DNA of 64,000 bases from NCBI GenBank assembly GCA_001899775.1, contig MKWN01000033.1, positions 1-64,000 of the forward strand. Direction: 5' to 3'. Shown here piece by piece: positions 1 through 64,000 of this stretch. The notes below the pieces were generated by a model. The model made no database searches, was not told the DNA's origin, and saw nothing but the letters and a program-made list of their open reading frames with translations. The position numbers and the translations under genes were made by a program. Numbering within the stretch: position 1 is the stretch's first letter; each line of letters starts with the position of its first letter. This DNA is from Thiobacillus sp. 65-29. GTDB taxonomy: Bacteria; Pseudomonadota; Gammaproteobacteria; Burkholderiales; Thiobacillaceae.

Positions 1-207
1 TAGACTGACCGCTTGATTTTGTAAACACCCTCTTAGCGCCTGTGGCTAGCGGAAGCGGGCCTATAAGCTATAGCGGCACTCTTGCCAGGCGTCTTTAGGG
101 ATACGGTGACTTATTCCTGCCCCGCATCCTGACAGCCTCGAACATCTGACATAATTGCCCTGCCATCACCCTGCCATCACCCGCTCCGTGTTGACCCATG
201 TAATCCA

Positions 208-264
208 CCCTTCTCCAAGCTCGAATACAGCACCAAGAAGCGCATCACCCATCGTGACCTCTTC
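208..264 (+). pseudogene. Possible remnant of an IS5-type transposase N-terminus
   Basis: One plus-strand frame reads FSKLEYSTKKRITHRDLF and then diverges. Such a string resembles the first residues of IS5-group transposases, which typically carry a lysine/arginine-rich segment just after the start. There is no intact start (an in-frame ATG is missing, and the nearby ATG at 198 is followed by a stop), no downstream transposase core and no inverted repeats that I can pair. This may be a scrap left by an old insertion and deletion, or chance. The rest of 1-336 shows no gene I can support. Confidence 0.2.
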
Positions 265-336
265 GGGGCGCCTGTGACACCCCGTTTTTCGTCACGACCG
301 TTCATGGTGATTGGTTACCGTGCGACCTCCGCAATT

Positions 337-1548
337 TCAGTCCGCCTGCCCGCAGAACGTGCAGAAGCGGCAATGGGTCAGCGTCGGCTGATGGCAGTGA
401 CGGCATTCGCGAAACTGGGCTGCGCCGCAAGCGGGGCAGTGGCGGCTGCCCGGTGGCAGGCGCAGGCCGCAGGCATGGCATTCGCCCCTGGCAATGCGCC
501 GTTGCAACACCCGCTCGGGCGAAAACAGCTTTCTCTGGAACAGATAGATCAGCGCCATCGCGACGGCAATGGCGACGGCGATCACCAGGTAATGCCAGAT
601 GGCCACCAGCTTGATCGCCTCCAGCAGATCGATGAGGTGGCGGAAGAATCTGCGCGGCAGGATGTCGTAGGCCAGTTCGATGATCTTGAACAGCAGCGGG
701 ATGGTGGCCACGACCAGAAGATGCGATGACACCAGCATTTGATACGGCCTGTCGCGGGCGACGCTGCGGCTGTTCCAGAAATAGAACACGGCGAGCAGCG
801 GCAGCAGGAACAGCATCTGCCAGCCCAGCCGCTTCGCCGGATACCAGAAATTCAGGCGGCGCAGGTCGTTGGCGAGCCCCGTGCGGTCGGCATCGCTGAC
901 GCCTTCCATGAGCTGGTAGAAGGCCTGGATCTTCGGTGCGCGTTCCAGCGTTTGGCCCAGTTCGCCTTCCCTCCTGACGGATTCATCCAGCGCGGTGATT
1001 TGTTCGTCCAGCTGTTTGCGCAGCCCCTCGGCGGACGGGCCCGGCTTCTTCTCACCGGCAATTTTTTCCAGCAACTGGCTGTCGTAGGCGCCTTTCACCT
1101 GTTCCAGTCCGGCGCGCAGCGTGGTGTTTTCCTGCTTGATGTGCCGCAGTTCATTCAGGCCGCGGGCCAGTTCGCCATCAGTGCGGATCGCCTCGAAGGC
1201 GCTGACGATGGGCGCGCAGAGACGATGTTCCCTGGATGGTTCGCGCGTCTCCCGTTCCAGCGGGAAACGTCTTGTGGCGAAGCCACTGACGAGGCTGGAG
1301 ATGCGGTCCAGGCGATTCTGCGTATTCCAGGTGCGGTCGATGACGATATCCTGGCAAAGCGGCGGTATGGTTTCCTCTGGCGCGGACAGCTGTCGGGTAT
1401 GGTCGGCGAGCCCCCTGAAAACCGAAGTCAGGATGAACAGGTCAAGAAGCAGAATGATCACCAGAGCGGCCCGCCCCAAGGGCTGCCGGTCCAGTCGGGT
1501 GAGGCGTTGGCGGAACGCATTGATCTTTTCGGACAGCATATGGAACAC
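337..1548 (-). CDS. Membrane protein with coiled coil and C-terminal zinc ribbons
   Basis: 403 residues, function unknown. A transmembrane segment lies near residues 27-45, followed by a long charged, probably periplasmic stretch with coiled-coil character (about 130-215). Three or four further hydrophobic segments lie between about 245 and 340. The C-terminus holds two closely spaced zinc-ribbon modules: CHAC with a later CPAC, then CRHC with a later CTFC. Zinc ribbons on a membrane protein usually serve protein or nucleic-acid contacts on the cytoplasmic side. The GTG start at 1548 is preferred to the ATG at 1539 because a strong AGGGAGGG ribosome site sits about 9 bases before the GTG. The gene stands alone at the window edge. 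No family is recognised with certainty. Confidence 0.7.
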   Translation of the reverse strand: MFHMLSEKINAFRQRLTRLDRQPLGRAALVIILLLDLFILTSVFRGLADHTRQLSAPEETIPPLCQDIVIDRTWNTQNRLDRISSLVSGFATRRFPLERETREPSREHRLCAPIVSAFEAIRTDGELARGLNELRHIKQENTTLRAGLEQVKGAYDSQLLEKIAGEKKPGPSAEGLRKQLDEQITALDESVRREGELGQTLERAPKIQAFYQLMEGVSDADRTGLANDLRRLNFWYPAKRLGWQMLFLLPLLAVFYFWNSRSVARDRPYQMLVSSHLLVVATIPLLFKIIELAYDILPRRFFRHLIDLLEAIKLVAIWHYLVIAVAIAVAMALIYLFQRKLFSPERVLQRRIARGECHACGLRLPPGSRHCPACGAAQFRECRHCHQPTLTHCRFCTFCGQAD

Positions 1549-1716
1549 CGCAATTTCCCTCCCTGAGTCGAACCGGCGGCAACGCCAGTCACACCACCTA
1601 TTGCGTCATTTTCTGGATGGACGACACCCGGGCCGCAATCCGATGCAGCGTCGGACCATCTATTTCAGCTTACAGGATCGACACCATCATTGCCGATCGA
1701 CAAGGCTTTCCGACCT

Positions 1717-1798
1717 TTTCGCCTTCATCGACCCCGCGATCAGCTTGTACTGAAGGAAGCGCGTCTCGATCTGGCTGTTGAACAGCCAAATGCAGTGG
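1717..1798 (-). pseudogene. Diverged duplicate of the 3' end of the neighbouring RNA methyltransferase gene
   Basis: This stretch aligns without gaps to 2991-3072, the last codons of the methyltransferase gene at 2973-4196 (constant offset 1274). On the minus strand both encode LFN-x-QIETRFLQYKLI-x-GSMK. The match stops just upstream, so only the extreme 3' end is present, and the nucleotide differences show it is not a recent copy. The two copies flank the HEPN/nucleotidyltransferase pair as direct repeats. This could be an old attachment-site-like duplication made when the cassette entered at the gene's 3' end, or the tail of a deleted paralogue. It has no start and is probably not expressed as a protein. 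Confidence 0.7.
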
Positions 1799-1833
1799 AC
1801 ATCATCTCGCTCGCGCGTTTCACGCCAAACCTG

Positions 1834-2277
1834 TCAGACGCCACGATTCTCCTGTCGCGTCACCGACCCAAGTGCCGTGACCCACTCGGCAACCGTGTAC
1901 GCCGCCCGAATCAGGGCATCCACCAGTGCATTGTCCACGTCCACATCGCCTTCGTATTCGGCGAGATTGCGCTTGTTGTGCGCCTGATCGAGAACCCGCC
2001 ATTGCGCCTTTTCCAGCCCGATGGTGTGCTCCAGGCACTGGAACACCAGGTAACGGTTCTCGGAGCGGTAGCCATGCCAGCGCAACGCCGCCAGCGACAG
2101 GGCATGCGCCGCGTTGTAGGCCAGATCGAAACGGCTCTCCAGGGAAAGCGCGGCGTTCTCCGCGTCGCGCAAGCGCACCCGGCCAGAGCGGACCAAGCCA
2201 TCGAGCTCCGCCTGCGCGGGCGGTTCGGCCTTGAGCTTGCCGATGCGGGCCAGGTTATCCAGCGGCGAGGAGGGCAT
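1834..2277 (-). CDS. HEPN-like protein partnered with a nucleotidyltransferase
   Basis: 147 residues, all-helical by composition, resembling HEPN-fold partners of minimal nucleotidyltransferases. It contains the segment HNKRNLAEYEGD at about residues 101-112. This resembles the RN..(H/Y) region where HEPN ribonucleases keep their RX4-6H motif, but the canonical histidine is not obvious, so catalytic activity is uncertain. The start lies inside the 3' end of the upstream nucleotidyltransferase gene (23-base overlap; a GTG directly precedes the ATG at 2277), which argues for coupled translation. In known MntA/HepT systems the HEPN protein is an RNA-cleaving toxin neutralised by AMPylation from its MNT partner; that role here is inferred from context. 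Confidence 0.65.
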   Translation of the reverse strand: MPSSPLDNLARIGKLKAEPPAQAELDGLVRSGRVRLRDAENAALSLESRFDLAYNAAHALSLAALRWHGYRSENRYLVFQCLEHTIGLEKAQWRVLDQAHNKRNLAEYEGDVDVDNALVDALIRAAYTVAEWVTALGSVTRQENRGV

Positions 2278-2926
2278 CACGGTCTTCGGTCAGCGGAATG
2301 GTTTCGCCGGCCAGCACTTTGGTGAGAAACGGATTGCCGCTTGTCCTGCGGCGGCGAAACTCGGCCACGCTGTACAAGGTCGGGCTGACGCGGCGGCCTA
2401 GCTGCGCTTCAACCGGTGCCAGAACCTCATAGACCTGTTCCAGGGTCAGCGTATCGGAGACCAGCAACAGATCGATGTCGCTCTGCGCCGTGTCACTGCC
2501 CTTGGCCACCGAGCCGTAAACCAGCGCCAGCCGCACCGTGTCACCCAGCGGTGCCAGCGCCGTCCGCAGCACCTCCGCCGGCCCCAACGTCTTGGTCACG
2601 ATCCCGCGCAATTCCTCGTAAATTGGCGCTGCCGCGTTGGCCTGGTAATGCTTCTGGCTGCCGAGTCGCGTCACGGTCACCAGCCCGCTCTCCACCAGCC
2701 GCTTGACCTCACGCTGCACCGCGCCCGAGCCGGCGCCGACCAGGCCGATCAGTTCATTGGTGAAGAAACTGCGCCCAGGCTGGCCGAACAGCAGCGCCAG
2801 CACGCGCTGCTGCGTAGCCGAAAACAGGGCATCGGCGATACCCGTCCGTGCCTGGAGCAATGCGCGCGTCCCGGCGGCACTCGGCTTTAGCGGTTTAGCT
2901 GTTTGGATCATACCCATTCCGGGCAT
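2255..2926 (-). CDS. MNT-type nucleotidyltransferase with N-terminal winged helix
   Basis: 223 residues. The N-terminal half (about 30-100) reads as a winged helix-turn-helix of the ArsR/MarR kind, with a recognition region near VGAGSGAVQREVKRLVESGL. The C-terminal half is a polymerase-beta-like nucleotidyltransferase: the GS motif is in LVYGSVAKGSD, followed about ten residues later by the metal-binding pair in SDIDLLLV. It overlaps the following HEPN gene, the usual antitoxin-toxin layout. The ATG at 2926 has an AAGGG site 7-8 bases upstream; ATGs at 2917 and 2911 are possible alternatives. The start and ribosome site sit inside a palindrome (2910-2947), so the winged helix probably represses its own operon. 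Confidence 0.8.
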   Translation of the reverse strand: MPGMGMIQTAKPLKPSAAGTRALLQARTGIADALFSATQQRVLALLFGQPGRSFFTNELIGLVGAGSGAVQREVKRLVESGLVTVTRLGSQKHYQANAAAPIYEELRGIVTKTLGPAEVLRTALAPLGDTVRLALVYGSVAKGSDTAQSDIDLLLVSDTLTLEQVYEVLAPVEAQLGRRVSPTLYSVAEFRRRRTSGNPFLTKVLAGETIPLTEDRDALLAAG

Positions 2927-2947
2927 GTTAATGCCCTTTTTGGGTAT
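2910..2947 (-). promoter_or_regulatory. Palindromic operator over the start of the nucleotidyltransferase gene
   Basis: Two 17-base arms, ATACCCATTCCGGGCAT and ATGCCCTTTTTGGGTAT, are separated by GTTA. Outer (ATACCC/GGGTAT) and inner (GGGCAT/ATGCCC) half-sites are each perfectly complementary, giving a nested dyad. It covers the start codon and the ribosome site of the winged-helix nucleotidyltransferase. Autorepression by that protein is an inference from position and symmetry. Confidence 0.6.
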
Positions 2948-2972
2948 GTGGCAAGGGGTCGGGCATGCGGTC

Positions 2973-4196
2973 TCAGGTCGCCGGTGTTTTCTTCGGCTTC
3001 ATCGACCCCGAAATCAGCTTGTACTGCAAAAACCGCGTCTCGATCTGCCCGTTGAACAGCGGGATGCGGCGGCTCGCCTTGAGACCGATCGTCTTCGGCA
3101 GCAGCGGATCGCCGGAAATGATCCACGCCTCCCAGCCGGCGAAGTTCTGCTTCAGCCAGTCACCCAGCAGCGGATACCAGTCGGCGAGGTCCTCGACGTC
3201 GCCGATGCGCTCGCCGTAGGGCGGGTTGCTGACGAGGGTGCCGACCGGCGTCGGCGGCTTGAGGTCGAGCACATCCGACACTTTCAGCTCGATGGCGTCA
3301 GCGTAGCCGGCGGCGGCGAGGTTGTTGCGCGCCTTGTCGAGCGCCCAGCGGTCGTGGTCGGCGCCGAAGATCGGCAATTTGGTGAGCGGTTTTTCCCTGG
3401 CTTTCGCCTCGGCCTTGATGCGCTGCCACAGCGCGGCATCGAAGCCGCGGTAATGCTCGAAGGCGAAATGGCGGCTGCGGCCCGGCGCGCGATTGAGCGC
3501 CATGTCGGCGGCTTCGAGCAGGAGGGTACCGGCGCCGCACATCGGGTCAAGCAGCGGCGTACCAGGCTGCCAGCCGGACAGCAGCAGCATGCCGGCGGCA
3601 AGGTTCTCCTTGATCGAGGCCGCGCTCGCTTCGCGCTTGAAGCCGCGCTTGAACAGCGGCTCGCCCGAGGTGTCGAGGTAGAAGGTCGCGGCGTCGGCGG
3701 TGAGGAAGGCGTACACCGGAACGTCGGGCGACTCGGTGTCGACGCTCGGCCGTTCACGCGTTTCCTCGCGAAAGCGGTCGCAGATCGCGTCCTTGATCTT
3801 CAGCGTGATGAAGTTGAGGCTCTTCAGGGGCGCGTTCTGCGCGCCGACCTTGACCGCGATGGTCTTCTTCACGTCGAACCAGTCCGGCCACGGCAGGTCG
3901 AGCGCGGCACGGTAGATGTGTTCTTCCTTGCGGTAGCGCGTGTAGCCAACCTTGCGCAGGATGCGGGTGGCGGTGCGCGACGTGAGGTTGGCGCGCATCT
4001 CGGCGGCGGCATCGGCGGTGAACAGCACGCCGGCGGGAACCTGGCGCACCACCCGCGCGCCGGCAGCGGTCAGCTCGGCGGCCAGCAGCGTCTCCAGCCC
4101 GCGCGGGCAGGTGGCGAAATGGCTGGCAGGCGGCAATGCCTCGCGCTCGGGGCGGACGGGATGCGGCGCGGGTCTACGGCGGGGTTCGGGCTTCAA
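2973..4196 (-). CDS. THUMP-domain RNA methyltransferase (RlmL/RlmN2G type)
   Basis: 407 residues, class I SAM-dependent methyltransferase of the family that makes N2-methylguanosine in 23S rRNA, matching the N-terminal half of E. coli RlmL. Ferredoxin-like and THUMP regions occupy about 25-160. SAM motif I is DPMCGAGTLLLEAA, and the base-flipping catalytic motif is NPPYGER (about 320-326), as expected for N2-guanine methylation. E. coli RlmL is fused to a second methyltransferase (RlmK); here only the first module is present, which is common outside Enterobacteria. The last codons exist a second time at 1717-1798. A REP-like hairpin lies upstream of the start. Confidence 0.85.
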   Translation of the reverse strand: MKPEPRRRPAPHPVRPEREALPPASHFATCPRGLETLLAAELTAAGARVVRQVPAGVLFTADAAAEMRANLTSRTATRILRKVGYTRYRKEEHIYRAALDLPWPDWFDVKKTIAVKVGAQNAPLKSLNFITLKIKDAICDRFREETRERPSVDTESPDVPVYAFLTADAATFYLDTSGEPLFKRGFKREASAASIKENLAAGMLLLSGWQPGTPLLDPMCGAGTLLLEAADMALNRAPGRSRHFAFEHYRGFDAALWQRIKAEAKAREKPLTKLPIFGADHDRWALDKARNNLAAAGYADAIELKVSDVLDLKPPTPVGTLVSNPPYGERIGDVEDLADWYPLLGDWLKQNFAGWEAWIISGDPLLPKTIGLKASRRIPLFNGQIETRFLQYKLISGSMKPKKTPAT

Positions 4197-4212
4197 GGAA
4201 TGCTCTCAAAAA

Positions 4213-4306
4213 ACATTTATCCGCGAAGGACGCGAAGAAACGCGAAGGAAAAACAAGAATCACTTTCGGTTTTCTTCGCGCCTCTTCGCGTCCTTCGCGG
4301 ATGAAA
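4213..4306. repeat. Long inverted intergenic repeat (CGCGAAGGA family)
   Basis: Arms at about 4216-4250 and 4270-4304 pair over some 35 bases. Each is built from short CGCGAAGg units (CCGCGAAGGACGCGAAG on one side, its complement on the other). The same family occurs at 6097-6260. It lies downstream of hemJ and upstream of the methyltransferase, so it could fold as an RNA stem-loop and act as a transcription or mRNA-stability boundary. It is a mobile-type intergenic repeat rather than a gene. Confidence 0.8.
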
Positions 4307-4314
4307 AAAAGAAG

Positions 4315-4728
4315 TCAAAACGGCTTCACCACGACCAGCAGCACCACGGCGAGCAACACCAGCACGGGAACTTCGTTGAACCAGCGGAACCAGACGTGGG
4401 ATTTCGTGTTCTGTCTGGCTTCGAAGCCGCGCAGCAAGCCGCGGCAGGTGAAGTGATAGACGACCAGGCCGGTGACCAGCGCGAGCTTCGCCCACATCCA
4501 GTTCATCGACAGCGGGAAATACGCGAGCCACAGCCAGATGCCGGTTGCGAGCGTCAGCCACATGATGGGCGTGACGAACCGGTACAATTTGCCGGCCATC
4601 AGGAGCAGGCGCTCGCGCGCAGCATCGTCATTCTCCATCGCAAGGTTGACGAAGATGCGCGGCAGGTAGAACAGCCCGGCGAACCAGCTCACCACCATCA
4701 CGATATGAAACGACTTCAGCCACAGCAT
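4315..4728 (-). CDS. hemJ: HemJ/CopD-family protoporphyrinogen oxidase-like membrane protein
   Basis: 137 residues with four predicted membrane helices. The N-terminus LWLKSFHIVMVVSWFAGLFY is characteristic of HemJ, including the early histidine and the later LPRIF segment. HemJ oxidises protoporphyrinogen IX to protoporphyrin IX in haem synthesis in bacteria lacking HemG or HemY. The reading frame extends upstream, but the ATG at 4728 gives the family N-terminus and is preceded by a GAGGGTGG site. That ATG shares the tetranucleotide CATG with the ATG of the divergent thioredoxin gene. A CopD-family copper protein is the alternative reading. Haem demand fits the haem proteins DsrM and DsrJ encoded further along. 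Confidence 0.75.
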   Translation of the reverse strand: MLWLKSFHIVMVVSWFAGLFYLPRIFVNLAMENDDAARERLLLMAGKLYRFVTPIMWLTLATGIWLWLAYFPLSMNWMWAKLALVTGLVVYHFTCRGLLRGFEARQNTKSHVWFRWFNEVPVLVLLAVVLLVVVKPF

Positions 4729-5254
4729 GGATAGAGCCACCCTCAAGAAATGGACGCCGAGTCCGCTGACCCTGATTTTACTGGCTTTGGTCGCCTGGCT
4801 GTGGTTCCGCCCGCTCGCCGACGTGAGCGAGGAGAACCGCGTCGTACCACCGTGGCAGGTGACGCTCACCGACGGCCACGTGCTGACCGGCGAGTCGCTG
4901 CGCGGCAAGGTCGTGCTGGTGAATTTCTGGGCGACGTGGTGCCCCTACTGCCGCAAGGAAAAGCCGGTGATCGACGAATTCTGGCAGGATTACCGCGAAC
5001 GCGGTTTCGAGGTGGTGTCGATCAGCGTCGACGATCCGCCGGAGAAAATCGCCAGCTGGATGCGTGACAAGGGCTACGTATTCCCCGCCGCGCCGACCAA
5101 TGCCTCGGTCGCCGCCGCCTTCGGCCACGTGCCGAGCGTGCCGTTCTCGTTCGTCGTGGACATGCAAGGCCGCATCCGCCACACGGTGAAGGGGCAGCTG
5201 CATTACCCACGCCTGGAAAAACTCGTCATCCCGCTGCTGCCGGAGCCTCGCTGA
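4727..5254 (+). CDS. TlpA/ResA-like thioredoxin, membrane anchored
   Basis: 175 residues. A hydrophobic segment at about 13-30 should act as an uncleaved signal anchor placing the thioredoxin domain in the periplasm. The redox motif is WCPYC with cysteines 72 and 75, and a cis-proline loop follows in VPSVPFSF. The family reduces disulfides of exported proteins, for example during cytochrome c maturation; which substrate applies here cannot be told. The ATG at 4727 overlaps the divergent hemJ start and has no good ribosome site, so a later non-ATG start is possible. The stop overlaps slyX by one base. Confidence 0.8.
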   Translation: MDRATLKKWTPSPLTLILLALVAWLWFRPLADVSEENRVVPPWQVTLTDGHVLTGESLRGKVVLVNFWATWCPYCRKEKPVIDEFWQDYRERGFEVVSISVDDPPEKIASWMRDKGYVFPAAPTNASVAAAFGHVPSVPFSFVVDMQGRIRHTVKGQLHYPRLEKLVIPLLPEPR

Positions 5255-5454
5255 TGGAAGCCCGTCTGACCGAACTCGAAAGCAAGCTCGCCTTCGCCGA
5301 GGACCTGCTCGATGCGCTCAACCAGACCGTGACGCGTCAGCAGGCGCAGATCGACCTGTTGCAGGAACAACTGCGCCTGCTGCACCAGCAACTCAAGGAC
5401 GTGCAGGGAGCCGAACCCCGCAATCTACGCGAGGAAATTCCGCCGCATTATTGA
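5254..5454 (+). CDS. slyX: SlyX family coiled-coil protein
   Basis: 66 residues, almost entirely a single amphipathic coiled coil (RLTELESKLAFAEDLLDALN onward) with the conserved C-terminal PPHY. SlyX is widespread in Proteobacteria, and its molecular role is not established. The start overlaps the stop of the upstream thioredoxin gene (TGATG), so the two are translated together. Confidence 0.9.
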   Translation: MEARLTELESKLAFAEDLLDALNQTVTRQQAQIDLLQEQLRLLHQQLKDVQGAEPRNLREEIPPHY

Positions 5455-5464
5455 GCTCCCACGC

Positions 5465-6088
5465 TCAGTACTGCACCACGCCCGGATCGAGGCTGCGCCA
5501 CAGATACCAGGTTGCCACGGTGCGCCACGGCGCATGGCGTTCGCCGAGCTGACGCAGGCTTTTCGGTGTAGGACGCACGCCATCGAGATAATGTCGCGCC
5601 ACCGCCTTCTGCAGGCCGACATCGTCGACCGGCCAGACGTCGGGCCGGCGCAGGTTGAAAATGAGGAACATTTCCGCGGTCCAGCGACCGATGCCGCGCA
5701 CGTCGACGAGTTCGGCGATGACGGCTTCGTCGTCCATCTTCTTCCAGCGTGCCGGCACGATGCGCCCGTCGGCGAAATGGCCGGCGAGGTCGATGAGGTA
5801 TTCCGCCTTGCGGCGCGACAGGCCGCATGCGGCGAGCGTCTGCGGGTCGTGGCTGGCGAGGCGCTGCGGGGTGACCGCGTCGACCGTCGCTGTGAAACGT
5901 GCCCAGATGCTGTCCGCAGCCTTGACCGAAATCTGCTGCCCGACGATGGCACGCGCCAGGGTTTCGAAGGGATCGCCGCGCGTGCCGAGCACGCAGTCTG
6001 GATACGCGGCGATGAGCGCCGCCATCACCGGGTCGGCCGCAGCAAGCTCGGCGCAGGCGGTGGACCAGTAGGCGGGGGCATGTTTCAT
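5465..6088 (-). CDS. DNA-3-methyladenine glycosylase II (AlkA/Mag type)
   Basis: 207 residues, helix-hairpin-helix glycosylase of base excision repair that removes alkylated purines. The hairpin is in VRGIGRWTAEMFL, and the catalytic aspartate lies in the following WPVDDVGLQKAV. The protein lacks the N-terminal domain of E. coli AlkA and is closer in size to yeast Mag1 and short bacterial homologues. There is no [4Fe-4S] cysteine cluster, which separates it from endonuclease III. It converges with slyX (10 bases apart) and is followed upstream by a repeat cluster. Confidence 0.88.
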   Translation of the reverse strand: MKHAPAYWSTACAELAAADPVMAALIAAYPDCVLGTRGDPFETLARAIVGQQISVKAADSIWARFTATVDAVTPQRLASHDPQTLAACGLSRRKAEYLIDLAGHFADGRIVPARWKKMDDEAVIAELVDVRGIGRWTAEMFLIFNLRRPDVWPVDDVGLQKAVARHYLDGVRPTPKSLRQLGERHAPWRTVATWYLWRSLDPGVVQY

Positions 6089-6096
6089 GGAAAACC

Positions 6097-6260
6097 TTTT
6101 ATCCGCGAAGTACGCGAAGGGGCGCGAAGAAAACCCAAAAGCGAGTTCCGGTTCTTTTCCTTCGCGTTGCTTCGCGTACTTCGTGGACAGAATTTCTCCC
6201 CATCACTACAGGGTTGTCTCGGTTTTCCTTCGCGCCCCTTCGCGTCCTTCGCGGACAAAA
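6097..6260. repeat. Cluster of CGCGAAGG-type inverted repeats
   Basis: Arms at about 6098-6133 and 6155-6190 pair, and a third half-unit follows at 6223-6260. All share the ATCCGCGAAGG / CCTTCGCGGA core also seen at 4213-4306. The cluster separates RNase G from the glycosylase gene, both on the minus strand, and may serve as a terminator or mRNA-stabilising structure. Confidence 0.8.
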
Positions 6261-6267
6261 TCCCCCC

Positions 6268-7722
6268 TCACAACAGAATGATGTCGTACTGCTCCTGCGG
6301 ATACGTCGTCTCGACCTGTAGCGACACCGGCTTGCCGATGAATTCGATGAGCTGGGCGAGGCTGCCGGATTCCTCGTCGAGAAAAAGATCGATGACGCTC
6401 TGCGCGGCGACGATGCGATATTCGCGCGCGCCGAACTGGCGCACTTCGCGCAGGATTTCGCGCAGGACGTCGTAGCACACGGTCTGCGCGGTCTTGATTT
6501 CGCCGCGGCCGGCACAGGTGGGGCAGGTCTCGCACAGCACATGCGCGAGCGATTCGCGCGTGCGCTTGCGGGTCATCTCGACCAGGCCGAGCGCGGAGAA
6601 GCCGGAGACGGTGGTGCGCGTGGGATCGCGTGCGAGCGCCTTCTTCAGTTCGGTAAGCACGGCTTCCTGGTGCTCGATGTTGTCCATGTCGATGAAGTCG
6701 ATGATGACGATGCCGCCGAGGTTGCGCAGGCGCAGTTGGCGCGCGATCGCCTGCGCGGCTTCGAGATTGGTCTTGAAGATGGTGTCGTCGAAGTTGCGCG
6801 CACCGACGAAGCCGCCGGTGTTGACGTCGACGGTGGTGAGCGCCTCGGTCTGGTCGATGATGAGGTAGCCACCCGATTTCAGATCGACGCGCCGGCCGAG
6901 TGCCTTGGCGATCTCGTCCTCGATGGCGTAAAGATCGAACAGCGGGCGGTCGGCACCATAATGCTGTAATTTGCCGAGCACGGCCTGGGTGTAGTTCCGT
7001 GCGAAATCGGCCATGCGCTGGTGGGTTTCGCGCGAGTCGACGAGGATACGCGTGGTGTTGGCGTTGACGAAATCGCGCAGCACACGCAGCGAAAGATCGA
7101 GATCCTGATACAGCAGGCAGGGCACTTCGCTGCCGTCGACGCGCGCCTGGATGCTGCGCCACAGCCGCTGCAGATATTCGATGTCGGCGACGATCTCGGC
7201 GTCTTCGGCGGTTTCCGCCATGGTGCGCACGATGAAACCGCCGCCGACATCCGGGGGGATCAGTTGCTGCAGCTTCTGGCGCAGGGATTCGCGTTCCTCC
7301 TCGCCTTCGATCTTCTGCGAGATACCGATATGGCTTTCCTGCGGCAGGTAAACGAGATAACGGCCGGCGAAACTGAGTTGCGTCGACAGCCGCGCGCCTT
7401 TGGTGCCGATGGGATCCTTGATCACCTGCACCATCAGCTTCTGCCCTTCATGCAGGATCTGCTCGATCGGCCGCTCGGACTCGCCGCTGCGGCGCTCTTC
7501 CCAGATGTCGGCGACGTGCAGGAAGGCCGCGCGCTCCAGGCCGATGTCGATGAAGGCGGACTGCATGCCGGGCAGCACGCGCACCACGCGGCCCATGTAG
7601 AGGTTGCTCACCAGCCCGCGGCACTTGGCACGCTCGATGTGCAGTTCCTGCACGGCCCCCAGGTGCATCACCGCGACGCGCGTTTCCTGCGGGGTGACGT
7701 TGACAAGGATTTCTTCGCTCAT
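6268..7722 (-). CDS. rng: Ribonuclease G
   Basis: 484 residues, the usual size of RNase G and without the long C-terminal scaffold of RNase E. It matures the 5' end of 16S rRNA and degrades some mRNAs. It begins with an S1 domain (about 35-125, GRVVRVLPGMQSAFIDIG), then an RNase-H-like and DNase-I-like catalytic core with metal-binding aspartates in TVDVNTGGFVG and IIDFIDMDN. The zinc-link cysteines are in CETCPTCAGRGE. The frame is open further upstream, but ATG 7722 gives the family start MSEEILVNVTPQETRVA. The downstream neighbour of maf, as in many Proteobacteria. Confidence 0.95.
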   Translation of the reverse strand: MSEEILVNVTPQETRVAVMHLGAVQELHIERAKCRGLVSNLYMGRVVRVLPGMQSAFIDIGLERAAFLHVADIWEERRSGESERPIEQILHEGQKLMVQVIKDPIGTKGARLSTQLSFAGRYLVYLPQESHIGISQKIEGEEERESLRQKLQQLIPPDVGGGFIVRTMAETAEDAEIVADIEYLQRLWRSIQARVDGSEVPCLLYQDLDLSLRVLRDFVNANTTRILVDSRETHQRMADFARNYTQAVLGKLQHYGADRPLFDLYAIEDEIAKALGRRVDLKSGGYLIIDQTEALTTVDVNTGGFVGARNFDDTIFKTNLEAAQAIARQLRLRNLGGIVIIDFIDMDNIEHQEAVLTELKKALARDPTRTTVSGFSALGLVEMTRKRTRESLAHVLCETCPTCAGRGEIKTAQTVCYDVLREILREVRQFGAREYRIVAAQSVIDLFLDEESGSLAQLIEFIGKPVSLQVETTYPQEQYDIILL

Positions 7723-7745
7723 GACACACACGCTTCCATTTCCAG

Positions 7746-7794
7746 ATCCAGGCCGGCACGTCTCCCCGCGCACGGAGTGCGGACCGGCCTGGAT
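7746..7794 (-). terminator. Hairpin between maf and rng
   Basis: A perfect 11-base stem, ATCCAGGCCGG with CCGGCCTGGAT, encloses a loop that itself holds a smaller stem. It lies in the 84-base gap between maf and rng. No T-run follows in the direction of transcription, so it may be an mRNA-processing or attenuation structure rather than a strong terminator. Confidence 0.55.
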
Positions 7795-7806
7795 ATGGGA
7801 ACGGCG

Positions 7807-8418
7807 TCAGACGGTGATGCCAAACGTCCTCAGCAGCACGCTCGTGTCATATAACGGCAAACCCATGATGCCACTGTAGCTGCCTTCGATATATTCGACG
7901 AAGGCGCCGGCGCGCCCCTGGATGGCATAGGCGCCGGCCTTGCCCAGATATTCGCCACTTTCCAGATAATGCGTGATGGTGGCGGCGTCGAGCGGCGCCA
8001 GACGCACCCGGCCGGACGACAGGCGGAGTTCAAGCCGCGCCTCGTGCTGCACCGCCACCGCGGTATGCACCCAGTGCTCACGCCCCGACAGGCGGACGAG
8101 CATCGTCTCGGCCTCGGCACGGTCGGCCGGTTTGCCAAGGATGGCGCCGTCGAGGTCGACCACGGTGTCGGCACCGAGCACGGGAAAACGCAGCAGATGG
8201 CGCGCATCCACCGCACGCCATCCCCAGGTCGCCTTCTCCTGCGCCATGCGCCGGGCGAAATCGCGCGCAGCCTCGCCCGCCTGGGGCACCTCGATGACAT
8301 CGAGGCGTCCCGGTCCCGCGCGCAGCGGCAACACGTCGAAGGCGACGCCGATCTGCTTCAGCAGTTCACGCCGCCGCGGCGATTGCGAGGCCAGATAGAT
8401 GCGCTTCTCGACCAGCAT
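7807..8418 (-). CDS. maf: Maf-family nucleoside triphosphate pyrophosphatase
   Basis: 203 residues. Family signatures are all present: [12 protein letters not shown] near the start, [14 protein letters not shown], and [20 protein letters not shown] followed by GLPL. Maf proteins of this subgroup (YhdE) hydrolyse dTTP, UTP and modified pyrimidine nucleotides to the monophosphate, acting as house-cleaning enzymes. It sits between rlmH and rng, a conserved context. The ATG at 8418 gives the normal N-terminus. Confidence 0.93.
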
Positions 8419-8433
8419 GTGTGCGTTCTCCGC

Positions 8434-8904
8434 TCAATCCCGATGATACGGGTGTCCCTTGAGGATGCACGCCGCGCGATACAACTGCTCGGCGAGCACC
8501 ACGCGCGCCAGCGCATGCGGCAGGGTCAGGCGCGACAGGCCCATCAGCCGCCCGGCGCGTGCCTTCACACGGTCGTCGAGCCCGTCGGCACCGCCAATGA
8601 CGAACGCCGGCGACACACCCTCACCCATCCAGCCCTGCATCCACTGCGCCAGTTCGCGCGTCGTGACCTGCGTGCCGCGCTCGTCGAGCACCACCGCCAC
8701 GCTGCCTTCCGGCAGTGCCGCGAGAATGCGCTCCGCCTCGACCTGGCGCGCACGCGCGCCGTCCTCGCCTGCCGTGCGATGCCCCGGCTTGATCGCGGTG
8801 AACCTCAGCGGCAGGTCGGGCGGCATACGCCGCGCGTAGTCGTCGAAGCCCGCATCCACCCAGCCGGGCATCTTGTGGCCGACGGCGATGAGGTGCAGTT
8901 TCAT
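8434..8904 (-). CDS. rlmH: 23S rRNA pseudouridine-1915 N3-methyltransferase
   Basis: 156 residues, SPOUT-class methyltransferase acting on helix 69 of the assembled ribosome. Conserved features are MKLHLIAVGHKMPGWVD at the start, the VIGGADGLDD knot loop, and the C-terminal LAEQLYRAACILKGHPYHRD that ends the whole family. It is followed 15 bases later by maf and preceded by rsfS after a repeat-bearing gap. Confidence 0.96.
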   Translation of the reverse strand: MKLHLIAVGHKMPGWVDAGFDDYARRMPPDLPLRFTAIKPGHRTAGEDGARARQVEAERILAALPEGSVAVVLDERGTQVTTRELAQWMQGWMGEGVSPAFVIGGADGLDDRVKARAGRLMGLSRLTLPHALARVVLAEQLYRAACILKGHPYHRD

Positions 8905-8920
8905 TCAAGCTGCAATCCGC

Positions 8921-9052
8921 ATCACAGAGACACAGGGGTACAGAGAAAAAACACTTGTCGCATTGTTTCCGCGCTCGCCCGGTGGGTGAGTGGGAACAAT
9001 CGCCGCGAATTCCCGTTATTCCGGTTTCTCTGTGCCTCTGCGCCTCTGTGGT
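8921..9052. repeat. Inverted intergenic repeat (CACAGAG family)
   Basis: Arms at 8921-8948 (ATCACAGAGACACAGGGGTA and on) and 9025-9052 pair imperfectly over 28 bases, each made of repeated CACAGAGg units. About 76 bases of unrelated sequence lie between the arms. The element separates rlmH from rsfS. Similar CACAGAGGC repeats are scattered in many proteobacterial genomes. Confidence 0.75.
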
Positions 9053-9071
9053 TCAACTGTCTCTTCCTGCT

Positions 9072-9431
9072 TCAATGATCCGGCCGCACGTGTCGCGTCC
9101 GCGCCGCAGCGCCCGCGCCCCACAGCTCTTCCAGATTGTAATGCGCGCGCACCGCCGGCAGCATCACGTGCACCACCACGTCGCCCAGGTCGAGCAGCAC
9201 CCAGTCGCCGCTCTCCTCGCCCTCGGTATTGCCGACATGCTCGCCCGCTTCCTTCACCTTCTCGCGCACGTTGTCGGCGAGCGCACGCGTCTGCCGGTTC
9301 GAGTCGCCGCTGGCGATGACCATGCGCTCGAACAGCGAGGTGAGGCGGCTGGTGTCGAGCACGGCGATGTCGCGTCCCTTGATGTCCTCGAGTGCGGCGA
9401 CGATCAGCTTGATCTTGTCTTCGATGTTCAT
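9072..9431 (-). CDS. rsfS: Ribosome silencing factor RsfS
   Basis: 119 residues. RsfS binds ribosomal protein L14 and blocks subunit joining when nutrients are short. The core signature DWVLLDLGDVVVHVM and the preceding DTSRLTSLFERMVIASGDSN are clear. The final roughly 15 residues (AAARTRHVRPDH) are an unconserved tail. The ATG overlaps the nadD stop (ATGA), an arrangement shared by many bacteria. Confidence 0.95.
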   Translation of the reverse strand: MNIEDKIKLIVAALEDIKGRDIAVLDTSRLTSLFERMVIASGDSNRQTRALADNVREKVKEAGEHVGNTEGEESGDWVLLDLGDVVVHVMLPAVRAHYNLEELWGAGAAARTRHVRPDH

Positions 9432-10120
9432 GTGTAAAGCTTCTGTCCGTGAATATAGTCGAGTACGGCGTCCGGCAGCAGGTAGCGCGCGCTGCCGCGA
9501 CGCGCGAGAATGCCGCGCAGGGCGGTGGCGGAAATGTCGAGCGGCGTCATCCGGCGCCGCAGTATCGCGCCTGCGGGCCCCGCCGCTGCGCCGTCGGCGA
9601 TTTCACGCTGCGCCACCTCGCGCCCGAGTGCCTCCGGCATGGCCCCGGCGTGTTGCGCAGGCGACCCCGGACGGTCCGCGACGACGATGTTGGCCAGTTC
9701 GAAAAGCTGCCGCCACCGGTGCCAGTCCGGCAGGCCGAGAAACGCGTCCGCGCCGAGCAGCAGCCACAGCGGCCGCTCGGGGCCCAGTTCGGCGCGCAGC
9801 GCAGTCAGCGTATCCACCGTGTAACTGGGTGCGGCACGCTCCACTTCACGCGCATCGGCGACGAAACGGGGATTGCCGGCCACCGCACGGCGCACCATCT
9901 CCAGCCGGTGCTCGGCCGCGGTACGTGGGGCACCCCGGTGCGGCGGCTGTCCCGCCGGGATGAACAGCACGCGCGCGAGATCCAGGCATTCCGCCATTTC
10001 CTCGGCGAGCCGCAAGTGTCCGTAGTGGACCGGATCGAAGGTGCCGCCCATCACGCCGATGGAGGAAGCGAGCGGCAAGCGGTGAGCGCTGGATGGCCGG
10101 GTCCCGGGTTTTCCGTTCAC
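9428..10120 (-). CDS. nadD: Nicotinate-nucleotide adenylyltransferase
   Basis: 230 residues. NadD makes nicotinic acid adenine dinucleotide from NaMN and ATP in NAD synthesis. The nucleotidyl-transfer motif is GGTFDPVHYGHLR and the second motif is DISATALR. The frame opens with a GTG at 10120 preceded by GGGAAGCG. The family normally starts only a few residues before GGTFDP, so the first roughly 20 residues are extra. They are encoded by one arm of a heptad-type inverted repeat (10067-10141). A TTG about 14 codons further in is an alternative start. It overlaps rsfS by 4 bases. Confidence 0.9.
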   Translation of the reverse strand: MNGKPGTRPSSAHRLPLASSIGVMGGTFDPVHYGHLRLAEEMAECLDLARVLFIPAGQPPHRGAPRTAAEHRLEMVRRAVAGNPRFVADAREVERAAPSYTVDTLTALRAELGPERPLWLLLGADAFLGLPDWHRWRQLFELANIVVADRPGSPAQHAGAMPEALGREVAQREIADGAAAGPAGAILRRRMTPLDISATALRGILARRGSARYLLPDAVLDYIHGQKLYT

Positions 10121-10141
10121 CGCTTATCGCTTCCCGCTCGC
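10067..10141. repeat. Heptad-based inverted repeat at the proA-nadD junction
   Basis: The left arm GCGAGCGGCAAGCGGTGAGC (10067-10086) pairs with the right arm at about 10114-10141, whose complement reads GCGAGCGGGAAGCG plus a further heptad. Units are GCGGGAA and GCGGTGA, the same 7-mers as at 33607-33775. The element overlaps the probable nadD start and supplies its ribosome-site-like GGGAAG. Confidence 0.65.
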
Positions 10142-10143
10142 CA

Positions 10144-11424
10144 TCAAGCCCTCACATGTCCGTCGCCGAGCACCACCCATTTCTGGCTGGTGAGGCCCTC
10201 CAGCCCGACCGGGCCACGTGCGTGGATCTTGTCGGTGGAGATGCCGATTTCGGCGCCGAGACCGTATTCGAAGCCGTCGGCAAAACGCGTGGACGCGTTG
10301 ACCATCACGCTGGCGGAGTCGACCTCGCGCAGGAAGCGGCGTGCGCGGCCGTAGTCCTCGGTGACGATGGCGTCGGTATGCTGCGAACCATAGGTGTTGA
10401 TGTGCACGATGGCGGCATCGAGATCGTCGACCACCTTCACCGCGATGAAGGGACCGAGGTATTCCTCGGTCCAGTCGGATTCGACCGCGGCTTTCACCCT
10501 GTCGGCGGCGATGCCCGCGCCCTGCAGGATCGCCAGCGCTTCGGCGCAGCCGCGCATCTCCACGCCCTTGCCGGCGAGCATCCTGCCCAGATCGGGCAGT
10601 GCGGCGGCAGCCACGCCACGCGCCACCAGCAGCGATTCAGTGGTGTTGCAGGTGCCGTAGCGCTGCGTCTTGGCGTTCTCGACGATCTTCAGTGCCTTGG
10701 CGAGATCGGCGCGGTCATCGACATAGACGTGGCAGTTGCCGTGCAGGTGCTTGATCACCGGCACCCGCGCCTCGCCGGTGATGCGCTCGATCAGCCCCTT
10801 GCCGCCGCGCGGCACGATCACGTCGACGTAGTCCTTCATGGTGATGAGCTCGCCCACCGCAGCGCGGTCGGTTGTCTCGACAACCTGCACGGCCGCGGCC
10901 GGCAGGCCGGCGACTTCCAGGCCTTCGCGCACGCAGGCGGCGACCGCCTGGTTCGATTCGAGCGCCTCCGAGCCACCGCGCAGGATCGCGGCGTTGCCGG
11001 ATTTCAGGCACAGGCCGGCGGCGTCCGCGGTAACGTTCGGACGTGCTTCGTAGATGATGCCGATGACGCCCAGCGGCACGCGCATCTTGCCAACCTGGAT
11101 GCCCGAGGGGCGGTATTTGAGGTCGCTGATCTCGCCGACGGGATCGGGCAGCGTGGCGATCTGTTCGAGCCCTTCGGCCATGCCGGCGACGGTCTTTTCG
11201 GTCAATTGCAGGCGGTCGAGCAGCGCGCTGTCGTAGCCTGCCGCGCGCGCGCGCTCCATGTCGCGCGCGTTGGCCGCGAGCAGCTTCGCCGCATCGCGCC
11301 GGATCGCCGCCGCCATCGCGAGCAGCGCGCGGTTCTTCTGCCTGGTGTCGGCGCGCGCGATCGCACGCGAGGCGTCGCGCGCCTGTCGCCCCAGCGTGTG
11401 CATGTACTGTTTCACGTCCATCAT
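10144..11424 (-). CDS. proA: Glutamate-5-semialdehyde dehydrogenase (gamma-glutamyl phosphate reductase)
   Basis: 426 residues, NADPH-dependent second step of proline synthesis. The family is plain from [32 protein letters not shown], the nucleophile cysteine in [15 protein letters not shown] and the C-terminal [19 protein letters not shown]. Two consecutive ATGs (11424, 11421) open the gene; the first overlaps the holA stop as ATGA. The open frame further upstream is antiparallel noise in holA. Confidence 0.96.
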
Positions 11425-12457
11425 CTCGTCCTCTTGCCCGGCGCACCCGTGGCGGGCGCGGCGAGCGTCATTCCCATACGCAGCAGCGTATCCCACGCAT
11501 CGCCGACCCGCTCCAGCCCCTTGGCCTGACGGTCGACACGCGCGAGATCGTCGAGCGCGTTTTCCAGTTGCGCGAGCCCCAAACGCTTGAGCGCCTGCTC
11601 GATCTGCGGTGCGCGCTGTTTGTCGCGTCCCCACAGTCCCCGCAGCAACCCCGGCAGCGGCTCACCCTGCGCCAGGGCCAATTTTAGCCTGAGCAGCAGC
11701 TGCACTGCGGAGGCGACCTGCCACAGGATCGCCGGCACCGCCTCGCCGCTGTCGCGCAGGTCGGTCACCCCCTGCGCGAAGCGCGCGCCGTCCCCCGCGT
11801 ACAGCGCGTCGGCGAGCACGTCGGCTTCCAGTCGGCTGACATCGACCACGGCGTGCTCGACATCGGCACGCGTGACGGCACCCGGTGGCAGCAACAGCGC
11901 GAGCTTGTCGATTTCCTGCTGCGCCGCGAGGAGATTGCCTTCGACCTGGTCGGCAAGAAATTCCAGCGCCTCGCGTTCGGCGCGCAGCCCCAGCTTCGCC
12001 AGGCGGCGTTCGATCCACGCAGGGAGTTGCGCGCGTCCGATCGGCTTCGCCTCGACCACCACGCCGGCCGCGTCCAGCGCGGCGAACCAGCGGCTCTGCA
12101 TGCTCTTCCAGTCGAGGCCTGGCAGGCTGACGAGCGTGAGGGTGTCGGCGGGCAGCTTCGCCGCCAGGGTTTCCAGCGCCTTGGCGCCGTCGACTCCGGG
12201 CTTGCCGGAGGGAATGCGGATCTCGACCAGCCGCCGCTCGGCGAATAGCGAAAGATTGTCGCCGCCGGCGAAGATCGCCTGCCAGTTATAGCGGCCCTGC
12301 ACGGTGAACACCGTGCGCTCGCTATGGCCGGCGGCCCGCGCCGCGAAGCGGATGGCGTCCCCCGCTTCCTGCGCCGCCAGCGGTTCGTCGCCGACCAGCA
12401 CATACAGATGCGCCAGCCCGCGGGCGAGCTGGTCGGGCAGGCGGTCGGCGGAGACTT

Positions 12458-12461
<4 letters not shown>
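11421..12461 (-). CDS. holA: DNA polymerase III delta subunit
   Basis: 346 residues, the clamp-loader subunit that opens the beta clamp. The N-terminal segment [20 protein letters not shown] is typical, and the low overall conservation with helical C-terminal collar domain fits HolA. The start is TTG at 12461, forming a TTGA overlap with the lptE stop, so translation is probably coupled. Position between lptE and proA matches the usual leuS-lptE-holA order. Confidence 0.93.
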
Positions 12462-15747
<3,286 letters not shown>

Positions 15748-15809
15748 TCAAGCGCGATGTGAGCCCCCACTTTCGCGCATCCGGCCACGCGGTGCCGCGG
15801 ACACGCGGA

Positions 15810-15838
15810 GTGACAAGCCCACCCCACGCGGGTAAAAT
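15810..15838 (+). promoter_or_regulatory. Sigma-70-type promoter of prkB
   Basis: A -35 GTGACA (15810-15815) and a -10 TAAAAT (15833-15838) are separated by exactly 17 bases. Transcription would start near 15845, about 40 bases before the prkB ATG, with a GGGAG ribosome site in between. The gap 15640-15885 holds no other recognisable gene. No CbbR site was assigned. Confidence 0.6.
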
Positions 15839-15885
15839 ATGGCGGTTTCGCTTTTGATTTCAGCCATCCTCCAGGGAGTCCCAGC

Positions 15886-16773
15886 ATGTCCAAGAAGCAT
15901 CCCGTCATTGCGGTCACGGGTTCGTCCGGCGCCGGTACCACCACGGTCAAGCGTGCCTTCGAGCACATTTTCCTGCGCGAGAAGATCAACGCCGCGGTGA
16001 TCGAGGGCGACAGCTTCCACAGCCTGTCGCGCGTGGAGTTCAAGGAAGCGGTGAAAAAGGCCGAAGGCGAGGGCAACAAGCATTTCAGCCATTTCGGCCC
16101 GCAGTCCAACCACTTCGACAAGCTGGCCGATCTATTCAGGACCTACGGCGAGACCGGCGGCGGCAAGCGTCGCTACTACATCCACAGCGACGAGGAGGCC
16201 GACCAGCACAACAAGCGCCTCAACACCAGCCTCAACCCGGGTGAATTCACCCCATGGGAGGATTTGCCGGCCGGCTCCGACGTGCTGTTCTACGAGGGCC
16301 TGCACGGCCTGGTGAAGACCGACACCGTCGACGTCTCGAAGCATGTCGACCTCGGCATCGGCGTGGTGCCCATCGTCAACCTCGAATGGATCCAGAAGAT
16401 CCACCGCGACGGTGCCGAGCGCGGCTACTCCGCCGACGTCATCGTCGACACCATCCTGCGCCGCATGCCGGACTACGTGAACTACGTCACCCCGCAGTTC
16501 TCGCGCACCGACATCAACTTCCAGCGCGTGTCCACCGTCGACACCTCCAATCCCTTCATCACCCGCGACATCCCGACGCCGGACGAGAGCTTCATCGTCA
16601 TCCGCTTCCGCGACCCGAAGGGCGTCGACTTCCCCTACCTGCTCAACATGATCCCGAATTCCTTCATGTCGCGCCGCAACACCCTCGTGGTGCCCGGCGG
16701 CAAGATGGGCTTCGCCATGGAACTGATCCTGGCGCCAATCATCCAGGACATGATCGCCAGCCGCAGCAGGTAA
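15886..16773 (+). CDS. prkB: Phosphoribulokinase
   Basis: 295 residues, the proteobacterial short-type phosphoribulokinase. It phosphorylates ribulose 5-phosphate to ribulose 1,5-bisphosphate, the CO2 acceptor of the Calvin cycle. The P-loop is GSSGAGTTT (about 12-20). The catalytic-base and sugar-phosphate region includes IEGDSFHSLSR, followed by YGETGGGKRRYYIH and FYEGLHG. A GGGAG ribosome site precedes the ATG. The gene is monocistronic, bracketed by its own promoter and a strong terminator. No RuBisCO gene is near, so the cbb genes must be elsewhere. It indicates autotrophy. Confidence 0.97.
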   Translation: MSKKHPVIAVTGSSGAGTTTVKRAFEHIFLREKINAAVIEGDSFHSLSRVEFKEAVKKAEGEGNKHFSHFGPQSNHFDKLADLFRTYGETGGGKRRYYIHSDEEADQHNKRLNTSLNPGEFTPWEDLPAGSDVLFYEGLHGLVKTDTVDVSKHVDLGIGVVPIVNLEWIQKIHRDGAERGYSADVIVDTILRRMPDYVNYVTPQFSRTDINFQRVSTVDTSNPFITRDIPTPDESFIVIRFRDPKGVDFPYLLNMIPNSFMSRRNTLVVPGGKMGFAMELILAPIIQDMIASRSR

Positions 16774-16790
16774 CCACGCGCGCACACATG

Positions 16791-16818
16791 AAAAACGGAG
16801 CCCGCGGGCTCCGTTTTT
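16791..16818. terminator. Bidirectional rho-independent terminator after prkB
   Basis: A perfect palindrome: AAAAACGGAGCCC and GGGCTCCGTTTTT flank a 2-base centre. It has a G/C stem with a T-run on either strand. It lies 18 bases beyond the prkB stop and 19 bases beyond the convergent GGDEF/EAL gene stop, so it can end both transcripts. Confidence 0.92.
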
Positions 16819-16836
16819 CATTCCGCGGCTGCCGGC

Positions 16837-19479
16837 TCAGGCCACGGTCGATCCCGCCGCCAGCGCCTCGAGCGGCTGCGGCATGCCCAGCACGTAGCCC
16901 TGCGCGTGGTCGATGCCCAATTCCTTCAGCACGGCGACGACCGCGGTGGTCTCGGTGCATTCCGCGACCGTCTGGATGGTCATGACATGGGCGACGCGGT
17001 TGATCGCCTCGGCGACGGCGCGGTTCAGGCGATCCTCGGCGAGCGAGCGGATGAAGCCCCCTTCGATCTTGAGGAAATCGACCGGCAGCATGCGCAGGTC
17101 GGTGAACGATGACATGCCACTGCCGAAGTGGTCGAGGGCGACACTGCATCCGAGCGCCTTGAACTCGGTGATGCGCTGGCTCGTGCGCGCGAGGTTCTCG
17201 ACCGCGGCCGCCTCGGTGATCTCGAGGCAGAGCCTGTCGCCGGCCACGCCATGTGTCGTGAGCAGGTCCCGCAGATACTGCGGCAGGCGCTCGTCGACCA
17301 GCGAACGCGCCGACAGGTTGACCGCGAACAGCGGAGGCGTGGCGGACCCCTGCGCGGCAGCGCAGATGCGCACGACTTCGCGCAGCACCCAGCGGTCAAT
17401 CGCCGGCATCAGGTCATAACGCTCCGCGGCGGGCATGAACGCCATTGGCTCGACCAGTCGGCCGTCCGTTTCCAGCAGGCGCAGCAGCACTTCGTAGTGC
17501 GGCCGCGCGGAGGAACCCGCGTGGAGCGGCACGATGGTCTGGTAATACAGGCGGAAACGGTTCTCGTCGAGCGCCTGGGTGAGACGCGACACCCACTGCG
17601 TCTGGCTGCGGTGTTCAGCGAGCCGGGCGTCGTCGGCGCGATAGAGGTGCGCGCGGTTGCGGCCCTGTTCCTTGGCTACATAGCAGGCCGCGTCGGCCGC
17701 GCTCATCGCCGCGGCCGCCGATTCGGTGCTCGCTGACACGGGAACGACACCGATACTCGCGCCCACGGTGAAAGCGCGCCCCTGCCAGCTGAAACGGAAA
17801 TCGCGCACGGCGTCGCGCAGTTCCAGCGCGAGGCGCAGCGCCTGATCCGCGGGACAATGTTCCAGCAGCACACCGAACTCGTCGCCCCCCAGGCGCGCCA
17901 GGGTGTCGCGCTGACGCATACGCCCCTCCAGCAGCACACTCATCTGGCGCAGCAGCTCGTCGCCCGCAGCGTGACCCGCGGTATCGTTCACCACTTTGAA
18001 TCGATCGAGATCGAGGTAGCACAACGCATGGATGCCACCTTCACGCTGAGCGCTTTCCACCACATGGGCGAGCCGGCGCTCGAACTCCTGGCGGTTCACC
18101 AGCCCGGTCAGCGCATCATGCGTCGCCTGCCAGGCGAGCTGACTGGTCAACGCGTGCGATTCGGTCACATCGCGGAACACCAGCACCGCGCCGCGGATTT
18201 CATCATCCTCGCGCAGCGGATAGGCCGAATATTCGGCAATCAGCATGCTGCCATCCTTGCGCCACAGCGGCTCGATCATGCCGCGCCGCGCGGCGCCGCT
18301 GCGGAAGGCATCGTAGATCCGGCAATCGTCCTCGCTATAGCCAGACCCGTCCTCACGGGTGTGGTGAATGCGCGGGTGAGTCGGTTGCCCGAGCAGTTCC
18401 TCGCGCGCGTAGCCAAGAATCTCCAGCGCGGCGTCGTTGACGAAGATGCAGCGCCCCTCGATGTCGAGGCCGTAGATCCCCTCCCCCGCCGATTCCAGCA
18501 GCAGGCGGAAGCGAGCCTTGCTTGCGCGCAGTTCCTGTTCGGCCAGGCGGCGCTCGTCGATTTCCTTCACCAGACTCGCGTTGGTTTCGGCAAGCAGGCC
18601 GGTCTGCTGTTCGAGTTGCGCGGTGCGTTCCTTGACCATCTCTTCCAGGCGCAACCGGTGCGCTTGCAGCTCGACCTCGCGCCGCTTGTCCTCGGTGATG
18701 TCGACCAGCACGCCCTGCAGGAACCGCGAGCCGTCGGCGCCCTCGCGCACCATGCGCGCTTCGTCGAGCAGCCAGCGCGTCTCTCCGGTGCGCGTCGCCA
18801 CGCGGTATTCGCAGCGCAGCGGCCGGTCCGTGGCGCAGCTTTCGGCGTGGGCGGCCTGCGCGCGCGATCGGTCGTCGGGGTGGATCACGGACAGCAGGCC
18901 CTGCGGCAACGCAAGCCATTCTTCCGTCGTATAACCCAGGCTTTGTGCCTGCGGACTGATGTACAGCAGGCGGCTGGACGCATCGGCCACCACCATGTAG
19001 GTGATGGCGGGAATCTGCTCGACCAGCGTGCGAAAGCGCGCCTCCGCAGCCCGCTTTTCCAGCCGCAGCCCCTGCTCACGCAGCACGCGCTCGATCACCG
19101 CCGGCAACAGGGTGAGGTAGCCACGCTCGCGGTCCTTCACCAGGTAGTCGCGCGCGCCACGGCGCATCGCCTCCACCGCCACGCCTGCGCTGTCGGCGCC
19201 GGTGAGCATCATCACCGGTACCGGCATCTCGTCGCCCTCGCGCTGCAACTCGGCGAGAAAGTCCAGGCCGTCGAGATCGGGCAGGTGGTAGTCGAGCAGC
19301 ACCATGTCCGGACGATGCGCGCGTGCCTGCATGACCCCCTCGTGGCCGGTTTCCGCCTCGATCAGCTCGAAATCGTAGTCGGGATGATTCGCCAGCGCGC
19401 GCCGACAGGCGAGCCGGTCGATCTGGTCGTCCTCGACCACCAGCAGGCGGATGCGCTTGCGGGCCGCGGGGGCGTTCAC
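16837..19479 (-). CDS. REC-PAS-PAS-GGDEF-EAL signalling protein
   Basis: 880 residues, predicted cyclic-di-GMP signalling protein. Order: receiver domain (about 10-130, phospho-acceptor aspartate in VLLDYHLPD), PAS (150-275), coiled coil, PAS (310-430), GGDEF with intact RLGGDEFG near residue 530, then EAL (about 640-870). In the EAL domain the signature reads EVLLR, and the metal-binding DDFG motif is DHFGSG near 781 with LKIE instead of LKID. Phosphodiesterase activity may therefore be reduced, while the cyclase site looks intact. It is the last gene of a kinase-regulator operon (overlap 4 bases) and probably its output. Confidence 0.92.
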   Translation of the reverse strand: MNAPAARKRIRLLVVEDDQIDRLACRRALANHPDYDFELIEAETGHEGVMQARAHRPDMVLLDYHLPDLDGLDFLAELQREGDEMPVPVMMLTGADSAGVAVEAMRRGARDYLVKDRERGYLTLLPAVIERVLREQGLRLEKRAAEARFRTLVEQIPAITYMVVADASSRLLYISPQAQSLGYTTEEWLALPQGLLSVIHPDDRSRAQAAHAESCATDRPLRCEYRVATRTGETRWLLDEARMVREGADGSRFLQGVLVDITEDKRREVELQAHRLRLEEMVKERTAQLEQQTGLLAETNASLVKEIDERRLAEQELRASKARFRLLLESAGEGIYGLDIEGRCIFVNDAALEILGYAREELLGQPTHPRIHHTREDGSGYSEDDCRIYDAFRSGAARRGMIEPLWRKDGSMLIAEYSAYPLREDDEIRGAVLVFRDVTESHALTSQLAWQATHDALTGLVNRQEFERRLAHVVESAQREGGIHALCYLDLDRFKVVNDTAGHAAGDELLRQMSVLLEGRMRQRDTLARLGGDEFGVLLEHCPADQALRLALELRDAVRDFRFSWQGRAFTVGASIGVVPVSASTESAAAAMSAADAACYVAKEQGRNRAHLYRADDARLAEHRSQTQWVSRLTQALDENRFRLYYQTIVPLHAGSSARPHYEVLLRLLETDGRLVEPMAFMPAAERYDLMPAIDRWVLREVVRICAAAQGSATPPLFAVNLSARSLVDERLPQYLRDLLTTHGVAGDRLCLEITEAAAVENLARTSQRITEFKALGCSVALDHFGSGMSSFTDLRMLPVDFLKIEGGFIRSLAEDRLNRAVAEAINRVAHVMTIQTVAECTETTAVVAVLKELGIDHAQGYVLGMPQPLEALAAGSTVA

Positions 19480-19901
19480 TCGGGCATCTCGCTCACGGTC
19501 CAGTAGGCGTTGATGGTGCGCATGGTCTCGACGAAACGCTGGTAGTCGACGGGCTTCCTGATGTAGCCCGCCACGCCCAGGTTGAAACTCTCGACCTTGT
19601 CCTGCTGCTCCTCCGACGTGGTCAGAACCACCACCGGAATACGCTTGATCCGGGGGTCCGCGTCGACATCCCGCGCCACACGCAGGAACTCGATGCCGCC
19701 CATCACCGGCATGTTGAGATCGAGCAGAATCAGGCAGGGACGTTCACTGGCGGGATCGTTGAGATAGGCGAGCGCGTCCTCGCCGTTCTCGACGTGCGCG
19801 ATTCGGTTGGTGACATGCAGATCGTTGAGCGCGCGCTTGACCGTCATCATGTCGATCTGGTCGTCCTCGACGAGCAGGATGGGTTTGGCCGGGTTCTTCA
19901 T
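19476..19901 (-). CDS. Single-domain response regulator (Rcp1-like)
   Basis: 141 residues with only a receiver domain: acidic pocket LLVEDDQID, phospho-acceptor in LILLDLNMPVMGG, switch threonine in VVLTTS and lysine in GYIRKPVDYQRF. The family partners with phytochrome-type histidine kinases. It is flanked by the histidine kinase upstream and the REC-GGDEF-EAL protein downstream with ATGA overlaps on both sides. It likely shuttles phosphate between them or competes for the kinase. ATG 19901 is the family start. Confidence 0.93.
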   Translation of the reverse strand: MKNPAKPILLVEDDQIDMMTVKRALNDLHVTNRIAHVENGEDALAYLNDPASERPCLILLDLNMPVMGGIEFLRVARDVDADPRIKRIPVVVLTTSEEQQDKVESFNLGVAGYIRKPVDYQRFVETMRTINAYWTVSEMPE

Positions 19902-21664
19902 GCAGCAGCTTCTCCTTCTCGCGTTGCGGGGGCGGCTTTCGGCAGTGTAAAGAAAAACGTGCTGCCTTCGCCGGACCGGGAGTCGATCCACACCCGGCCG
20001 CCGTAGAGTTCGACGATCTTCTTCACCAGCGCCAGCCCGACGCCGGTACTTTCCTTCTGATCGCGCGGGGTGAGCACCTGGAACAGCTGGAACACGCGCT
20101 CGTGGTGGCGCGGGTCGATGCCGGGGCCGTTGTCGGCGACGCTCAACTGCCAGAAGTCGCCGGCGTCGGCGCTGGCGATGACAATGCGCCCCTCCGGCTT
20201 GTCACGATGCTTGATGGCGTTGCTGACGAGGTTCTGGAACAGTTGCTGCAGGCGGGTGCGTTCGCCAAGGACAGTAGGCAGCGTGCCTTCCACGATGACG
20301 CTCACCTCCGGCGGGGGTGCCAGCATCTGCACGGTGTCGGCCACCAGCGCGTTGAGGTCGACCGCGACCTGCGTCTCCTTGACGCGTCCCACGCGGGAAT
20401 ATTCGAGTATGCCGTCGATCAGCGCGTCCATGCGGCTGGCGCGGTTCTTCATCAGCGCGAGATACTCGCGGCCCTGCGCGTCGAGCTTGTCCGCATAGTC
20501 GCTTGCCAGCCAGTCGGCGAGCGAGCCGATGCCGCGCAGCGGCGCCTTGAGGTCGTGCGACACCACATAGGCGAAGTTTCTCAGTTCCTCGTTGGCTGCC
20601 TGCAAATCGTCGATCAGTTCCGCCTGGCGTGCTTCGGCACGGCGACGTTCGGTGAGATCGTGCACGATTCCGGTGAACAGCCGACGCGGCCCCAGGCGCA
20701 TTTCGCTCACCGCCAGCCCGATCGGCAGCGGACTGCCGTCGCGGCGCTGGGCCATGACCTCGCGTCCGAAGCCGATGATGTGGGCCTCGCCGCCGTCGAG
20801 GTAACGGCGCAGATAGCCATCGTGGCGGCTGCGGTCGGGCTCGGGCATGAGCATCGAGACATTGCGGCCGGCCACTTCGGCAGCGGTGTAGCCGAACAGC
20901 CGTTCGGCCGCCGGGTTGAAGCTCTCGATCCGGCCGGCGTCGTCGATGGTGATGATGCCCTCGCTGGCGGTCTCCACCACCGCATCGAGACGCTCCTCGC
21001 TTTCGCGCCGCTCCTGCGCCTCGCGCCGGATACGCGCGTACAGCGCGGTGAGCGCCCCCACCGCGAGCAGGAACAACAGTCCGAGCATGGCGAGCGTGCG
21101 ACGCGCACCCTGTTGCGCGGTCTGCTGCCGCGCCCCCCGGTGGCTGCGCACCTCGTCCTGCATCTGCACGATCAGCGTGTGCAGCGCGTCCATCTCCAGG
21201 CGCCCCGGGCTTGCCGCCAGTTGCCGCTGGCCTGCCTCGAAGCCGCCGCTGCGCCGCGCTTCCAGCACGGCGTCGAGCAGCGATAAACGCAGCTCGACGC
21301 GCCGTTGCAGTTCCGGCAGGCGCGCGCGCAGCGCCGGCACGTCGACCAGCAGCGCGTCGAGTTCGGTCACCAGCGCATGGGCGCGCGCCACCGCCGCATG
21401 GCGCGGCACCAGCTCCGTTTCGTCCCCCAGCAGCAGATAGACGCGCTGGCGGGATTCCGCCTCGTTGAGCAGCGAATAAATGCCTTCGAGAGCCGTCAGT
21501 GCCTGCTCCGAGCGGTTGACCGCGGCGCTGGTCGAGATGAAACCGAGCGTGGCGCGATACAGGCCGGCGCCGACGATCGCCAGCACCACGATCGCCAGGG
21601 CGAAGCCGGCGAGCACCTGTCTTTCAACCGTCCACCGCTTGTTTTCCAAACCACTCTCCGCCAT
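19898..21664 (-). CDS. CHASE3-PAS sensor histidine kinase
   Basis: 588 residues. A first membrane helix (about 17-38) is followed by a CHASE3-type periplasmic helical sensor with many leucine/arginine heptads. A second helix lies near 186-208, then a PAS domain (about 225-345), and a HisKA domain with the phospho-histidine in VVSHDLKAPLRGIGSL. An HATPase with NAIKH, DNGPGID and STGVGLALVKKI completes it. The HisKA/HATPase part resembles that of phytochrome-like kinases that use single-domain regulators such as the one encoded next. The signal sensed is unknown. Confidence 0.93.
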   Translation of the reverse strand: MAESGLENKRWTVERQVLAGFALAIVVLAIVGAGLYRATLGFISTSAAVNRSEQALTALEGIYSLLNEAESRQRVYLLLGDETELVPRHAAVARAHALVTELDALLVDVPALRARLPELQRRVELRLSLLDAVLEARRSGGFEAGQRQLAASPGRLEMDALHTLIVQMQDEVRSHRGARQQTAQQGARRTLAMLGLLFLLAVGALTALYARIRREAQERRESEERLDAVVETASEGIITIDDAGRIESFNPAAERLFGYTAAEVAGRNVSMLMPEPDRSRHDGYLRRYLDGGEAHIIGFGREVMAQRRDGSPLPIGLAVSEMRLGPRRLFTGIVHDLTERRRAEARQAELIDDLQAANEELRNFAYVVSHDLKAPLRGIGSLADWLASDYADKLDAQGREYLALMKNRASRMDALIDGILEYSRVGRVKETQVAVDLNALVADTVQMLAPPPEVSVIVEGTLPTVLGERTRLQQLFQNLVSNAIKHRDKPEGRIVIASADAGDFWQLSVADNGPGIDPRHHERVFQLFQVLTPRDQKESTGVGLALVKKIVELYGGRVWIDSRSGEGSTFFFTLPKAAPATREGEAAA

Positions 21665-21728
21665 GCAGCCTCTTGCGGGCTGCCTTGATCAATCTTACCG
21701 GGCCGCGCCCGCGCAGGTAAACCGCCGC

Positions 21729-21977
21729 TCAGATCACCGCAAAGCCCACCAGGGCGATTTCATCACCATCCTGCACCGGCGAGGACTTTTCGGCGAACTG
21801 CTTGTTGACGGTGACGTTGAGCTTGGGATTGCCGAGCAGCATCTTTTTCCAGCGTTCGCCGCGCTTCGATAGCACAAACAGCAGGCGTTCGACGTCGGTG
21901 ACGTCGGGCGGCAGGGCAATCTCGTCGGACGCCATGCCGAGCGTTTCCACCAGGTCGCCAAAGAACAGGATTTTCAC
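21729..21977 (-). CDS. MoaD/ThiS-like ubiquitin-fold protein lacking the terminal Gly-Gly
   Basis: 82 residues from a GTG (21977; a GTG one codon earlier is possible, ribosome site AAGGGG). The start MKILFFGDLVETLG and the late NVTVNKQF and DGDEIALVGF segments follow the MoaD/ThiS beta-grasp fold. In this fold MoaD and ThiS end in Gly-Gly, which is adenylated and thiocarboxylated. This protein ends in VGFAVI, so it cannot carry sulfur in the usual way. It may be a regulatory or degenerate member. It is divergent from uvrD with a 49-base gap. Confidence 0.7.
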   Translation of the reverse strand: MKILFFGDLVETLGMASDEIALPPDVTDVERLLFVLSKRGERWKKMLLGNPKLNVTVNKQFAEKSSPVQDGDEIALVGFAVI

Positions 21978-22026
21978 CACGGGGAGCCCCTTATAATTGC
22001 AGACCAATTTTTAATTTTACCCCCGC

Positions 22027-24138
22027 ATGTCCGATCCCCTGCTGGATGGCCTCAATCCCGAGCAGCGCGCCGCGGTGACGCTGCCGCACGAATCCGCCCT
22101 GATCCTCGCGGGTGCGGGCTCGGGCAAGACGCGCGTGCTGACCACGCGCATCGCCTGGCTGATCCAGACCGGCCAGGTATCGCCGCACGGCATCCTCGCG
22201 GTGACCTTCACCAACAAGGCGGCGAAGGAAATGCTCGTGCGCATCGCGGCAATGCTGCCGATCAACACGCGCGGCATGTGGGTGGGCACTTTCCACGGTC
22301 TGGCCAACCGCCTGCTGCGCACCCACTGGCGTGAAGCGGGGCTGCCGCAGTCGTTCCAGATTCTCGACGCGCAGGACCAACTCTCCGCGATCAAGCGGCT
22401 GTTGAAGTCGCTCAACATCGACACCGAGAAATACGAACCGAAAAAGGTGCAGGGCTACATCAATGGCCACAAGGAAGCCGGCCGCCGTGCGCGCGACGCC
22501 GACGCCCACGACGAGTTTTCGATGCAGCTCGCCGAACTGTACGAAGCCTACGACGCGCAGTGCCAGCGCGAGGGCGTGGCCGACTTCGCCGAACTGTTGC
22601 TGCGCGCCTACGAACTCCTCTACCGCAACGAGCCACTGCGGCAGCACTACCAGACCCGCTTCCGCCACATCCTCATCGACGAGTTCCAGGACACCAACGC
22701 GTTGCAGTATCGCTGGCTGAAACTCTTCGCCGGCCCCGATACCGCGCTGTTCGCGGTGGGGGACGACGACCAGTCGATCTACGCCTTCCGCGGCGCCAAC
22801 ACCGGCAACATGCTGGAATTCGAGCGCGAATTCGCCCAGGGCCGGGTCATCAAGCTGGAGCAGAATTACCGCAGCCATGGCAACATCCTCACCGCCGCCA
22901 ACGCGCTCATCGAACGGAATCAGCGCCGCCTCGGCAAGAACCTGTGGACCGCGGACGGCGACGGCGAGCCGATCCGCGTGTTCGAGGCCTTCAACGACCA
23001 AGAGGAGGCGGCCTTCGTGGTCGACGAGGTCAAGGCGCTGAACCGTGAAGGCGTGGCTCTTTCCGACATGGCGCTGCTGTATCGCTCCAACGCGCAGTCA
23101 CGTGTGCTGGAACACGCGCTTTTCACCGCCGGCGTCGCCTACCGCGTCTACGGCGGCCTGCGCTTCTTCGAGCGCCAGGAAATCAGGCACGCGCTCGCCT
23201 ACCTGCGTCTCCTGACCCACCCGGAAGACGACGGCGCCTTCCTGCGCGTGGTCAACTTCCCGACGCGTGGCATCGGCGCGCGCAGCGTCGAACAGCTGGC
23301 CGACGCCGCCGCGCGTACGGGGGCCAGCCTGTGGCAGGCGGCGTGCACCGCGAGCGGCAAGGTCGCCGCCTTCGCCCGGCTGATCGAGGGCATCAAACAG
23401 GCCACCGCCGGGCTCACGCTCGCCGAAACCATCGATCATGTGATCGAGGCGTCGGGGCTGGCCGATCACTACCGCGCCGACAAGGACGGCGCCGACCGCC
23501 TGGAGAACCTCGCCGAACTCGTCAACGCCGCGGCGCTGTTTTCAGAGGAAGCGGAAGACGATACCCTGGACGCCTTCCTCGCCCACGCCGCGCTCGAGGC
23601 CGGCGAGCACCAGGCCGAGCCGGGGCGCGATGCCTTGCAGTTGATGACGGTGCACGCCGCCAAGGGCCTGGAATTCCACGCGGTGTTCATCACCGGTCTG
23701 GAGGAAGGCCTGTTCCCGCACGAGCAGAGCGCGCACGACGAGTTCGGACTGGAAGAGGAGCGCCGCCTGATGTACGTGGCGATCACGCGCGCGCGGCGGC
23801 GCCTGTATCTCAGCCACGCGCAGTCGCGCATGCTGCACGGCCAGGTGCGCTACGGCTTCGCATCGCGCTTTCTCGCCGAACTGCCCGACGCCGTGCTGCT
23901 GCCTCTGAACCGCCGCGGCGCCAGCCGCGACGCTCCTGCGGCGGCGCCGGCGCGCGCGACACCGGCCGGCCACGGCACAGGCTATCGCGTGGGGCAGAGC
24001 GTCGCGCACGCCAAATTCGGCACCGGCATCATCATCGATTTCGAGGGACGCGGCGCCGACGCGCGGGTGCAGGTGAAATTCGGCGACGCCGGCACCAAGT
24101 GGCTGGCGCTCGCCTACGCCAAGTTGTCGCCGGCCTGA
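22027..24138 (+). CDS. uvrD: DNA helicase II UvrD
   Basis: 703 residues, superfamily 1A 3'-5' helicase of nucleotide-excision and mismatch repair. Motifs seen are Q/LNPEQRAAV, Walker A GAGSGKT (about 30-36), TFTNKAAKEM, Walker B LIDEFQDTN, GDDDQSIYAFRGA, QNYRS, VHAAKGLEF and the C-terminal YVAITRARRRL. The tail ends in a tudor-like KFGTGIIIDFEG...VKFGDAGTKWL, as in UvrD/PcrA rather than Rep. The 3' end overlaps the convergent membrane-protein gene by 25 bases. Confidence 0.95.
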   Translation: MSDPLLDGLNPEQRAAVTLPHESALILAGAGSGKTRVLTTRIAWLIQTGQVSPHGILAVTFTNKAAKEMLVRIAAMLPINTRGMWVGTFHGLANRLLRTHWREAGLPQSFQILDAQDQLSAIKRLLKSLNIDTEKYEPKKVQGYINGHKEAGRRARDADAHDEFSMQLAELYEAYDAQCQREGVADFAELLLRAYELLYRNEPLRQHYQTRFRHILIDEFQDTNALQYRWLKLFAGPDTALFAVGDDDQSIYAFRGANTGNMLEFEREFAQGRVIKLEQNYRSHGNILTAANALIERNQRRLGKNLWTADGDGEPIRVFEAFNDQEEAAFVVDEVKALNREGVALSDMALLYRSNAQSRVLEHALFTAGVAYRVYGGLRFFERQEIRHALAYLRLLTHPEDDGAFLRVVNFPTRGIGARSVEQLADAAARTGASLWQAACTASGKVAAFARLIEGIKQATAGLTLAETIDHVIEASGLADHYRADKDGADRLENLAELVNAAALFSEEAEDDTLDAFLAHAALEAGEHQAEPGRDALQLMTVHAAKGLEFHAVFITGLEEGLFPHEQSAHDEFGLEEERRLMYVAITRARRRLYLSHAQSRMLHGQVRYGFASRFLAELPDAVLLPLNRRGASRDAPAAAPARATPAGHGTGYRVGQSVAHAKFGTGIIIDFEGRGADARVQVKFGDAGTKWLALAYAKLSPA

Positions 24139-24884
24139 GGCGGCGTCGCCTCGTCCGACCACACTGCGAAAATCGCCTGATAGGAAGCGTACAGCGAGCC
24201 GAACAGCACCGGCATCGCCACCAGGAGGCCGAGCATCAGCGGCACCAGCGCGGCGAGGAGCAGCACCAGCGCCAGTGCCAGGCCATTGACCAGCAGCGCC
24301 GCCCAGTTGCGCAGCACCGCCTTCATGCTCACGCCGAGCGCGGTCATGGGGCGCGCGCCACCGAACAGGATCAGCGCCGGTGCAAACCAGGTCGCCATCA
24401 TGAGCGGGGTGAACAGCAGCAAGCCGGTCAACACCGCGGGGGCAACCTGATTCAGCAGCGCCTGCATGGCCGCAGGATCCTGCTGCGTGCGCGCCGCGGC
24501 GACGAAGGTTTCGGCATCGAAACCCATGTTCTCCATCACCGTGCCGATCGCCAACGCGCCCAGGAGCTGCACGGCGCCGATGGTCATCAGCGGAATCGCC
24601 GGACCACGCACGCCGGCAAGAAAATGCGGCAGTTCGAGGTCGCGGCCTTCGTCGAGCGCACGAAAGGCGGCCATGAATCCCGCCACCATCAGCGGTGCGG
24701 CGAAGTCGGACAGGGCACCGCCAACGACGGGCACGAGGCCGAGCGCCATCACCACGCCAAACAGCATCGCAAAGGCGGCCGACAGCAACAGGGGGTTCCT
24801 GCGGTACAGCCTGAACCCGCTACGCACCCACTGCCAGCCCTCGCCGGCGGCGACCTTGCGCGGAATGTCCTGCGGCACCGGCAT
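24114..24884 (-). CDS. BPSS1780-like multi-pass membrane protein
   Basis: 256 residues with about six hydrophobic segments and a cytoplasmic N-terminal stretch KVAAGEGWQWVRSGFRLYRR leading into the first helix. This layout resembles the BPSS1780 family of betaproteobacterial inner-membrane proteins of unknown function; the assignment is by resemblance only. ATG 24884 overlaps the upstream DUF2782 gene stop by one base (TGATG), so the two form an operon. The 3' end runs 25 bases into the convergent uvrD gene. Confidence 0.7.
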   Translation of the reverse strand: MPVPQDIPRKVAAGEGWQWVRSGFRLYRRNPLLLSAAFAMLFGVVMALGLVPVVGGALSDFAAPLMVAGFMAAFRALDEGRDLELPHFLAGVRGPAIPLMTIGAVQLLGALAIGTVMENMGFDAETFVAAARTQQDPAAMQALLNQVAPAVLTGLLLFTPLMMATWFAPALILFGGARPMTALGVSMKAVLRNWAALLVNGLALALVLLLAALVPLMLGLLVAMPVLFGSLYASYQAIFAVWSDEATPPQAGDNLA

Positions 24885-25210
24885 CAGAATTCCTTGATCA
24901 CCCACATCGGCGGGCGCAAGCCCGAATCGAGACTCTCCTGGCGCGCGAACTGGCCATCGCCCCGGCTGTCGATGAGGTAATACGGCTTGCCGACGCGCGG
25001 GATGACCTTCAGCATGTAGAGCCTGCCGTTGGCACGGTACTCGATCACCCGCCCCTGCGGGCTCGGCTTGATGGTCACCGGCGGTGCATCCTCCGGCCCC
25101 GGCGGGCCGTCGGGCACGGGCTTCAGGTCGGGCGGACGGTCCGAAGGTGCCGCGGCAACCGCCGCACCGCTCAGCAGCAGGACCAGGAACAAGGCAAAAC
25201 AATTGCGCAT
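24884..25210 (-). CDS. DUF2782-like exported protein
   Basis: 108 residues. A signal peptide (about 1-20, MRNCFALFLVLLLSGAAVAA) is followed by a proline-rich segment and a small beta domain with VTIKPSPQGRVIEYRANGRL and PYYLIDSRGDGQF, which matches the DUF2782 type. These proteins are periplasmic or envelope-associated and uncharacterised. It lies between the LOG-family gene and a membrane protein with which it overlaps by one base; membership of one operon is likely. Confidence 0.75.
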   Translation of the reverse strand: MRNCFALFLVLLLSGAAVAAAPSDRPPDLKPVPDGPPGPEDAPPVTIKPSPQGRVIEYRANGRLYMLKVIPRVGKPYYLIDSRGDGQFARQESLDSGLRPPMWVIKEF

Positions 25211-25230
25211 GAGGGATTCCCCTTGGAAAC

Positions 25231-25959
25231 TTAAAGATTGAGCTGGATTTCGCGCTCGGCTATCGACGGCATGAAACCACGCTTCTCGTAATGGCTGAAA
25301 ATGACGTCGACCACTTCTTCCGGACGGTCGATGATGCGCATCAGGTCGACATCCTCCGGCGAGATCATGCCCTCGCTCACCAGACGGTCCGTCACCCACT
25401 CGGCAAGCCCGGCCCAGAAGCCCGAGCCGACCAGAATGATGGGGATGGGCGCGATCTTGCCGGTCTGCACCAGGGTGAGCGCCTCGAACAGCTCGTCCAT
25501 CGTGCCGAAGCCGCCGGGCATGACGACGTAGGCGGCGGTGAACTTGACGAACATGACCTTGCGCGCGAAGAAGTGGCGGAAGGTCTGGCTGATGTCCTGA
25601 TAGGGGTTGGCGCTCTGCTCGTGCGGCAACTGGATGTTGAGACCGACGCTGGGCGACTTGCCGAAGTACGCCCCCTTGTTGGCGGCTTCCATGATGCCGG
25701 GGCCGCCCCCGGAAATCACGGAAAACCCCGCGTCGGACAGCTTGCGCGCAATGTCCTCGGTCAGCATGTAGTAGGCATGATCGGGCGGCGTACGCGCGCT
25801 GCCGAACACCGATACCGCGGGACGGATCGGTGCGAGGCGTTCGGTCGCCTCGACGAACTCTGCCATAATCTCCAGCATCCGCCACGACTCGCGTGCCGAA
25901 TAGCCGATCTCGGCAATGCGCCCCGGGTCGGAGAGGGGGGGCAATTTATCCAGGTGCAT
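25231..25959 (-). CDS. LOG-family (TIGR00730) nucleotide hydrolase
   Basis: 242 residues, Rossmann-like LOG/lysine-decarboxylase-like protein. The signatures SGGGPGIMEAANKGA and PGGFGTMDELFE are those of cytokinin riboside 5'-monophosphate phosphoribohydrolases; bacterial members also cleave AMP or other nucleoside monophosphates. The length, with extra N-terminal helices, matches the YgdH-like longer subgroup. A GAGG site lies about 9 bases before ATG 25959, whose CATG is shared with the divergent polA start. Confidence 0.85.
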   Translation of the reverse strand: MHLDKLPPLSDPGRIAEIGYSARESWRMLEIMAEFVEATERLAPIRPAVSVFGSARTPPDHAYYMLTEDIARKLSDAGFSVISGGGPGIMEAANKGAYFGKSPSVGLNIQLPHEQSANPYQDISQTFRHFFARKVMFVKFTAAYVVMPGGFGTMDELFEALTLVQTGKIAPIPIILVGSGFWAGLAEWVTDRLVSEGMISPEDVDLMRIIDRPEEVVDVIFSHYEKRGFMPSIAEREIQLNL

Positions 25960-28675
25960 GCTTGAACGCCTCGTGAACGATTCCGCAAAAACGCTGTTGC
26001 TGGTGGACGGTTCGTCCTATCTCTACCGCGCCTTCCACGCCCTGCCCGACCTGCGCAACGCGGCGGGCGAACCGACCAACGCGATGAAGGGCGTACTGGC
26101 GATGCTGCGCCGGCTGCAGAAGGATTACGCCGCCGATTATATCGCCTGCGTGTTCGACGCGAAGGGCAAGACCTTTCGCGACGATCTCTACCCCGACTAC
26201 AAGGCGCATCGCCCGCCGATGCCGGAAGACCTGGCGCAACAGATCGCGCCGCTGCACGACATGATCCGCGCCGACGGCTGGCCGCTGGTCATCGTCGAGG
26301 GCGTCGAGGCGGACGACGTCATCGGCACGCTGGTGCGCCACGCCACCGCGCGCGGGGTACACAGCATCGTCTCCACCGGCGACAAGGACATGGCCCAGCT
26401 GGTCGACGGTCACGTCACCCTGGTCAACACCATGAGCGAGGAGACGCTTGACACCGCCGGCGTCGCCGCCAAGTTCGGCGTACCGCCGGCGCGCATCGTC
26501 GACTACCTCACGCTGGTCGGCGACAGCGTCGACAACGTGCCCGGCGTCGCCAAGTGCGGCCCCAAGACGGCGGCGAAGTGGCTCGGCGAATACGGCACGC
26601 TCGACACGCTGCTGGCTCGCGCCGATGAGGTCAAGGGCGTGGTCGGCGAGAACCTGCGCAGCGCGCGCGACTGGCTGCCGCAGGCGCGCGTGCTCGTCAC
26701 CATCAAGACCGATGTCGAACTGCCCTTCGACTTCGACGACCTGGTGCGAAAACCGCGCGACACCGAAGCGCTGCGCGCGCTCTTCGAGCGCTACGAGTTC
26801 CGCAGCTGGCTGCGCGAGCTCGACGCTGCGCCGAATGCGACACCGGAACAGGACCGCAGCGGACTGCACCGCGCGCATTACGAAACCATCCTCGACGCCG
26901 ACCGCCTCGATGCCTGGATCGCCCGGCTCGCCGCCGCGCCCGCCTTCGCCTTCGATACCGAAACCACCGCGCTCAATCCGATGCAGGCCGAACTGGTCGG
27001 CCTGTCCTTCGCCGTCGCACCGGGCGAGGCCGCCTACGTGCCGCTCGCCCACCATTACGCCGGTGCGCCGGCGCAGCTTGGCCGCGACACGGTGCTGGCG
27101 CGGCTCAAGCCGCTGCTGGAAGCGCAAGACGCGAAAATCATCGGCCAGCACCTCAAGTACGACCGCCACATCCTCGCGCACTACGGCATCGCGCTCGGCG
27201 GTGTCGCCGACGACACCCTGTTGCAGTCCTACGTGCTCGAGGCGCACCAGCCGCACGAGCTCGGCAGCCTCGCCACGCGTCATCTGGGCCTGGCGACGCT
27301 CAGCTACGACGACGTCACCGGCAAGGGCGCCGCACGCATCGGCTTCGACCAGGTGTCGATCGAGCGCGCCACCGAGTATGCGGCGGAGGACGCCGACGTT
27401 ACCCTGCGCGTACGCGACGCGCTGGCGCCGCGCATCGCCGCGTCCGACACGCTGGAATTCGTGTACCGGCAGATCGAGCTGCCGGTGGCGGACATCCTCT
27501 TCCGCATGGAGCGCGCCGGCGTGCTGCTCGACCGCACCCTGCTCGCGGTGCAAAGCGGCGAACTCGGCGTGAAGATGCTAGCGGCGGAACAGCGTGCGTT
27601 CCAGGAAGCGGGCCAGCCGTTCAACCTTGGCTCGCCCAAGCAGATCGGCGACATCCTGTTCGTACAAAAGGGCCTGCCGGTCATCAAGAAGACGCCCAGC
27701 GGCGCGCCGTCCACGGACGAGGAGACGCTGGAGCAGCTCGCTCTCGACCACCCGATCGCACGCGCCATCCTCGACTACCGCGCGCTGGCCAAGCTGAAGT
27801 CGACCTACACCGACAAGCTGCCGCAGATGATCGACCGGAAGACCGGGCGTGTGCACACCAGCTATTCGCAGGCGACCGCGGTCACCGGCCGCCTGGCGAG
27901 TTCCGAGCCCAACCTGCAGAACATTCCCGCGCGCACCGCCGAAGGGCGCCGCATCCGCGAAGCCTTCATCGCGCCGCCCGGCCATGTGCTGCTGTCGGCC
28001 GACTATTCGCAGATCGAGCTGCGCATCATGGCGCACCTGTCGGACGACGCCGGCCTCCTGACCGCCTTCGCCGAGGACCGCGACATTCACGCCGCCACCG
28101 CCGCCGAAGTGTTCGGCGTGCCGCTCGACGCGGTCAATGCCGAGCAGCGGCGCATGGCGAAGGTGATCAATTTCGGTCTCATCTACGGCATGTCGGCGTT
28201 CGGCCTGGCAAGCCAGCTCAATCTCGAACGCGCCGCCGCGCAGGCCTATATCGACCGCTACTTCACGCGCTATCCCGGCGTGGCCGATTACATGCAGCGC
28301 ACCCGCGAGGCCGCGCGCAGCCGTGGTTACGTCGAGACCGTGTTCGGCCGCCGCCTGTACCTGCCCGAAATCAACGCGAAGAATCCGCAGCGCCGCCAGG
28401 GCGCCGAGCGCGCCGCGATCAACGCACCGATGCAAGGTACCGCGGCGGATCTCATCAAGCTCGCGATGATCGCGGTGCAGCGCTGGCTCGACGCGCAACA
28501 GCTCGGCAGCCGCCTGTTGCTGCAGGTGCACGACGAACTCGTGCTCGAAGTGCCGCAAGGCGAACTCGACCGCGTGCGCACGGAACTGCCGGCGCTCATG
28601 TGCGAAGTCGCCACGCTGAAGGTGCCGCTGCGCGTCGGCATCGGCGCCGGCCGCAACTGGGAGGCCGCGCACTGA
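25958..28675 (+). CDS. polA: DNA polymerase I
   Basis: 905 residues with three domains. The 5'-3' exonuclease (about 10-290) starts LLLVDGSSYLYRAFHALPDL. The 3'-5' proofreading domain (about 310-500) has the catalytic DTE in AFDTETTAL and an ending YAAEDADV, so proofreading looks intact. The polymerase domain has SADYSQIELR, RRMAKVINFGLIYGMSAFG and QVHDELVLE. It acts in Okazaki-fragment processing and repair. ATG 25958 is used; a GTG at 25973 in the same frame is an alternative. The ATG shares CATG with the divergent LOG gene. Confidence 0.96.
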   Translation: MLERLVNDSAKTLLLVDGSSYLYRAFHALPDLRNAAGEPTNAMKGVLAMLRRLQKDYAADYIACVFDAKGKTFRDDLYPDYKAHRPPMPEDLAQQIAPLHDMIRADGWPLVIVEGVEADDVIGTLVRHATARGVHSIVSTGDKDMAQLVDGHVTLVNTMSEETLDTAGVAAKFGVPPARIVDYLTLVGDSVDNVPGVAKCGPKTAAKWLGEYGTLDTLLARADEVKGVVGENLRSARDWLPQARVLVTIKTDVELPFDFDDLVRKPRDTEALRALFERYEFRSWLRELDAAPNATPEQDRSGLHRAHYETILDADRLDAWIARLAAAPAFAFDTETTALNPMQAELVGLSFAVAPGEAAYVPLAHHYAGAPAQLGRDTVLARLKPLLEAQDAKIIGQHLKYDRHILAHYGIALGGVADDTLLQSYVLEAHQPHELGSLATRHLGLATLSYDDVTGKGAARIGFDQVSIERATEYAAEDADVTLRVRDALAPRIAASDTLEFVYRQIELPVADILFRMERAGVLLDRTLLAVQSGELGVKMLAAEQRAFQEAGQPFNLGSPKQIGDILFVQKGLPVIKKTPSGAPSTDEETLEQLALDHPIARAILDYRALAKLKSTYTDKLPQMIDRKTGRVHTSYSQATAVTGRLASSEPNLQNIPARTAEGRRIREAFIAPPGHVLLSADYSQIELRIMAHLSDDAGLLTAFAEDRDIHAATAAEVFGVPLDAVNAEQRRMAKVINFGLIYGMSAFGLASQLNLERAAAQAYIDRYFTRYPGVADYMQRTREAARSRGYVETVFGRRLYLPEINAKNPQRRQGAERAAINAPMQGTAADLIKLAMIAVQRWLDAQQLGSRLLLQVHDELVLEVPQGELDRVRTELPALMCEVATLKVPLRVGIGAGRNWEAAH

Positions 28676-28722
28676 CGGGACCCCCGTCGCGCAGCGCGCG
28701 GCACCGGCGCCGGCGCCAAAAG

Positions 28723-28748
28723 GAAACGGGCGCCGAGGCGCCCGTTTC
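28723..28748. terminator. Hairpin terminator between polA and the OmpA gene
   Basis: GAAACGGGCGCC and GGCGCCCGTTTC form a 12-base stem with a 2-base loop. It is 48 bases after the polA stop and 15 bases after the convergent OmpA-family stop. The T-run is short, but its place between convergent genes supports a bidirectional terminator. Confidence 0.8.
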
Positions 28749-28763
28749 GCTGCGTCGACCCGC

Positions 28764-30035
28764 TTACTGCTGCGGGACCAGTTCGACGCGACGGTTCTTC
28801 GCGCGGCCTTCCGCGCTGTCATTGTCGGCAATCGGCTGCGCTTCACCATAACCCTTGGCGGTGAGGCGCTCCGCGGCGACGCCCTTGCCAACGAGGTAGG
28901 CGCGCACCGCCTCGGCACGGCGCTGCGACAACTTCTCGTTGTAGGCGTCGGAATCGACCGAGTCAGTGTGCCCGGCCACTTCGACCTTGACCTCGCCCCA
29001 TTCCTTGAGCGTGGCGGCGGCTTGGTCGAGGATCGCGGTCGCGTCCGCACGCAGCCTGGCACTGTCGTTGTCGAAATTGACGCCTTCGAGAACCAGTTTC
29101 TTCGGCAGCGGCGCGGGCTCCTCGACCTTCGGCGGACAGCCATCGACGGTGCCGGGCGCAGGGACCGTGGGGCACTTGTCCATCGCGTCGGGAATGCCGT
29201 CGCCGTCGGAATCCAGCGGGCAGCCGTCCACCGTACCCGGGGCGGACACCGTGGGGCACTTGTCCTGGTAGTCCGGGATGCCGTCGCCGTCACTGTCCAG
29301 CGGGCAGCCCCGGGCGTCGACCTTCACGCCCGCCGGCGTATCGGGGCACTGGTCGAGGCCGTCGAACACGCCATCGCCATCGCTGTCCAGCGGGCAGCCC
29401 CTGGCATCGACCTTGGCCCCCTTGGGGGTGTTGGGACACTGGTCGAGGCGGTTGGGTACGCCGTCGCCGTCGGCATCGGCGGGCGCGCCAAGACCCCAGG
29501 AATAGCCGAGCAGGGCCTGCACATTGCTCAGGCCGCCACCGGGCAGGCTGCTGTTGCCGAACGACTGGTCGGCGCGCAGCTCCCAGCGGAACGCGTCGTT
29601 CACGCCGACCGCCCAGTCCTGGCCGACGCCGAGCGAGGCCATGGGACGCGTGAAATCGGGGCCGCTGTCGGTGTTGACGTTCATCAGCCCGAGGCCGCCG
29701 GAAAGGAACCAGTTGTAGCGCTGCTGCCGCGAAATCAGCCATTCGAGGCCACCGCGCAGGGTGGTCACATCGGCATCGCCGACGCCGGCCGCATTGCCGT
29801 CATAGGGCCCATAGACGAGGTCACCGAAGAAATTGAAGTCCTCGCCCAGACGCTGGCCGTAGCGCAGGCCGAACAGCGGATTGACCTCGCCGTCCTTGCT
29901 GCCGACCAGATCGCCGTCGGCCCAGCCGCCACCCAAAAGCAGCCCGAGGCTGCGCTCGGGCATTTCGGCAGCGCCAACGCTACCCGCTGCGGCGAAAAGC
30001 GCGGCGAGCACAACCATGCGGTGTGCGTGTTTCAT
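28764..30035 (-). CDS. OmpA-family outer-membrane protein with TSP3 calcium repeats
   Basis: 423 residues. A signal peptide (1-22, ending GAA) precedes an eight-strand-type beta-barrel domain (about 25-190). Next come four thrombospondin type-3 repeats of the form D-x-DGDG-x-x-x-x-x-D-x-CP, two ending NTP/DTP and two ending TV. A C-terminal OmpA peptidoglycan-binding domain (about 310-420) carries AGHTDSVDSDAYNEKLSQRR and NRRVELVP. This is the OprF-like design linking the outer membrane to peptidoglycan through a calcium-binding, disulfide-rich linker. ATG 30035 gives a proper signal peptide. Confidence 0.92.
   Translation of the reverse strand: MKHAHRMVVLAALFAAAGSVGAAEMPERSLGLLLGGGWADGDLVGSKDGEVNPLFGLRYGQRLGEDFNFFGDLVYGPYDGNAAGVGDADVTTLRGGLEWLISRQQRYNWFLSGGLGLMNVNTDSGPDFTRPMASLGVGQDWAVGVNDAFRWELRADQSFGNSSLPGGGLSNVQALLGYSWGLGAPADADGDGVPNRLDQCPNTPKGAKVDARGCPLDSDGDGVFDGLDQCPDTPAGVKVDARGCPLDSDGDGIPDYQDKCPTVSAPGTVDGCPLDSDGDGIPDAMDKCPTVPAPGTVDGCPPKVEEPAPLPKKLVLEGVNFDNDSARLRADATAILDQAAATLKEWGEVKVEVAGHTDSVDSDAYNEKLSQRRAEAVRAYLVGKGVAAERLTAKGYGEAQPIADNDSAEGRAKNRRVELVPQQ
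29140..29490 (-). repeat. Tandem TSP3 repeat-coding region
   Basis: Within the OmpA-family gene four tandem units of about 75-90 bases encode DSDGDG-type calcium loops. The nucleotide sequence is strongly conserved between units (for example the recurrent complement of GGCTGCCCGCTGGACAG), so recent internal duplication or gene conversion is likely and unit number may vary between strains. Confidence 0.8.
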
Positions 30036-30189
30036 GTTTCCACTCCCTGATTTCGACAAACTGGACAGGCACGCGGCGCCGCCCGGATGCTTGAATTTTA
30101 CCAAACGGCGCGTCCTCCCGGACCGGCGCACGGCGCCGCAGTCGCGCCGGCGCAACACGCGGCTTGACACGGCACCTGTGCCGCCGGGT

Positions 30190-30612
30190 CTACTTCTTCA
30201 GGCTGTCACGGATTTCGCGCAGCAGCACGATGTCTTCCGGCGGCGCGGCGGGCGCGGCGGGAGGCGGGGCCTTCTTCAGGCGATTCAACTGCTTGATCAG
30301 GACGAAGACGATGAATGCCAGGATGATGAAATTCAACAGGATGGTGAGGAAGCTGCCGTAGGCGAACACCGGCACACCGGCCTCTTTCACGGCGGCAAGC
30401 GTGTCGGCGACGCCGTCCGGCACGGCACGCAGCGGCAGGAACAGGTTGGTGAAGTCGAAACCGCCGAAAATCGCGCCGACCACCGGCATGATGAGGTCGT
30501 TGACGATGGATTCGACGATCTTGCCGAACGCGGCGCCGATGATGACGCCCACTGCCAGGTCCATGGCGTTGCCCTTGACCGCGAATTCCCTGAATTCGGA
30601 CATGAAGCTCAT
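30190..30612 (-). CDS. mscL: Large-conductance mechanosensitive channel
   Basis: 140 residues. MscL forms a pentameric pore that opens on membrane tension and protects against hypo-osmotic shock. The start [20 protein letters not shown], the first helix with [18 protein letters not shown] and the second helix [19 protein letters not shown] are diagnostic. ATG 30612 has a GGGAGGGGAG ribosome site; an ATG three codons later would also serve. The C-terminal helix carries a proline/alanine-rich linker. Confidence 0.97.
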
Positions 30613-30702
30613 GCGTGCTCCCCTCCCTGGATTGATCAAGCTGTTCATCATAGACAGGGAACAGGTCTTGCTCCAGTCACAGACTGTAAATATTCCTGCG
30701 GC

Positions 30703-30731
30703 TTGGTCGGGCGCGCCGGGAAGGGTAAAAT
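30703..30731 (+). promoter_or_regulatory. Sigma-70-type promoter of dusB-fis
   Basis: -35 TTGGTC (30703-30708) and -10 TAAAAT (30726-30731) are spaced by 17 bases. A start point 6-8 bases beyond the -10 would fall at about 30738, only a few bases before the dusB ATG at 30742, so the dusB transcript may be leaderless or nearly so; no ribosome site is seen in front of that ATG. Confidence 0.55.
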
Positions 30732-30741
30732 CCGCCCCCTT

Positions 30742-31782
30742 ATGCACATCGGTCCCCATCACCTCAAAAACCGCCTGATCGTCGCGCCCATGGCAGGGGT
30801 GACCGACCGGCCGTTCCGTCAACTGTGCAAGCAGTTGGGGGCGGGCATGGCCGTGTCGGAAATGGTGACTTCGAACTCGCTCCTGTACGGTTCGGCGAAG
30901 ACCGCGCGGCGCGCCAACCACGACGGCGAGGTCGATCCGATCAGCGTGCAGATCGCCGGCGCCGACCCGGCGATGCTGGCGCAGGCGGCGCGTCACAACG
31001 CCGACCGCGGCGCGCAGATCATCGACATCAACATGGGCTGCCCGGCGAAGAAGGTGTGCAACGTGATGGCGGGTTCGGCGCTGCTGCAGGACGAGGCGCT
31101 GGTCGGGCGCATCCTCGACGCCGTGGTGAAGGCGGTGCCCGAGGTGCCGGTGACACTGAAGATCCGCACCGGCTGGGATCGTGAACACCGCAACGCGCGC
31201 AACATCCTGCGCATCGCCGAGAACGCCGGCGTGCAGGCGCTGGCGATCCACGGCCGCACCCGCGCCTGCGGCTACACCGGCGAAGCCGAATACGACACCA
31301 TCCGCGCGGTCAAGGCGGAAGCGAAGATCCCGGTGATCGCCAATGGCGACATCACCACGCCGGAAAAGGCAAAACACGTGCTCGACCACACCGGCGCCGA
31401 CGCCGTCATGATCGGCCGCGCGGCGCAGGGGCGGCCGTGGATCTTCCGCGAGATCGAGCATTTTCTCGCCACCGGCGAGCACCTGCCCGAACCGGAGGTG
31501 GCCGAGATCCACGCCGTACTGACCGGCCACCTGCACGACCTGTACGCCTTCTACGGCGAAGTCACCGGCGTGCGCGTGGCGCGCAAGCACATTTCGTGGT
31601 ACACGAAGGGACTGGTCGGCAGCAGCGCTTTCCGCCACGCCATGAACCAGCTCGACACGGTGGCCGCGCAGCTCGCCGTGGTGGATGACTATTTCGCGCA
31701 GGCGGCGCGCGCCGACAGCCGGCTGCGCTACGCCACATCGTCCACGTCAGGCGCAACGCCGAACGTGCGGCTCGCGGCATGA
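30742..31782 (+). CDS. dusB: tRNA-dihydrouridine synthase B
   Basis: 346 residues, FMN-dependent TIM-barrel enzyme reducing uridine to dihydrouridine in tRNA. Family marks: [13 protein letters not shown] at the start, [11 protein letters not shown] with the active-site cysteine, [24 protein letters not shown] and the FMN-phosphate loop [11 protein letters not shown]. It heads the dusB-fis operon as in E. coli, where the pair is co-regulated; the gap to fis is 17 bases. Confidence 0.95.
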
Positions 31783-31799
31783 AGGGGAGGCTTCCAATA

Positions 31800-32039
31800 A
31801 TGATCGAAGAAACTGAAATCGCCGCGTGCATGCGGCGTTCGCTGAATCGCTATTTCAAGGATCTCGACGGCGAGCCACCGGGTGGGGTCTACAACATGGT
31901 GCTGGGCGCGGTGGAGAAACCGCTGCTCGCCTACATCCTCGACCGCGCCGAGGGCAACCAGACGCGGGCCGCCGAAATGCTCGGCATCAACCGCAACACC
32001 CTGCGCAAGAAAATGCGCGACCACGGCCTTTCCGACTGA
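31800..32039 (+). CDS. fis: DNA-binding protein Fis
   Basis: 79 residues, shorter at the N-terminus than E. coli Fis (98), as is usual in Betaproteobacteria. The C-terminal helix-turn-helix [20 protein letters not shown] is intact. Fis is a nucleoid protein that bends DNA and tunes rRNA and other promoters. ATG 31800 has a GGGGAGG site 10 bases upstream; the frame is open for seven more codons without a better start. It is followed 7 bases later by purH. Confidence 0.95.
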
Positions 32040-32046
32040 TCTCGCC

Positions 32047-33606
<1,560 letters not shown>

Positions 33607-33775
33607 TTTGGGTGAGCGGGAAGCGGTGAACGGGAAGCTGGAAGCGGTGGACGGGAAGCGGTGAGCGGGAAGCGGGAAAGCACGACGCTTCATGACTCAC
33701 CGCTCACCGCTCACCCCTCACCGCTCACCCCTCACCGCTCACCGCTCACCACTCACCCCTCACCCCTCACCACTC
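33607..33775 (+). repeat. Heptad-repeat hairpin between purH and purD
   Basis: The left half (about 33618-33680) is a run of roughly nine exact 7-base units of the forms GCGGGAA, GCGGTGA, ACGGGAA and GCTGGAA. The right half (about 33694-33779) is twelve units of CTCACCG, CTCACCC or CTCACCA. GGTGAGCG in the left half is complementary to CGCTCACC in the right half, so the RNA can fold into a long stem with sliding register. The right half runs up to the purD ATG and replaces any normal ribosome site. Confidence 0.85.
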
Positions 33776-35053
33776 ATGAAACTCCTCGTCATCGGCTCCG
33801 GTGGACGCGAACACGCGCTGGCCTGGAAGCTCGCGCAATCGCCCAAGGTCTCCCAGGTCTACGTCGCGCCGGGCAACGGCGGCACGGCGACGGAAAGCGG
33901 TCTGGTCAACGTGCCGCTCACCGCGATTCCGGCGTTGGTGGAATTCGTGCGCCGTGACTCTGACATCGCCTTCACCGTGGTCGGCCCCGAGGCACCGTTG
34001 GCAGCCGGTGTGGTCGACGCCTTCCGCGCCGCGGGCCTGAAGATTTTTGGCCCGACGCAGGCGGCGGCGCAACTGGAAAGCTCCAAGGATTTCGCCAAGC
34101 AGTTCATGGCGCGCCACGGCATTCCGACCGCGGCGTTCGGCACTTTCACCGACGCCGCGGCCGCGCACGCCTACCTCGACGAAAAAGGCGCGCCCATCGT
34201 GATCAAGGCCGATGGTCTTGCCGCCGGCAAGGGCGTTGTTGTTGCCACGACCGCCGACGAGGCGCACGCCGCGGTGGACGCCATGCTCGCCGGCAACAGC
34301 CTGGGCGAGGCCGGTCACCGCGTCGTCATCGAGGAATGTCTTACGGGCGAGGAAGCGAGCTTCATCGTCATGGTCGACGGCGAACATGTGCTCGCGCTCG
34401 CCTCCAGCCAGGACCACAAGCGCCTGCTGGACAACGACCAGGGGCCCAATACCGGCGGCATGGGTGCGTATTCGCCGGCACCGGTGGTCACCCCGGAACT
34501 GCACGCGCGCATCATGCGCGAGGTGATCCACCCCGTCGTCGACGGCATGGCTGCGGACGGTATCCGCTATACGGGATTTCTCTATGCCGGCGTCATGGTC
34601 GGCGACGATGGTGTGCCCAGGGTGCTCGAATTCAACTGCCGCATGGGCGACCCGGAAACGCAACCGATCATGATGCGGCTGAAATCCGACCCCGTCACGC
34701 TGTTCGAGGCCGCCATCGACGGCCGTCTCGACGAAGTCGAGGCGGAATGGGACCGCCGCACCGCGCTCGCCGTCGTGCTCGCCGCCGCCGGCTATCCCGA
34801 TGCACCGCAGAAGGGCGCGGTCATCGGTCCGCTGCCCGCTGCGGCCGACGACCTTCACGTATTCCATGCCGGCACCGGCGTGGCAGACGGCCGCACCGTG
34901 GTGAGCGGCGGCCGCGTGCTGGCGGTAACCGCGCTCGGCGACAGCGTGCGCATGGCGCAGAAGCGCGCTTATGACGCCGTGGCGGCGATCCATTTCGACG
35001 GCATGCAGTACCGCCGCGATATTGGCTGGCGGGCGCTGGAACGAAAAAAGTGA
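33776..35053 (+). CDS. purD: Phosphoribosylamine-glycine ligase
   Basis: 425 residues, second committed step of purine synthesis, ATP-grasp fold. Marks: [17 protein letters not shown] at the start, [43 protein letters not shown], and [11 protein letters not shown]-like [13 protein letters not shown] with [15 protein letters not shown] 33776 lies directly after the heptad repeat and no purine-rich ribosome site precedes it; the upstream extension of the frame is only repeat (SPLT..H units) and is unlikely to be translated. Confidence 0.96.
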
Positions 35054-35063
35054 GGCGTGAGGC

Positions 35064-35612
35064 GTGAGGGGCGAGGCGGCCGAGCTGCGCGCATATCTCA
35101 CGCGCGGGGGGCTGATCGCGTATCCGACGGAGTCCTGTTATGGGCTCGGCTGCGACCCGCGCAATAAGCGGGCGCTCAAGCGTCTCATCGCCCTCAAGGG
35201 GCGCGATGCCGGCAAGGGCTTGCTGCTGATCGCCGACCACTTCCGTCGCCTGCGCCGCTTCGTTGCCGCCCTGCCGCCGGCGGACCTGGCGCGCATGAAG
35301 CGCAGTTGGCCCGGTCCGGTCACCTGGGTGGTGCCGGCCTCCACCGCCTGCCCGCCTCTGCTCACCGGCGGTCGGTCCACCATCGCCGTGCGCGTCACCG
35401 CCCATCCGGTCGCTGCACGTTTGTGCCGCATGCTCGGCATGGCGCTGGTCTCGACCAGCGCCAACAAGAGCGGGCAAAAACCCGCGCGCACCGCCGCACA
35501 ATGCCGCCGGGCGTTCGGTGCACGGGTACGTGTCATCGAGGGGCGCATCGGCGCGCGCAAACGCCCCTCCACCCTCATCGACCTCGCCAGCGGCACCGTG
35601 CTGCGTCCCTGA
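35064..35612 (+). CDS. tsaC: Threonylcarbamoyl-AMP synthase (YrdC/TsaC)
   Basis: 182 residues, makes threonylcarbamoyl-AMP for the universal t6A37 modification of tRNAs decoding ANN codons. The YrdC core is evident in [39 protein letters not shown] and [11 protein letters not shown]. The short length matches TsaC rather than the longer Sua5. It opens with GTG at 35064, which lies in a short run of GTGAGGC units (35049-35069), and is followed by hemF with a one-base overlap. Confidence 0.9.
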
Positions 35613-36535
35613 TGACTACCGAAATTTTCGACAGCGCGGCCGTGAAGGCCTATTTCTCCGGCCTGCAGGCGCACATCGTCGGCGCGCTCGAAGACGTCGA
35701 CGGCGCAACGTTCCGCACCGACGCCTGGACGCGCCCGACCGATGGCGAGACCACCGGCGGCGGCGCGTCGCGCGTGATCGAGGGTGGCCGCGTGTTCGAG
35801 CGTGGCGGCGTCAACTTCTCCCACGTCGCGGGCAGCCGGCTGCCACCGTCGGCGAGCGCGCACCGGCCGGAACTCGCCGGCCGCCGCTGGGAAGCGATGG
35901 GCGTCTCGCTGGTGCTGCACCCGCACAATCCCTACGCGCCGACGGTGCACATGAACGTGCGCGCCTTCGTCGCGTCGCAGGACGGCGCAGCACCGGTGTG
36001 GTGGTTCGGCGGCGGCATGGACCTCACGCCGTACTACGGCTTCGAGGATGATGCACGCCACTTCCACGCCGCGTGCAAGGCCGCGCTCGATCCGTTCGGC
36101 GCCGGGCTGCATCCACGCTTCAAGGCGTGGTGCGACCGCTATTTCTTCCTCAAGCACCGCAACGAGCCGCGCGGCATCGGCGGGATCTTCTTCGACGATT
36201 TCGCCGAAGACGGCTTCGCGCACGCATTCGCCCTGACACGCAGCGTGGGCGACGCCTTCCTCGGCGCCTACCTGCCCATCCTCGCGCGCCGCCGCGACTT
36301 GCCCTACGGCGAACGCGAACGCGACTTCCAGGCGTACCGCCGTGGCCGCTATGTCGAATTCAACCTGGTGTACGATCGCGGCACGCTGTTCGGCCTGCAG
36401 TCGGGCGGACGCACCGAGTCGATCCTGATGTCGCTGCCGCCGCTGGTGAAATGGCGCTACGACTGGCAGCCGGCCGCCGGTACGCCGGAAGCGGCACTCA
36501 CGACCCACTTTCTGGTCGCGCGCGACTGGATTTGA
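35612..36535 (+). CDS. hemF: Oxygen-dependent coproporphyrinogen III oxidase
   Basis: 307 residues, oxidatively decarboxylates coproporphyrinogen III to protoporphyrinogen IX using O2. Diagnostic stretches: [53 protein letters not shown] and [14 protein letters not shown]. It shows that the organism lives with oxygen at least part of the time. It overlaps tsaC by one base (TGATG). HemJ at 4315-4728 would catalyse the following step. Confidence 0.96.
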
Positions 36536-36581
36536 ACAAAGAAATCCATTGGAGCAGCCGTACGTGACAAATCAACGGGTT

Positions 36582-36626
36582 GCAGATCGGGCTTCAACCC
36601 GACATGTCGGGCTGAAGCCCGACCTG
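36582..36626. repeat. REP-type inverted repeat between hemF and the PBP gene
   Basis: GCAGATCGGGCTTCAACCCG and its near-complement GTCGGGCTGAAGCCCGACCTGC form two facing stems centred on ACATGT. This GTCGGGCTGAAGCCCGAC palindrome is a common bacterial intergenic repeat. It lies about 47 bases after hemF and 29 bases before the PBP start and could terminate or stabilise the hemF transcript. Confidence 0.8.
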
Positions 36627-36654
36627 CGGTCTATCGGATAATCCGCGTTCAACC

Positions 36655-39600
36655 ATGTCCAGATTCTCGCGCCGCCTGCTCATCGGATTCATCCTGCTGC
36701 TGCTCACGCTCGGCGTTGCCGCGCTCGTCGCCTGGGAACTGCTGTCTTCGGCGCTGGAAGCCAGATATCTCGCGAAGACCGCGCAGAAGATGACCTGGCA
36801 GATGAAACCGGGGCCGTCCGAGCGCATCCGCTATCCGGGCGGCGGACCGTACGACGTGCGCCTCGGCTACACTCGCCTGCCCGAGTTCCTGCAGCGCCTG
36901 CAACAGACCGGCTGGCAGATCGACGAACAGGCGAAGCTCAGCATCCAGATGGCGCGCGTGGCCGATCTCGGCCTGTTCCTGCCGTATCACGAGAAGGACC
37001 AGACCGGCATCACCCTGTACGACAGCGCCGGCCAGTCGCTGTATGCCAGCCGCCAGCCCGTGCGCGTGTACGAGAACTTCGCCGCGATCCCGCCGGTGCT
37101 GGTGAGCGCCCTGCTCTACATCGAAAACCGCGAACTGCTGACCGAGGAATTCCCCACCCGCAACCCTGCGGTGGAATGGGATCGCCTCGCGCAGGCGCTG
37201 CTGGAAAAAGGCATCAGCCTCATCGACCGCAACCGCAACGTACCAGGCGGCAGCACGCTGCCGACACAGATCGAGAAATACCGCCACTCGCCCGAGGGCC
37301 TCACCGCAGGCATGGGCGAGAAGCTGCGCCAGATGGCGACCGCGAGCCTGCGCGCCTACCTCGACGGCCCCAACACGCTGGCGATGCGTCGCGAGACCGT
37401 CACCGCCTATCTCAACACGGTGCCGCTGGCGGCGGCGCCGCGCTATGGCGAGGTGCACGGGGTTGGCGACGGCCTGTGGGCCTGGTACGGCCTCGATTTC
37501 GACGACCTCAACCGCACCCTCGCCAAGGCGCCCCAGGGCAAGGACGCGCGCTATGCCAGCGCGCTCAAGCACGCGCTCTCGCTCATCGTCGCCGAACGTC
37601 GTCCCTCGTATTACCTCGCCTCCAACCGCAAGGCCCTGGACGCACTCACCGACGACCACCTCGACCTGCTCGCCGGCGCCGGCGTGATTTCGACCGACCT
37701 CGCCAACCAGGCCAAGCAGGTCAAGCTGCGCGCCTCCAGCCTGCGCGTCGATCCGCCGCCACCGCATTTCGTCGAGCAGAAAGCCGCCAACGCGCAGCGC
37801 ATCCGTGTCGCCGCGTTGCTCGGTGTGCCACGGCTGTACGATCTGGACCGCCTGGACCTCGAAGTCGGCACCAGCGTCCAGCAAACCCCGCAGCAGATCG
37901 TCAGCCGCTACCTGCAGAGCCTGGCCAAACCCGAAGGCGTGGCGGCGTCGGGCCTGCTCGGCCATCGCCTGCTGAGTCCGGACAATCCGCTGGCGTCGGT
38001 AATCTACAGCTTCACCCTGTACGAGAAGACACCGCAGGGCAACCTGCTGCGCATCCAGGCCGACAACCTCAACCAGCCCTTCGACATCAACAGCCAGGCG
38101 CGCCTCGATCTCGGCTCCACCGCCAAGCTGCGCACCCTCGTCACCTATCTGGAAATCATCGCGCGCCTGCACGGCGAATACCGTTCGCTCGAACCCAAGG
38201 CGCTGACGCTGAAATCGCTGCCGCAGCGTGACGTGCTGGCGCAATGGGTCGCGGCACGACTCCTCGCCGACCGCGACGAACCGCTGGCCACCACGCTCGA
38301 CGCGGCGATGGGACGCACGTATTCGGCGACACCCGAGCCCTTCTTCACCGGCGGCGGCCTGCACAACTTCGCCAACTTCGACGCCAAGGACAACGGCCGC
38401 GTGATGGACGTGTGGGAAGCCACGCGCAACTCGGTCAATCTCGTCTACATCCGCATCATGCGCGACATCGTGCGCCACTACGCCAGCAGCACGCCCGGCG
38501 CGGCGGCACGCGTCCTCGAAGACGCCGGCAACCCCCTGCGCGAAACCTATCTCGCCCGTTTCGTCGATCAGGAGGGCCGCATCTACATCAACCGTTTCTA
38601 CCAGCGCCACAAGGCCCTGACGCCGGAAAAAATGGCGGAGGACCTCTACACCCGCGCCGGCGCCAGCGCGCGCCGTTTCACCGCGGTGTACCGCTATCTC
38701 GACCCCGACGCCGATTTCGCCGCCTGGGTGAAGGCCCTGCACGCGCACGTCCCCGCCAGCACCGCGCTCGGCCAGAAGGCACTCGAAGCGCTGTACCGCG
38801 ACCACGCCCCGGACGCCTACAGCCTCGCTGACCGGGGCTACATCGCGCAGCTGCATCCGCTCGAACTGTGGGTGGTGAAAACCCTGCGTGCTGCACCGCA
38901 GACCGGCCTCAAGACGCTCTACGAAACCGGCGCCGGCGTGCGTCTCGAAGTCTACGACTGGCTGTTCCGTACCAGCCGCAAGAATGCGCAGGACATCCGC
39001 ATCCAGTCGCTGCTGGAGGTGGAGGCGTTCGACCGCCTGCTCGCCGACTGGCAGCGCCTGGGCTATCCCTTCGACACCATCACCCCCTCCTACGCGACCG
39101 CGATCGGCAGCTCGGGTGACCGCCCGGCGGCGCTCGCCGAGTTGATGGGCATCCTCGTCAACGACGGCGTGCGCCGGCCGCTGGCGAGCCTCACCGGCAT
39201 GCGCTTTGCCGCCGGTACGCCCTATGAGACACGCCTGTCGCCGCAAGCGCCGGCGGGCGAACGCCTGATGCCGGTCGCGGTCGCGCAGACCGTGCGCCGC
39301 GCGCTCGCCCAGGTGGTCGAATCCGGCACCGCCGTGCGTCTGGCCGGCGTGCTCAAGGATCCCGCCGGAAACCGTCTCACCATCGGCGGCAAGACCGGCA
39401 CCGGCGACCACCGTTTCGAGCGCTACGGCAAGGGCGGACAACTGCTCGAGTCGCGCGTCGTCAACCGCACTGCCACCTTCGCCTTCTATCTCGGCGACCG
39501 CTATTTCGGCACGCTGACCGCGCTGGTGCCGGGCGAACAGGCCGGGCGCTTTGGCTTCACCAGCTCGCTCACCGCGCAGATCCTCAAGACTTTGCTGCCG

Positions 39601-39828
39601 CAGTTACAACCGCATCTCTATCCGGAGCCGCCGGCGCCTGCCGCGCCACCTGCCGCAGCGCCCGCCGCAGAAGTCCCGCTGGCGGCCCCCTCGCCGCGCG
39701 CGCCGGCGAAGGAAAAGCCGGACGGCTCGACCAGCCAAGCCGATCCGCAGGTCAGGCAGCCGGTAACGGGCGGTTTTCCCGAGGATCTCGAGCCCAGCGT
39801 CGAGCCCGCGGCGCCGGCCGGCAACTGA
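36655..39828 (+). CDS. Bifunctional penicillin-binding protein (transglycosylase/transpeptidase)
   Basis: 1057 residues. An N-terminal membrane anchor (about 8-30) is followed by a GT51 glycosyltransferase domain (about 145-320) with the catalytic glutamate in LYIENRELL and the GGSTLPTQIEKY motif, a variant of GGSTITQQ. The transpeptidase domain has the active serine in GSTAKLRT (S-x-x-K) and GGKTGTGDH (KTG) near the end. The C-terminal 70 residues are proline/alanine-rich and probably disordered. It builds and cross-links peptidoglycan. The glycosyltransferase motif deviates and the region between the SxxK and KTG motifs is unusually long (roughly 430 residues), so it is an atypical class A member. 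Confidence 0.88.
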   Translation: MSRFSRRLLIGFILLLLTLGVAALVAWELLSSALEARYLAKTAQKMTWQMKPGPSERIRYPGGGPYDVRLGYTRLPEFLQRLQQTGWQIDEQAKLSIQMARVADLGLFLPYHEKDQTGITLYDSAGQSLYASRQPVRVYENFAAIPPVLVSALLYIENRELLTEEFPTRNPAVEWDRLAQALLEKGISLIDRNRNVPGGSTLPTQIEKYRHSPEGLTAGMGEKLRQMATASLRAYLDGPNTLAMRRETVTAYLNTVPLAAAPRYGEVHGVGDGLWAWYGLDFDDLNRTLAKAPQGKDARYASALKHALSLIVAERRPSYYLASNRKALDALTDDHLDLLAGAGVISTDLANQAKQVKLRASSLRVDPPPPHFVEQKAANAQRIRVAALLGVPRLYDLDRLDLEVGTSVQQTPQQIVSRYLQSLAKPEGVAASGLLGHRLLSPDNPLASVIYSFTLYEKTPQGNLLRIQADNLNQPFDINSQARLDLGSTAKLRTLVTYLEIIARLHGEYRSLEPKALTLKSLPQRDVLAQWVAARLLADRDEPLATTLDAAMGRTYSATPEPFFTGGGLHNFANFDAKDNGRVMDVWEATRNSVNLVYIRIMRDIVRHYASSTPGAAARVLEDAGNPLRETYLARFVDQEGRIYINRFYQRHKALTPEKMAEDLYTRAGASARRFTAVYRYLDPDADFAAWVKALHAHVPASTALGQKALEALYRDHAPDAYSLADRGYIAQLHPLELWVVKTLRAAPQTGLKTLYETGAGVRLEVYDWLFRTSRKNAQDIRIQSLLEVEAFDRLLADWQRLGYPFDTITPSYATAIGSSGDRPAALAELMGILVNDGVRRPLASLTGMRFAAGTPYETRLSPQAPAGERLMPVAVAQTVRRALAQVVESGTAVRLAGVLKDPAGNRLTIGGKTGTGDHRFERYGKGGQLLESRVVNRTATFAFYLGDRYFGTLTALVPGEQAGRFGFTSSLTAQILKTLLPQLQPHLYPEPPAPAAPPAAAPAAEVPLAAPSPRAPAKEKPDGSTSQADPQVRQPVTGGFPEDLEPSVEPAAPAGN

Positions 39829-39887
39829 GCGCCCTATCGGGGGCCGCAATCCGCTATCCTTATGAATTGGCGTCAACCGGTTTCACC

Positions 39888-41087
39888 ATGCAGGACATTC
39901 ATCCGCTGATCCAGCACACGCCTGCGGACTCCGGCAACATCAGCGTGCCGGCGCTCAAGGTACTGTCGGAAATCACCACCAGTCTGTCCACCGACGCCAA
40001 CGTCGAACAGTTGCTGGGGCGCTTCCTGTCGACCATGGTGCGCCTTGCCGGCGCGCAGGCCGGTGCGGTGCGCATCATCACCGACGACCGCTCGCATCTG
40101 CGGCTCATCGGCTCGGTCGGCCTGCCACCCGAACTCGTCGAACACGAGGCCATCGTCAGCGTCGATTGCGGCGTGTGCGGCAAGGCCGCGCGCGAAGTCA
40201 CGGTGAGCAGCTGGAACAACGTCGCCTTCTGCCACCGCCAGGCCAACGACCCGTATTTCACCGGCACTTGCAACAGTGTGGTCGCCGTGCCGCTGATGCA
40301 CCGGAACCAGGTCATGGGGGTCTACAACCTCTTCATGGAGGCTGGCAAGGAGGTGCCGGAGGACGTGCGCCTCCTGTTCCGCTCGATCAGCGAACACCTC
40401 GGCATCGCGCTCGAGAACGCGCGGCTCACGCGCGAGAACATGCGCATCTCGCTGATGAACGAGCGCCAGATGCTGGCCAACCAGATCCACGACTCGCTCG
40501 CGCAGACGCTCGCCTACGCCAAGATGCGGCTCACCGTGTTGAGCGACGCCATGCGCCGCGAGGACTATCCCAAGGCCAACCGTTACCTCGGCGACGTCGA
40601 GGAAGCCGTCGACCTTGCCTACGCCGACCTGCGCAACCTCATCACGCAGTACCGCGACCGCATCAACCCGCGCGGGCTGGTCCCCGCGATCCAGGAACTC
40701 GCCAAGAGCTTCCGCAAGAAGGCCAACGCCGATGTCGATTTCCTCAACCTGGTGCAGGAGGTCACGCTCACCCCCGACGAGGAAATCCAGGTCTTCCACA
40801 TCATCCAGGAATCGCTCTACAACATCGCCAAGCACGCGCGCGCGCGCCACGTCGTCGTCACCCTCGACCTCGAGGACGGCCAGTACATCATCAATGTCGC
40901 CGACGACGGCGTCGGTGTGCAGAAAAAACACGACGAATCGTCCACCATGGGCAAGAGCTTCGGCCTCACCATCATGCGCGAGCGCGCGGCGCGGCTGAAC
41001 GGCAAGCTGACCATCGAATCCCGCCCCGCCGGCGGTACCGTCATCCGCCTCGTCTTCCCCAAACGCAAGCCGGAACCCGTCGCATGA
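39888..41087 (+). CDS. GAF-domain NarX/NreB-type sensor histidine kinase
   Basis: 399 residues, no membrane segment, so a cytoplasmic sensor. A GAF domain (about 30-175) carries four cysteines, C94, C97, C115 and C128 (DCGVCGKA, AFCHRQ, GTCNS), a pattern that could bind an Fe-S cluster or zinc or sense redox state. A HisKA_3 domain follows with the phospho-histidine in NQIHDSLAQTLAYAKMRL (H201), then an HATPase with ADDGVGV and SFGLTIMRERA. ATG 39888 is chosen over an upstream TTG. It overlaps the NarL-type regulator gene by 4 bases, so the two form a pair. Confidence 0.9.
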   Translation: MQDIHPLIQHTPADSGNISVPALKVLSEITTSLSTDANVEQLLGRFLSTMVRLAGAQAGAVRIITDDRSHLRLIGSVGLPPELVEHEAIVSVDCGVCGKAAREVTVSSWNNVAFCHRQANDPYFTGTCNSVVAVPLMHRNQVMGVYNLFMEAGKEVPEDVRLLFRSISEHLGIALENARLTRENMRISLMNERQMLANQIHDSLAQTLAYAKMRLTVLSDAMRREDYPKANRYLGDVEEAVDLAYADLRNLITQYRDRINPRGLVPAIQELAKSFRKKANADVDFLNLVQEVTLTPDEEIQVFHIIQESLYNIAKHARARHVVVTLDLEDGQYIINVADDGVGVQKKHDESSTMGKSFGLTIMRERAARLNGKLTIESRPAGGTVIRLVFPKRKPEPVA

Positions 41088-41749
41088 GCCTGACCCGCAT
41101 CATCCTCGTCGACGACCATACCCTGTTTCGCAAGGGTCTGGCCGAACTACTCGAACAAAGCGGCAGCATCGAGGTCACCGCCTTCACCGGCAAGGCCGAC
41201 GAAGTTTCCATGCTGCTGCGCGCGCATCGTCCCGACGTGCTGATCCTCGACCTCAACATGCCCGACACCGACGGCATCACGCTCATGCAGCAGCTGCGCG
41301 CCGACGGCTTCACCCTGCCCGTCCTCATCCTCACCCTGTCCGAAGCCGAGGACGACCTCGCCCGCGCCCTGCGCGCCGGCGCCAACGGCTACCTGCTAAA
41401 GAGCATGGAACCCGACGAAGTCGTCGACGCCATCCAGCGTGCCCAGCGCGGTGAAACCGTCGTCGCCCCCGCCATGACCGCCAAGCTCGTCAACCTGTAC
41501 GACAAGAAGGACCAGGACACGAGTTCCCTGCTCGACGCGCTCACCCCGCGTGAACGCGAAATCCTCTCCCATCTCTCGCGAGGCGAATCCAACAAGGCCA
41601 TCGCCCGCACCCTCGACATCAGCCACGACACCGTCAAGCTGCACGTCCGCCACATCCTCGCCAAGCTCAATCTGTCGTCGCGCGTGGAAGCGGCGGTGTT
41701 CGCGGTGGAGCACAAGGTCGCGCCGGGGGGACGCGGCGACGGGCGGTAG
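41084..41749 (+). CDS. NarL/FixJ-family response regulator
   Basis: 221 residues. The receiver domain (about 5-120) has DDHTLFRKGL, phospho-acceptor aspartate in LILDLNMPDTDG, and lysine in GYLLKSMEPDE. The LuxR-type helix-turn-helix (about 150-212) reads LTPREREILSHLSRGESNKA and ISHDTVKLHVRHILAKLNL, very close to NarL/NarP. It is coupled to the GAF kinase by an ATGA overlap. Targets are unknown; respiratory or sulfur genes are plausible. Confidence 0.92.
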   Translation: MSLTRIILVDDHTLFRKGLAELLEQSGSIEVTAFTGKADEVSMLLRAHRPDVLILDLNMPDTDGITLMQQLRADGFTLPVLILTLSEAEDDLARALRAGANGYLLKSMEPDEVVDAIQRAQRGETVVAPAMTAKLVNLYDKKDQDTSSLLDALTPREREILSHLSRGESNKAIARTLDISHDTVKLHVRHILAKLNLSSRVEAAVFAVEHKVAPGGRGDGR

Positions 41750-41911
41750 GACGTCAGCCCCCGGCGCATGAATCGGGGAAAAGCGCACTCGACTGCAAAA
41801 CGCCACACACTGCAAGCCATGCTGCCGTCAAGCACTGCACAGACCGACTGCGCGGGTCATGGCCGAAGCTGGCCGTCTGCGTCCAACCACTGATCCGCCC
41901 ATACGGCGTCG

Positions 41912-42925
41912 CTACGACCACACGCCGGGCCGCGGCGTGAAGCTGTCGAGCACGCGCAGATAGCTCGCGCGCGCGACGAGGCTGGGGTCGGGTAGATGCT
42001 GCTGGCTCATGCTGCCTTTCAACTGGGCGATGGACTCGTATTCCTTTTCCTCCATCCAGTTCTGCATGAAGGCGAGGATTTCGGTGAGTTTCTCGGGGCC
42101 GTGCTGCAACAGGCAGGACGCGAGATGGACGACGTCGGCGCCGGCGAGAAGCAGCTTCAATGCTTCGCTCTCGCTGTGCACACCGCCGGTGGCGGCGAGC
42201 GTCAGGCGCGTGCGGCCGTGCAGGATGGCCATCCAGCGGATGCGCAGCAAGGCCTCGTCGGGGCGCGACAGGCGCAGCGCGTCGACCATGCGCAGGCAGT
42301 CGAGGTCGATGTCGGGCTGGTAGAAACGGTTGAACAGCGCCACACCCTGTGCGCCGGCCTCCTCGATCTGCCGGACGAAATCCGGCAGCGAGGAGAAGTA
42401 GGGCGACAGCTTCATGACGATGGGCAGGCTCACCACGCGGCGCAATTCGGTGAGGAGTTCCAGATAGCGCGCCTCGACCGCGGCGCCGGAGATACCGGCG
42501 TCGGCGGCGACGTGATAGACGTTGAGTTCGAGCGCGTCCGCGCCGCCGCGTTCGAGTTCGCGGCCCAGTTCCACCCAGCCCGACGGCGTGACGCCATTCA
42601 GACTCGCGACGACGGGAATTTCGAGGCGCTGCTTGAGACGGTCTAGCTGGGTGAGGTAACGCTCCAGCCCGCCACTCATCTCCACGTCACGCGGCAGGAA
42701 ACCATCCGCCTCGCCAAAACCGAGCTCGGGATTGATGACGAAACGGTCGAGCATCGCGTCCTCGGCGCGCAGTTCCTCCTCGAACAGCGAATACATCACC
42801 ACCGCGGCCGCTCCCGCGTCCTCCAGGCGCAGCGCGCTGTCGAGATCGCGCGTGAGCGGCGAGGCCGAGGGCACCAGCGGATTTTTCAGCCTGAGGCCGA
42901 GGTAGTCGGTGGAGAGGTCGATCAT
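41912..42925 (-). CDS. Dihydroorotate dehydrogenase-like protein linked to nifJ
   Basis: 337 residues, FMN-binding TIM barrel resembling class 1 dihydroorotate dehydrogenases: GLRLKNPLVPSASPLTRD at the start, VVASLNGVTPSGW, LELNVYHV and IVMKLSPYF, with a late ATGGVHSESEALKLLLAGAD phosphate loop. A family of such proteins is habitually encoded beside pyruvate:ferredoxin oxidoreductase, and here the gap to nifJ is one base. Its substrate is not established; it should not be annotated as the pyrimidine enzyme. No terminator was recognised in the 162-base gap to the convergent NarL-type gene. Confidence 0.88.
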   Translation of the reverse strand: MIDLSTDYLGLRLKNPLVPSASPLTRDLDSALRLEDAGAAAVVMYSLFEEELRAEDAMLDRFVINPELGFGEADGFLPRDVEMSGGLERYLTQLDRLKQRLEIPVVASLNGVTPSGWVELGRELERGGADALELNVYHVAADAGISGAAVEARYLELLTELRRVVSLPIVMKLSPYFSSLPDFVRQIEEAGAQGVALFNRFYQPDIDLDCLRMVDALRLSRPDEALLRIRWMAILHGRTRLTLAATGGVHSESEALKLLLAGADVVHLASCLLQHGPEKLTEILAFMQNWMEEKEYESIAQLKGSMSQQHLPDPSLVARASYLRVLDSFTPRPGVWS

Positions 42926-42926
42926 G

Positions 42927-46508
<3,582 letters not shown>

Positions 46509-46571
46509 AACGAATTTCCGGGAAGGCGATGTTGTCATTCTAGCCCGCCCGGCGCGGGACGTCGTCCGGGC

Positions 46572-47378
46572 TCAGGGCGTCGTGCAGTGGCGCGCCAACT
46601 CGCCGAACCAGCGCGTCTGGGCAACGTCGCGCCGCATCAGCCGCGACGGCAGTCGGCGCAGATGGCGCAGCCAGGCGGTGCGCCGCAGTGCGCGCAGTAC
46701 GCCGGCACGCACCGCGGGGCGCTCGTTTGCCAGCGCCGCGTCGAGCGCGGCGCACAGTTGCGGCAGGCACTCGGCGAAGTACACCGCGGTGGAAAACAGA
46801 TACGGCAGCCAGTCACGCACCTGCGCGTCGGCAAGCGCCATGACGGCGAGCGCGTCGTCCTCGAAGTCGATGGCGCCCAGGCCGGTGTCGGGCGCCCAGA
46901 CGAAATTGCGCGAGAAGGCCTGGCTGAGGTACTGGCTGGCGCGGTGCGCCTGCAGGATGTAATCGGCGCCGCGCTGCCAGAGTGCCAGGCGTTCCGCGGG
47001 CGCGGCGTGACGGATCTGCTGCTCCAGCGTGACGCAGCCCAGATCGGACAGCAGCAGCCAGTCCGCGCCGACCTCGAACAGTTCGGGGACACGCAGCCCT
47101 GCGGCCCCCAGCGCGCGGATGCGCGCGGCCTCGATGCGCAGGCCGTGGCCACCGCCGTGCGGACGTACCGGCTGCATGGCGGGTTGGCCGAGGAGTCGTG
47201 CCATGCCGGCGAGAAGCTGGTAGCGCCAGGCCGGCGGTTGCGGCAGGGTGAGCTTGAGCCAGGCCGGACGGCCTTGCCAAAGCACCGGCGCGATGTGCCC
47301 GCCGGCTGCGCGCAGGCGCGCCACTTCGTTGGTGACGGCCGCGCGGTCCTCCAGGTGCGGCGGGGTCGCCACCGTCAA
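46572..47378 (-). CDS. Kinase-like protein between cysG and nifJ
   Basis: 268 residues, cytoplasmic. Features recall a small-molecule or lipopolysaccharide-type kinase fold: a lysine in RPAWLKLTLP, then VPELFEVGADWLLLSDLG, and a late SRNFVWAPDTGLGAIDFEDD where the catalytic loop and the DFG-like aspartate would lie. Substrate unknown. The TTG at 47378 forms a TTGA overlap with cysG; a GTG two codons later is possible. By position it could correspond to the downstream genes, such as dsrS, found after dsrR in other sulfur oxidisers, but I see no sequence proof. Confidence 0.6.
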   Translation of the reverse strand: MTVATPPHLEDRAAVTNEVARLRAAGGHIAPVLWQGRPAWLKLTLPQPPAWRYQLLAGMARLLGQPAMQPVRPHGGGHGLRIEAARIRALGAAGLRVPELFEVGADWLLLSDLGCVTLEQQIRHAAPAERLALWQRGADYILQAHRASQYLSQAFSRNFVWAPDTGLGAIDFEDDALAVMALADAQVRDWLPYLFSTAVYFAECLPQLCAALDAALANERPAVRAGVLRALRRTAWLRHLRRLPSRLMRRDVAQTRWFGELARHCTTP

Positions 47379-48814
47379 CTCAGGTGGCCGGGCGCTTCCA
47401 GTGGCGTGGCCGAGGTCTGCCCGGCGTCCGGCTGTGGCTGGTACCAGTTGAGTTTCTCGCGCAGCCTGACGACCTGGCCGACGATGATGAGTGTCGGCGC
47501 CTTCAGCCGGGCCGCTTCGGCCAGCGCCGGCAAGCTGCCCAGATCACCGGTGACGACGCGCTGGGTCGGCTGCGTGCCGTGCTGCACGATCGCGGCCGGC
47601 GTGTCGGGCGGCAGACCATGCTTGATGAGCGATTCGCACAGCAGCGGCAGGCCCTTCAGTCCCATGTAGATGACGATGGTCTGATCGCGCCGCGCGATGC
47701 CCTCCCAGTTGAGGTTGAAGGTGTTTTCCTTCAGGTGGCCGGTAACGAAGGCGACCGACTGCGCGTAGTCCCGATGCGTGAGCGGAATCCCCGCGTAGGA
47801 CGCCACGCCCGCGGCGGCGGTAATGCCGGGCACCACCTGGAAGGGCACGCCGTGCTCGACCAGGGTCTCGATCTCCTCGCCACCGCGGCCGAAGATGAAC
47901 GGGTCGCCGCCCTTCAGGCGCAGCGTGCGCTTGCCTTCCTTCGCCAGGCGCACCAGCATCAGGTTGATTTCTTCCTGCGGCACCGCATGGTCGTCGCGCT
48001 CCTTGCCGACGTAGATGCGCTCGGCGTCGCGCCGGCACATGTCGAGGATGGGCTGCGACACCAGCCTGTCGTAGACGATGACGTCGGCCTGCTGCATCAG
48101 GCGCAGCGCGCGGAAAGTGAGCAGGTCCGGGTTGCCCGGTCCGGCACCGACCAGATAGACCTCGCCGCGGCTGATGTCGCATTCGGCGCCGTCGGCGATC
48201 ATGTCGACGAGCTGGCGCTCGGCGTCGGCATCGCGACCGGCGAACACCATTTCCGCGATCGGTGACGTGAACACCTTCTCCCAGAACGCGCGACGCTGCG
48301 CCGGCTTGATCGCCGCGCGCACGCGCTCGCGGTAGCGCGACGCCAGTTCGCCGAGGCGCCCATAGGCGGCGGGAATCAGCGTTTCGAGACGCGCACGCAG
48401 CAGGCGCGCGAGCACTGGCGATTCGCCGCCGCTGGACACCGCCACCATGATCGGCGAGCGGTCGATGATCGACGGCAGGATGAAGCTGCACAGCGCTGGC
48501 GTGTCGGCGACGTTCACCGGGATATGACGCGAACGGGCGGCGTCCGCCACCCGCGCCGCAACCGCCGCGTCCTCCTCCACGACGATGACAGCATCCTTGC
48601 CATCGAGCAGGTCGTCGCGGAAGACATCGGCGACGACCTGCACGCGTTCTGCGCCCGGCAGGCGCGCGAAACTCTCGTGTAGCGCGGAGGCGGCCACGTC
48701 GACACTTGCGCCGGCGCGCAGCAGCAGCTCGCTCTTGCGGGCGGCAATCTCGGAGCCGCCGACGACCAATGCGACGCGACCGCGCAGGTCGAGGAAGATG
48801 GGCAGATAATTCAT
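47375..48814 (-). CDS. cysG: Siroheme synthase CysG
   Basis: 479 residues, trifunctional. The N-terminal part (about 1-150; MNYLPIFLDLRGRVALVVGG) is the precorrin-2 dehydrogenase/ferrochelatase. A dimerisation segment follows, and the C-terminal part (about 220-465) is uroporphyrinogen-III methyltransferase with VYLVGAGPGNPDLLTFRALR, YDRLVS and RLKGGDPFIFGRGGEE. It makes siroheme, the cofactor of DsrAB. ATG 48814 is the family start, two bases beyond the dsrR stop, so it is part of the dsr operon. Confidence 0.95.
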   Translation of the reverse strand: MNYLPIFLDLRGRVALVVGGSEIAARKSELLLRAGASVDVAASALHESFARLPGAERVQVVADVFRDDLLDGKDAVIVVEEDAAVAARVADAARSRHIPVNVADTPALCSFILPSIIDRSPIMVAVSSGGESPVLARLLRARLETLIPAAYGRLGELASRYRERVRAAIKPAQRRAFWEKVFTSPIAEMVFAGRDADAERQLVDMIADGAECDISRGEVYLVGAGPGNPDLLTFRALRLMQQADVIVYDRLVSQPILDMCRRDAERIYVGKERDDHAVPQEEINLMLVRLAKEGKRTLRLKGGDPFIFGRGGEEIETLVEHGVPFQVVPGITAAAGVASYAGIPLTHRDYAQSVAFVTGHLKENTFNLNWEGIARRDQTIVIYMGLKGLPLLCESLIKHGLPPDTPAAIVQHGTQPTQRVVTGDLGSLPALAEAARLKAPTLIIVGQVVRLREKLNWYQPQPDAGQTSATPLEAPGHLS

Positions 48815-48816
48815 GG

Positions 48817-49146
48817 TCACTCTGCGGCGGTGGAGTCCGCTTCGGGTTCCTCCGGTTCCGCCGAATACGGCGGGATGAAGATGTAACGCATGTCGCCGGG
48901 ACTCATCTCGACGAAGTCGATCGTGACCCCCTGCAGGAAGGGCGTGCTCGGCATGGAAATCAGCAGCTGGATACCATTGACGATGAGTTGCTCATCGGCC
49001 TCGCGCTCCTGGTCGAAGCCCATGCCGAAATTGACGTCGCCGTCCTCATCCTGGTAGGCGGCGATGCGCAGCACCATCCCCTGCACATCCGGCTGTTGGG
49101 CGGCGGCGCGAATCTGTTCGGCGGCCGCATCGGTGATCTTGATCAT
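48817..49146 (-). CDS. dsrR: DsrR, A-type-scaffold-like protein without cysteines
   Basis: 109 residues with the IscA/ErpA fold (MIKITDAAAEQIRAAA, GMVLRIAAYQDEDGDVNFGM, MPSTPFLQGVTIDFVE) but none of the three cluster-binding cysteines. That is the known character of DsrR in phototrophic sulfur bacteria, where it affects expression of the dsr operon after transcription. The acidic C-terminal tail is unconserved. It overlaps dsrN by 4 bases. Confidence 0.92.
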   Translation of the reverse strand: MIKITDAAAEQIRAAAQQPDVQGMVLRIAAYQDEDGDVNFGMGFDQEREADEQLIVNGIQLLISMPSTPFLQGVTIDFVEMSPGDMRYIFIPPYSAEPEEPEADSTAAE

Positions 49147-50582
49147 GTGAGTCCTTGAGTGTGGGCGCGCGCACGGGCCTTGTGCACGCGCACCTGGTTC
49201 AGAAACGGTGCGATCCAGCCTCGCTCGCCCGCGCCGCGCCGGTGTGCATATCCGGCCAGCAGATTATGCCGCTGATAGCCATCGTGCACGCCATCGATGC
49301 CGTGACCGCGGGTGACCCTGTAGGCGAAGATGGAGTCGGGTGGCAGGTTTTCCAAGCTCGAATAGTGAAATTCGTGCGCGGGGATGCTGTGTGACTCCCG
49401 CCAGCGGTCATCGCCCGTCGGCTCCAACTGCGCGTAGCCCCGCCCCACCGGGCGATCGTGCATCACCGTATCGCCCGGAACCGCGCCGACCATCTGCCGC
49501 GTCTGCCCCTGCCACGCCAGGCTGCGCGACAGGTACATGAGGCCGCCGCATTCGGCGTAGGCGGGAAGCCCGGCGTCGATGGCGCCATGGATGCTCGCGC
49601 GCAGCGCGGCATTGGCCTCCAGTTCGGCCATGAACACCTCGGGAAACCCGCCACCGATGATGAGGCCATCGACACCCGGCGGCAGCGCCGGCGCGGCGAG
49701 GGTGTCGAACGGCACCAGTTCGGCGCCGGCGGCGCGCAAGGCGTCGAGATCTTCGCTGTAATAAAAACCGAACGCCGCGTCGCGTGCGATGGCCACGCGC
49801 ACCGGGGCGCCCGGTGGTGCCGCCGCAACCGGCGCCGCGACAGGACGCGCTAACGCGGCATCGGCGATTGCAAGCAGCGCATCGAGATCGACCTGCGCCT
49901 CGACCCGTTCGCCCACGTGGCGGATGCGCGCCCGCGCCGCCTCCTGCTCGTTGGCGGGAACCAGGCCGAGATGGCGCTCGGTGATCTGCATCGCAGAATC
50001 GTGCTGCACCGCGCCGATGACTTCGGCGTCCGTGTAGTGCTCGATCACTGCGCGCAGCTTGGATTCGTGGCGGCTGCCACCGAGATTGTTGAGAATCACC
50101 CCGGCGATGTGGATGTCGCAGTCGAAGGCCTGGTAGCCGAGAATCAGCGGCGCCACGCCACGCGTCATGCCACGCGCGTCGATCACCAGCACCACCGGCA
50201 CGCCGAGCAGCTTGGCGAGCGCCGCATTGCTGTTGCTGCCATCGAGGCTGAGGCCGTCGTACAGGCCCTTGTTGCCCTCGATCAGGCTGACGCGCGCGCC
50301 CCGTGCAGCGTGCGCGAACTGGCGCTCGATCTCGTCGCGCCGCATCAGGTGAAAGTCGAGGTTGTAGCAGGGGCGCTCGGCCGCCATCGCCAGCCATTGG
50401 GGGTCGATGTAATCCGGCCCCTTCTTGAACGGCTGCACCACGTGACCGCGCGCGTGCAGCGCCGCGGCGAGCCCCAGCGTCAGCGTGGTCTTGCCGGACG
50501 ACTTGTGGGCGGCGGAAATGAACACGCGGGGCAAGCTTGCCCCGCGTGGTTCGGCGGAAGTCGACAGGGGAGCCGCGCTCAT
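49143..50582 (-). CDS. dsrN: DsrN, siroheme amidase (CbiA/CobB family)
   Basis: 479 residues, glutamine-dependent amidotransferase related to cobyrinate a,c-diamide synthase. The N-terminal P-loop domain has SAAHKSSGKTTLTLGL and KGPDYIDPQW; the C-terminal class I glutaminase-like domain has the cysteine in YAECGGLMYLS. In sulfur oxidisers DsrN amidates siroheme to siro(haem)amide, the prosthetic group of DsrAB. It is preceded by a GC-rich palindrome after dsrP (50599-50614) and overlaps dsrR. Confidence 0.92.
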   Translation of the reverse strand: MSAAPLSTSAEPRGASLPRVFISAAHKSSGKTTLTLGLAAALHARGHVVQPFKKGPDYIDPQWLAMAAERPCYNLDFHLMRRDEIERQFAHAARGARVSLIEGNKGLYDGLSLDGSNSNAALAKLLGVPVVLVIDARGMTRGVAPLILGYQAFDCDIHIAGVILNNLGGSRHESKLRAVIEHYTDAEVIGAVQHDSAMQITERHLGLVPANEQEAARARIRHVGERVEAQVDLDALLAIADAALARPVAAPVAAAPPGAPVRVAIARDAAFGFYYSEDLDALRAAGAELVPFDTLAAPALPPGVDGLIIGGGFPEVFMAELEANAALRASIHGAIDAGLPAYAECGGLMYLSRSLAWQGQTRQMVGAVPGDTVMHDRPVGRGYAQLEPTGDDRWRESHSIPAHEFHYSSLENLPPDSIFAYRVTRGHGIDGVHDGYQRHNLLAGYAHRRGAGERGWIAPFLNQVRVHKARARAHTQGLT

Positions 50583-50598
50583 GCCAGACGCCTCACCA

Positions 50599-50614
50599 CC
50601 GGGCGGCCGCCCGG
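50599..50614 (-). other. GC palindrome in the dsrP-dsrN gap
   Basis: CCGGGCGGCCGCCCGG is a perfect 16-base palindrome in the 45-base gap between dsrP and dsrN. It can form a stable RNA hairpin and may partly separate expression of the complex genes from dsrN. No T-run follows. Confidence 0.5.
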
Positions 50615-50627
50615 CGGATCCGGGTGA

Positions 50628-51833
50628 TCAGTGCTGATCCAGCTTGGCGACGGTGGCGTCGTCCAGGCTGACGGGCAGCAGGCGCAGAACCTTCACGGCG
50701 AAGGTGGTCATCAGAAGCGCGACGGCCACACCGCCCAGGCCGAGGAACAGTTCGGGCGTGCTGGGCGTGTAGGGATGCACTTCGCCGTCGAAAAAGCTGC
50801 TGCTCGCCTTGAAACCGGGGAACATGTCCAGCGGGTACGCCTGTGCGCCGATGATGGTGACGTACATCTGGGCGATGCCGCCGAGGATGACCAGCGCACA
50901 CGCAATCATGAGCCAAGCGCGCTGGCGGCCCAGCGCGGTGAGCAGGATCACCAGCGGAATCACGCAGCCGATGAGGATCTGGCCGATCCAGAAGAGGCTG
51001 GTGATCGCGCCACCATCGCGCAGGATGAAGGCTTCGACGGCGTGCGCCTTGGTGAAGTACAGGTTGGTCAGGTGGTGCACCGCGACGAAGTAGAGGACCG
51101 CGGCCACGAACACCGCGAGCAGGGTTTTCAGGCGCAGCATCACCGCGTCGCCGAGCGGCCGCCCGGTCCAGGCGTAGGCCGCGGCGAGCACCATGAGATA
51201 GATGGCGAGGCCATAGGCGAACGACATGATGATGAACATCGGCGCGAGCAGACCCGTGCCATACAACTCACGGGAAATCAGGAAGCCGAACAGCGAACCG
51301 GTACCGGTGGTCAGGATCAGGCGCCACAGGAACGCGGCGGTGCCCGCCGTCTTGGTCCAGGACTTCACGCTGCGGTCGAGCATGGTCCACAGGTAGATGC
51401 CGACCAGCGCGAAGAAGCCCGAGTACAGGAACACGTTCCAGGTGAACATCGACTTGAGGTTGAAGTTCGTCATCGCCACGATGAGGCGGTCGGAACGGCC
51501 GAGGTCGAGCACCAGCACCAGCAGGCCACCCGCCAGCAGCGCCAGGGAGAGGATCGCCGAGAGCGGCGCCAGCGGCTTGTACATCGGCTTGTTGAACACC
51601 GAGGCGATCGACGCGACGTTCAGCGCGCCGGAGGCCGCGACGATGAGGAACACCGCAAACACGTGCGGCAGGCCCCACACGATCTGGTTGTCCATGCCGG
51701 TTATCACGTGGCCGTGGTGGTGCATGGTGTTCCAGGCGAGGGCGCCGAACAGGACGAAGAGGCCGAGCGCCCCGAACAGCAGCCAGTATTTCAGGCTGCT
51801 GCCTTCAACTTCGCGGAAGGTGATGCTTGCCAT
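50628..51833 (-). CDS. dsrP: DsrP, NrfD-family membrane subunit
   Basis: 401 residues with about ten membrane helices, the NrfD/PsrC quinone-interacting fold. Recognisable segments include GLPHVFAVFLIVAASGALNV and FTWNVFLYSGFF. In the DsrMKJOP complex it exchanges electrons between membrane quinone and the periplasmic DsrO/DsrJ side. It follows dsrO by 6 bases. Confidence 0.94.
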   Translation of the reverse strand: MASITFREVEGSSLKYWLLFGALGLFVLFGALAWNTMHHHGHVITGMDNQIVWGLPHVFAVFLIVAASGALNVASIASVFNKPMYKPLAPLSAILSLALLAGGLLVLVLDLGRSDRLIVAMTNFNLKSMFTWNVFLYSGFFALVGIYLWTMLDRSVKSWTKTAGTAAFLWRLILTTGTGSLFGFLISRELYGTGLLAPMFIIMSFAYGLAIYLMVLAAAYAWTGRPLGDAVMLRLKTLLAVFVAAVLYFVAVHHLTNLYFTKAHAVEAFILRDGGAITSLFWIGQILIGCVIPLVILLTALGRQRAWLMIACALVILGGIAQMYVTIIGAQAYPLDMFPGFKASSSFFDGEVHPYTPSTPELFLGLGGVAVALLMTTFAVKVLRLLPVSLDDATVAKLDQH

Positions 51834-51839
51834 GTTGTC

Positions 51840-52616
51840 TTAGATTCCGTGATAGCGGACGCCGAGGTTGAGTTTGAGGTCGGCACGCACCTGCTTGGTG
51901 GGCAGTTCGCGCAGGCGCTTCGAGATCTCACTCTCGGGATCGTTGAGGTCGCCGAACAGGATGGCGTTGTGCCCCGCCGCCGCGCACGCCTCCGCACACG
52001 CGGTGGTGCCGTCGCCGCGGTCGATCTTCTGCACGCAGAAGGTGCAGGCCTCGACGCAGCCCATGCCACGCGGCACATCGGGTTTCTGGGTATCGTTGAG
52101 CGGCTCGTGTACCAGCGAACGCGCCTTGTACGGACACGCCATCATGCAGTAACGGCAGCCGATACAGGTGTGGCGGTTGACCAGGACGATGCCATCGGCG
52201 CGCTTGAACGACGCGCCGGTCGGGCAGACGTCGACACACGGCGGCTCCGCGCAGTGCTGACACAGCATCGGCAGGTTGATCTGCGCCTGGGTCAGCGGAT
52301 CCTCGAGCTGGAGCTTGCGGATCCACTGCGGAGCCTGGCGCGGGTGCTCGCTCTGCGCGACCGGGGTCCAGCCGTTTTCCGTGCTGCACGCGGTCACGCA
52401 GTCGGAGCAGCCGCTGGCGCAGCGCGTGGCGTCGACCAGCATACCCCAGCGCACCGCGCTGCTGGCGGGCTGGTCTTCCGGGCGCGCGTCCGCGACTTCA
52501 TACAGCATGACGCCGGGAACCACCGCCAGGCCGGCGACCGCGGCGGCGGCCCCGACGAAGCGACGGCGCTCCGGCGAGTGCGGTGCCTGTTCGGTCATGG
52601 TATTCAATTCGTTCAT
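51840..52616 (-). CDS. dsrO: DsrO, periplasmic four-cluster ferredoxin
   Basis: 258 residues. A Tat-type signal (SPERRRFVGAAAAVAGLAVV) sends the folded iron-sulfur protein to the periplasm. Four cysteine groups can be seen: CASGCSDCVTAC, CQHCAEPPCVDVCP, CIGCRYCMMACP and CVEACTFCVQK with a later CAEAC, the DmsB/HybA-like pattern for up to four [4Fe-4S] clusters. It is the electron relay between DsrJ and DsrP. ATG 52616 overlaps the dsrJ stop (ATGA). Confidence 0.94.
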   Translation of the reverse strand: MNELNTMTEQAPHSPERRRFVGAAAAVAGLAVVPGVMLYEVADARPEDQPASSAVRWGMLVDATRCASGCSDCVTACSTENGWTPVAQSEHPRQAPQWIRKLQLEDPLTQAQINLPMLCQHCAEPPCVDVCPTGASFKRADGIVLVNRHTCIGCRYCMMACPYKARSLVHEPLNDTQKPDVPRGMGCVEACTFCVQKIDRGDGTTACAEACAAAGHNAILFGDLNDPESEISKRLRELPTKQVRADLKLNLGVRYHGI

Positions 52617-53086
52617 CGGGAAACCCCAGCCATCTCTTCGACGTTTGCCGACACGCTCGCGGCGTGCGGATGCGACGGATTCATCGCGGTCGTGCGCTGC
52701 GGCTTGGTCGAGTGGCAGTCGAAGCAGTCGATCTTCACCGCAGCGTAGCTGTGGCAGCTCACGCAAAAGTCTTCCTTGGCGCTCGCCACACTGCCCGTGG
52801 CCTCGCTGGCGTGGCAGTCGATGCATCCCTTCAGGCTGTGCTTCGGCGTGCGGATACCCTGGAGTACCGTGCGGTCACGGTGAACCAGCAGCAGCTTCAT
52901 GTGGTTGCGCCGCATGTATGCGGTGTCTTCCACGCAGTGCTCGCCCTTCGCGGCCTTGGTGATCACCGGCACGGGCGCGCCGCCGGCCTTGGGCTGCGCC
53001 TCGGCGCCGGCCCAGGCCAGGGCCGCGGTCGTCAGCGCAACCGCACCCAGCGCCAGCAGGCTTTTCATCTTGCCAGTCACGTTCAC
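52613..53086 (-). CDS. dsrJ: DsrJ, triheme cytochrome c
   Basis: 157 residues. A signal peptide or anchor (about 8-28) is followed by three haem c sites, CIDCH (88-92), CVSCH (108-112) and CFDCH (121-125). A lone cysteine, C51 in GEHCVEDTAYMRRNHM, corresponds to the unusual His/Cys haem ligand described for DsrJ. Periplasmic part of DsrMKJOP. The GTG at 53086 overlaps the dsrL stop (GTGA); ATG 53068 is an alternative start. Confidence 0.94.
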   Translation of the reverse strand: MNVTGKMKSLLALGAVALTTAALAWAGAEAQPKAGGAPVPVITKAAKGEHCVEDTAYMRRNHMKLLLVHRDRTVLQGIRTPKHSLKGCIDCHASEATGSVASAKEDFCVSCHSYAAVKIDCFDCHSTKPQRTTAMNPSHPHAASVSANVEEMAGVSR

Positions 53087-55044
53087 TCACCCATGCCCAT
53101 GACGATGTAGCCGGTCGGGCAGACATCGGCACAGATGTGGCAGCCGATGCACTTGCTGTAGTCGGTGTCGACGTAACGACCCACGGTGGGGTTGTCCTTC
53201 TTCTTCACCTTGAACACGGCGGTCTGCGGGCAGTACACCACGCAGTTGTCACACTCGAAGCACAGGCCGCAGGACATGCAGCGCTTGGCTTCGTCGATCA
53301 CCTGCTTTTCGCTCAGGCCGTGCAGGCGCTCCTCGAAGTTGCCGAGGGCGGTCTGCTGGTCGAGCACGGTGACTTCGCGAATATTGCGCGCGACGTTGGG
53401 GAAGTGACCAAGGAACAACTCGTTGTGCGGAATGACGTGGCGGTGGGAGCGGTCCTCGAAGTTGTGGAGGATGTCCTTGCGCTCCGAGGTGCCCCAGATT
53501 TCGCCGTGCACGTCGGCATACTCGTGACCGGTCTCGAGCCACTTGCGCAACTCGTCGAAATGGTGCACGTCGACCTTCGGACGCCTGTCGAGCTCTTCGC
53601 CGCGCAGGAAGGCGTCGATGCCGTCGACGGCGATCGCGGCATGGCCGATGGCGGTAGTGAGCAGATGCGGACGGATCACGTCGCCGCCGACGAACACTTT
53701 CTCATTGTTGGGAAAGCGATAGTTCTTGTCGGCCCGGATCAGACCGTTGTTGTTGTTGAACTGCTCGAGGCCGGTGAAGTCCACGCCCTGGCCGATGGCC
53801 GAGACGATCAGATCGCCCGGGATGTCGCGCTCGCTACCGGCGACGATCTTGGTTTCCTTGCCTTCGACGGTGAATTCGGCGACGCGCAGCGCGGTGGCGC
53901 GGCCGTTGGCGTCGACCACCACGGCAATCGGCGTCACGCCGCCGACGATCTCGATGCCTTCCTGCTGGGCGTGCTCGATTTCGTGCTTGTTGGCATTCAT
54001 CTTGTCGATGGTGGCACGCGACACCAGCACGACTTCGGCGCCTTCGCGGGCGGAAATCGAGGCGACGTCGCTCGCCATGTGGCCGGAGATGATCGCCTCG
54101 GGGCGGTCGTCGCGGGTGCCACCCTTGGTGACGTTACCCAGGCGGCGCGCGACGGTCGCGACGTCGATCGAGGTGTCGCCACCACCGATGACGACCACGC
54201 GGTTGCCGACGTGCTGCAGGCGGCCTTCGTTGAACGCGCGCAGGAAGGCGACGGCGGTCACGCAGTTGGGGGCCTCGGCGCCGGGGACGGGCAGCGGACG
54301 GCCGGCCTGCGCACCCATGGCGAGGAAGATCGCGTCGAAATTCTTGTCCAGTTCGTCGAAGCTGATGTCGGTGCCGACGCGGGTCTTCAGACGGGTCTCG
54401 ACGCCCAGCGCGATGATGCGGTTGATTTCGGTATCGAGCATCTCGCGCGGGGTGCGGAAGCCGGGAATGCCATAGCGCATCATGCCGCCGAGCTCTTCGT
54501 GCTCGTCGAAGATGGTGGCGCTGTGGCCGCGCAGACGCAGCTGGTAAGCGGCGGCGAGACCGGCCGGGCCGGCGCCGATGATGGCGATCTTCTTGCCGGT
54601 GTCGGCGGCCTTGGTTTCGAAGGCCATCTTGTTGTCATTGGCCCAGTCGCCGAGGAAGTGCTCGACGGAGTTGATGCCGACGTGATCTTCGACCATGTTG
54701 CGGTTGCAGCCCGATTCGCACGGTGCCGGGCAGACGCGCCCCATCACGGCGGGGAAGGGGTTGGCTTCCGTCAGACGGCGCCAGGCATATTCCTGCCACG
54801 GCATGCCTGCTGGCGGCTTTTCCATGCCGCGGGCGATGTTGAGGTAGCCACGAATATCCTCGCCGGCAGGACACGAACCCTGGCAGGGAGGCGTGGAGAG
54901 CACGTACTCAGGGCACTTGTGCGTCCAGCTGGCCTGGAAGATCATTTCCTGGGACGAACGGTAGTCCGCCTCGCTCTCGCCGTCCTTGAAGCGACGCCAT
55001 GTCATGCCTTCGGTCTTTGCTGCTTTGTTGGTCGTGACAGCCAT
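53083..55044 (-). CDS. dsrL: DsrL, NAD(P)H:acceptor iron-sulfur flavoprotein
   Basis: 653 residues, related to the small subunit of glutamate synthase. An N-terminal iron-sulfur domain has CQGSCPAGEDIRGY and CPAPCESGCNR. Two nucleotide-binding folds follow: FAD in IAIIGAGPAGLAAAYQLRLR and NAD(P) in VVVIGGGDTSIDVA. The C-terminus adds a ferredoxin-like module with CMSCGLCFECDNCVVYCP and CIGCHICADVCP. DsrL associates with DsrAB and passes sulfide-oxidation electrons to NAD(P). It is soluble and essential for sulfur oxidation in studied species. Confidence 0.95.
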   Translation of the reverse strand: MAVTTNKAAKTEGMTWRRFKDGESEADYRSSQEMIFQASWTHKCPEYVLSTPPCQGSCPAGEDIRGYLNIARGMEKPPAGMPWQEYAWRRLTEANPFPAVMGRVCPAPCESGCNRNMVEDHVGINSVEHFLGDWANDNKMAFETKAADTGKKIAIIGAGPAGLAAAYQLRLRGHSATIFDEHEELGGMMRYGIPGFRTPREMLDTEINRIIALGVETRLKTRVGTDISFDELDKNFDAIFLAMGAQAGRPLPVPGAEAPNCVTAVAFLRAFNEGRLQHVGNRVVVIGGGDTSIDVATVARRLGNVTKGGTRDDRPEAIISGHMASDVASISAREGAEVVLVSRATIDKMNANKHEIEHAQQEGIEIVGGVTPIAVVVDANGRATALRVAEFTVEGKETKIVAGSERDIPGDLIVSAIGQGVDFTGLEQFNNNNGLIRADKNYRFPNNEKVFVGGDVIRPHLLTTAIGHAAIAVDGIDAFLRGEELDRRPKVDVHHFDELRKWLETGHEYADVHGEIWGTSERKDILHNFEDRSHRHVIPHNELFLGHFPNVARNIREVTVLDQQTALGNFEERLHGLSEKQVIDEAKRCMSCGLCFECDNCVVYCPQTAVFKVKKKDNPTVGRYVDTDYSKCIGCHICADVCPTGYIVMGMGE

Positions 55045-55089
55045 GTTGATTCTCCTAACGCCTACAGATGAAGTGTTTACCCAGCGCGA

Positions 55090-56613
55090 TCAATCGAGCT
55101 TGATCGCCTTGCTGACCAGTTGATGCACACCGCCCACCATGCTCATGTCGAAACCGTACTTGGGCAGAACCTTGGTGAACTGCGCCTTGCAGATCGCGCA
55201 GATCAGGGCCAGGAAGTTAACCTGGCTTTCCTTGACTACGTTGTTCAAGGCAGTTGCGCGTGGCAGCGCACCCTTGACCCGGACCTCCATGAGGTCATCG
55301 GTGAGCAGGCCGCCGCCGCCACCACAGCAGAAGGTCGCTTCGCGGATCGTGCCGTCGGCCATGTCGTGGAAATTATTGACCACGGCGCGAATCAGTTCGC
55401 GCGGAATGTCGAATTGACCGCCCGGCTCGGTACCCATGCGCGAGGCCCGGGCCACGTTGCATGAATCGTGGAAGGTCACCACCAGATCGTCGTTGGCCGA
55501 CGGATCGACCTTGATCTTGCCCTGCTTGATCAGGTCGTTGGTCAGTTCGCAGATATGCTGCGGCTGCGGATAGCTGGGGTCGAGCTGCTTTTGCAATTCG
55601 ATCGAGAAGGGATCGTTGCCGCCGTAGCCGATACCGGTGAGCGTGTTCCAGAAACTGTAGGCGACGCGCCAGGCGTGGCCACACTCGCCGACGACGATGC
55701 GCTTGACGCCGAGTTCGAGCGCCGCGTCGCGGATGCGCATTGCGACCTTGCGCATCATTTCGTAGTTGGCTTCGAACAGGCCGAAGTTGCCGGCCTCGGA
55801 TGCATGCGAGGACAGCGTCCAGCTGATGCCGGCGGCATGGAACACCTTCGCGTAGCCGATGAGCGACTCGACGTGCGGCTCGGAGAAGAAATCGGCAGAC
55901 GGGGTGATCAGCAGGACTTCGGCGCCCTTGACGTCGAGCGGCATCTTCACCGGCACCCCGGTGTCGGCCTCCATGTCCTCTTCGAGGCCTTCCAGGGTAT
56001 CCGCGAGTGCGGGGCCGGGCAGACCGAGGTTGTTGCCGATCTTGATGACCTTGCCGAGGATCTCGTTGGTGTACTTCTGCCCGATGCCGACGTGATTGAG
56101 GATCTCGCGGCCCGCCATGGTGATCTCGGCGGTATCGATGCCGTAAGGGCAGAACACCGAGCAGCGCCGGCATTCCGAGCACTGGTAATAGTAGTTGTAC
56201 CAGGCGTCGAGTGTTTCGCGGGTGAGTTCCTTGGCGCCGACCAGGCCGGGGAAGACCTTGCCCGCCACGGTGAAATAGCGGCGGTATACCTGGCGCATCA
56301 GCTCCTGGCGCGCCACCGGCATGTTCTTGGGATCGGACGTGCCAAGATAATAATGACACTTGTCGGTGCAGGCGCCGCAATGCACGCAGGCATCGAGGAA
56401 CACCTTCAGCGAGCGGTATTTGCCCAGCAGGTCGCCCATTTTGCCAAGGGCGCGCTCCTTCCAGTCGTCGCCGAGTTCGCCCGGATAACCGAGGAATTCC
56501 TGGATCGGCCTGGCTGCAGGGAACGACTTCACGTGCGACATGACGCCTTCCCGCAGCTTGGGAACCTCGATGTCGTCCTTGATTTCCGGGATGTCGAATT
56601 CAGGTGCTGCCAC
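55090..56613 (-). CDS. dsrK: DsrK, HdrD-like iron-sulfur subunit
   Basis: 507 residues. Two [4Fe-4S] motifs are CVHCGACTDKC and CSECRRCSVFCP. The C-terminal CCG-type domain has HDSCNVARASRMG and TFCCGGGGGLLTD, which in heterodisulfide reductase binds the catalytic noncubane cluster. DsrK is the cytoplasmic subunit of DsrMKJOP thought to interact with DsrC. It lies between dsrM and dsrL, 45 bases before dsrL. Confidence 0.95.
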   Translation of the reverse strand: MAAPEFDIPEIKDDIEVPKLREGVMSHVKSFPAARPIQEFLGYPGELGDDWKERALGKMGDLLGKYRSLKVFLDACVHCGACTDKCHYYLGTSDPKNMPVARQELMRQVYRRYFTVAGKVFPGLVGAKELTRETLDAWYNYYYQCSECRRCSVFCPYGIDTAEITMAGREILNHVGIGQKYTNEILGKVIKIGNNLGLPGPALADTLEGLEEDMEADTGVPVKMPLDVKGAEVLLITPSADFFSEPHVESLIGYAKVFHAAGISWTLSSHASEAGNFGLFEANYEMMRKVAMRIRDAALELGVKRIVVGECGHAWRVAYSFWNTLTGIGYGGNDPFSIELQKQLDPSYPQPQHICELTNDLIKQGKIKVDPSANDDLVVTFHDSCNVARASRMGTEPGGQFDIPRELIRAVVNNFHDMADGTIREATFCCGGGGGLLTDDLMEVRVKGALPRATALNNVVKESQVNFLALICAICKAQFTKVLPKYGFDMSMVGGVHQLVSKAIKLD

Positions 56614-56675
56614 GTGCGAGTCCTTTTTCGGTGCCTGTTATGTCCGTCTTGCGTACGTCGAGCGGCGACGATGCG

Positions 56676-57410
56676 TCAGCTGTTCTGGTCGAGTCGCGCC
56701 GCCCAGGCCGCCACATGGCGGTGTTCGCGCGGGTTGTCCGCCTGGTTGCGGGTGGGGCTGAAAAACACCCCGGGCGCGTGCAGCAGCTTGCTGAGCGGGA
56801 AGATCAGCATGAGCAGCGCGACCAGCGCGAGGTGCACCAGCAGCACCGGATCCTGCGGCAGCGGCTGCGTGTCGAAGTAGATCAGGCCCATGAAGAACGC
56901 CTTCAGCGCGACAATATCGGTGTGCACGACGAAGGTCATCATCATGCCGGACAGGCCGATGCCGAGGAGAAGCAGGAGCATCAGGTAGTCGGACGGGGTC
57001 GAGATGTAGCGCACGCGATCCACCAGGAAGCGGCGCGCCAGCAGGCCGGCGAGACCGGCCACCATCATGAGGCTGGCGTACTTGCCGAAAGGCTGGACGA
57101 TGTCGACCCAGAACCAGACCGGTTCGGTGAAATAGCGCAGATGACGCGCCAACACGAGGAACAGGCCCATATGGAACAGCCAGCCGAACAGCCAGATCCA
57201 CTTGTTGGACTTGAACAGCGATTCGAACAACACGACTTCCTTGCCCATGCGGTACACCACACCGGGCCGCGTCGTCGGAGCCGGCGTAGTGGGGATCTTC
57301 AGCGGCGCGGGTGTGCGACTGTAGTCGAAAATCTTGTAGGCCAGGCCCGCCACCAGCACGAACGTGGCGACGTAGAACAGCCCGGCATAAATCATCGTCA
57401 ACGTAGACAA
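56676..57410 (-). CDS. dsrM: DsrM, membrane cytochrome b subunit
   Basis: 244 residues with about five to six membrane helices of the NarI type. Histidines in FHMGLFLVLARHLRY and in later helices (VVHTD, LLVHLALVAL) can ligate haem b. It links DsrK to the quinone pool. ATG 57410 is used, directly downstream of two hairpins that separate it from dsrC. Confidence 0.93.
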   Translation of the reverse strand: MSTLTMIYAGLFYVATFVLVAGLAYKIFDYSRTPAPLKIPTTPAPTTRPGVVYRMGKEVVLFESLFKSNKWIWLFGWLFHMGLFLVLARHLRYFTEPVWFWVDIVQPFGKYASLMMVAGLAGLLARRFLVDRVRYISTPSDYLMLLLLLGIGLSGMMMTFVVHTDIVALKAFFMGLIYFDTQPLPQDPVLLVHLALVALLMLIFPLSKLLHAPGVFFSPTRNQADNPREHRHVAAWAARLDQNS

Positions 57411-57434
57411 AACCTATCCCCCAACAACGTGTCT

Positions 57435-57513
57435 GTTTTCGGATCGCACGCCGCGCATGCGATCGGAAAACGGTCCACCGTGACCGCGGTCCCCCGGTTC
57501 AGGGCCGGGGGGC
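57435..57513 (-). terminator. Two tandem hairpins between dsrC and dsrM
   Basis: Downstream of dsrC a first hairpin (57489-57513; CCCCCGG with GCCGGGGG) is followed by a second with 14-base arms (57435-57448 and 57458-57471; GTTTTCGGATCGCA, one mismatch). They fill most of the 117-base dsrC-dsrM gap. In other sulfur bacteria dsrC message is far more abundant than the rest of the operon, so partial termination or 3'-end protection of the dsrC transcript is likely. Confidence 0.75.
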
Positions 57514-57527
57514 GCGAGAGCGGCCGC

Positions 57528-57863
57528 TCAGATACAGCCGGTCGGCTTGGGCAGGCCGGCGATCTTGCACGCCTGCTTGGCGGGGCCGTAGGGGAACAAC
57601 TCGTACAGGTACTTGTTGTTGCCCTTTTCCGGGCCAAGCTTCTTGCCGATGGCCTTGGTGAGCACGCGGACGGCGGGAGCGATCTGGTACTCGTCGTAGT
57701 ACTCACGCAGGAAGTTGATCACCTCCCAGTGGTTCTCGGTCATGTCGACCTTTTCTTCGACGGCCATGTGCTTGGCGACGTCCTCGTTCCATTGCGACAG
57801 GTCGATCAGATAGCCTTCCTCGTCGACTTCGACATCCTTACCGGCGATATTCACCATGGGCAT
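57528..57863 (-). CDS. dsrC: DsrC, sulfur-carrier protein
   Basis: 111 residues. The C-terminal arm has both functional cysteines, C99 and C110, ten residues apart in KQACKIAGLPKPTGCI; the penultimate one forms the trisulfide or receives persulfide sulfur. Core signature HWEVINFLREYYDEYQIAPA is intact. DsrC is substrate for DsrAB and DsrMKJOP. ATG 57863 is used (a second Met at codon 3). A paralogue without cysteines lies at 62769-63101. Confidence 0.97.
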   Translation of the reverse strand: MPMVNIAGKDVEVDEEGYLIDLSQWNEDVAKHMAVEEKVDMTENHWEVINFLREYYDEYQIAPAVRVLTKAIGKKLGPEKGNNKYLYELFPYGPAKQACKIAGLPKPTGCI

Positions 57864-57887
57864 AGCAATACTCCTTTTGATTGAAAA

Positions 57888-58187
57888 TTACAGCCAAGAC
57901 TGACAGTTGCGGTGCTCTGCGACCAGATCCACGAAACCGCCGTAATCCACGACATTGACGCCGTCCAGCACACGCCCGGCCATGCCGCGCGCCGCAAGAT
58001 CCGGCCCGAGTGCGTAAATCTTGAGGCCAGCAGCCGCCGCCTGGATTTTCGCCGCTGCCGCACTGCCCTTGGTCGCGGCATACACCGCGTCCTCGATCAG
58101 CAATACGGCAGAACCTTTGGTGGCCAGCCTGAGGCAGCTGTCAAGCGAGCTGCGCTCGGTGGCCGATTTGTTCACGATATGCAGCAT
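57888..58187 (-). CDS. dsrH: DsrH, sulfur-relay subunit (TusB family)
   Basis: 99 residues, TusB/DsrH fold beginning MLHIVNKSATERSSLDSCLR with the conserved cysteine at position 18. DsrH joins DsrE and DsrF in the E2F2H2 complex that delivers persulfide sulfur to DsrC. It lies between dsrF (10-base gap) and dsrC (24-base gap). Confidence 0.95.
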   Translation of the reverse strand: MLHIVNKSATERSSLDSCLRLATKGSAVLLIEDAVYAATKGSAAAAKIQAAAAGLKIYALGPDLAARGMAGRVLDGVNVVDYGGFVDLVAEHRNCQSWL

Positions 58188-58197
58188 GTCTATCCCC

Positions 58198-58593
58198 TTA
58201 GAAGCTGATCACGACGTCTTGCTCGTCCATGAGATTCTTCATCTCGTCGTCGGAGAGCACCGTCACGTCCACAATCAGGTCGTCCTCGGTCAGGCCGCGC
58301 GCGTCGAGGGAAGACTGGTCGACATACAGTTTCTCGATGTCGTAGCCATCCAGAGCGCGATAGGTCTTGGAGAAGTCCTTGACCTCGATACCCTTGGTGT
58401 CGATGCCCTTCATCAACTGATAGACACCATCGTCCGTGAACACCAGGCTCACGTCCTGATCGAAAGCGGCCGTGATCAGCACCACCTCCAGGCCTTCCAG
58501 CGCGTACACGGTACCGTGCGGCGCCTTGCGGTTCAGGAACATGAATTTCTTGACGATGCCGGAGCCGTCGTCTTCCATATCCATATCGCTCAT
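58198..58593 (-). CDS. dsrF: DsrF, sulfur-relay subunit (TusC family)
   Basis: 131 residues, TusC/DsrF fold with KKFMFLNRKAPHGTVYALEG and VSLVFTDDGVYQLMKG. It carries no cysteine, consistent with a structural rather than sulfur-carrying role in DsrEFH. ATG 58593 has a GAGG site 9 bases upstream; an upstream TTG overlapping dsrE is less likely. A short acidic N-terminal extension (SDMDMEDDGSG) precedes the fold. Confidence 0.95.
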   Translation of the reverse strand: MSDMDMEDDGSGIVKKFMFLNRKAPHGTVYALEGLEVVLITAAFDQDVSLVFTDDGVYQLMKGIDTKGIEVKDFSKTYRALDGYDIEKLYVDQSSLDARGLTEDDLIVDVTVLSDDEMKNLMDEQDVVISF

Positions 58594-58604
58594 CTCGCTA
58601 ATCC

Positions 58605-58964
58605 TCAATCACCGAACGTCACGAGACGATCGTACTGAATACCCATTTCAACCAACTGACCGAGACCGGAAATCCGGAAACCCGGCGCCAGGAGTTCGTC
58701 CTTGATGCCGCGGCGCAGCGCGGCCGCCACGCACACGACGAGATCGATGCCGTGCTCTTCGGCAAGCTTCGACCAGCGCGTGGTGACGTTGCGGTCGTCC
58801 TGTGGCGGCTCGCCCATGCGGGTCGAGTTGTTCACGCCGTCGTGATAGAAGAACACGCGCGGAACCGTATGGCCTTTCTCGATCGCGTTGCGCGCGAAGA
58901 GATAGGCCGAGTCGCTGGCCTGGTGGTTGTAAGGCCCTTCGTTTATCAGAATGCCGAATTGCAT
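58605..58964 (-). CDS. dsrE: DsrE, sulfur-relay subunit (TusD family)
   Basis: 119 residues, TusD/DsrE fold: MQFGILINEGPYNHQASDSA at the start and VPRVFFYHDGVNN. The active cysteine is C78 in DLVVCVAAALRRG, the position known to carry the persulfide in studied DsrE. It follows dsrB after a gap that holds a strong hairpin. Confidence 0.96.
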   Translation of the reverse strand: MQFGILINEGPYNHQASDSAYLFARNAIEKGHTVPRVFFYHDGVNNSTRMGEPPQDDRNVTTRWSKLAEEHGIDLVVCVAAALRRGIKDELLAPGFRISGLGQLVEMGIQYDRLVTFGD

Positions 58965-59010
58965 CGCTCGTTGAACTCCGAAAAAACCGTTTGTTATCGT
59001 TTCACATCAT

Positions 59011-59035
59011 GCCGCCGCAGCCCCGCTGCGGCGGC
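59011..59035 (-). other. Hairpin between dsrB and dsrE
   Basis: GCCGCCGCAG and CTGCGGCGGC form a perfect 10-base stem with a CCCCG loop, in the 85-base gap after dsrB. On the transcribed strand it is followed by bases that include a run of T (the complement of AAAAAA at 58981-58986, some 24 bases on). It may attenuate or process the message after dsrAB. Confidence 0.7.
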
Positions 59036-59049
59036 CGTACACGCGACAA

Positions 59050-60123
59050 TCAGAAGCGGATGTGCGCGGACGCGTTCAGGCTCGCCCGGCTGCCACGCCA
59101 GTTGTCGATGTGATACTTGGTGAAGGGCAGACCGGTCTTCTCGAAGAACGCGGGCCAGCCGATGCGCTCCACCCAGTCGGACAGGCGCTCCCACGGACGG
59201 GCGTCTTCCTTGTAGGTGTAGAGGATCTTCTTGACGACTTCCGAAACTTCCACCCAGCGCGGCGGGTTGTTCGGGATGCCGGCAGCGACCAGCTTGTGGA
59301 AGGTCGGCTTGGCGCGCGCGTTGGCGTTCTTGCCGCCCACCCAGATAGCGAACTTGGAATGCTCGGGATCGTTGATCTGCATCGGCGGGCAGGGCGGGAA
59401 GCAGGCGCCGCAGCAGATGCACTTCTTCTCGTCGACTTCGAGCGAGGGCTTGCCGTTGACCAGTGCGGGACGGATCGCCGCGACCGGGCAGCGCGCCACG
59501 ACGGACGGACGCTCACACACGTTGGCGACGAGATCGTGGTTGATCTTCGGCGGCTTGGTGTGCTGCATGATGATGGCGATGTCAGCCTGGCCGCCACAGT
59601 TGATCTCGCAGCAGGACGTGGACATCTTCACCCGGTTGGGCATCTCGCAGTTGGTGAACTCGTGGTAGAGCTCGTCCATCAGGGCCTTGGTCGCGCCGGA
59701 CGCGTCCGAGCCCGGGATGTCGCAGTGCAGCCAGCCCTGGGTATGCGCGATCATGGAGACCGAGTTCGCGGTGCCGCCAACGGGGAAACCGTTGTCGGTA
59801 AGCGTCTTGATCAGGGGCTCGACCTTGTTCTTGTCGGCCACCATGTACTCGATGTTGGAACGGGTGGTGAAGCGCACGAAGCCGTCGGCGAACTGGTCGG
59901 CGATGTCAGCCAGCTTACGGATGGTGTAGTGGTCCATCTGGCGCTGGGTACCGGCCTTGACGGTCCAGACTTCATCGCCGCCCTCGGCGCGGTGATAGAG
60001 GACACCCGGCTTCGGATGGCTGTGGAAAATCCACTTGCCATAGTTCTTCTTCATCACGGGGTGCATGAACGGCATCGGGTCCGGGGTGCCGGATTCGATG
60101 GTTTCCCATGTTCTTTCAGCCAT
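59050..60123 (-). CDS. dsrB: DsrB, reverse dissimilatory sulfite reductase beta subunit
   Basis: 357 residues. Cluster/siroheme cysteines are seen in STSCCEINCGG (C171, C172, C176), and a ferredoxin domain has CICCGACFPPCPP (C235-C245). DsrAB oxidises DsrC-bound sulfur to sulfite in this organism type; direction is inferred from the presence of dsrL and dsrEFH, which mark the oxidative pathway. ATG 60123 has a GGAG site 7 bases upstream. The frame is open further upstream, but that part is the dsrA-dsrB gap. Confidence 0.96.
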   Translation of the reverse strand: MAERTWETIESGTPDPMPFMHPVMKKNYGKWIFHSHPKPGVLYHRAEGGDEVWTVKAGTQRQMDHYTIRKLADIADQFADGFVRFTTRSNIEYMVADKNKVEPLIKTLTDNGFPVGGTANSVSMIAHTQGWLHCDIPGSDASGATKALMDELYHEFTNCEMPNRVKMSTSCCEINCGGQADIAIIMQHTKPPKINHDLVANVCERPSVVARCPVAAIRPALVNGKPSLEVDEKKCICCGACFPPCPPMQINDPEHSKFAIWVGGKNANARAKPTFHKLVAAGIPNNPPRWVEVSEVVKKILYTYKEDARPWERLSDWVERIGWPAFFEKTGLPFTKYHIDNWRGSRASLNASAHIRF

Positions 60124-60167
60124 GCTTTTCTCCAAACTTAGTAGGATCGGAAAATCTGATTTAACGC

Positions 60168-60189
60168 CCGACACCGTCTCCGGTGTCGG
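60168..60189 (-). other. Hairpin between dsrA and dsrB
   Basis: CCGACACCG and CGGTGTCGG make a perfect 9-base stem with a TCTC loop in the 83-base intercistronic gap. It lies about 17 bases beyond the dsrA stop and well ahead of the dsrB ribosome site, so a role in mRNA stability or balancing the two subunits is possible. Confidence 0.7.
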
Positions 60190-60206
60190 ACTCCTTGCTC
60201 AATGCG

Positions 60207-61508
60207 TCAGGCGGCGGACTGCTTGCGCTCGTTCCACTTGGCCGCTTCTTCGTCCCAGCCGTCGGTACGGATGTAGGGGTTGGTACGCGGATGACTGATC
60301 ATGTTGGGATCCACGTCGATACCGATACCCTCGAGGAAGTTCATGAGGCCGATACGCTCGATCATCTCGCCGGTACGCTCGTGCTCCAGCGCGTTTTCGG
60401 CGAAGAAATCGATGATGGTGCGACCCAGGTCGTTCAGCTTCTCGAAATCGTCGTCGGATTCGAGCTTCATGAACGGCACGATCACGGTACCCATCAGGTC
60501 GCCGATCTTCAGGGTGCGCTTGCCACCGACCAGGATGGTCACGCCCTTGTCCTTGCCGGGCAGCAGGCCGCCGGGGATGACGTTCAGGCAATGCATGCAG
60601 CGCACGCAGTTCTTGTTGTCGATGCACAGCGACTTGCCATCGCCGAGCGCCGCGACGGACACGGTGTCGCTGGCCTGCACCTTGTCGGTGTCGACCAGGG
60701 TGATGGCCTTGGTCGGGCACTTGCTGACCACGTCATTGACGAGGTCGGACATGCCGTGAGCCTTGTAGTAGTCCTGGACCTGGGCTTCGTTGACGCGGAT
60801 GTTGTCGCGCCAGGTGCCGATCACCGCCATGTCCGCGCGCTGGATCGAGTTGACGCAGTCGTTCGGGCAGCCGGAGAACTTGAACTTGAACTTGTAGGGC
60901 AGCGACGGACGGTGCATGTCGTCGATGTTGTTGTTGATGACGGTGCGCAGGGCACGCGCCTCGTCGAAGCAGGACATCTCGCAGCGCGCGGCGCCGACGC
61001 AGGACATCGAGGTACGCAGCGCCGGGCCGGCACCGCCGAGGTCGAAGCCCATTTCGTTGAACTTGTCGAAGGCTTTCTGCACGTTCTCGGTCTTCACGCC
61101 CTGCAGCATGATGTCGCCGGACTGGCCGTGCAGTGCAATCAGGCCCGAGCCGCCGGTTTCCAGCCAGGCGTCGCACATCTGACGCAGCAGGTCGGACGAG
61201 TAGTGCATGCCGGCCGGGGGCATGATGCGCAGGGTGTGGAATTCAGCCGCTTCCGGGAACAGGGGTACGCCCTTTTCGTCCTTCAGTTCGGTGAAACGCG
61301 GGATGATGCCGCCGCCATAGCCGATCACGCCGACCGTGCCGCCCTTCCAGTAGCCGAACTTGGTCCGGTAGGAGGTCTCCAGCTGACCCAGGAGGTCAAC
61401 CATCATGTCGTTTTCCTTGGCCAGGCGCTTCAGGCCGGTCACGAAGCTGGGCCACGGGCCTTTCTCGAGATCGTCCAGATTGGGGGTATCGTACATTTGT
61501 TTTGCCAT
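60207..61508 (-). CDS. dsrA: DsrA, reverse dissimilatory sulfite reductase alpha subunit
   Basis: 433 residues, first gene of the dsr operon. Siroheme-[4Fe-4S] ligands are in MSCVGAARCEMSC (C170, C176) and FSGCPNDCVN (C214, C218). A ferredoxin insertion has CIDNKNCVRCMHCLNV (C295-C307). With DsrB it forms the alpha2-beta2 siroheme enzyme. ATG 61508 has an AGGAGAG ribosome site 6 bases upstream, the best in the operon, matching an abundant protein. Upstream lies a 325-base regulatory gap. Confidence 0.97.
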   Translation of the reverse strand: MAKQMYDTPNLDDLEKGPWPSFVTGLKRLAKENDMMVDLLGQLETSYRTKFGYWKGGTVGVIGYGGGIIPRFTELKDEKGVPLFPEAAEFHTLRIMPPAGMHYSSDLLRQMCDAWLETGGSGLIALHGQSGDIMLQGVKTENVQKAFDKFNEMGFDLGGAGPALRTSMSCVGAARCEMSCFDEARALRTVINNNIDDMHRPSLPYKFKFKFSGCPNDCVNSIQRADMAVIGTWRDNIRVNEAQVQDYYKAHGMSDLVNDVVSKCPTKAITLVDTDKVQASDTVSVAALGDGKSLCIDNKNCVRCMHCLNVIPGGLLPGKDKGVTILVGGKRTLKIGDLMGTVIVPFMKLESDDDFEKLNDLGRTIIDFFAENALEHERTGEMIERIGLMNFLEGIGIDVDPNMISHPRTNPYIRTDGWDEEAAKWNERKQSAA

Positions 61509-61833
61509 CGGTATCTCTCCTAGAACAATCGATATGCCCGCTCAGCTCGGGGCTCAACGGTATGCCTGCATGCTATGCGCGCCCCGCCCTCGCGACTATC
61601 ATTCTCATGGGTTAGACTCCCCACCCATCGAGGGGGGGTGCCACCTACCCGAATGGCGTAGTCGGGGTGCCCCAACACGGGGGTGCCACGCCGGCTCGAA
61701 CGGTGCGACAGTACCGGCCGCACGTGAACCAGGTCGCCCACACAAGAATCTATCAGCCTATTAAAATATTGTTGATCATGCAAGCCCCCGGATCGGGTAG
61801 GGTTGAAACCCGCCGGCGCGCCCCAATAAGCTC
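61509..61833. promoter_or_regulatory. Divergent control region of dsrA and the Cas6-like gene cluster
   Basis: No gene is seen in these 325 bases. They hold three direct copies of GGGGTGCC (61635-61644, 61664-61673, 61680-61689; two continue as GGGGTGCCAC). An AT-rich island, TATTAAAATATTG (61755-61767), stands out in GC-rich surroundings. Both are candidates for regulator and polymerase contacts for the two divergent transcription units. No convincing -35/-10 pair with 17-base spacing was found. Confidence 0.5.
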
Positions 61834-62088
61834 ATGATTCCCCAACGCAAACCGGACTCCACGCTCATGCCCGACATCACGCCCATCGACGCCATGCGCC
61901 TGCCCTTTGGCGGCCAGGAAATCGAGTTCCAGCATCTGGAACACGAAGCCGGCGGTGTGCCGTTCCTGCGCATCCGCATCCGCGAGAACAAGCGCTTCAC
62001 CATTTTCGACGTCGATCCGGCGAGTGCGCGCCAGTGGGCCCGCCTGATGCAGGACTGGGCGGAACGCAATGCCGGGGACAGCGCATGA
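61834..62088 (+). CDS. Small protein of unknown function upstream of the Cas6-like gene
   Basis: 84 residues, soluble, not recognised. The middle reads MRLPFGGQEIEFQHLEHEAG and then VPFLRIRIRENKRFTIFDVD, suggesting a small beta-sheet domain, ending in a helix ARQWARLMQDWAERN. The ATG at 61834 or the Met at codon 12 could start it. The stop overlaps the next ATG (ATGA), so it is coupled to the Cas6-like protein and probably works with it. No cysteine and no membrane segment. Confidence 0.7.
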   Translation: MIPQRKPDSTLMPDITPIDAMRLPFGGQEIEFQHLEHEAGGVPFLRIRIRENKRFTIFDVDPASARQWARLMQDWAERNAGDSA

Positions 62089-62744
62089 GCTGGGACGCGT
62101 GGCCGGACAATCGGCCACAGGAATACACGCCGCGCATGGTCGACCTGCAATTCGACCTCGCCGGCTCGACCATTCCCGCCGACAGCGCACAGCTACTTCT
62201 GGACGCGCTGCGCCCGCTGCTGCCGTGGCTTGGCGAAGACCCCGGGACCGGCATCCAGCACCTCAAGGGCGCCGAATCGACCCGTGGCGATACCGTGCTG
62301 CATATCAACCGCCGCGCCAAGCTGTTCCTGCGCGTGCCACGGGAGCGGGTCGACGCCATACAGGCGCTGGTTGGCCGGACGCTCGACCTGGCCGGGCACA
62401 CGCTGACCGTCGGCGCCTTCAAGACGCGCGCCTTCAGTCCTTTCGCCAACCTCTACGCGCATTTCGTTGACACCGGCAGCAGCACTGAAGAACAATTCGT
62501 GCAGGACATCATGCACGAACTGGTCGAGCGCTTCGAGCTGCGCTGCGGGTTCATCTGTGGCAGGCAGCAAACGCTGCACAGCGCCGCCGGCCCGCTCATC
62601 GGGCACAGCCTGATGCTGCACGACCTGCCGCCGCACAAGTCGCTGCAACTCCAGGACGAAGGCCTGGGGCGCAACCGGCTGCTCGGCTGCGGAATCTTCA
62701 TCCCGCACAAATCCATCGCGCCGGTTGCACCGGCGAATCTTTGA
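62085..62744 (+). CDS. Cas6/Cmx6-like RNA endonuclease homologue
   Basis: 219 residues. The layout follows the Cas6 subgroup of type I-MYXAN systems (Cmx6): an opening beta segment VDLQFDLAGSTIPADSAQLL, PWLGED, then RAKLFLRVPRERVD with a following GRTLDLAGHTLTVG, SPFANLYAHFVD, and a C-terminal glycine-rich loop GLGRNRLLGCGIFIPHK (193-209) typical of RNA-binding Cas6 RAMP folds. Cas6 proteins cut CRISPR precursor RNA at repeat hairpins. No CRISPR array and no other cas gene is in this window. It is coupled to a small unknown protein and followed by a cysteine-free DsrC, divergent from dsrA. Whether it still cleaves RNA cannot be told. Confidence 0.75.
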   Translation: MSWDAWPDNRPQEYTPRMVDLQFDLAGSTIPADSAQLLLDALRPLLPWLGEDPGTGIQHLKGAESTRGDTVLHINRRAKLFLRVPRERVDAIQALVGRTLDLAGHTLTVGAFKTRAFSPFANLYAHFVDTGSSTEEQFVQDIMHELVERFELRCGFICGRQQTLHSAAGPLIGHSLMLHDLPPHKSLQLQDEGLGRNRLLGCGIFIPHKSIAPVAPANL

Positions 62745-62768
62745 TCCAACCACCCGAAAGGAGTAATC

Positions 62769-63101
62769 ATGTCTTATGTTGTAAACGGCACCGAATTCGA
62801 AACCGACGAGGACGGCTTCCTGGTCGAAGCCAACTTCAATGACGACATCGTCCCGGTGATCGCCGAATCCGAAGGCCTGAAGCTGAACGACGACCACTGG
62901 ACCGTGGTTCGTTTCATGCGCGAGCGCTACCAGGAAGACGGCCAGACCCCGAACTTCCGCAACATGGTCGCCCTGCTCGAGGAACAGGACGACAGCATCG
63001 ACTGGAAGAAGAAGCTGTACGAGCTCTTCCCGCAGCAGCCCAACCGCCAGGCCGCCAAGGTCGCCGGCCTGCCCAAGCCGTTCGGCAAGGGCGGCTACTG
63101 A
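62769..63101 (+). CDS. DsrC/TusE-family paralogue lacking cysteines
   Basis: 110 residues with the DsrC fold: the N-terminal YVVNGTEFETDEDGFLVEA, the core DDHWTVVRFMRERYQEDGQT and the C-terminal RQAAKVAGLPKPFGKGGY. Both sulfur-carrying cysteines are gone (Ala96 and a glycine take their places) and the protein has no cysteine at all. It therefore cannot carry sulfur. Cysteine-free members of this family have been proposed as regulatory sulfur-related proteins. AGGAG precedes the ATG by 6 bases. It follows the Cas6-like gene by 24 bases. Confidence 0.92.
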   Translation: MSYVVNGTEFETDEDGFLVEANFNDDIVPVIAESEGLKLNDDHWTVVRFMRERYQEDGQTPNFRNMVALLEEQDDSIDWKKKLYELFPQQPNRQAAKVAGLPKPFGKGGY

Positions 63102-63208
63102 TCAGGGATCAGGGATCAGGAATCAGGAATCAGGCGGCCAATCCTGCTATCTGATACCTGACATCTGATATCTGATACCTGATACCTGATACCTGACAAC
63201 CGATACGC
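63101..63208 (+). repeat. Heptad-repeat hairpin after the DsrC paralogue
   Basis: Five left-hand units of the form TCAGGGA/TCAGGAA (from 63104) are followed by a short spacer. Then come about eight right-hand units TACCTGA, TATCTGA or CATCTGA (to about 63203). The two halves are complementary, so they form a long stem. The unit length, seven bases, and the two-armed design match the repeat at 33607-33775 though the unit sequence differs. It probably ends or protects the message of the upstream gene. Confidence 0.85.
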
Positions 63209-63211
63209 TCC

Positions 63212-64000
63212 ATGTTTTCGACCACGCTCGTCAGCACTGCCGATCTTGCCGCCCATCTGGACGACCCGAACTGGGTCGTGCTGGACTGCCGCTTCACGCT
63301 GACCGACACGGAAGCGGGTCGCGCGGCGTATCACAAGGCGCACATCCCGGGTGCGCGCTACGTGCATCTGGACGAGGATCTGTCGGCGCCGGTCGGGGAG
63401 AAGACGGGGCGCCACCCCATGCCCGATCCGCACGTGCTGACCGAGAAGCTGTGTGCCTGGGGCGTGGGGGTGAACAAGCAGGTGGTGGTGTACGACGACA
63501 GCTTCGGTTCGATGGCGGTGCGCCTGTGGTGGCTGCTGCGCTGGCTCGGTCACCCGGCGGTGGCGCTGCTCGACGGCGGCTATCCGAAATGGACGCGCGA
63601 AAAGCGTCCGGTCGACGCCATCGTGCCGGCGCCGCACCGGGGTGCCTGCGCCTGCCTGCCCGAACCCACCCAGGTCGTCTCCGCGGACGACATCCTGCGC
63701 GCTTCGCAGACCGGCGAGCAGCTCATCCTCGACGCGCGCCCGGAACGGCGTTTCACCGGTGAGTTCGAGCCGCTCGATCCGGTCGCCGGGCACGTCCCCG
63801 GCGCGATCAACTATCCGTTCGACGAGAACCTCGACGTCGACGGTACTTTCCTGCCGCCCGAGGCCCTGCGCGAGAACTACCAGGCGCTGCTGAAGGGCAG
63901 GCCCGCGTGGCAGGTGCTGCACATGTGCGGCTCGGGCGTTACCGCGTGCCACAATGTCCTGGCGATGGAAGTCGCCGGCCTGTCCGGCTCGCGTCTGTAT
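63212..64000 (+). CDS. sseA: 3-mercaptopyruvate sulfurtransferase / rhodanese (cut by window end)
   Basis: The first 263 residues are present; the stop lies beyond 64000. Two rhodanese domains: the first with VVLDCRFTLTD and HIPGARYVHLDEDL, VYDDSFGSMAVRLWWLLRWLG and LLDGGYPKW; the second with LILDARPERRFTGE, GHVPGAINYPF and the active-site loop CGSGVTAC. The CGSGVTA loop is typical of SseA-type 3-mercaptopyruvate or thiosulfate sulfurtransferases. It could feed persulfide sulfur towards the Dsr relay. Start ATG 63212 follows the heptad repeat, and no clear ribosome site is seen. Confidence 0.92.
   Translation, partial: MFSTTLVSTADLAAHLDDPNWVVLDCRFTLTDTEAGRAAYHKAHIPGARYVHLDEDLSAPVGEKTGRHPMPDPHVLTEKLCAWGVGVNKQVVVYDDSFGSMAVRLWWLLRWLGHPAVALLDGGYPKWTREKRPVDAIVPAPHRGACACLPEPTQVVSADDILRASQTGEQLILDARPERRFTGEFEPLDPVAGHVPGAINYPFDENLDVDGTFLPPEALRENYQALLKGRPAWQVLHMCGSGVTACHNVLAMEVAGLSGSRLY

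Follow-up and report, generated by a model that had tools for sequence, protein, structure and literature searches.

A Cas6/Cmx6 homologue back to back with dsrA

In CRISPR immunity Cas6 ordinarily serves to cut RNA, and a gene of this family standing back to back with dsrA raises the question of what its product does there. In the window (the whole stretch of Thiobacillus sp. 65-29 DNA analysed, 64 000 nucleotides long), dsrA lies on the minus strand (60207..61508, −; TIGR02064, 508.6 bits at 60225-61478), and three genes run in the opposite direction on the plus strand, encoding a DUF6967 protein, the 219-residue Cas6/Cmx6 homologue (62085..62744, +) and a DsrC/TusE-family paralogue of 110 residues (62769..63101, +) that has no cysteine and ends in KGGY. 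The Cas6 ATG at 62085 overlaps, as ATGA, the stop of the preceding open reading frame (61834-62088, +), and 24 bases separate the Cas6 stop from the DsrC-like frame. These gene calls, which rest on open reading frames and profiles, recover the overlap, the gap, the cysteine-free DsrC and the divergent dsrA of the preliminary description. The 'unknown 84-residue protein' listed there is likewise present as a gene, but its family is DUF6967 (PF22295; E 9.9e-30, 102.6 bits against a cut-off of 27, whole model covered), to which no function is assigned, and since conservation in relatives begins at an ATG equivalent to position 61867 it is probably 73 residues long (61867..62088, +) rather than 84. 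The DsrC-like protein matches PF04358 over nearly its whole length (E 2.5e-31, 108.7 bits against a cut-off of 24.9). The spacer that separates its gene from a rhodanese-like one shows, by eye, short imperfect repeats at 63103-63195 (GATCAGG, CTGATACCTGA); elsewhere in the window, CTCACCG-like heptamers stand in tandem at 33682-33779, and a 90-base repeat at 29169-29432, probably coding, is present in three copies that are 62-73% alike.

The preliminary description had assigned the 219-residue protein to the Cas6 family and had proposed a profile search and a structure prediction as checks, and both agree with the assignment. The protein matches PF09559 (E 2.6e-59, 200.9 bits against a cut-off of 26.7) and scores 224.1 bits with TIGR02807 (cut-off 98.85), and its AlphaFold2 model is matched over the whole Cas6 fold, with PDB 8fcj and RNA-bound Cas6 structures among the fold matches. 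Near the C-terminus is a G-rich loop, GLGRNRLLGCGIF, followed by PHK. Comparisons with two near relatives gave dN/dS of 0.037/0.195 and 0.065/0.471, indicating that the gene is under purifying selection.

Conservation of the cassette and its linkage to dsrA

To compare gene content we used 201 loci, comprising 47 of Thiobacillus type (the window, G010 and the 45 nearest named contigs), 38 from other betaproteobacteria and 116 from gammaproteobacteria; among the named loci, which came from the best 80 of 480, are those of Thiobacillus thioparus DSM 505 and T. denitrificans RG. The gene group next to dsrA, which was to be looked for in other sulfur oxidisers, is conserved across these loci. Among the Thiobacillus-type loci 40 carry DUF6967, all 47 carry DsrC and 43 carry a divergent dsrA, and the corresponding counts for the 38 other betaproteobacterial loci are 32, 38 and 36. 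The gammaproteobacterial loci have DsrC in 88 and dsrA in 82 of 116, while DUF6967 adjoins Cas6 in only three; in its stead are found a TauD-family protein (79 loci), a 63-residue protein (s8; 95 loci) and a 235-residue protein (44 loci). The 63-residue protein (LSEILLQ...DVKPPF.DTPEDWEDRLEAAF) is without a convincing Pfam match and stands upstream of Cas6 or of the 235-residue protein; homology to DUF6967 was rejected, profile comparison giving it a probability of only 1.1%. The 235-residue protein, which lies between the 63-residue protein and Cas6 (e.g. in L197, L228 and L187), likewise has no convincing Pfam family. A search of solved structures by sequence returned nothing better than E 0.67 for it, and we discarded the idea that it is a Cse2 small subunit, the match being weak (E 0.018; one of 21 members at E 0.034) and TPR and other hits equally weak.

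Linkage to dsrA was also counted genome by genome. In the genus itself 35 of 36 genomes have a Cas6/Cmx6 match, 34 of them over the cut-off. A draw of 369 genomes from the class, which like the phylum draw below includes many draft assemblies, yielded Cas6/Cmx6 in 118 (112 over the cut-off) and dsrA, fragments included, in 119 (112 over the cut-off). Both genes occurred in 111 genomes, Cas6 alone in seven, dsrA alone in eight and neither in 243 (Fisher p 7e-75, ancestry not corrected). Several of the eight genomes with dsrA alone (completeness 55-99%) and some of the seven with Cas6 alone are incomplete assemblies. One of the latter, G377, has a dsrA/B fragment beside Cas6, and in another, G186 (100% complete), TauD, s8, Cas6 and DsrC are present and dsrA was not found. 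When both genes were present they mostly lay on one contig no more than 10 kb apart (82 genomes), and in 82 of 82 they were divergent. The pair was split between contigs in 27 genomes, some of these probably by assembly breaks, and stood far apart on one contig in two (G168 and G383). In these last two, each a single contig of 1.4-1.5 Mb, Cas6 (L058, L059) is away from dsr and divergent from rnc- and era-like genes (named by eye), with a GGY-ending DsrC about 8 kb off. Cas6 thus looks like an ordinary component of the dsr locus in this class.

Outside the class the association ends. A draw of 378 genomes from the phylum found Cas6/Cmx6 in five, which are exactly the five own-class genomes with dsrA, and in none of the 47 dsrA-positive genomes of other classes (counted whatever the direction of their Dsr), suggesting that the linkage comes with the class and not with Dsr chemistry as such. 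Cas6 and DsrA identities were correlated over all pairs of 144 loci (Spearman 0.78), and within the betaproteobacteria (0.72) and the Thiobacillus type (0.53); the value of 0.33 within the gammaproteobacteria lends little weight to strict co-inheritance there. Cas6 relatives were found in none of the phage records or viral contigs searched. One Sulfuricellaceae contig (L154) has a Cas6 match by tblastn, at 8001-8651, that crosses a stop codon.

Independence from CRISPR

A CRISPR-independent role had been suggested from the placement of the gene with sulfur-oxidation genes, no array being visible in the window. A repeat search of positions 1-64000 confirmed the lack of an array and, extended over contig positions 62000-76000, again found no CRISPR-like array; nor was a CRISPR-Cas locus found beside Cas6 past the window's edge, the neighbours of Cas6 being dsr and cassette genes and not cas genes. 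The only Cas1 match of this genome is on contig C7, at a type I-C CRISPR-Cas locus that encodes Cas5c, Cas8c, Cas7c, Cas3, Cas4 and Cas1c and whose array has at least 67 copies. Such an array, and the presence of Cas1 in 15 of 36 genomes of the genus, would suit the ordinary explanation that the protein is a stray CRISPR Cas6 acting on arrays in trans. However, type I-C systems have no cas6 and use Cas5d instead (according to the available part of PMC3652601), the Cas6 gene is linked to dsrA, and Cas1 is missing from 67 of the 118 Cas6-positive class genomes. Given that Cas1 occurs independently of Cas6 (51 of 118 Cas6-positive against 85 of 251 Cas6-negative genomes; odds ratio 1.49, p 0.08), and that the genome's own system is of type I-C, we consider this explanation very unlikely. 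The dsr linkage, the conservation and the missing CRISPR neighbourhood strongly support independence, and together they almost certainly define a conserved, CRISPR-independent, dsr-linked Cas6 family.

Such proteins are easily set aside, since the NCBI family model labels them CRISPR proteins. A literature search, with most subscription papers outside its scope, returned nothing on Cas6 at dsr, and the available parts of PMC11406059, PMC5728499, PMC10952691 and PMC5944118 make no such link. On the Gloeobacter morelensis plasmid pGMOR1 (L075) a Cas6/Cmx6 gene lies near PAPS reductase-family and cupin genes, with no cas gene annotated within 3 kb in an incomplete gene table, and is possibly another CRISPR-free Cas6.

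Loss of the canonical histidine

The dsr-linked proteins share profile, fold, G-rich loop and R83 with Cas6/Cmx6, type I-MYXAN and type I-B CAST Cas6 (TIGR02807, PF09559, PDB 8fcj). Glycines of the loop are kept almost throughout the 201 loci (G193 in 199, G203 in 200), and R83 is present in all 201. A tree of 204 Cas6 sequences nevertheless splits the seven CRISPR-type proteins from the 197 others (support 0.98 and 0.998), a split that, with only seven CRISPR-type sequences included, is to be read as a contrast and not as a rooted history. Residues conserved across the loci and absent from those seven are R77 (201 loci), E135 (197), K209 (194) and, mostly, W3 (186) and H208 (185), and the gammaproteobacterial proteins further differ by a GNGW insert (W in 115 of 116).

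The preliminary description took the protein for a Cas6-type nuclease, a point that the comparison puts in doubt. From the motif and the alignment, we take the histidine of LHE/LHD to be the equivalent of His46 of Pyrococcus furiosus Cas6. By alignment it is present in six of the seven CRISPR-type proteins on which the comparison rests, against three of 201 loci (L196, L208 and L231); another residue occupies the position in the remaining 198, glycine in the window protein, and this sets the family apart from the CRISPR Cas6 proteins above, as does the lack of a CRISPR neighbourhood. With the canonical equivalent absent in 198 of 201 loci, RNA processing is doubtful. A second histidine (DH) is found in 115 of 116 gammaproteobacterial and 35 of 38 other betaproteobacterial loci, compared with one of 47 in the Thiobacillus type, where the position is mostly Asn or Ser. 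In P. furiosus Cas6 catalysis involves Tyr31, His46 and Lys52, the position of the catalytic histidine varies among Cas6 proteins, and Cas6 of Sulfolobus solfataricus is active without it (all from the part of PMC3652601 available). Because the catalytic histidine moves in this way, and because the second histidine is kept in gammaproteobacteria and other betaproteobacteria, cleavage activity is still possible, and on sequence grounds the gammaproteobacterial proteins may have residual activity. The crenarchaeal S. solfataricus protein, also missing the canonical histidine, differs from the CRISPR-free dsr-linked proteins in that it serves CRISPR and uses Lys/Arg residues (same part of PMC3652601).

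The loss of the histidine equivalent and the new conserved residues (R77, E135, K209, W3 and H208) could also mean that the Cas6 fold is a mere protein scaffold in a Dsr complex, acting without RNA while the GGY arm of its DsrC partner inhibits DsrAB or DsrMKJOP by docking into it. We think this improbable, given the retention of the G-loop glycines and of R83, which the CRISPR-type proteins have in common with the dsr-linked ones.

A cysteine-poor DsrC ending in GGY

In 167 of the 201 loci Cas6 is followed, on its own strand and no more than 1.5 kb downstream, by the start of a DsrC copy, and 166 of these copies end in GGY. Their last 112 residues contain no cysteine in 120 cases, one in 46 and two in one. 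They share with DsrC/TusE (PF04358, TIGR03342) the domain, over nearly the whole protein, and the C-terminal arm, with GLPKP in the window paralogue. The sulfur carrier, however, ends in TGC[IV], as do most of 90 operon DsrC copies, whereas the window paralogue, ending in KGGY and having no cysteine, lacks the terminal sulfur-carrying residue.

Twelve extra genomes were picked in which Cas6, DsrC or both seemed missing or displaced. A GGY-ending DsrC was found in eight of them, namely six of the eight with Cas6 (it was not found in G101 and G364) and two of the four without (G266, and G169 at a contig edge). The DsrC paralogues of Allochromatium vinosum described in the available part of PMC3368242 do not adjoin dsrA (Alvin_1251), and the cassette may for that reason have been overlooked in the model organism.

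DsrEFH and DsrC are relatives of the tRNA-thiolating TusBCD and TusE, which invites the idea that Cas6 and the GGY-ending DsrC act on tRNA, and so on translation, instead of on the dsr message. The DsrC-like protein of the window does score 79 bits with the TusE model, under its cut-off of 191, and the RNA-bound structures among the Cas6 fold matches would fit as well. Set against this, the gene linkage is to dsrA and the GGY protein is without the terminal cysteine of a sulfur carrier, and we regard a role in tRNA modification as quite improbable.

A putative regulator of dsr

A CRISPR-free Cas6 and a cysteine-poor DsrC beside dsr suggest that an immune protein has been reused for sulfur metabolism. 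We propose that, among the forebears of the Gammaproteobacteria (broadly defined, betaproteobacteria included), a Cas6/Cmx6 protein was recruited from CRISPR, giving rise to a regulatory cassette dedicated to dsr. The descendant, with the fold and G-rich loop kept and the canonical histidine equivalent mostly lost, would bind, and at most slowly cut, hairpins of the dsr transcript, the best candidates being the dsrA-dsrB stem-loop or a leader hairpin; this binding would set the amount of Dsr proteins, and the GGY-ending DsrC would report the state of the DsrC/DsrEFH sulfur relay. For this mechanism as a whole, i.e. dsr regulation by a Cas6 that binds RNA mostly without cleavage and has the GGY-ending DsrC as partner, we estimate a probability of roughly 0.4. 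On the step that Cas6 acts on the dsr message, taken for itself, we lean slightly towards doubt. More tentative again is the fuller history, in which a single early domestication in this class would have produced a CRISPR-free, hairpin-binding dsr regulator, with the GGY-ending DsrC as a decoy that reports on the relay, inherited together with dsr even into reduced genomes. We count against the proposal the seven class genomes with Cas6 and no dsrA (e.g. G186) and the absence of Cas6 from 47 of 47 dsrA genomes of other classes.

If Cas6 does bind dsr RNA, this would open the question of how sulfur oxidisers set their Dsr levels, offer a clean case of the reuse of a CRISPR protein in metabolism, and suggest a function for cysteine-poor DsrC paralogues, to which the accessible portion of the literature assigns none so far. 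The domestication, if true, would to our knowledge be the first of a CRISPR ribonuclease family serving central energy metabolism.

Hairpins at the dsrA-dsrB junction

Cas6 normally reads one specific hairpin. The three hairpins singled out in the preliminary description (57435-57513, 59011-59035 and 60168-60189) all fold well, and the last (60168..60189, −), at the dsrA-dsrB junction, folds into an 11-bp stem with a 4-base loop and is a candidate RNA target. Scoring the best local hairpin in 120 bases around the dsrA stop against dinucleotide shuffles, we found z < −2 in 16 of 34 Thiobacillus-type, 19 of 34 other betaproteobacterial and 44 of 70 gammaproteobacterial loci, altogether 79 of 138 Cas6 loci compared with four of the 20 Cas6-less dsrA genomes used from the 47 of other classes, a difference (Fisher p 0.003, uncorrected) that is confounded by ancestry. 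Among the folds listed (34 of the 70 gammaproteobacterial and ten from each other group) many stems have at least ten pairs, and a 4-base loop is the commonest in all three groups. These results favour a selected RNA structure, which fits the hairpin-processing idea, and leave processing of dsr-message hairpins by Cas6 possible.

Other features count against Cas6 reading these hairpins. The listed gammaproteobacterial ones share no sequence and look unrelated to each other, those of the Thiobacillus type being related; 59 of the 138 Cas6 loci have no junction hairpin at z < −2; and the reduced-genome loci L055, L057 and L200 keep Cas6 with weak junction folds (L056 and L247 fell outside the listing). 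An Rfam search of positions 55000-64000 gave a single match, RF02886, which scored 25.1 bits where the gathering score is 72 and was dismissed.

A palindrome upstream of dsrA

The clearest conserved element of the region, TATCCC-N4-GGGATA, looks more like a DNA site, which counts against the RNA proposal. With up to two mismatches allowed, 66 of the 80 linked gammaproteobacterial loci have it upstream of dsrA, where shuffles would give 0.65. It is also present in 19 of 25 dsrA upstream regions, from 24 genomes, whose Cas6 is distant or on another contig (0.3 expected), indicating that it stays with dsrA; in such split genomes the strict element precedes the cassette in only two of 28 (G213 and G326). 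It was also seen in two of four class genomes with dsrA and no detected Cas6, and so need not belong to the cassette, and in none of nine dsrA upstream regions from other classes. Under stricter patterns TAYCCC-N1-6-GGGRTA is found in 36 of 80 gammaproteobacterial loci (0.02 expected) and CTAYCC-N3-8-GGRTAG in 13 of 36 from other betaproteobacteria (0.06 expected), while CTAC-N9-GTAG is found in 36 of 43 Thiobacillus-type loci, 13 of which have two inverted copies. The dyad of the window (61597..61680), between dsrA and the cassette and conserved in the alignment of Thiobacillus-type loci, is partly degenerate; it contains CTACGCCATTCGGGTAG (61645..61661, −), which is the genome's sole exact match to CTACNCCNTNNNGGTAG. 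TATCCC-N4-GGGATA is nearly single-copy: in a set of 20 genomes, all but one picked for having the element, 16 carry one exact copy and three carry two.

Mispairs in the gammaproteobacterial element are as often A-C (26) as G-U (27), and no compensatory change is seen at pair 3, as expected of DNA half-sites; the four double changes at pair 5 speak otherwise. A gammaproteobacterial RNA hairpin was set aside on the lack of G-U strand bias, and the same objection holds for the Thiobacillus dyad (59 G-U and 99 A-C mispairs, with many of the A-C ones lying in the inner loop and no usable strand bias). For that dyad an RNAalifold consensus of 42 sequences had seven pairs; when the structure was set by hand, 887 of 1260 cells were Watson-Crick (0.706 ungapped against 0.20-0.42 when slid), and the non-conserved inner positions paired poorly. 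From its sequence the palindrome looks like support for dsr regulation, rather as a DNA site, and it is likely (as CTACCC-N4-GGGTAG in betaproteobacteria) the operator of some dsr regulator.

That regulator could be a cassette protein, most likely the GGY-ending DsrC, which would bind the palindrome as DNA and control the divergent promoter with Cas6 as an RNA- or protein-binding co-factor. The constancy of the element beside dsrA, its mostly single copy per genome and its DNA-like variation are in keeping with such transcriptional control, as is the report that canonical A. vinosum DsrC binds DNA upstream of dsr (PMC5944118, in the part available, citing Grimm 2010). Against it stand the Cas6-less genomes that carry the element too, and G101 and G364, in which Cas6 is present and a GGY-ending DsrC was not found; we judge it unlikely, and less so than the scaffold or tRNA explanations. 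Between the dyad and DUF6967, at about 61759-61771, the Thiobacillus-type loci have a strongly conserved AT-rich box, TATTAAAATATTG, which is probably part of the dsr or the cassette promoter.
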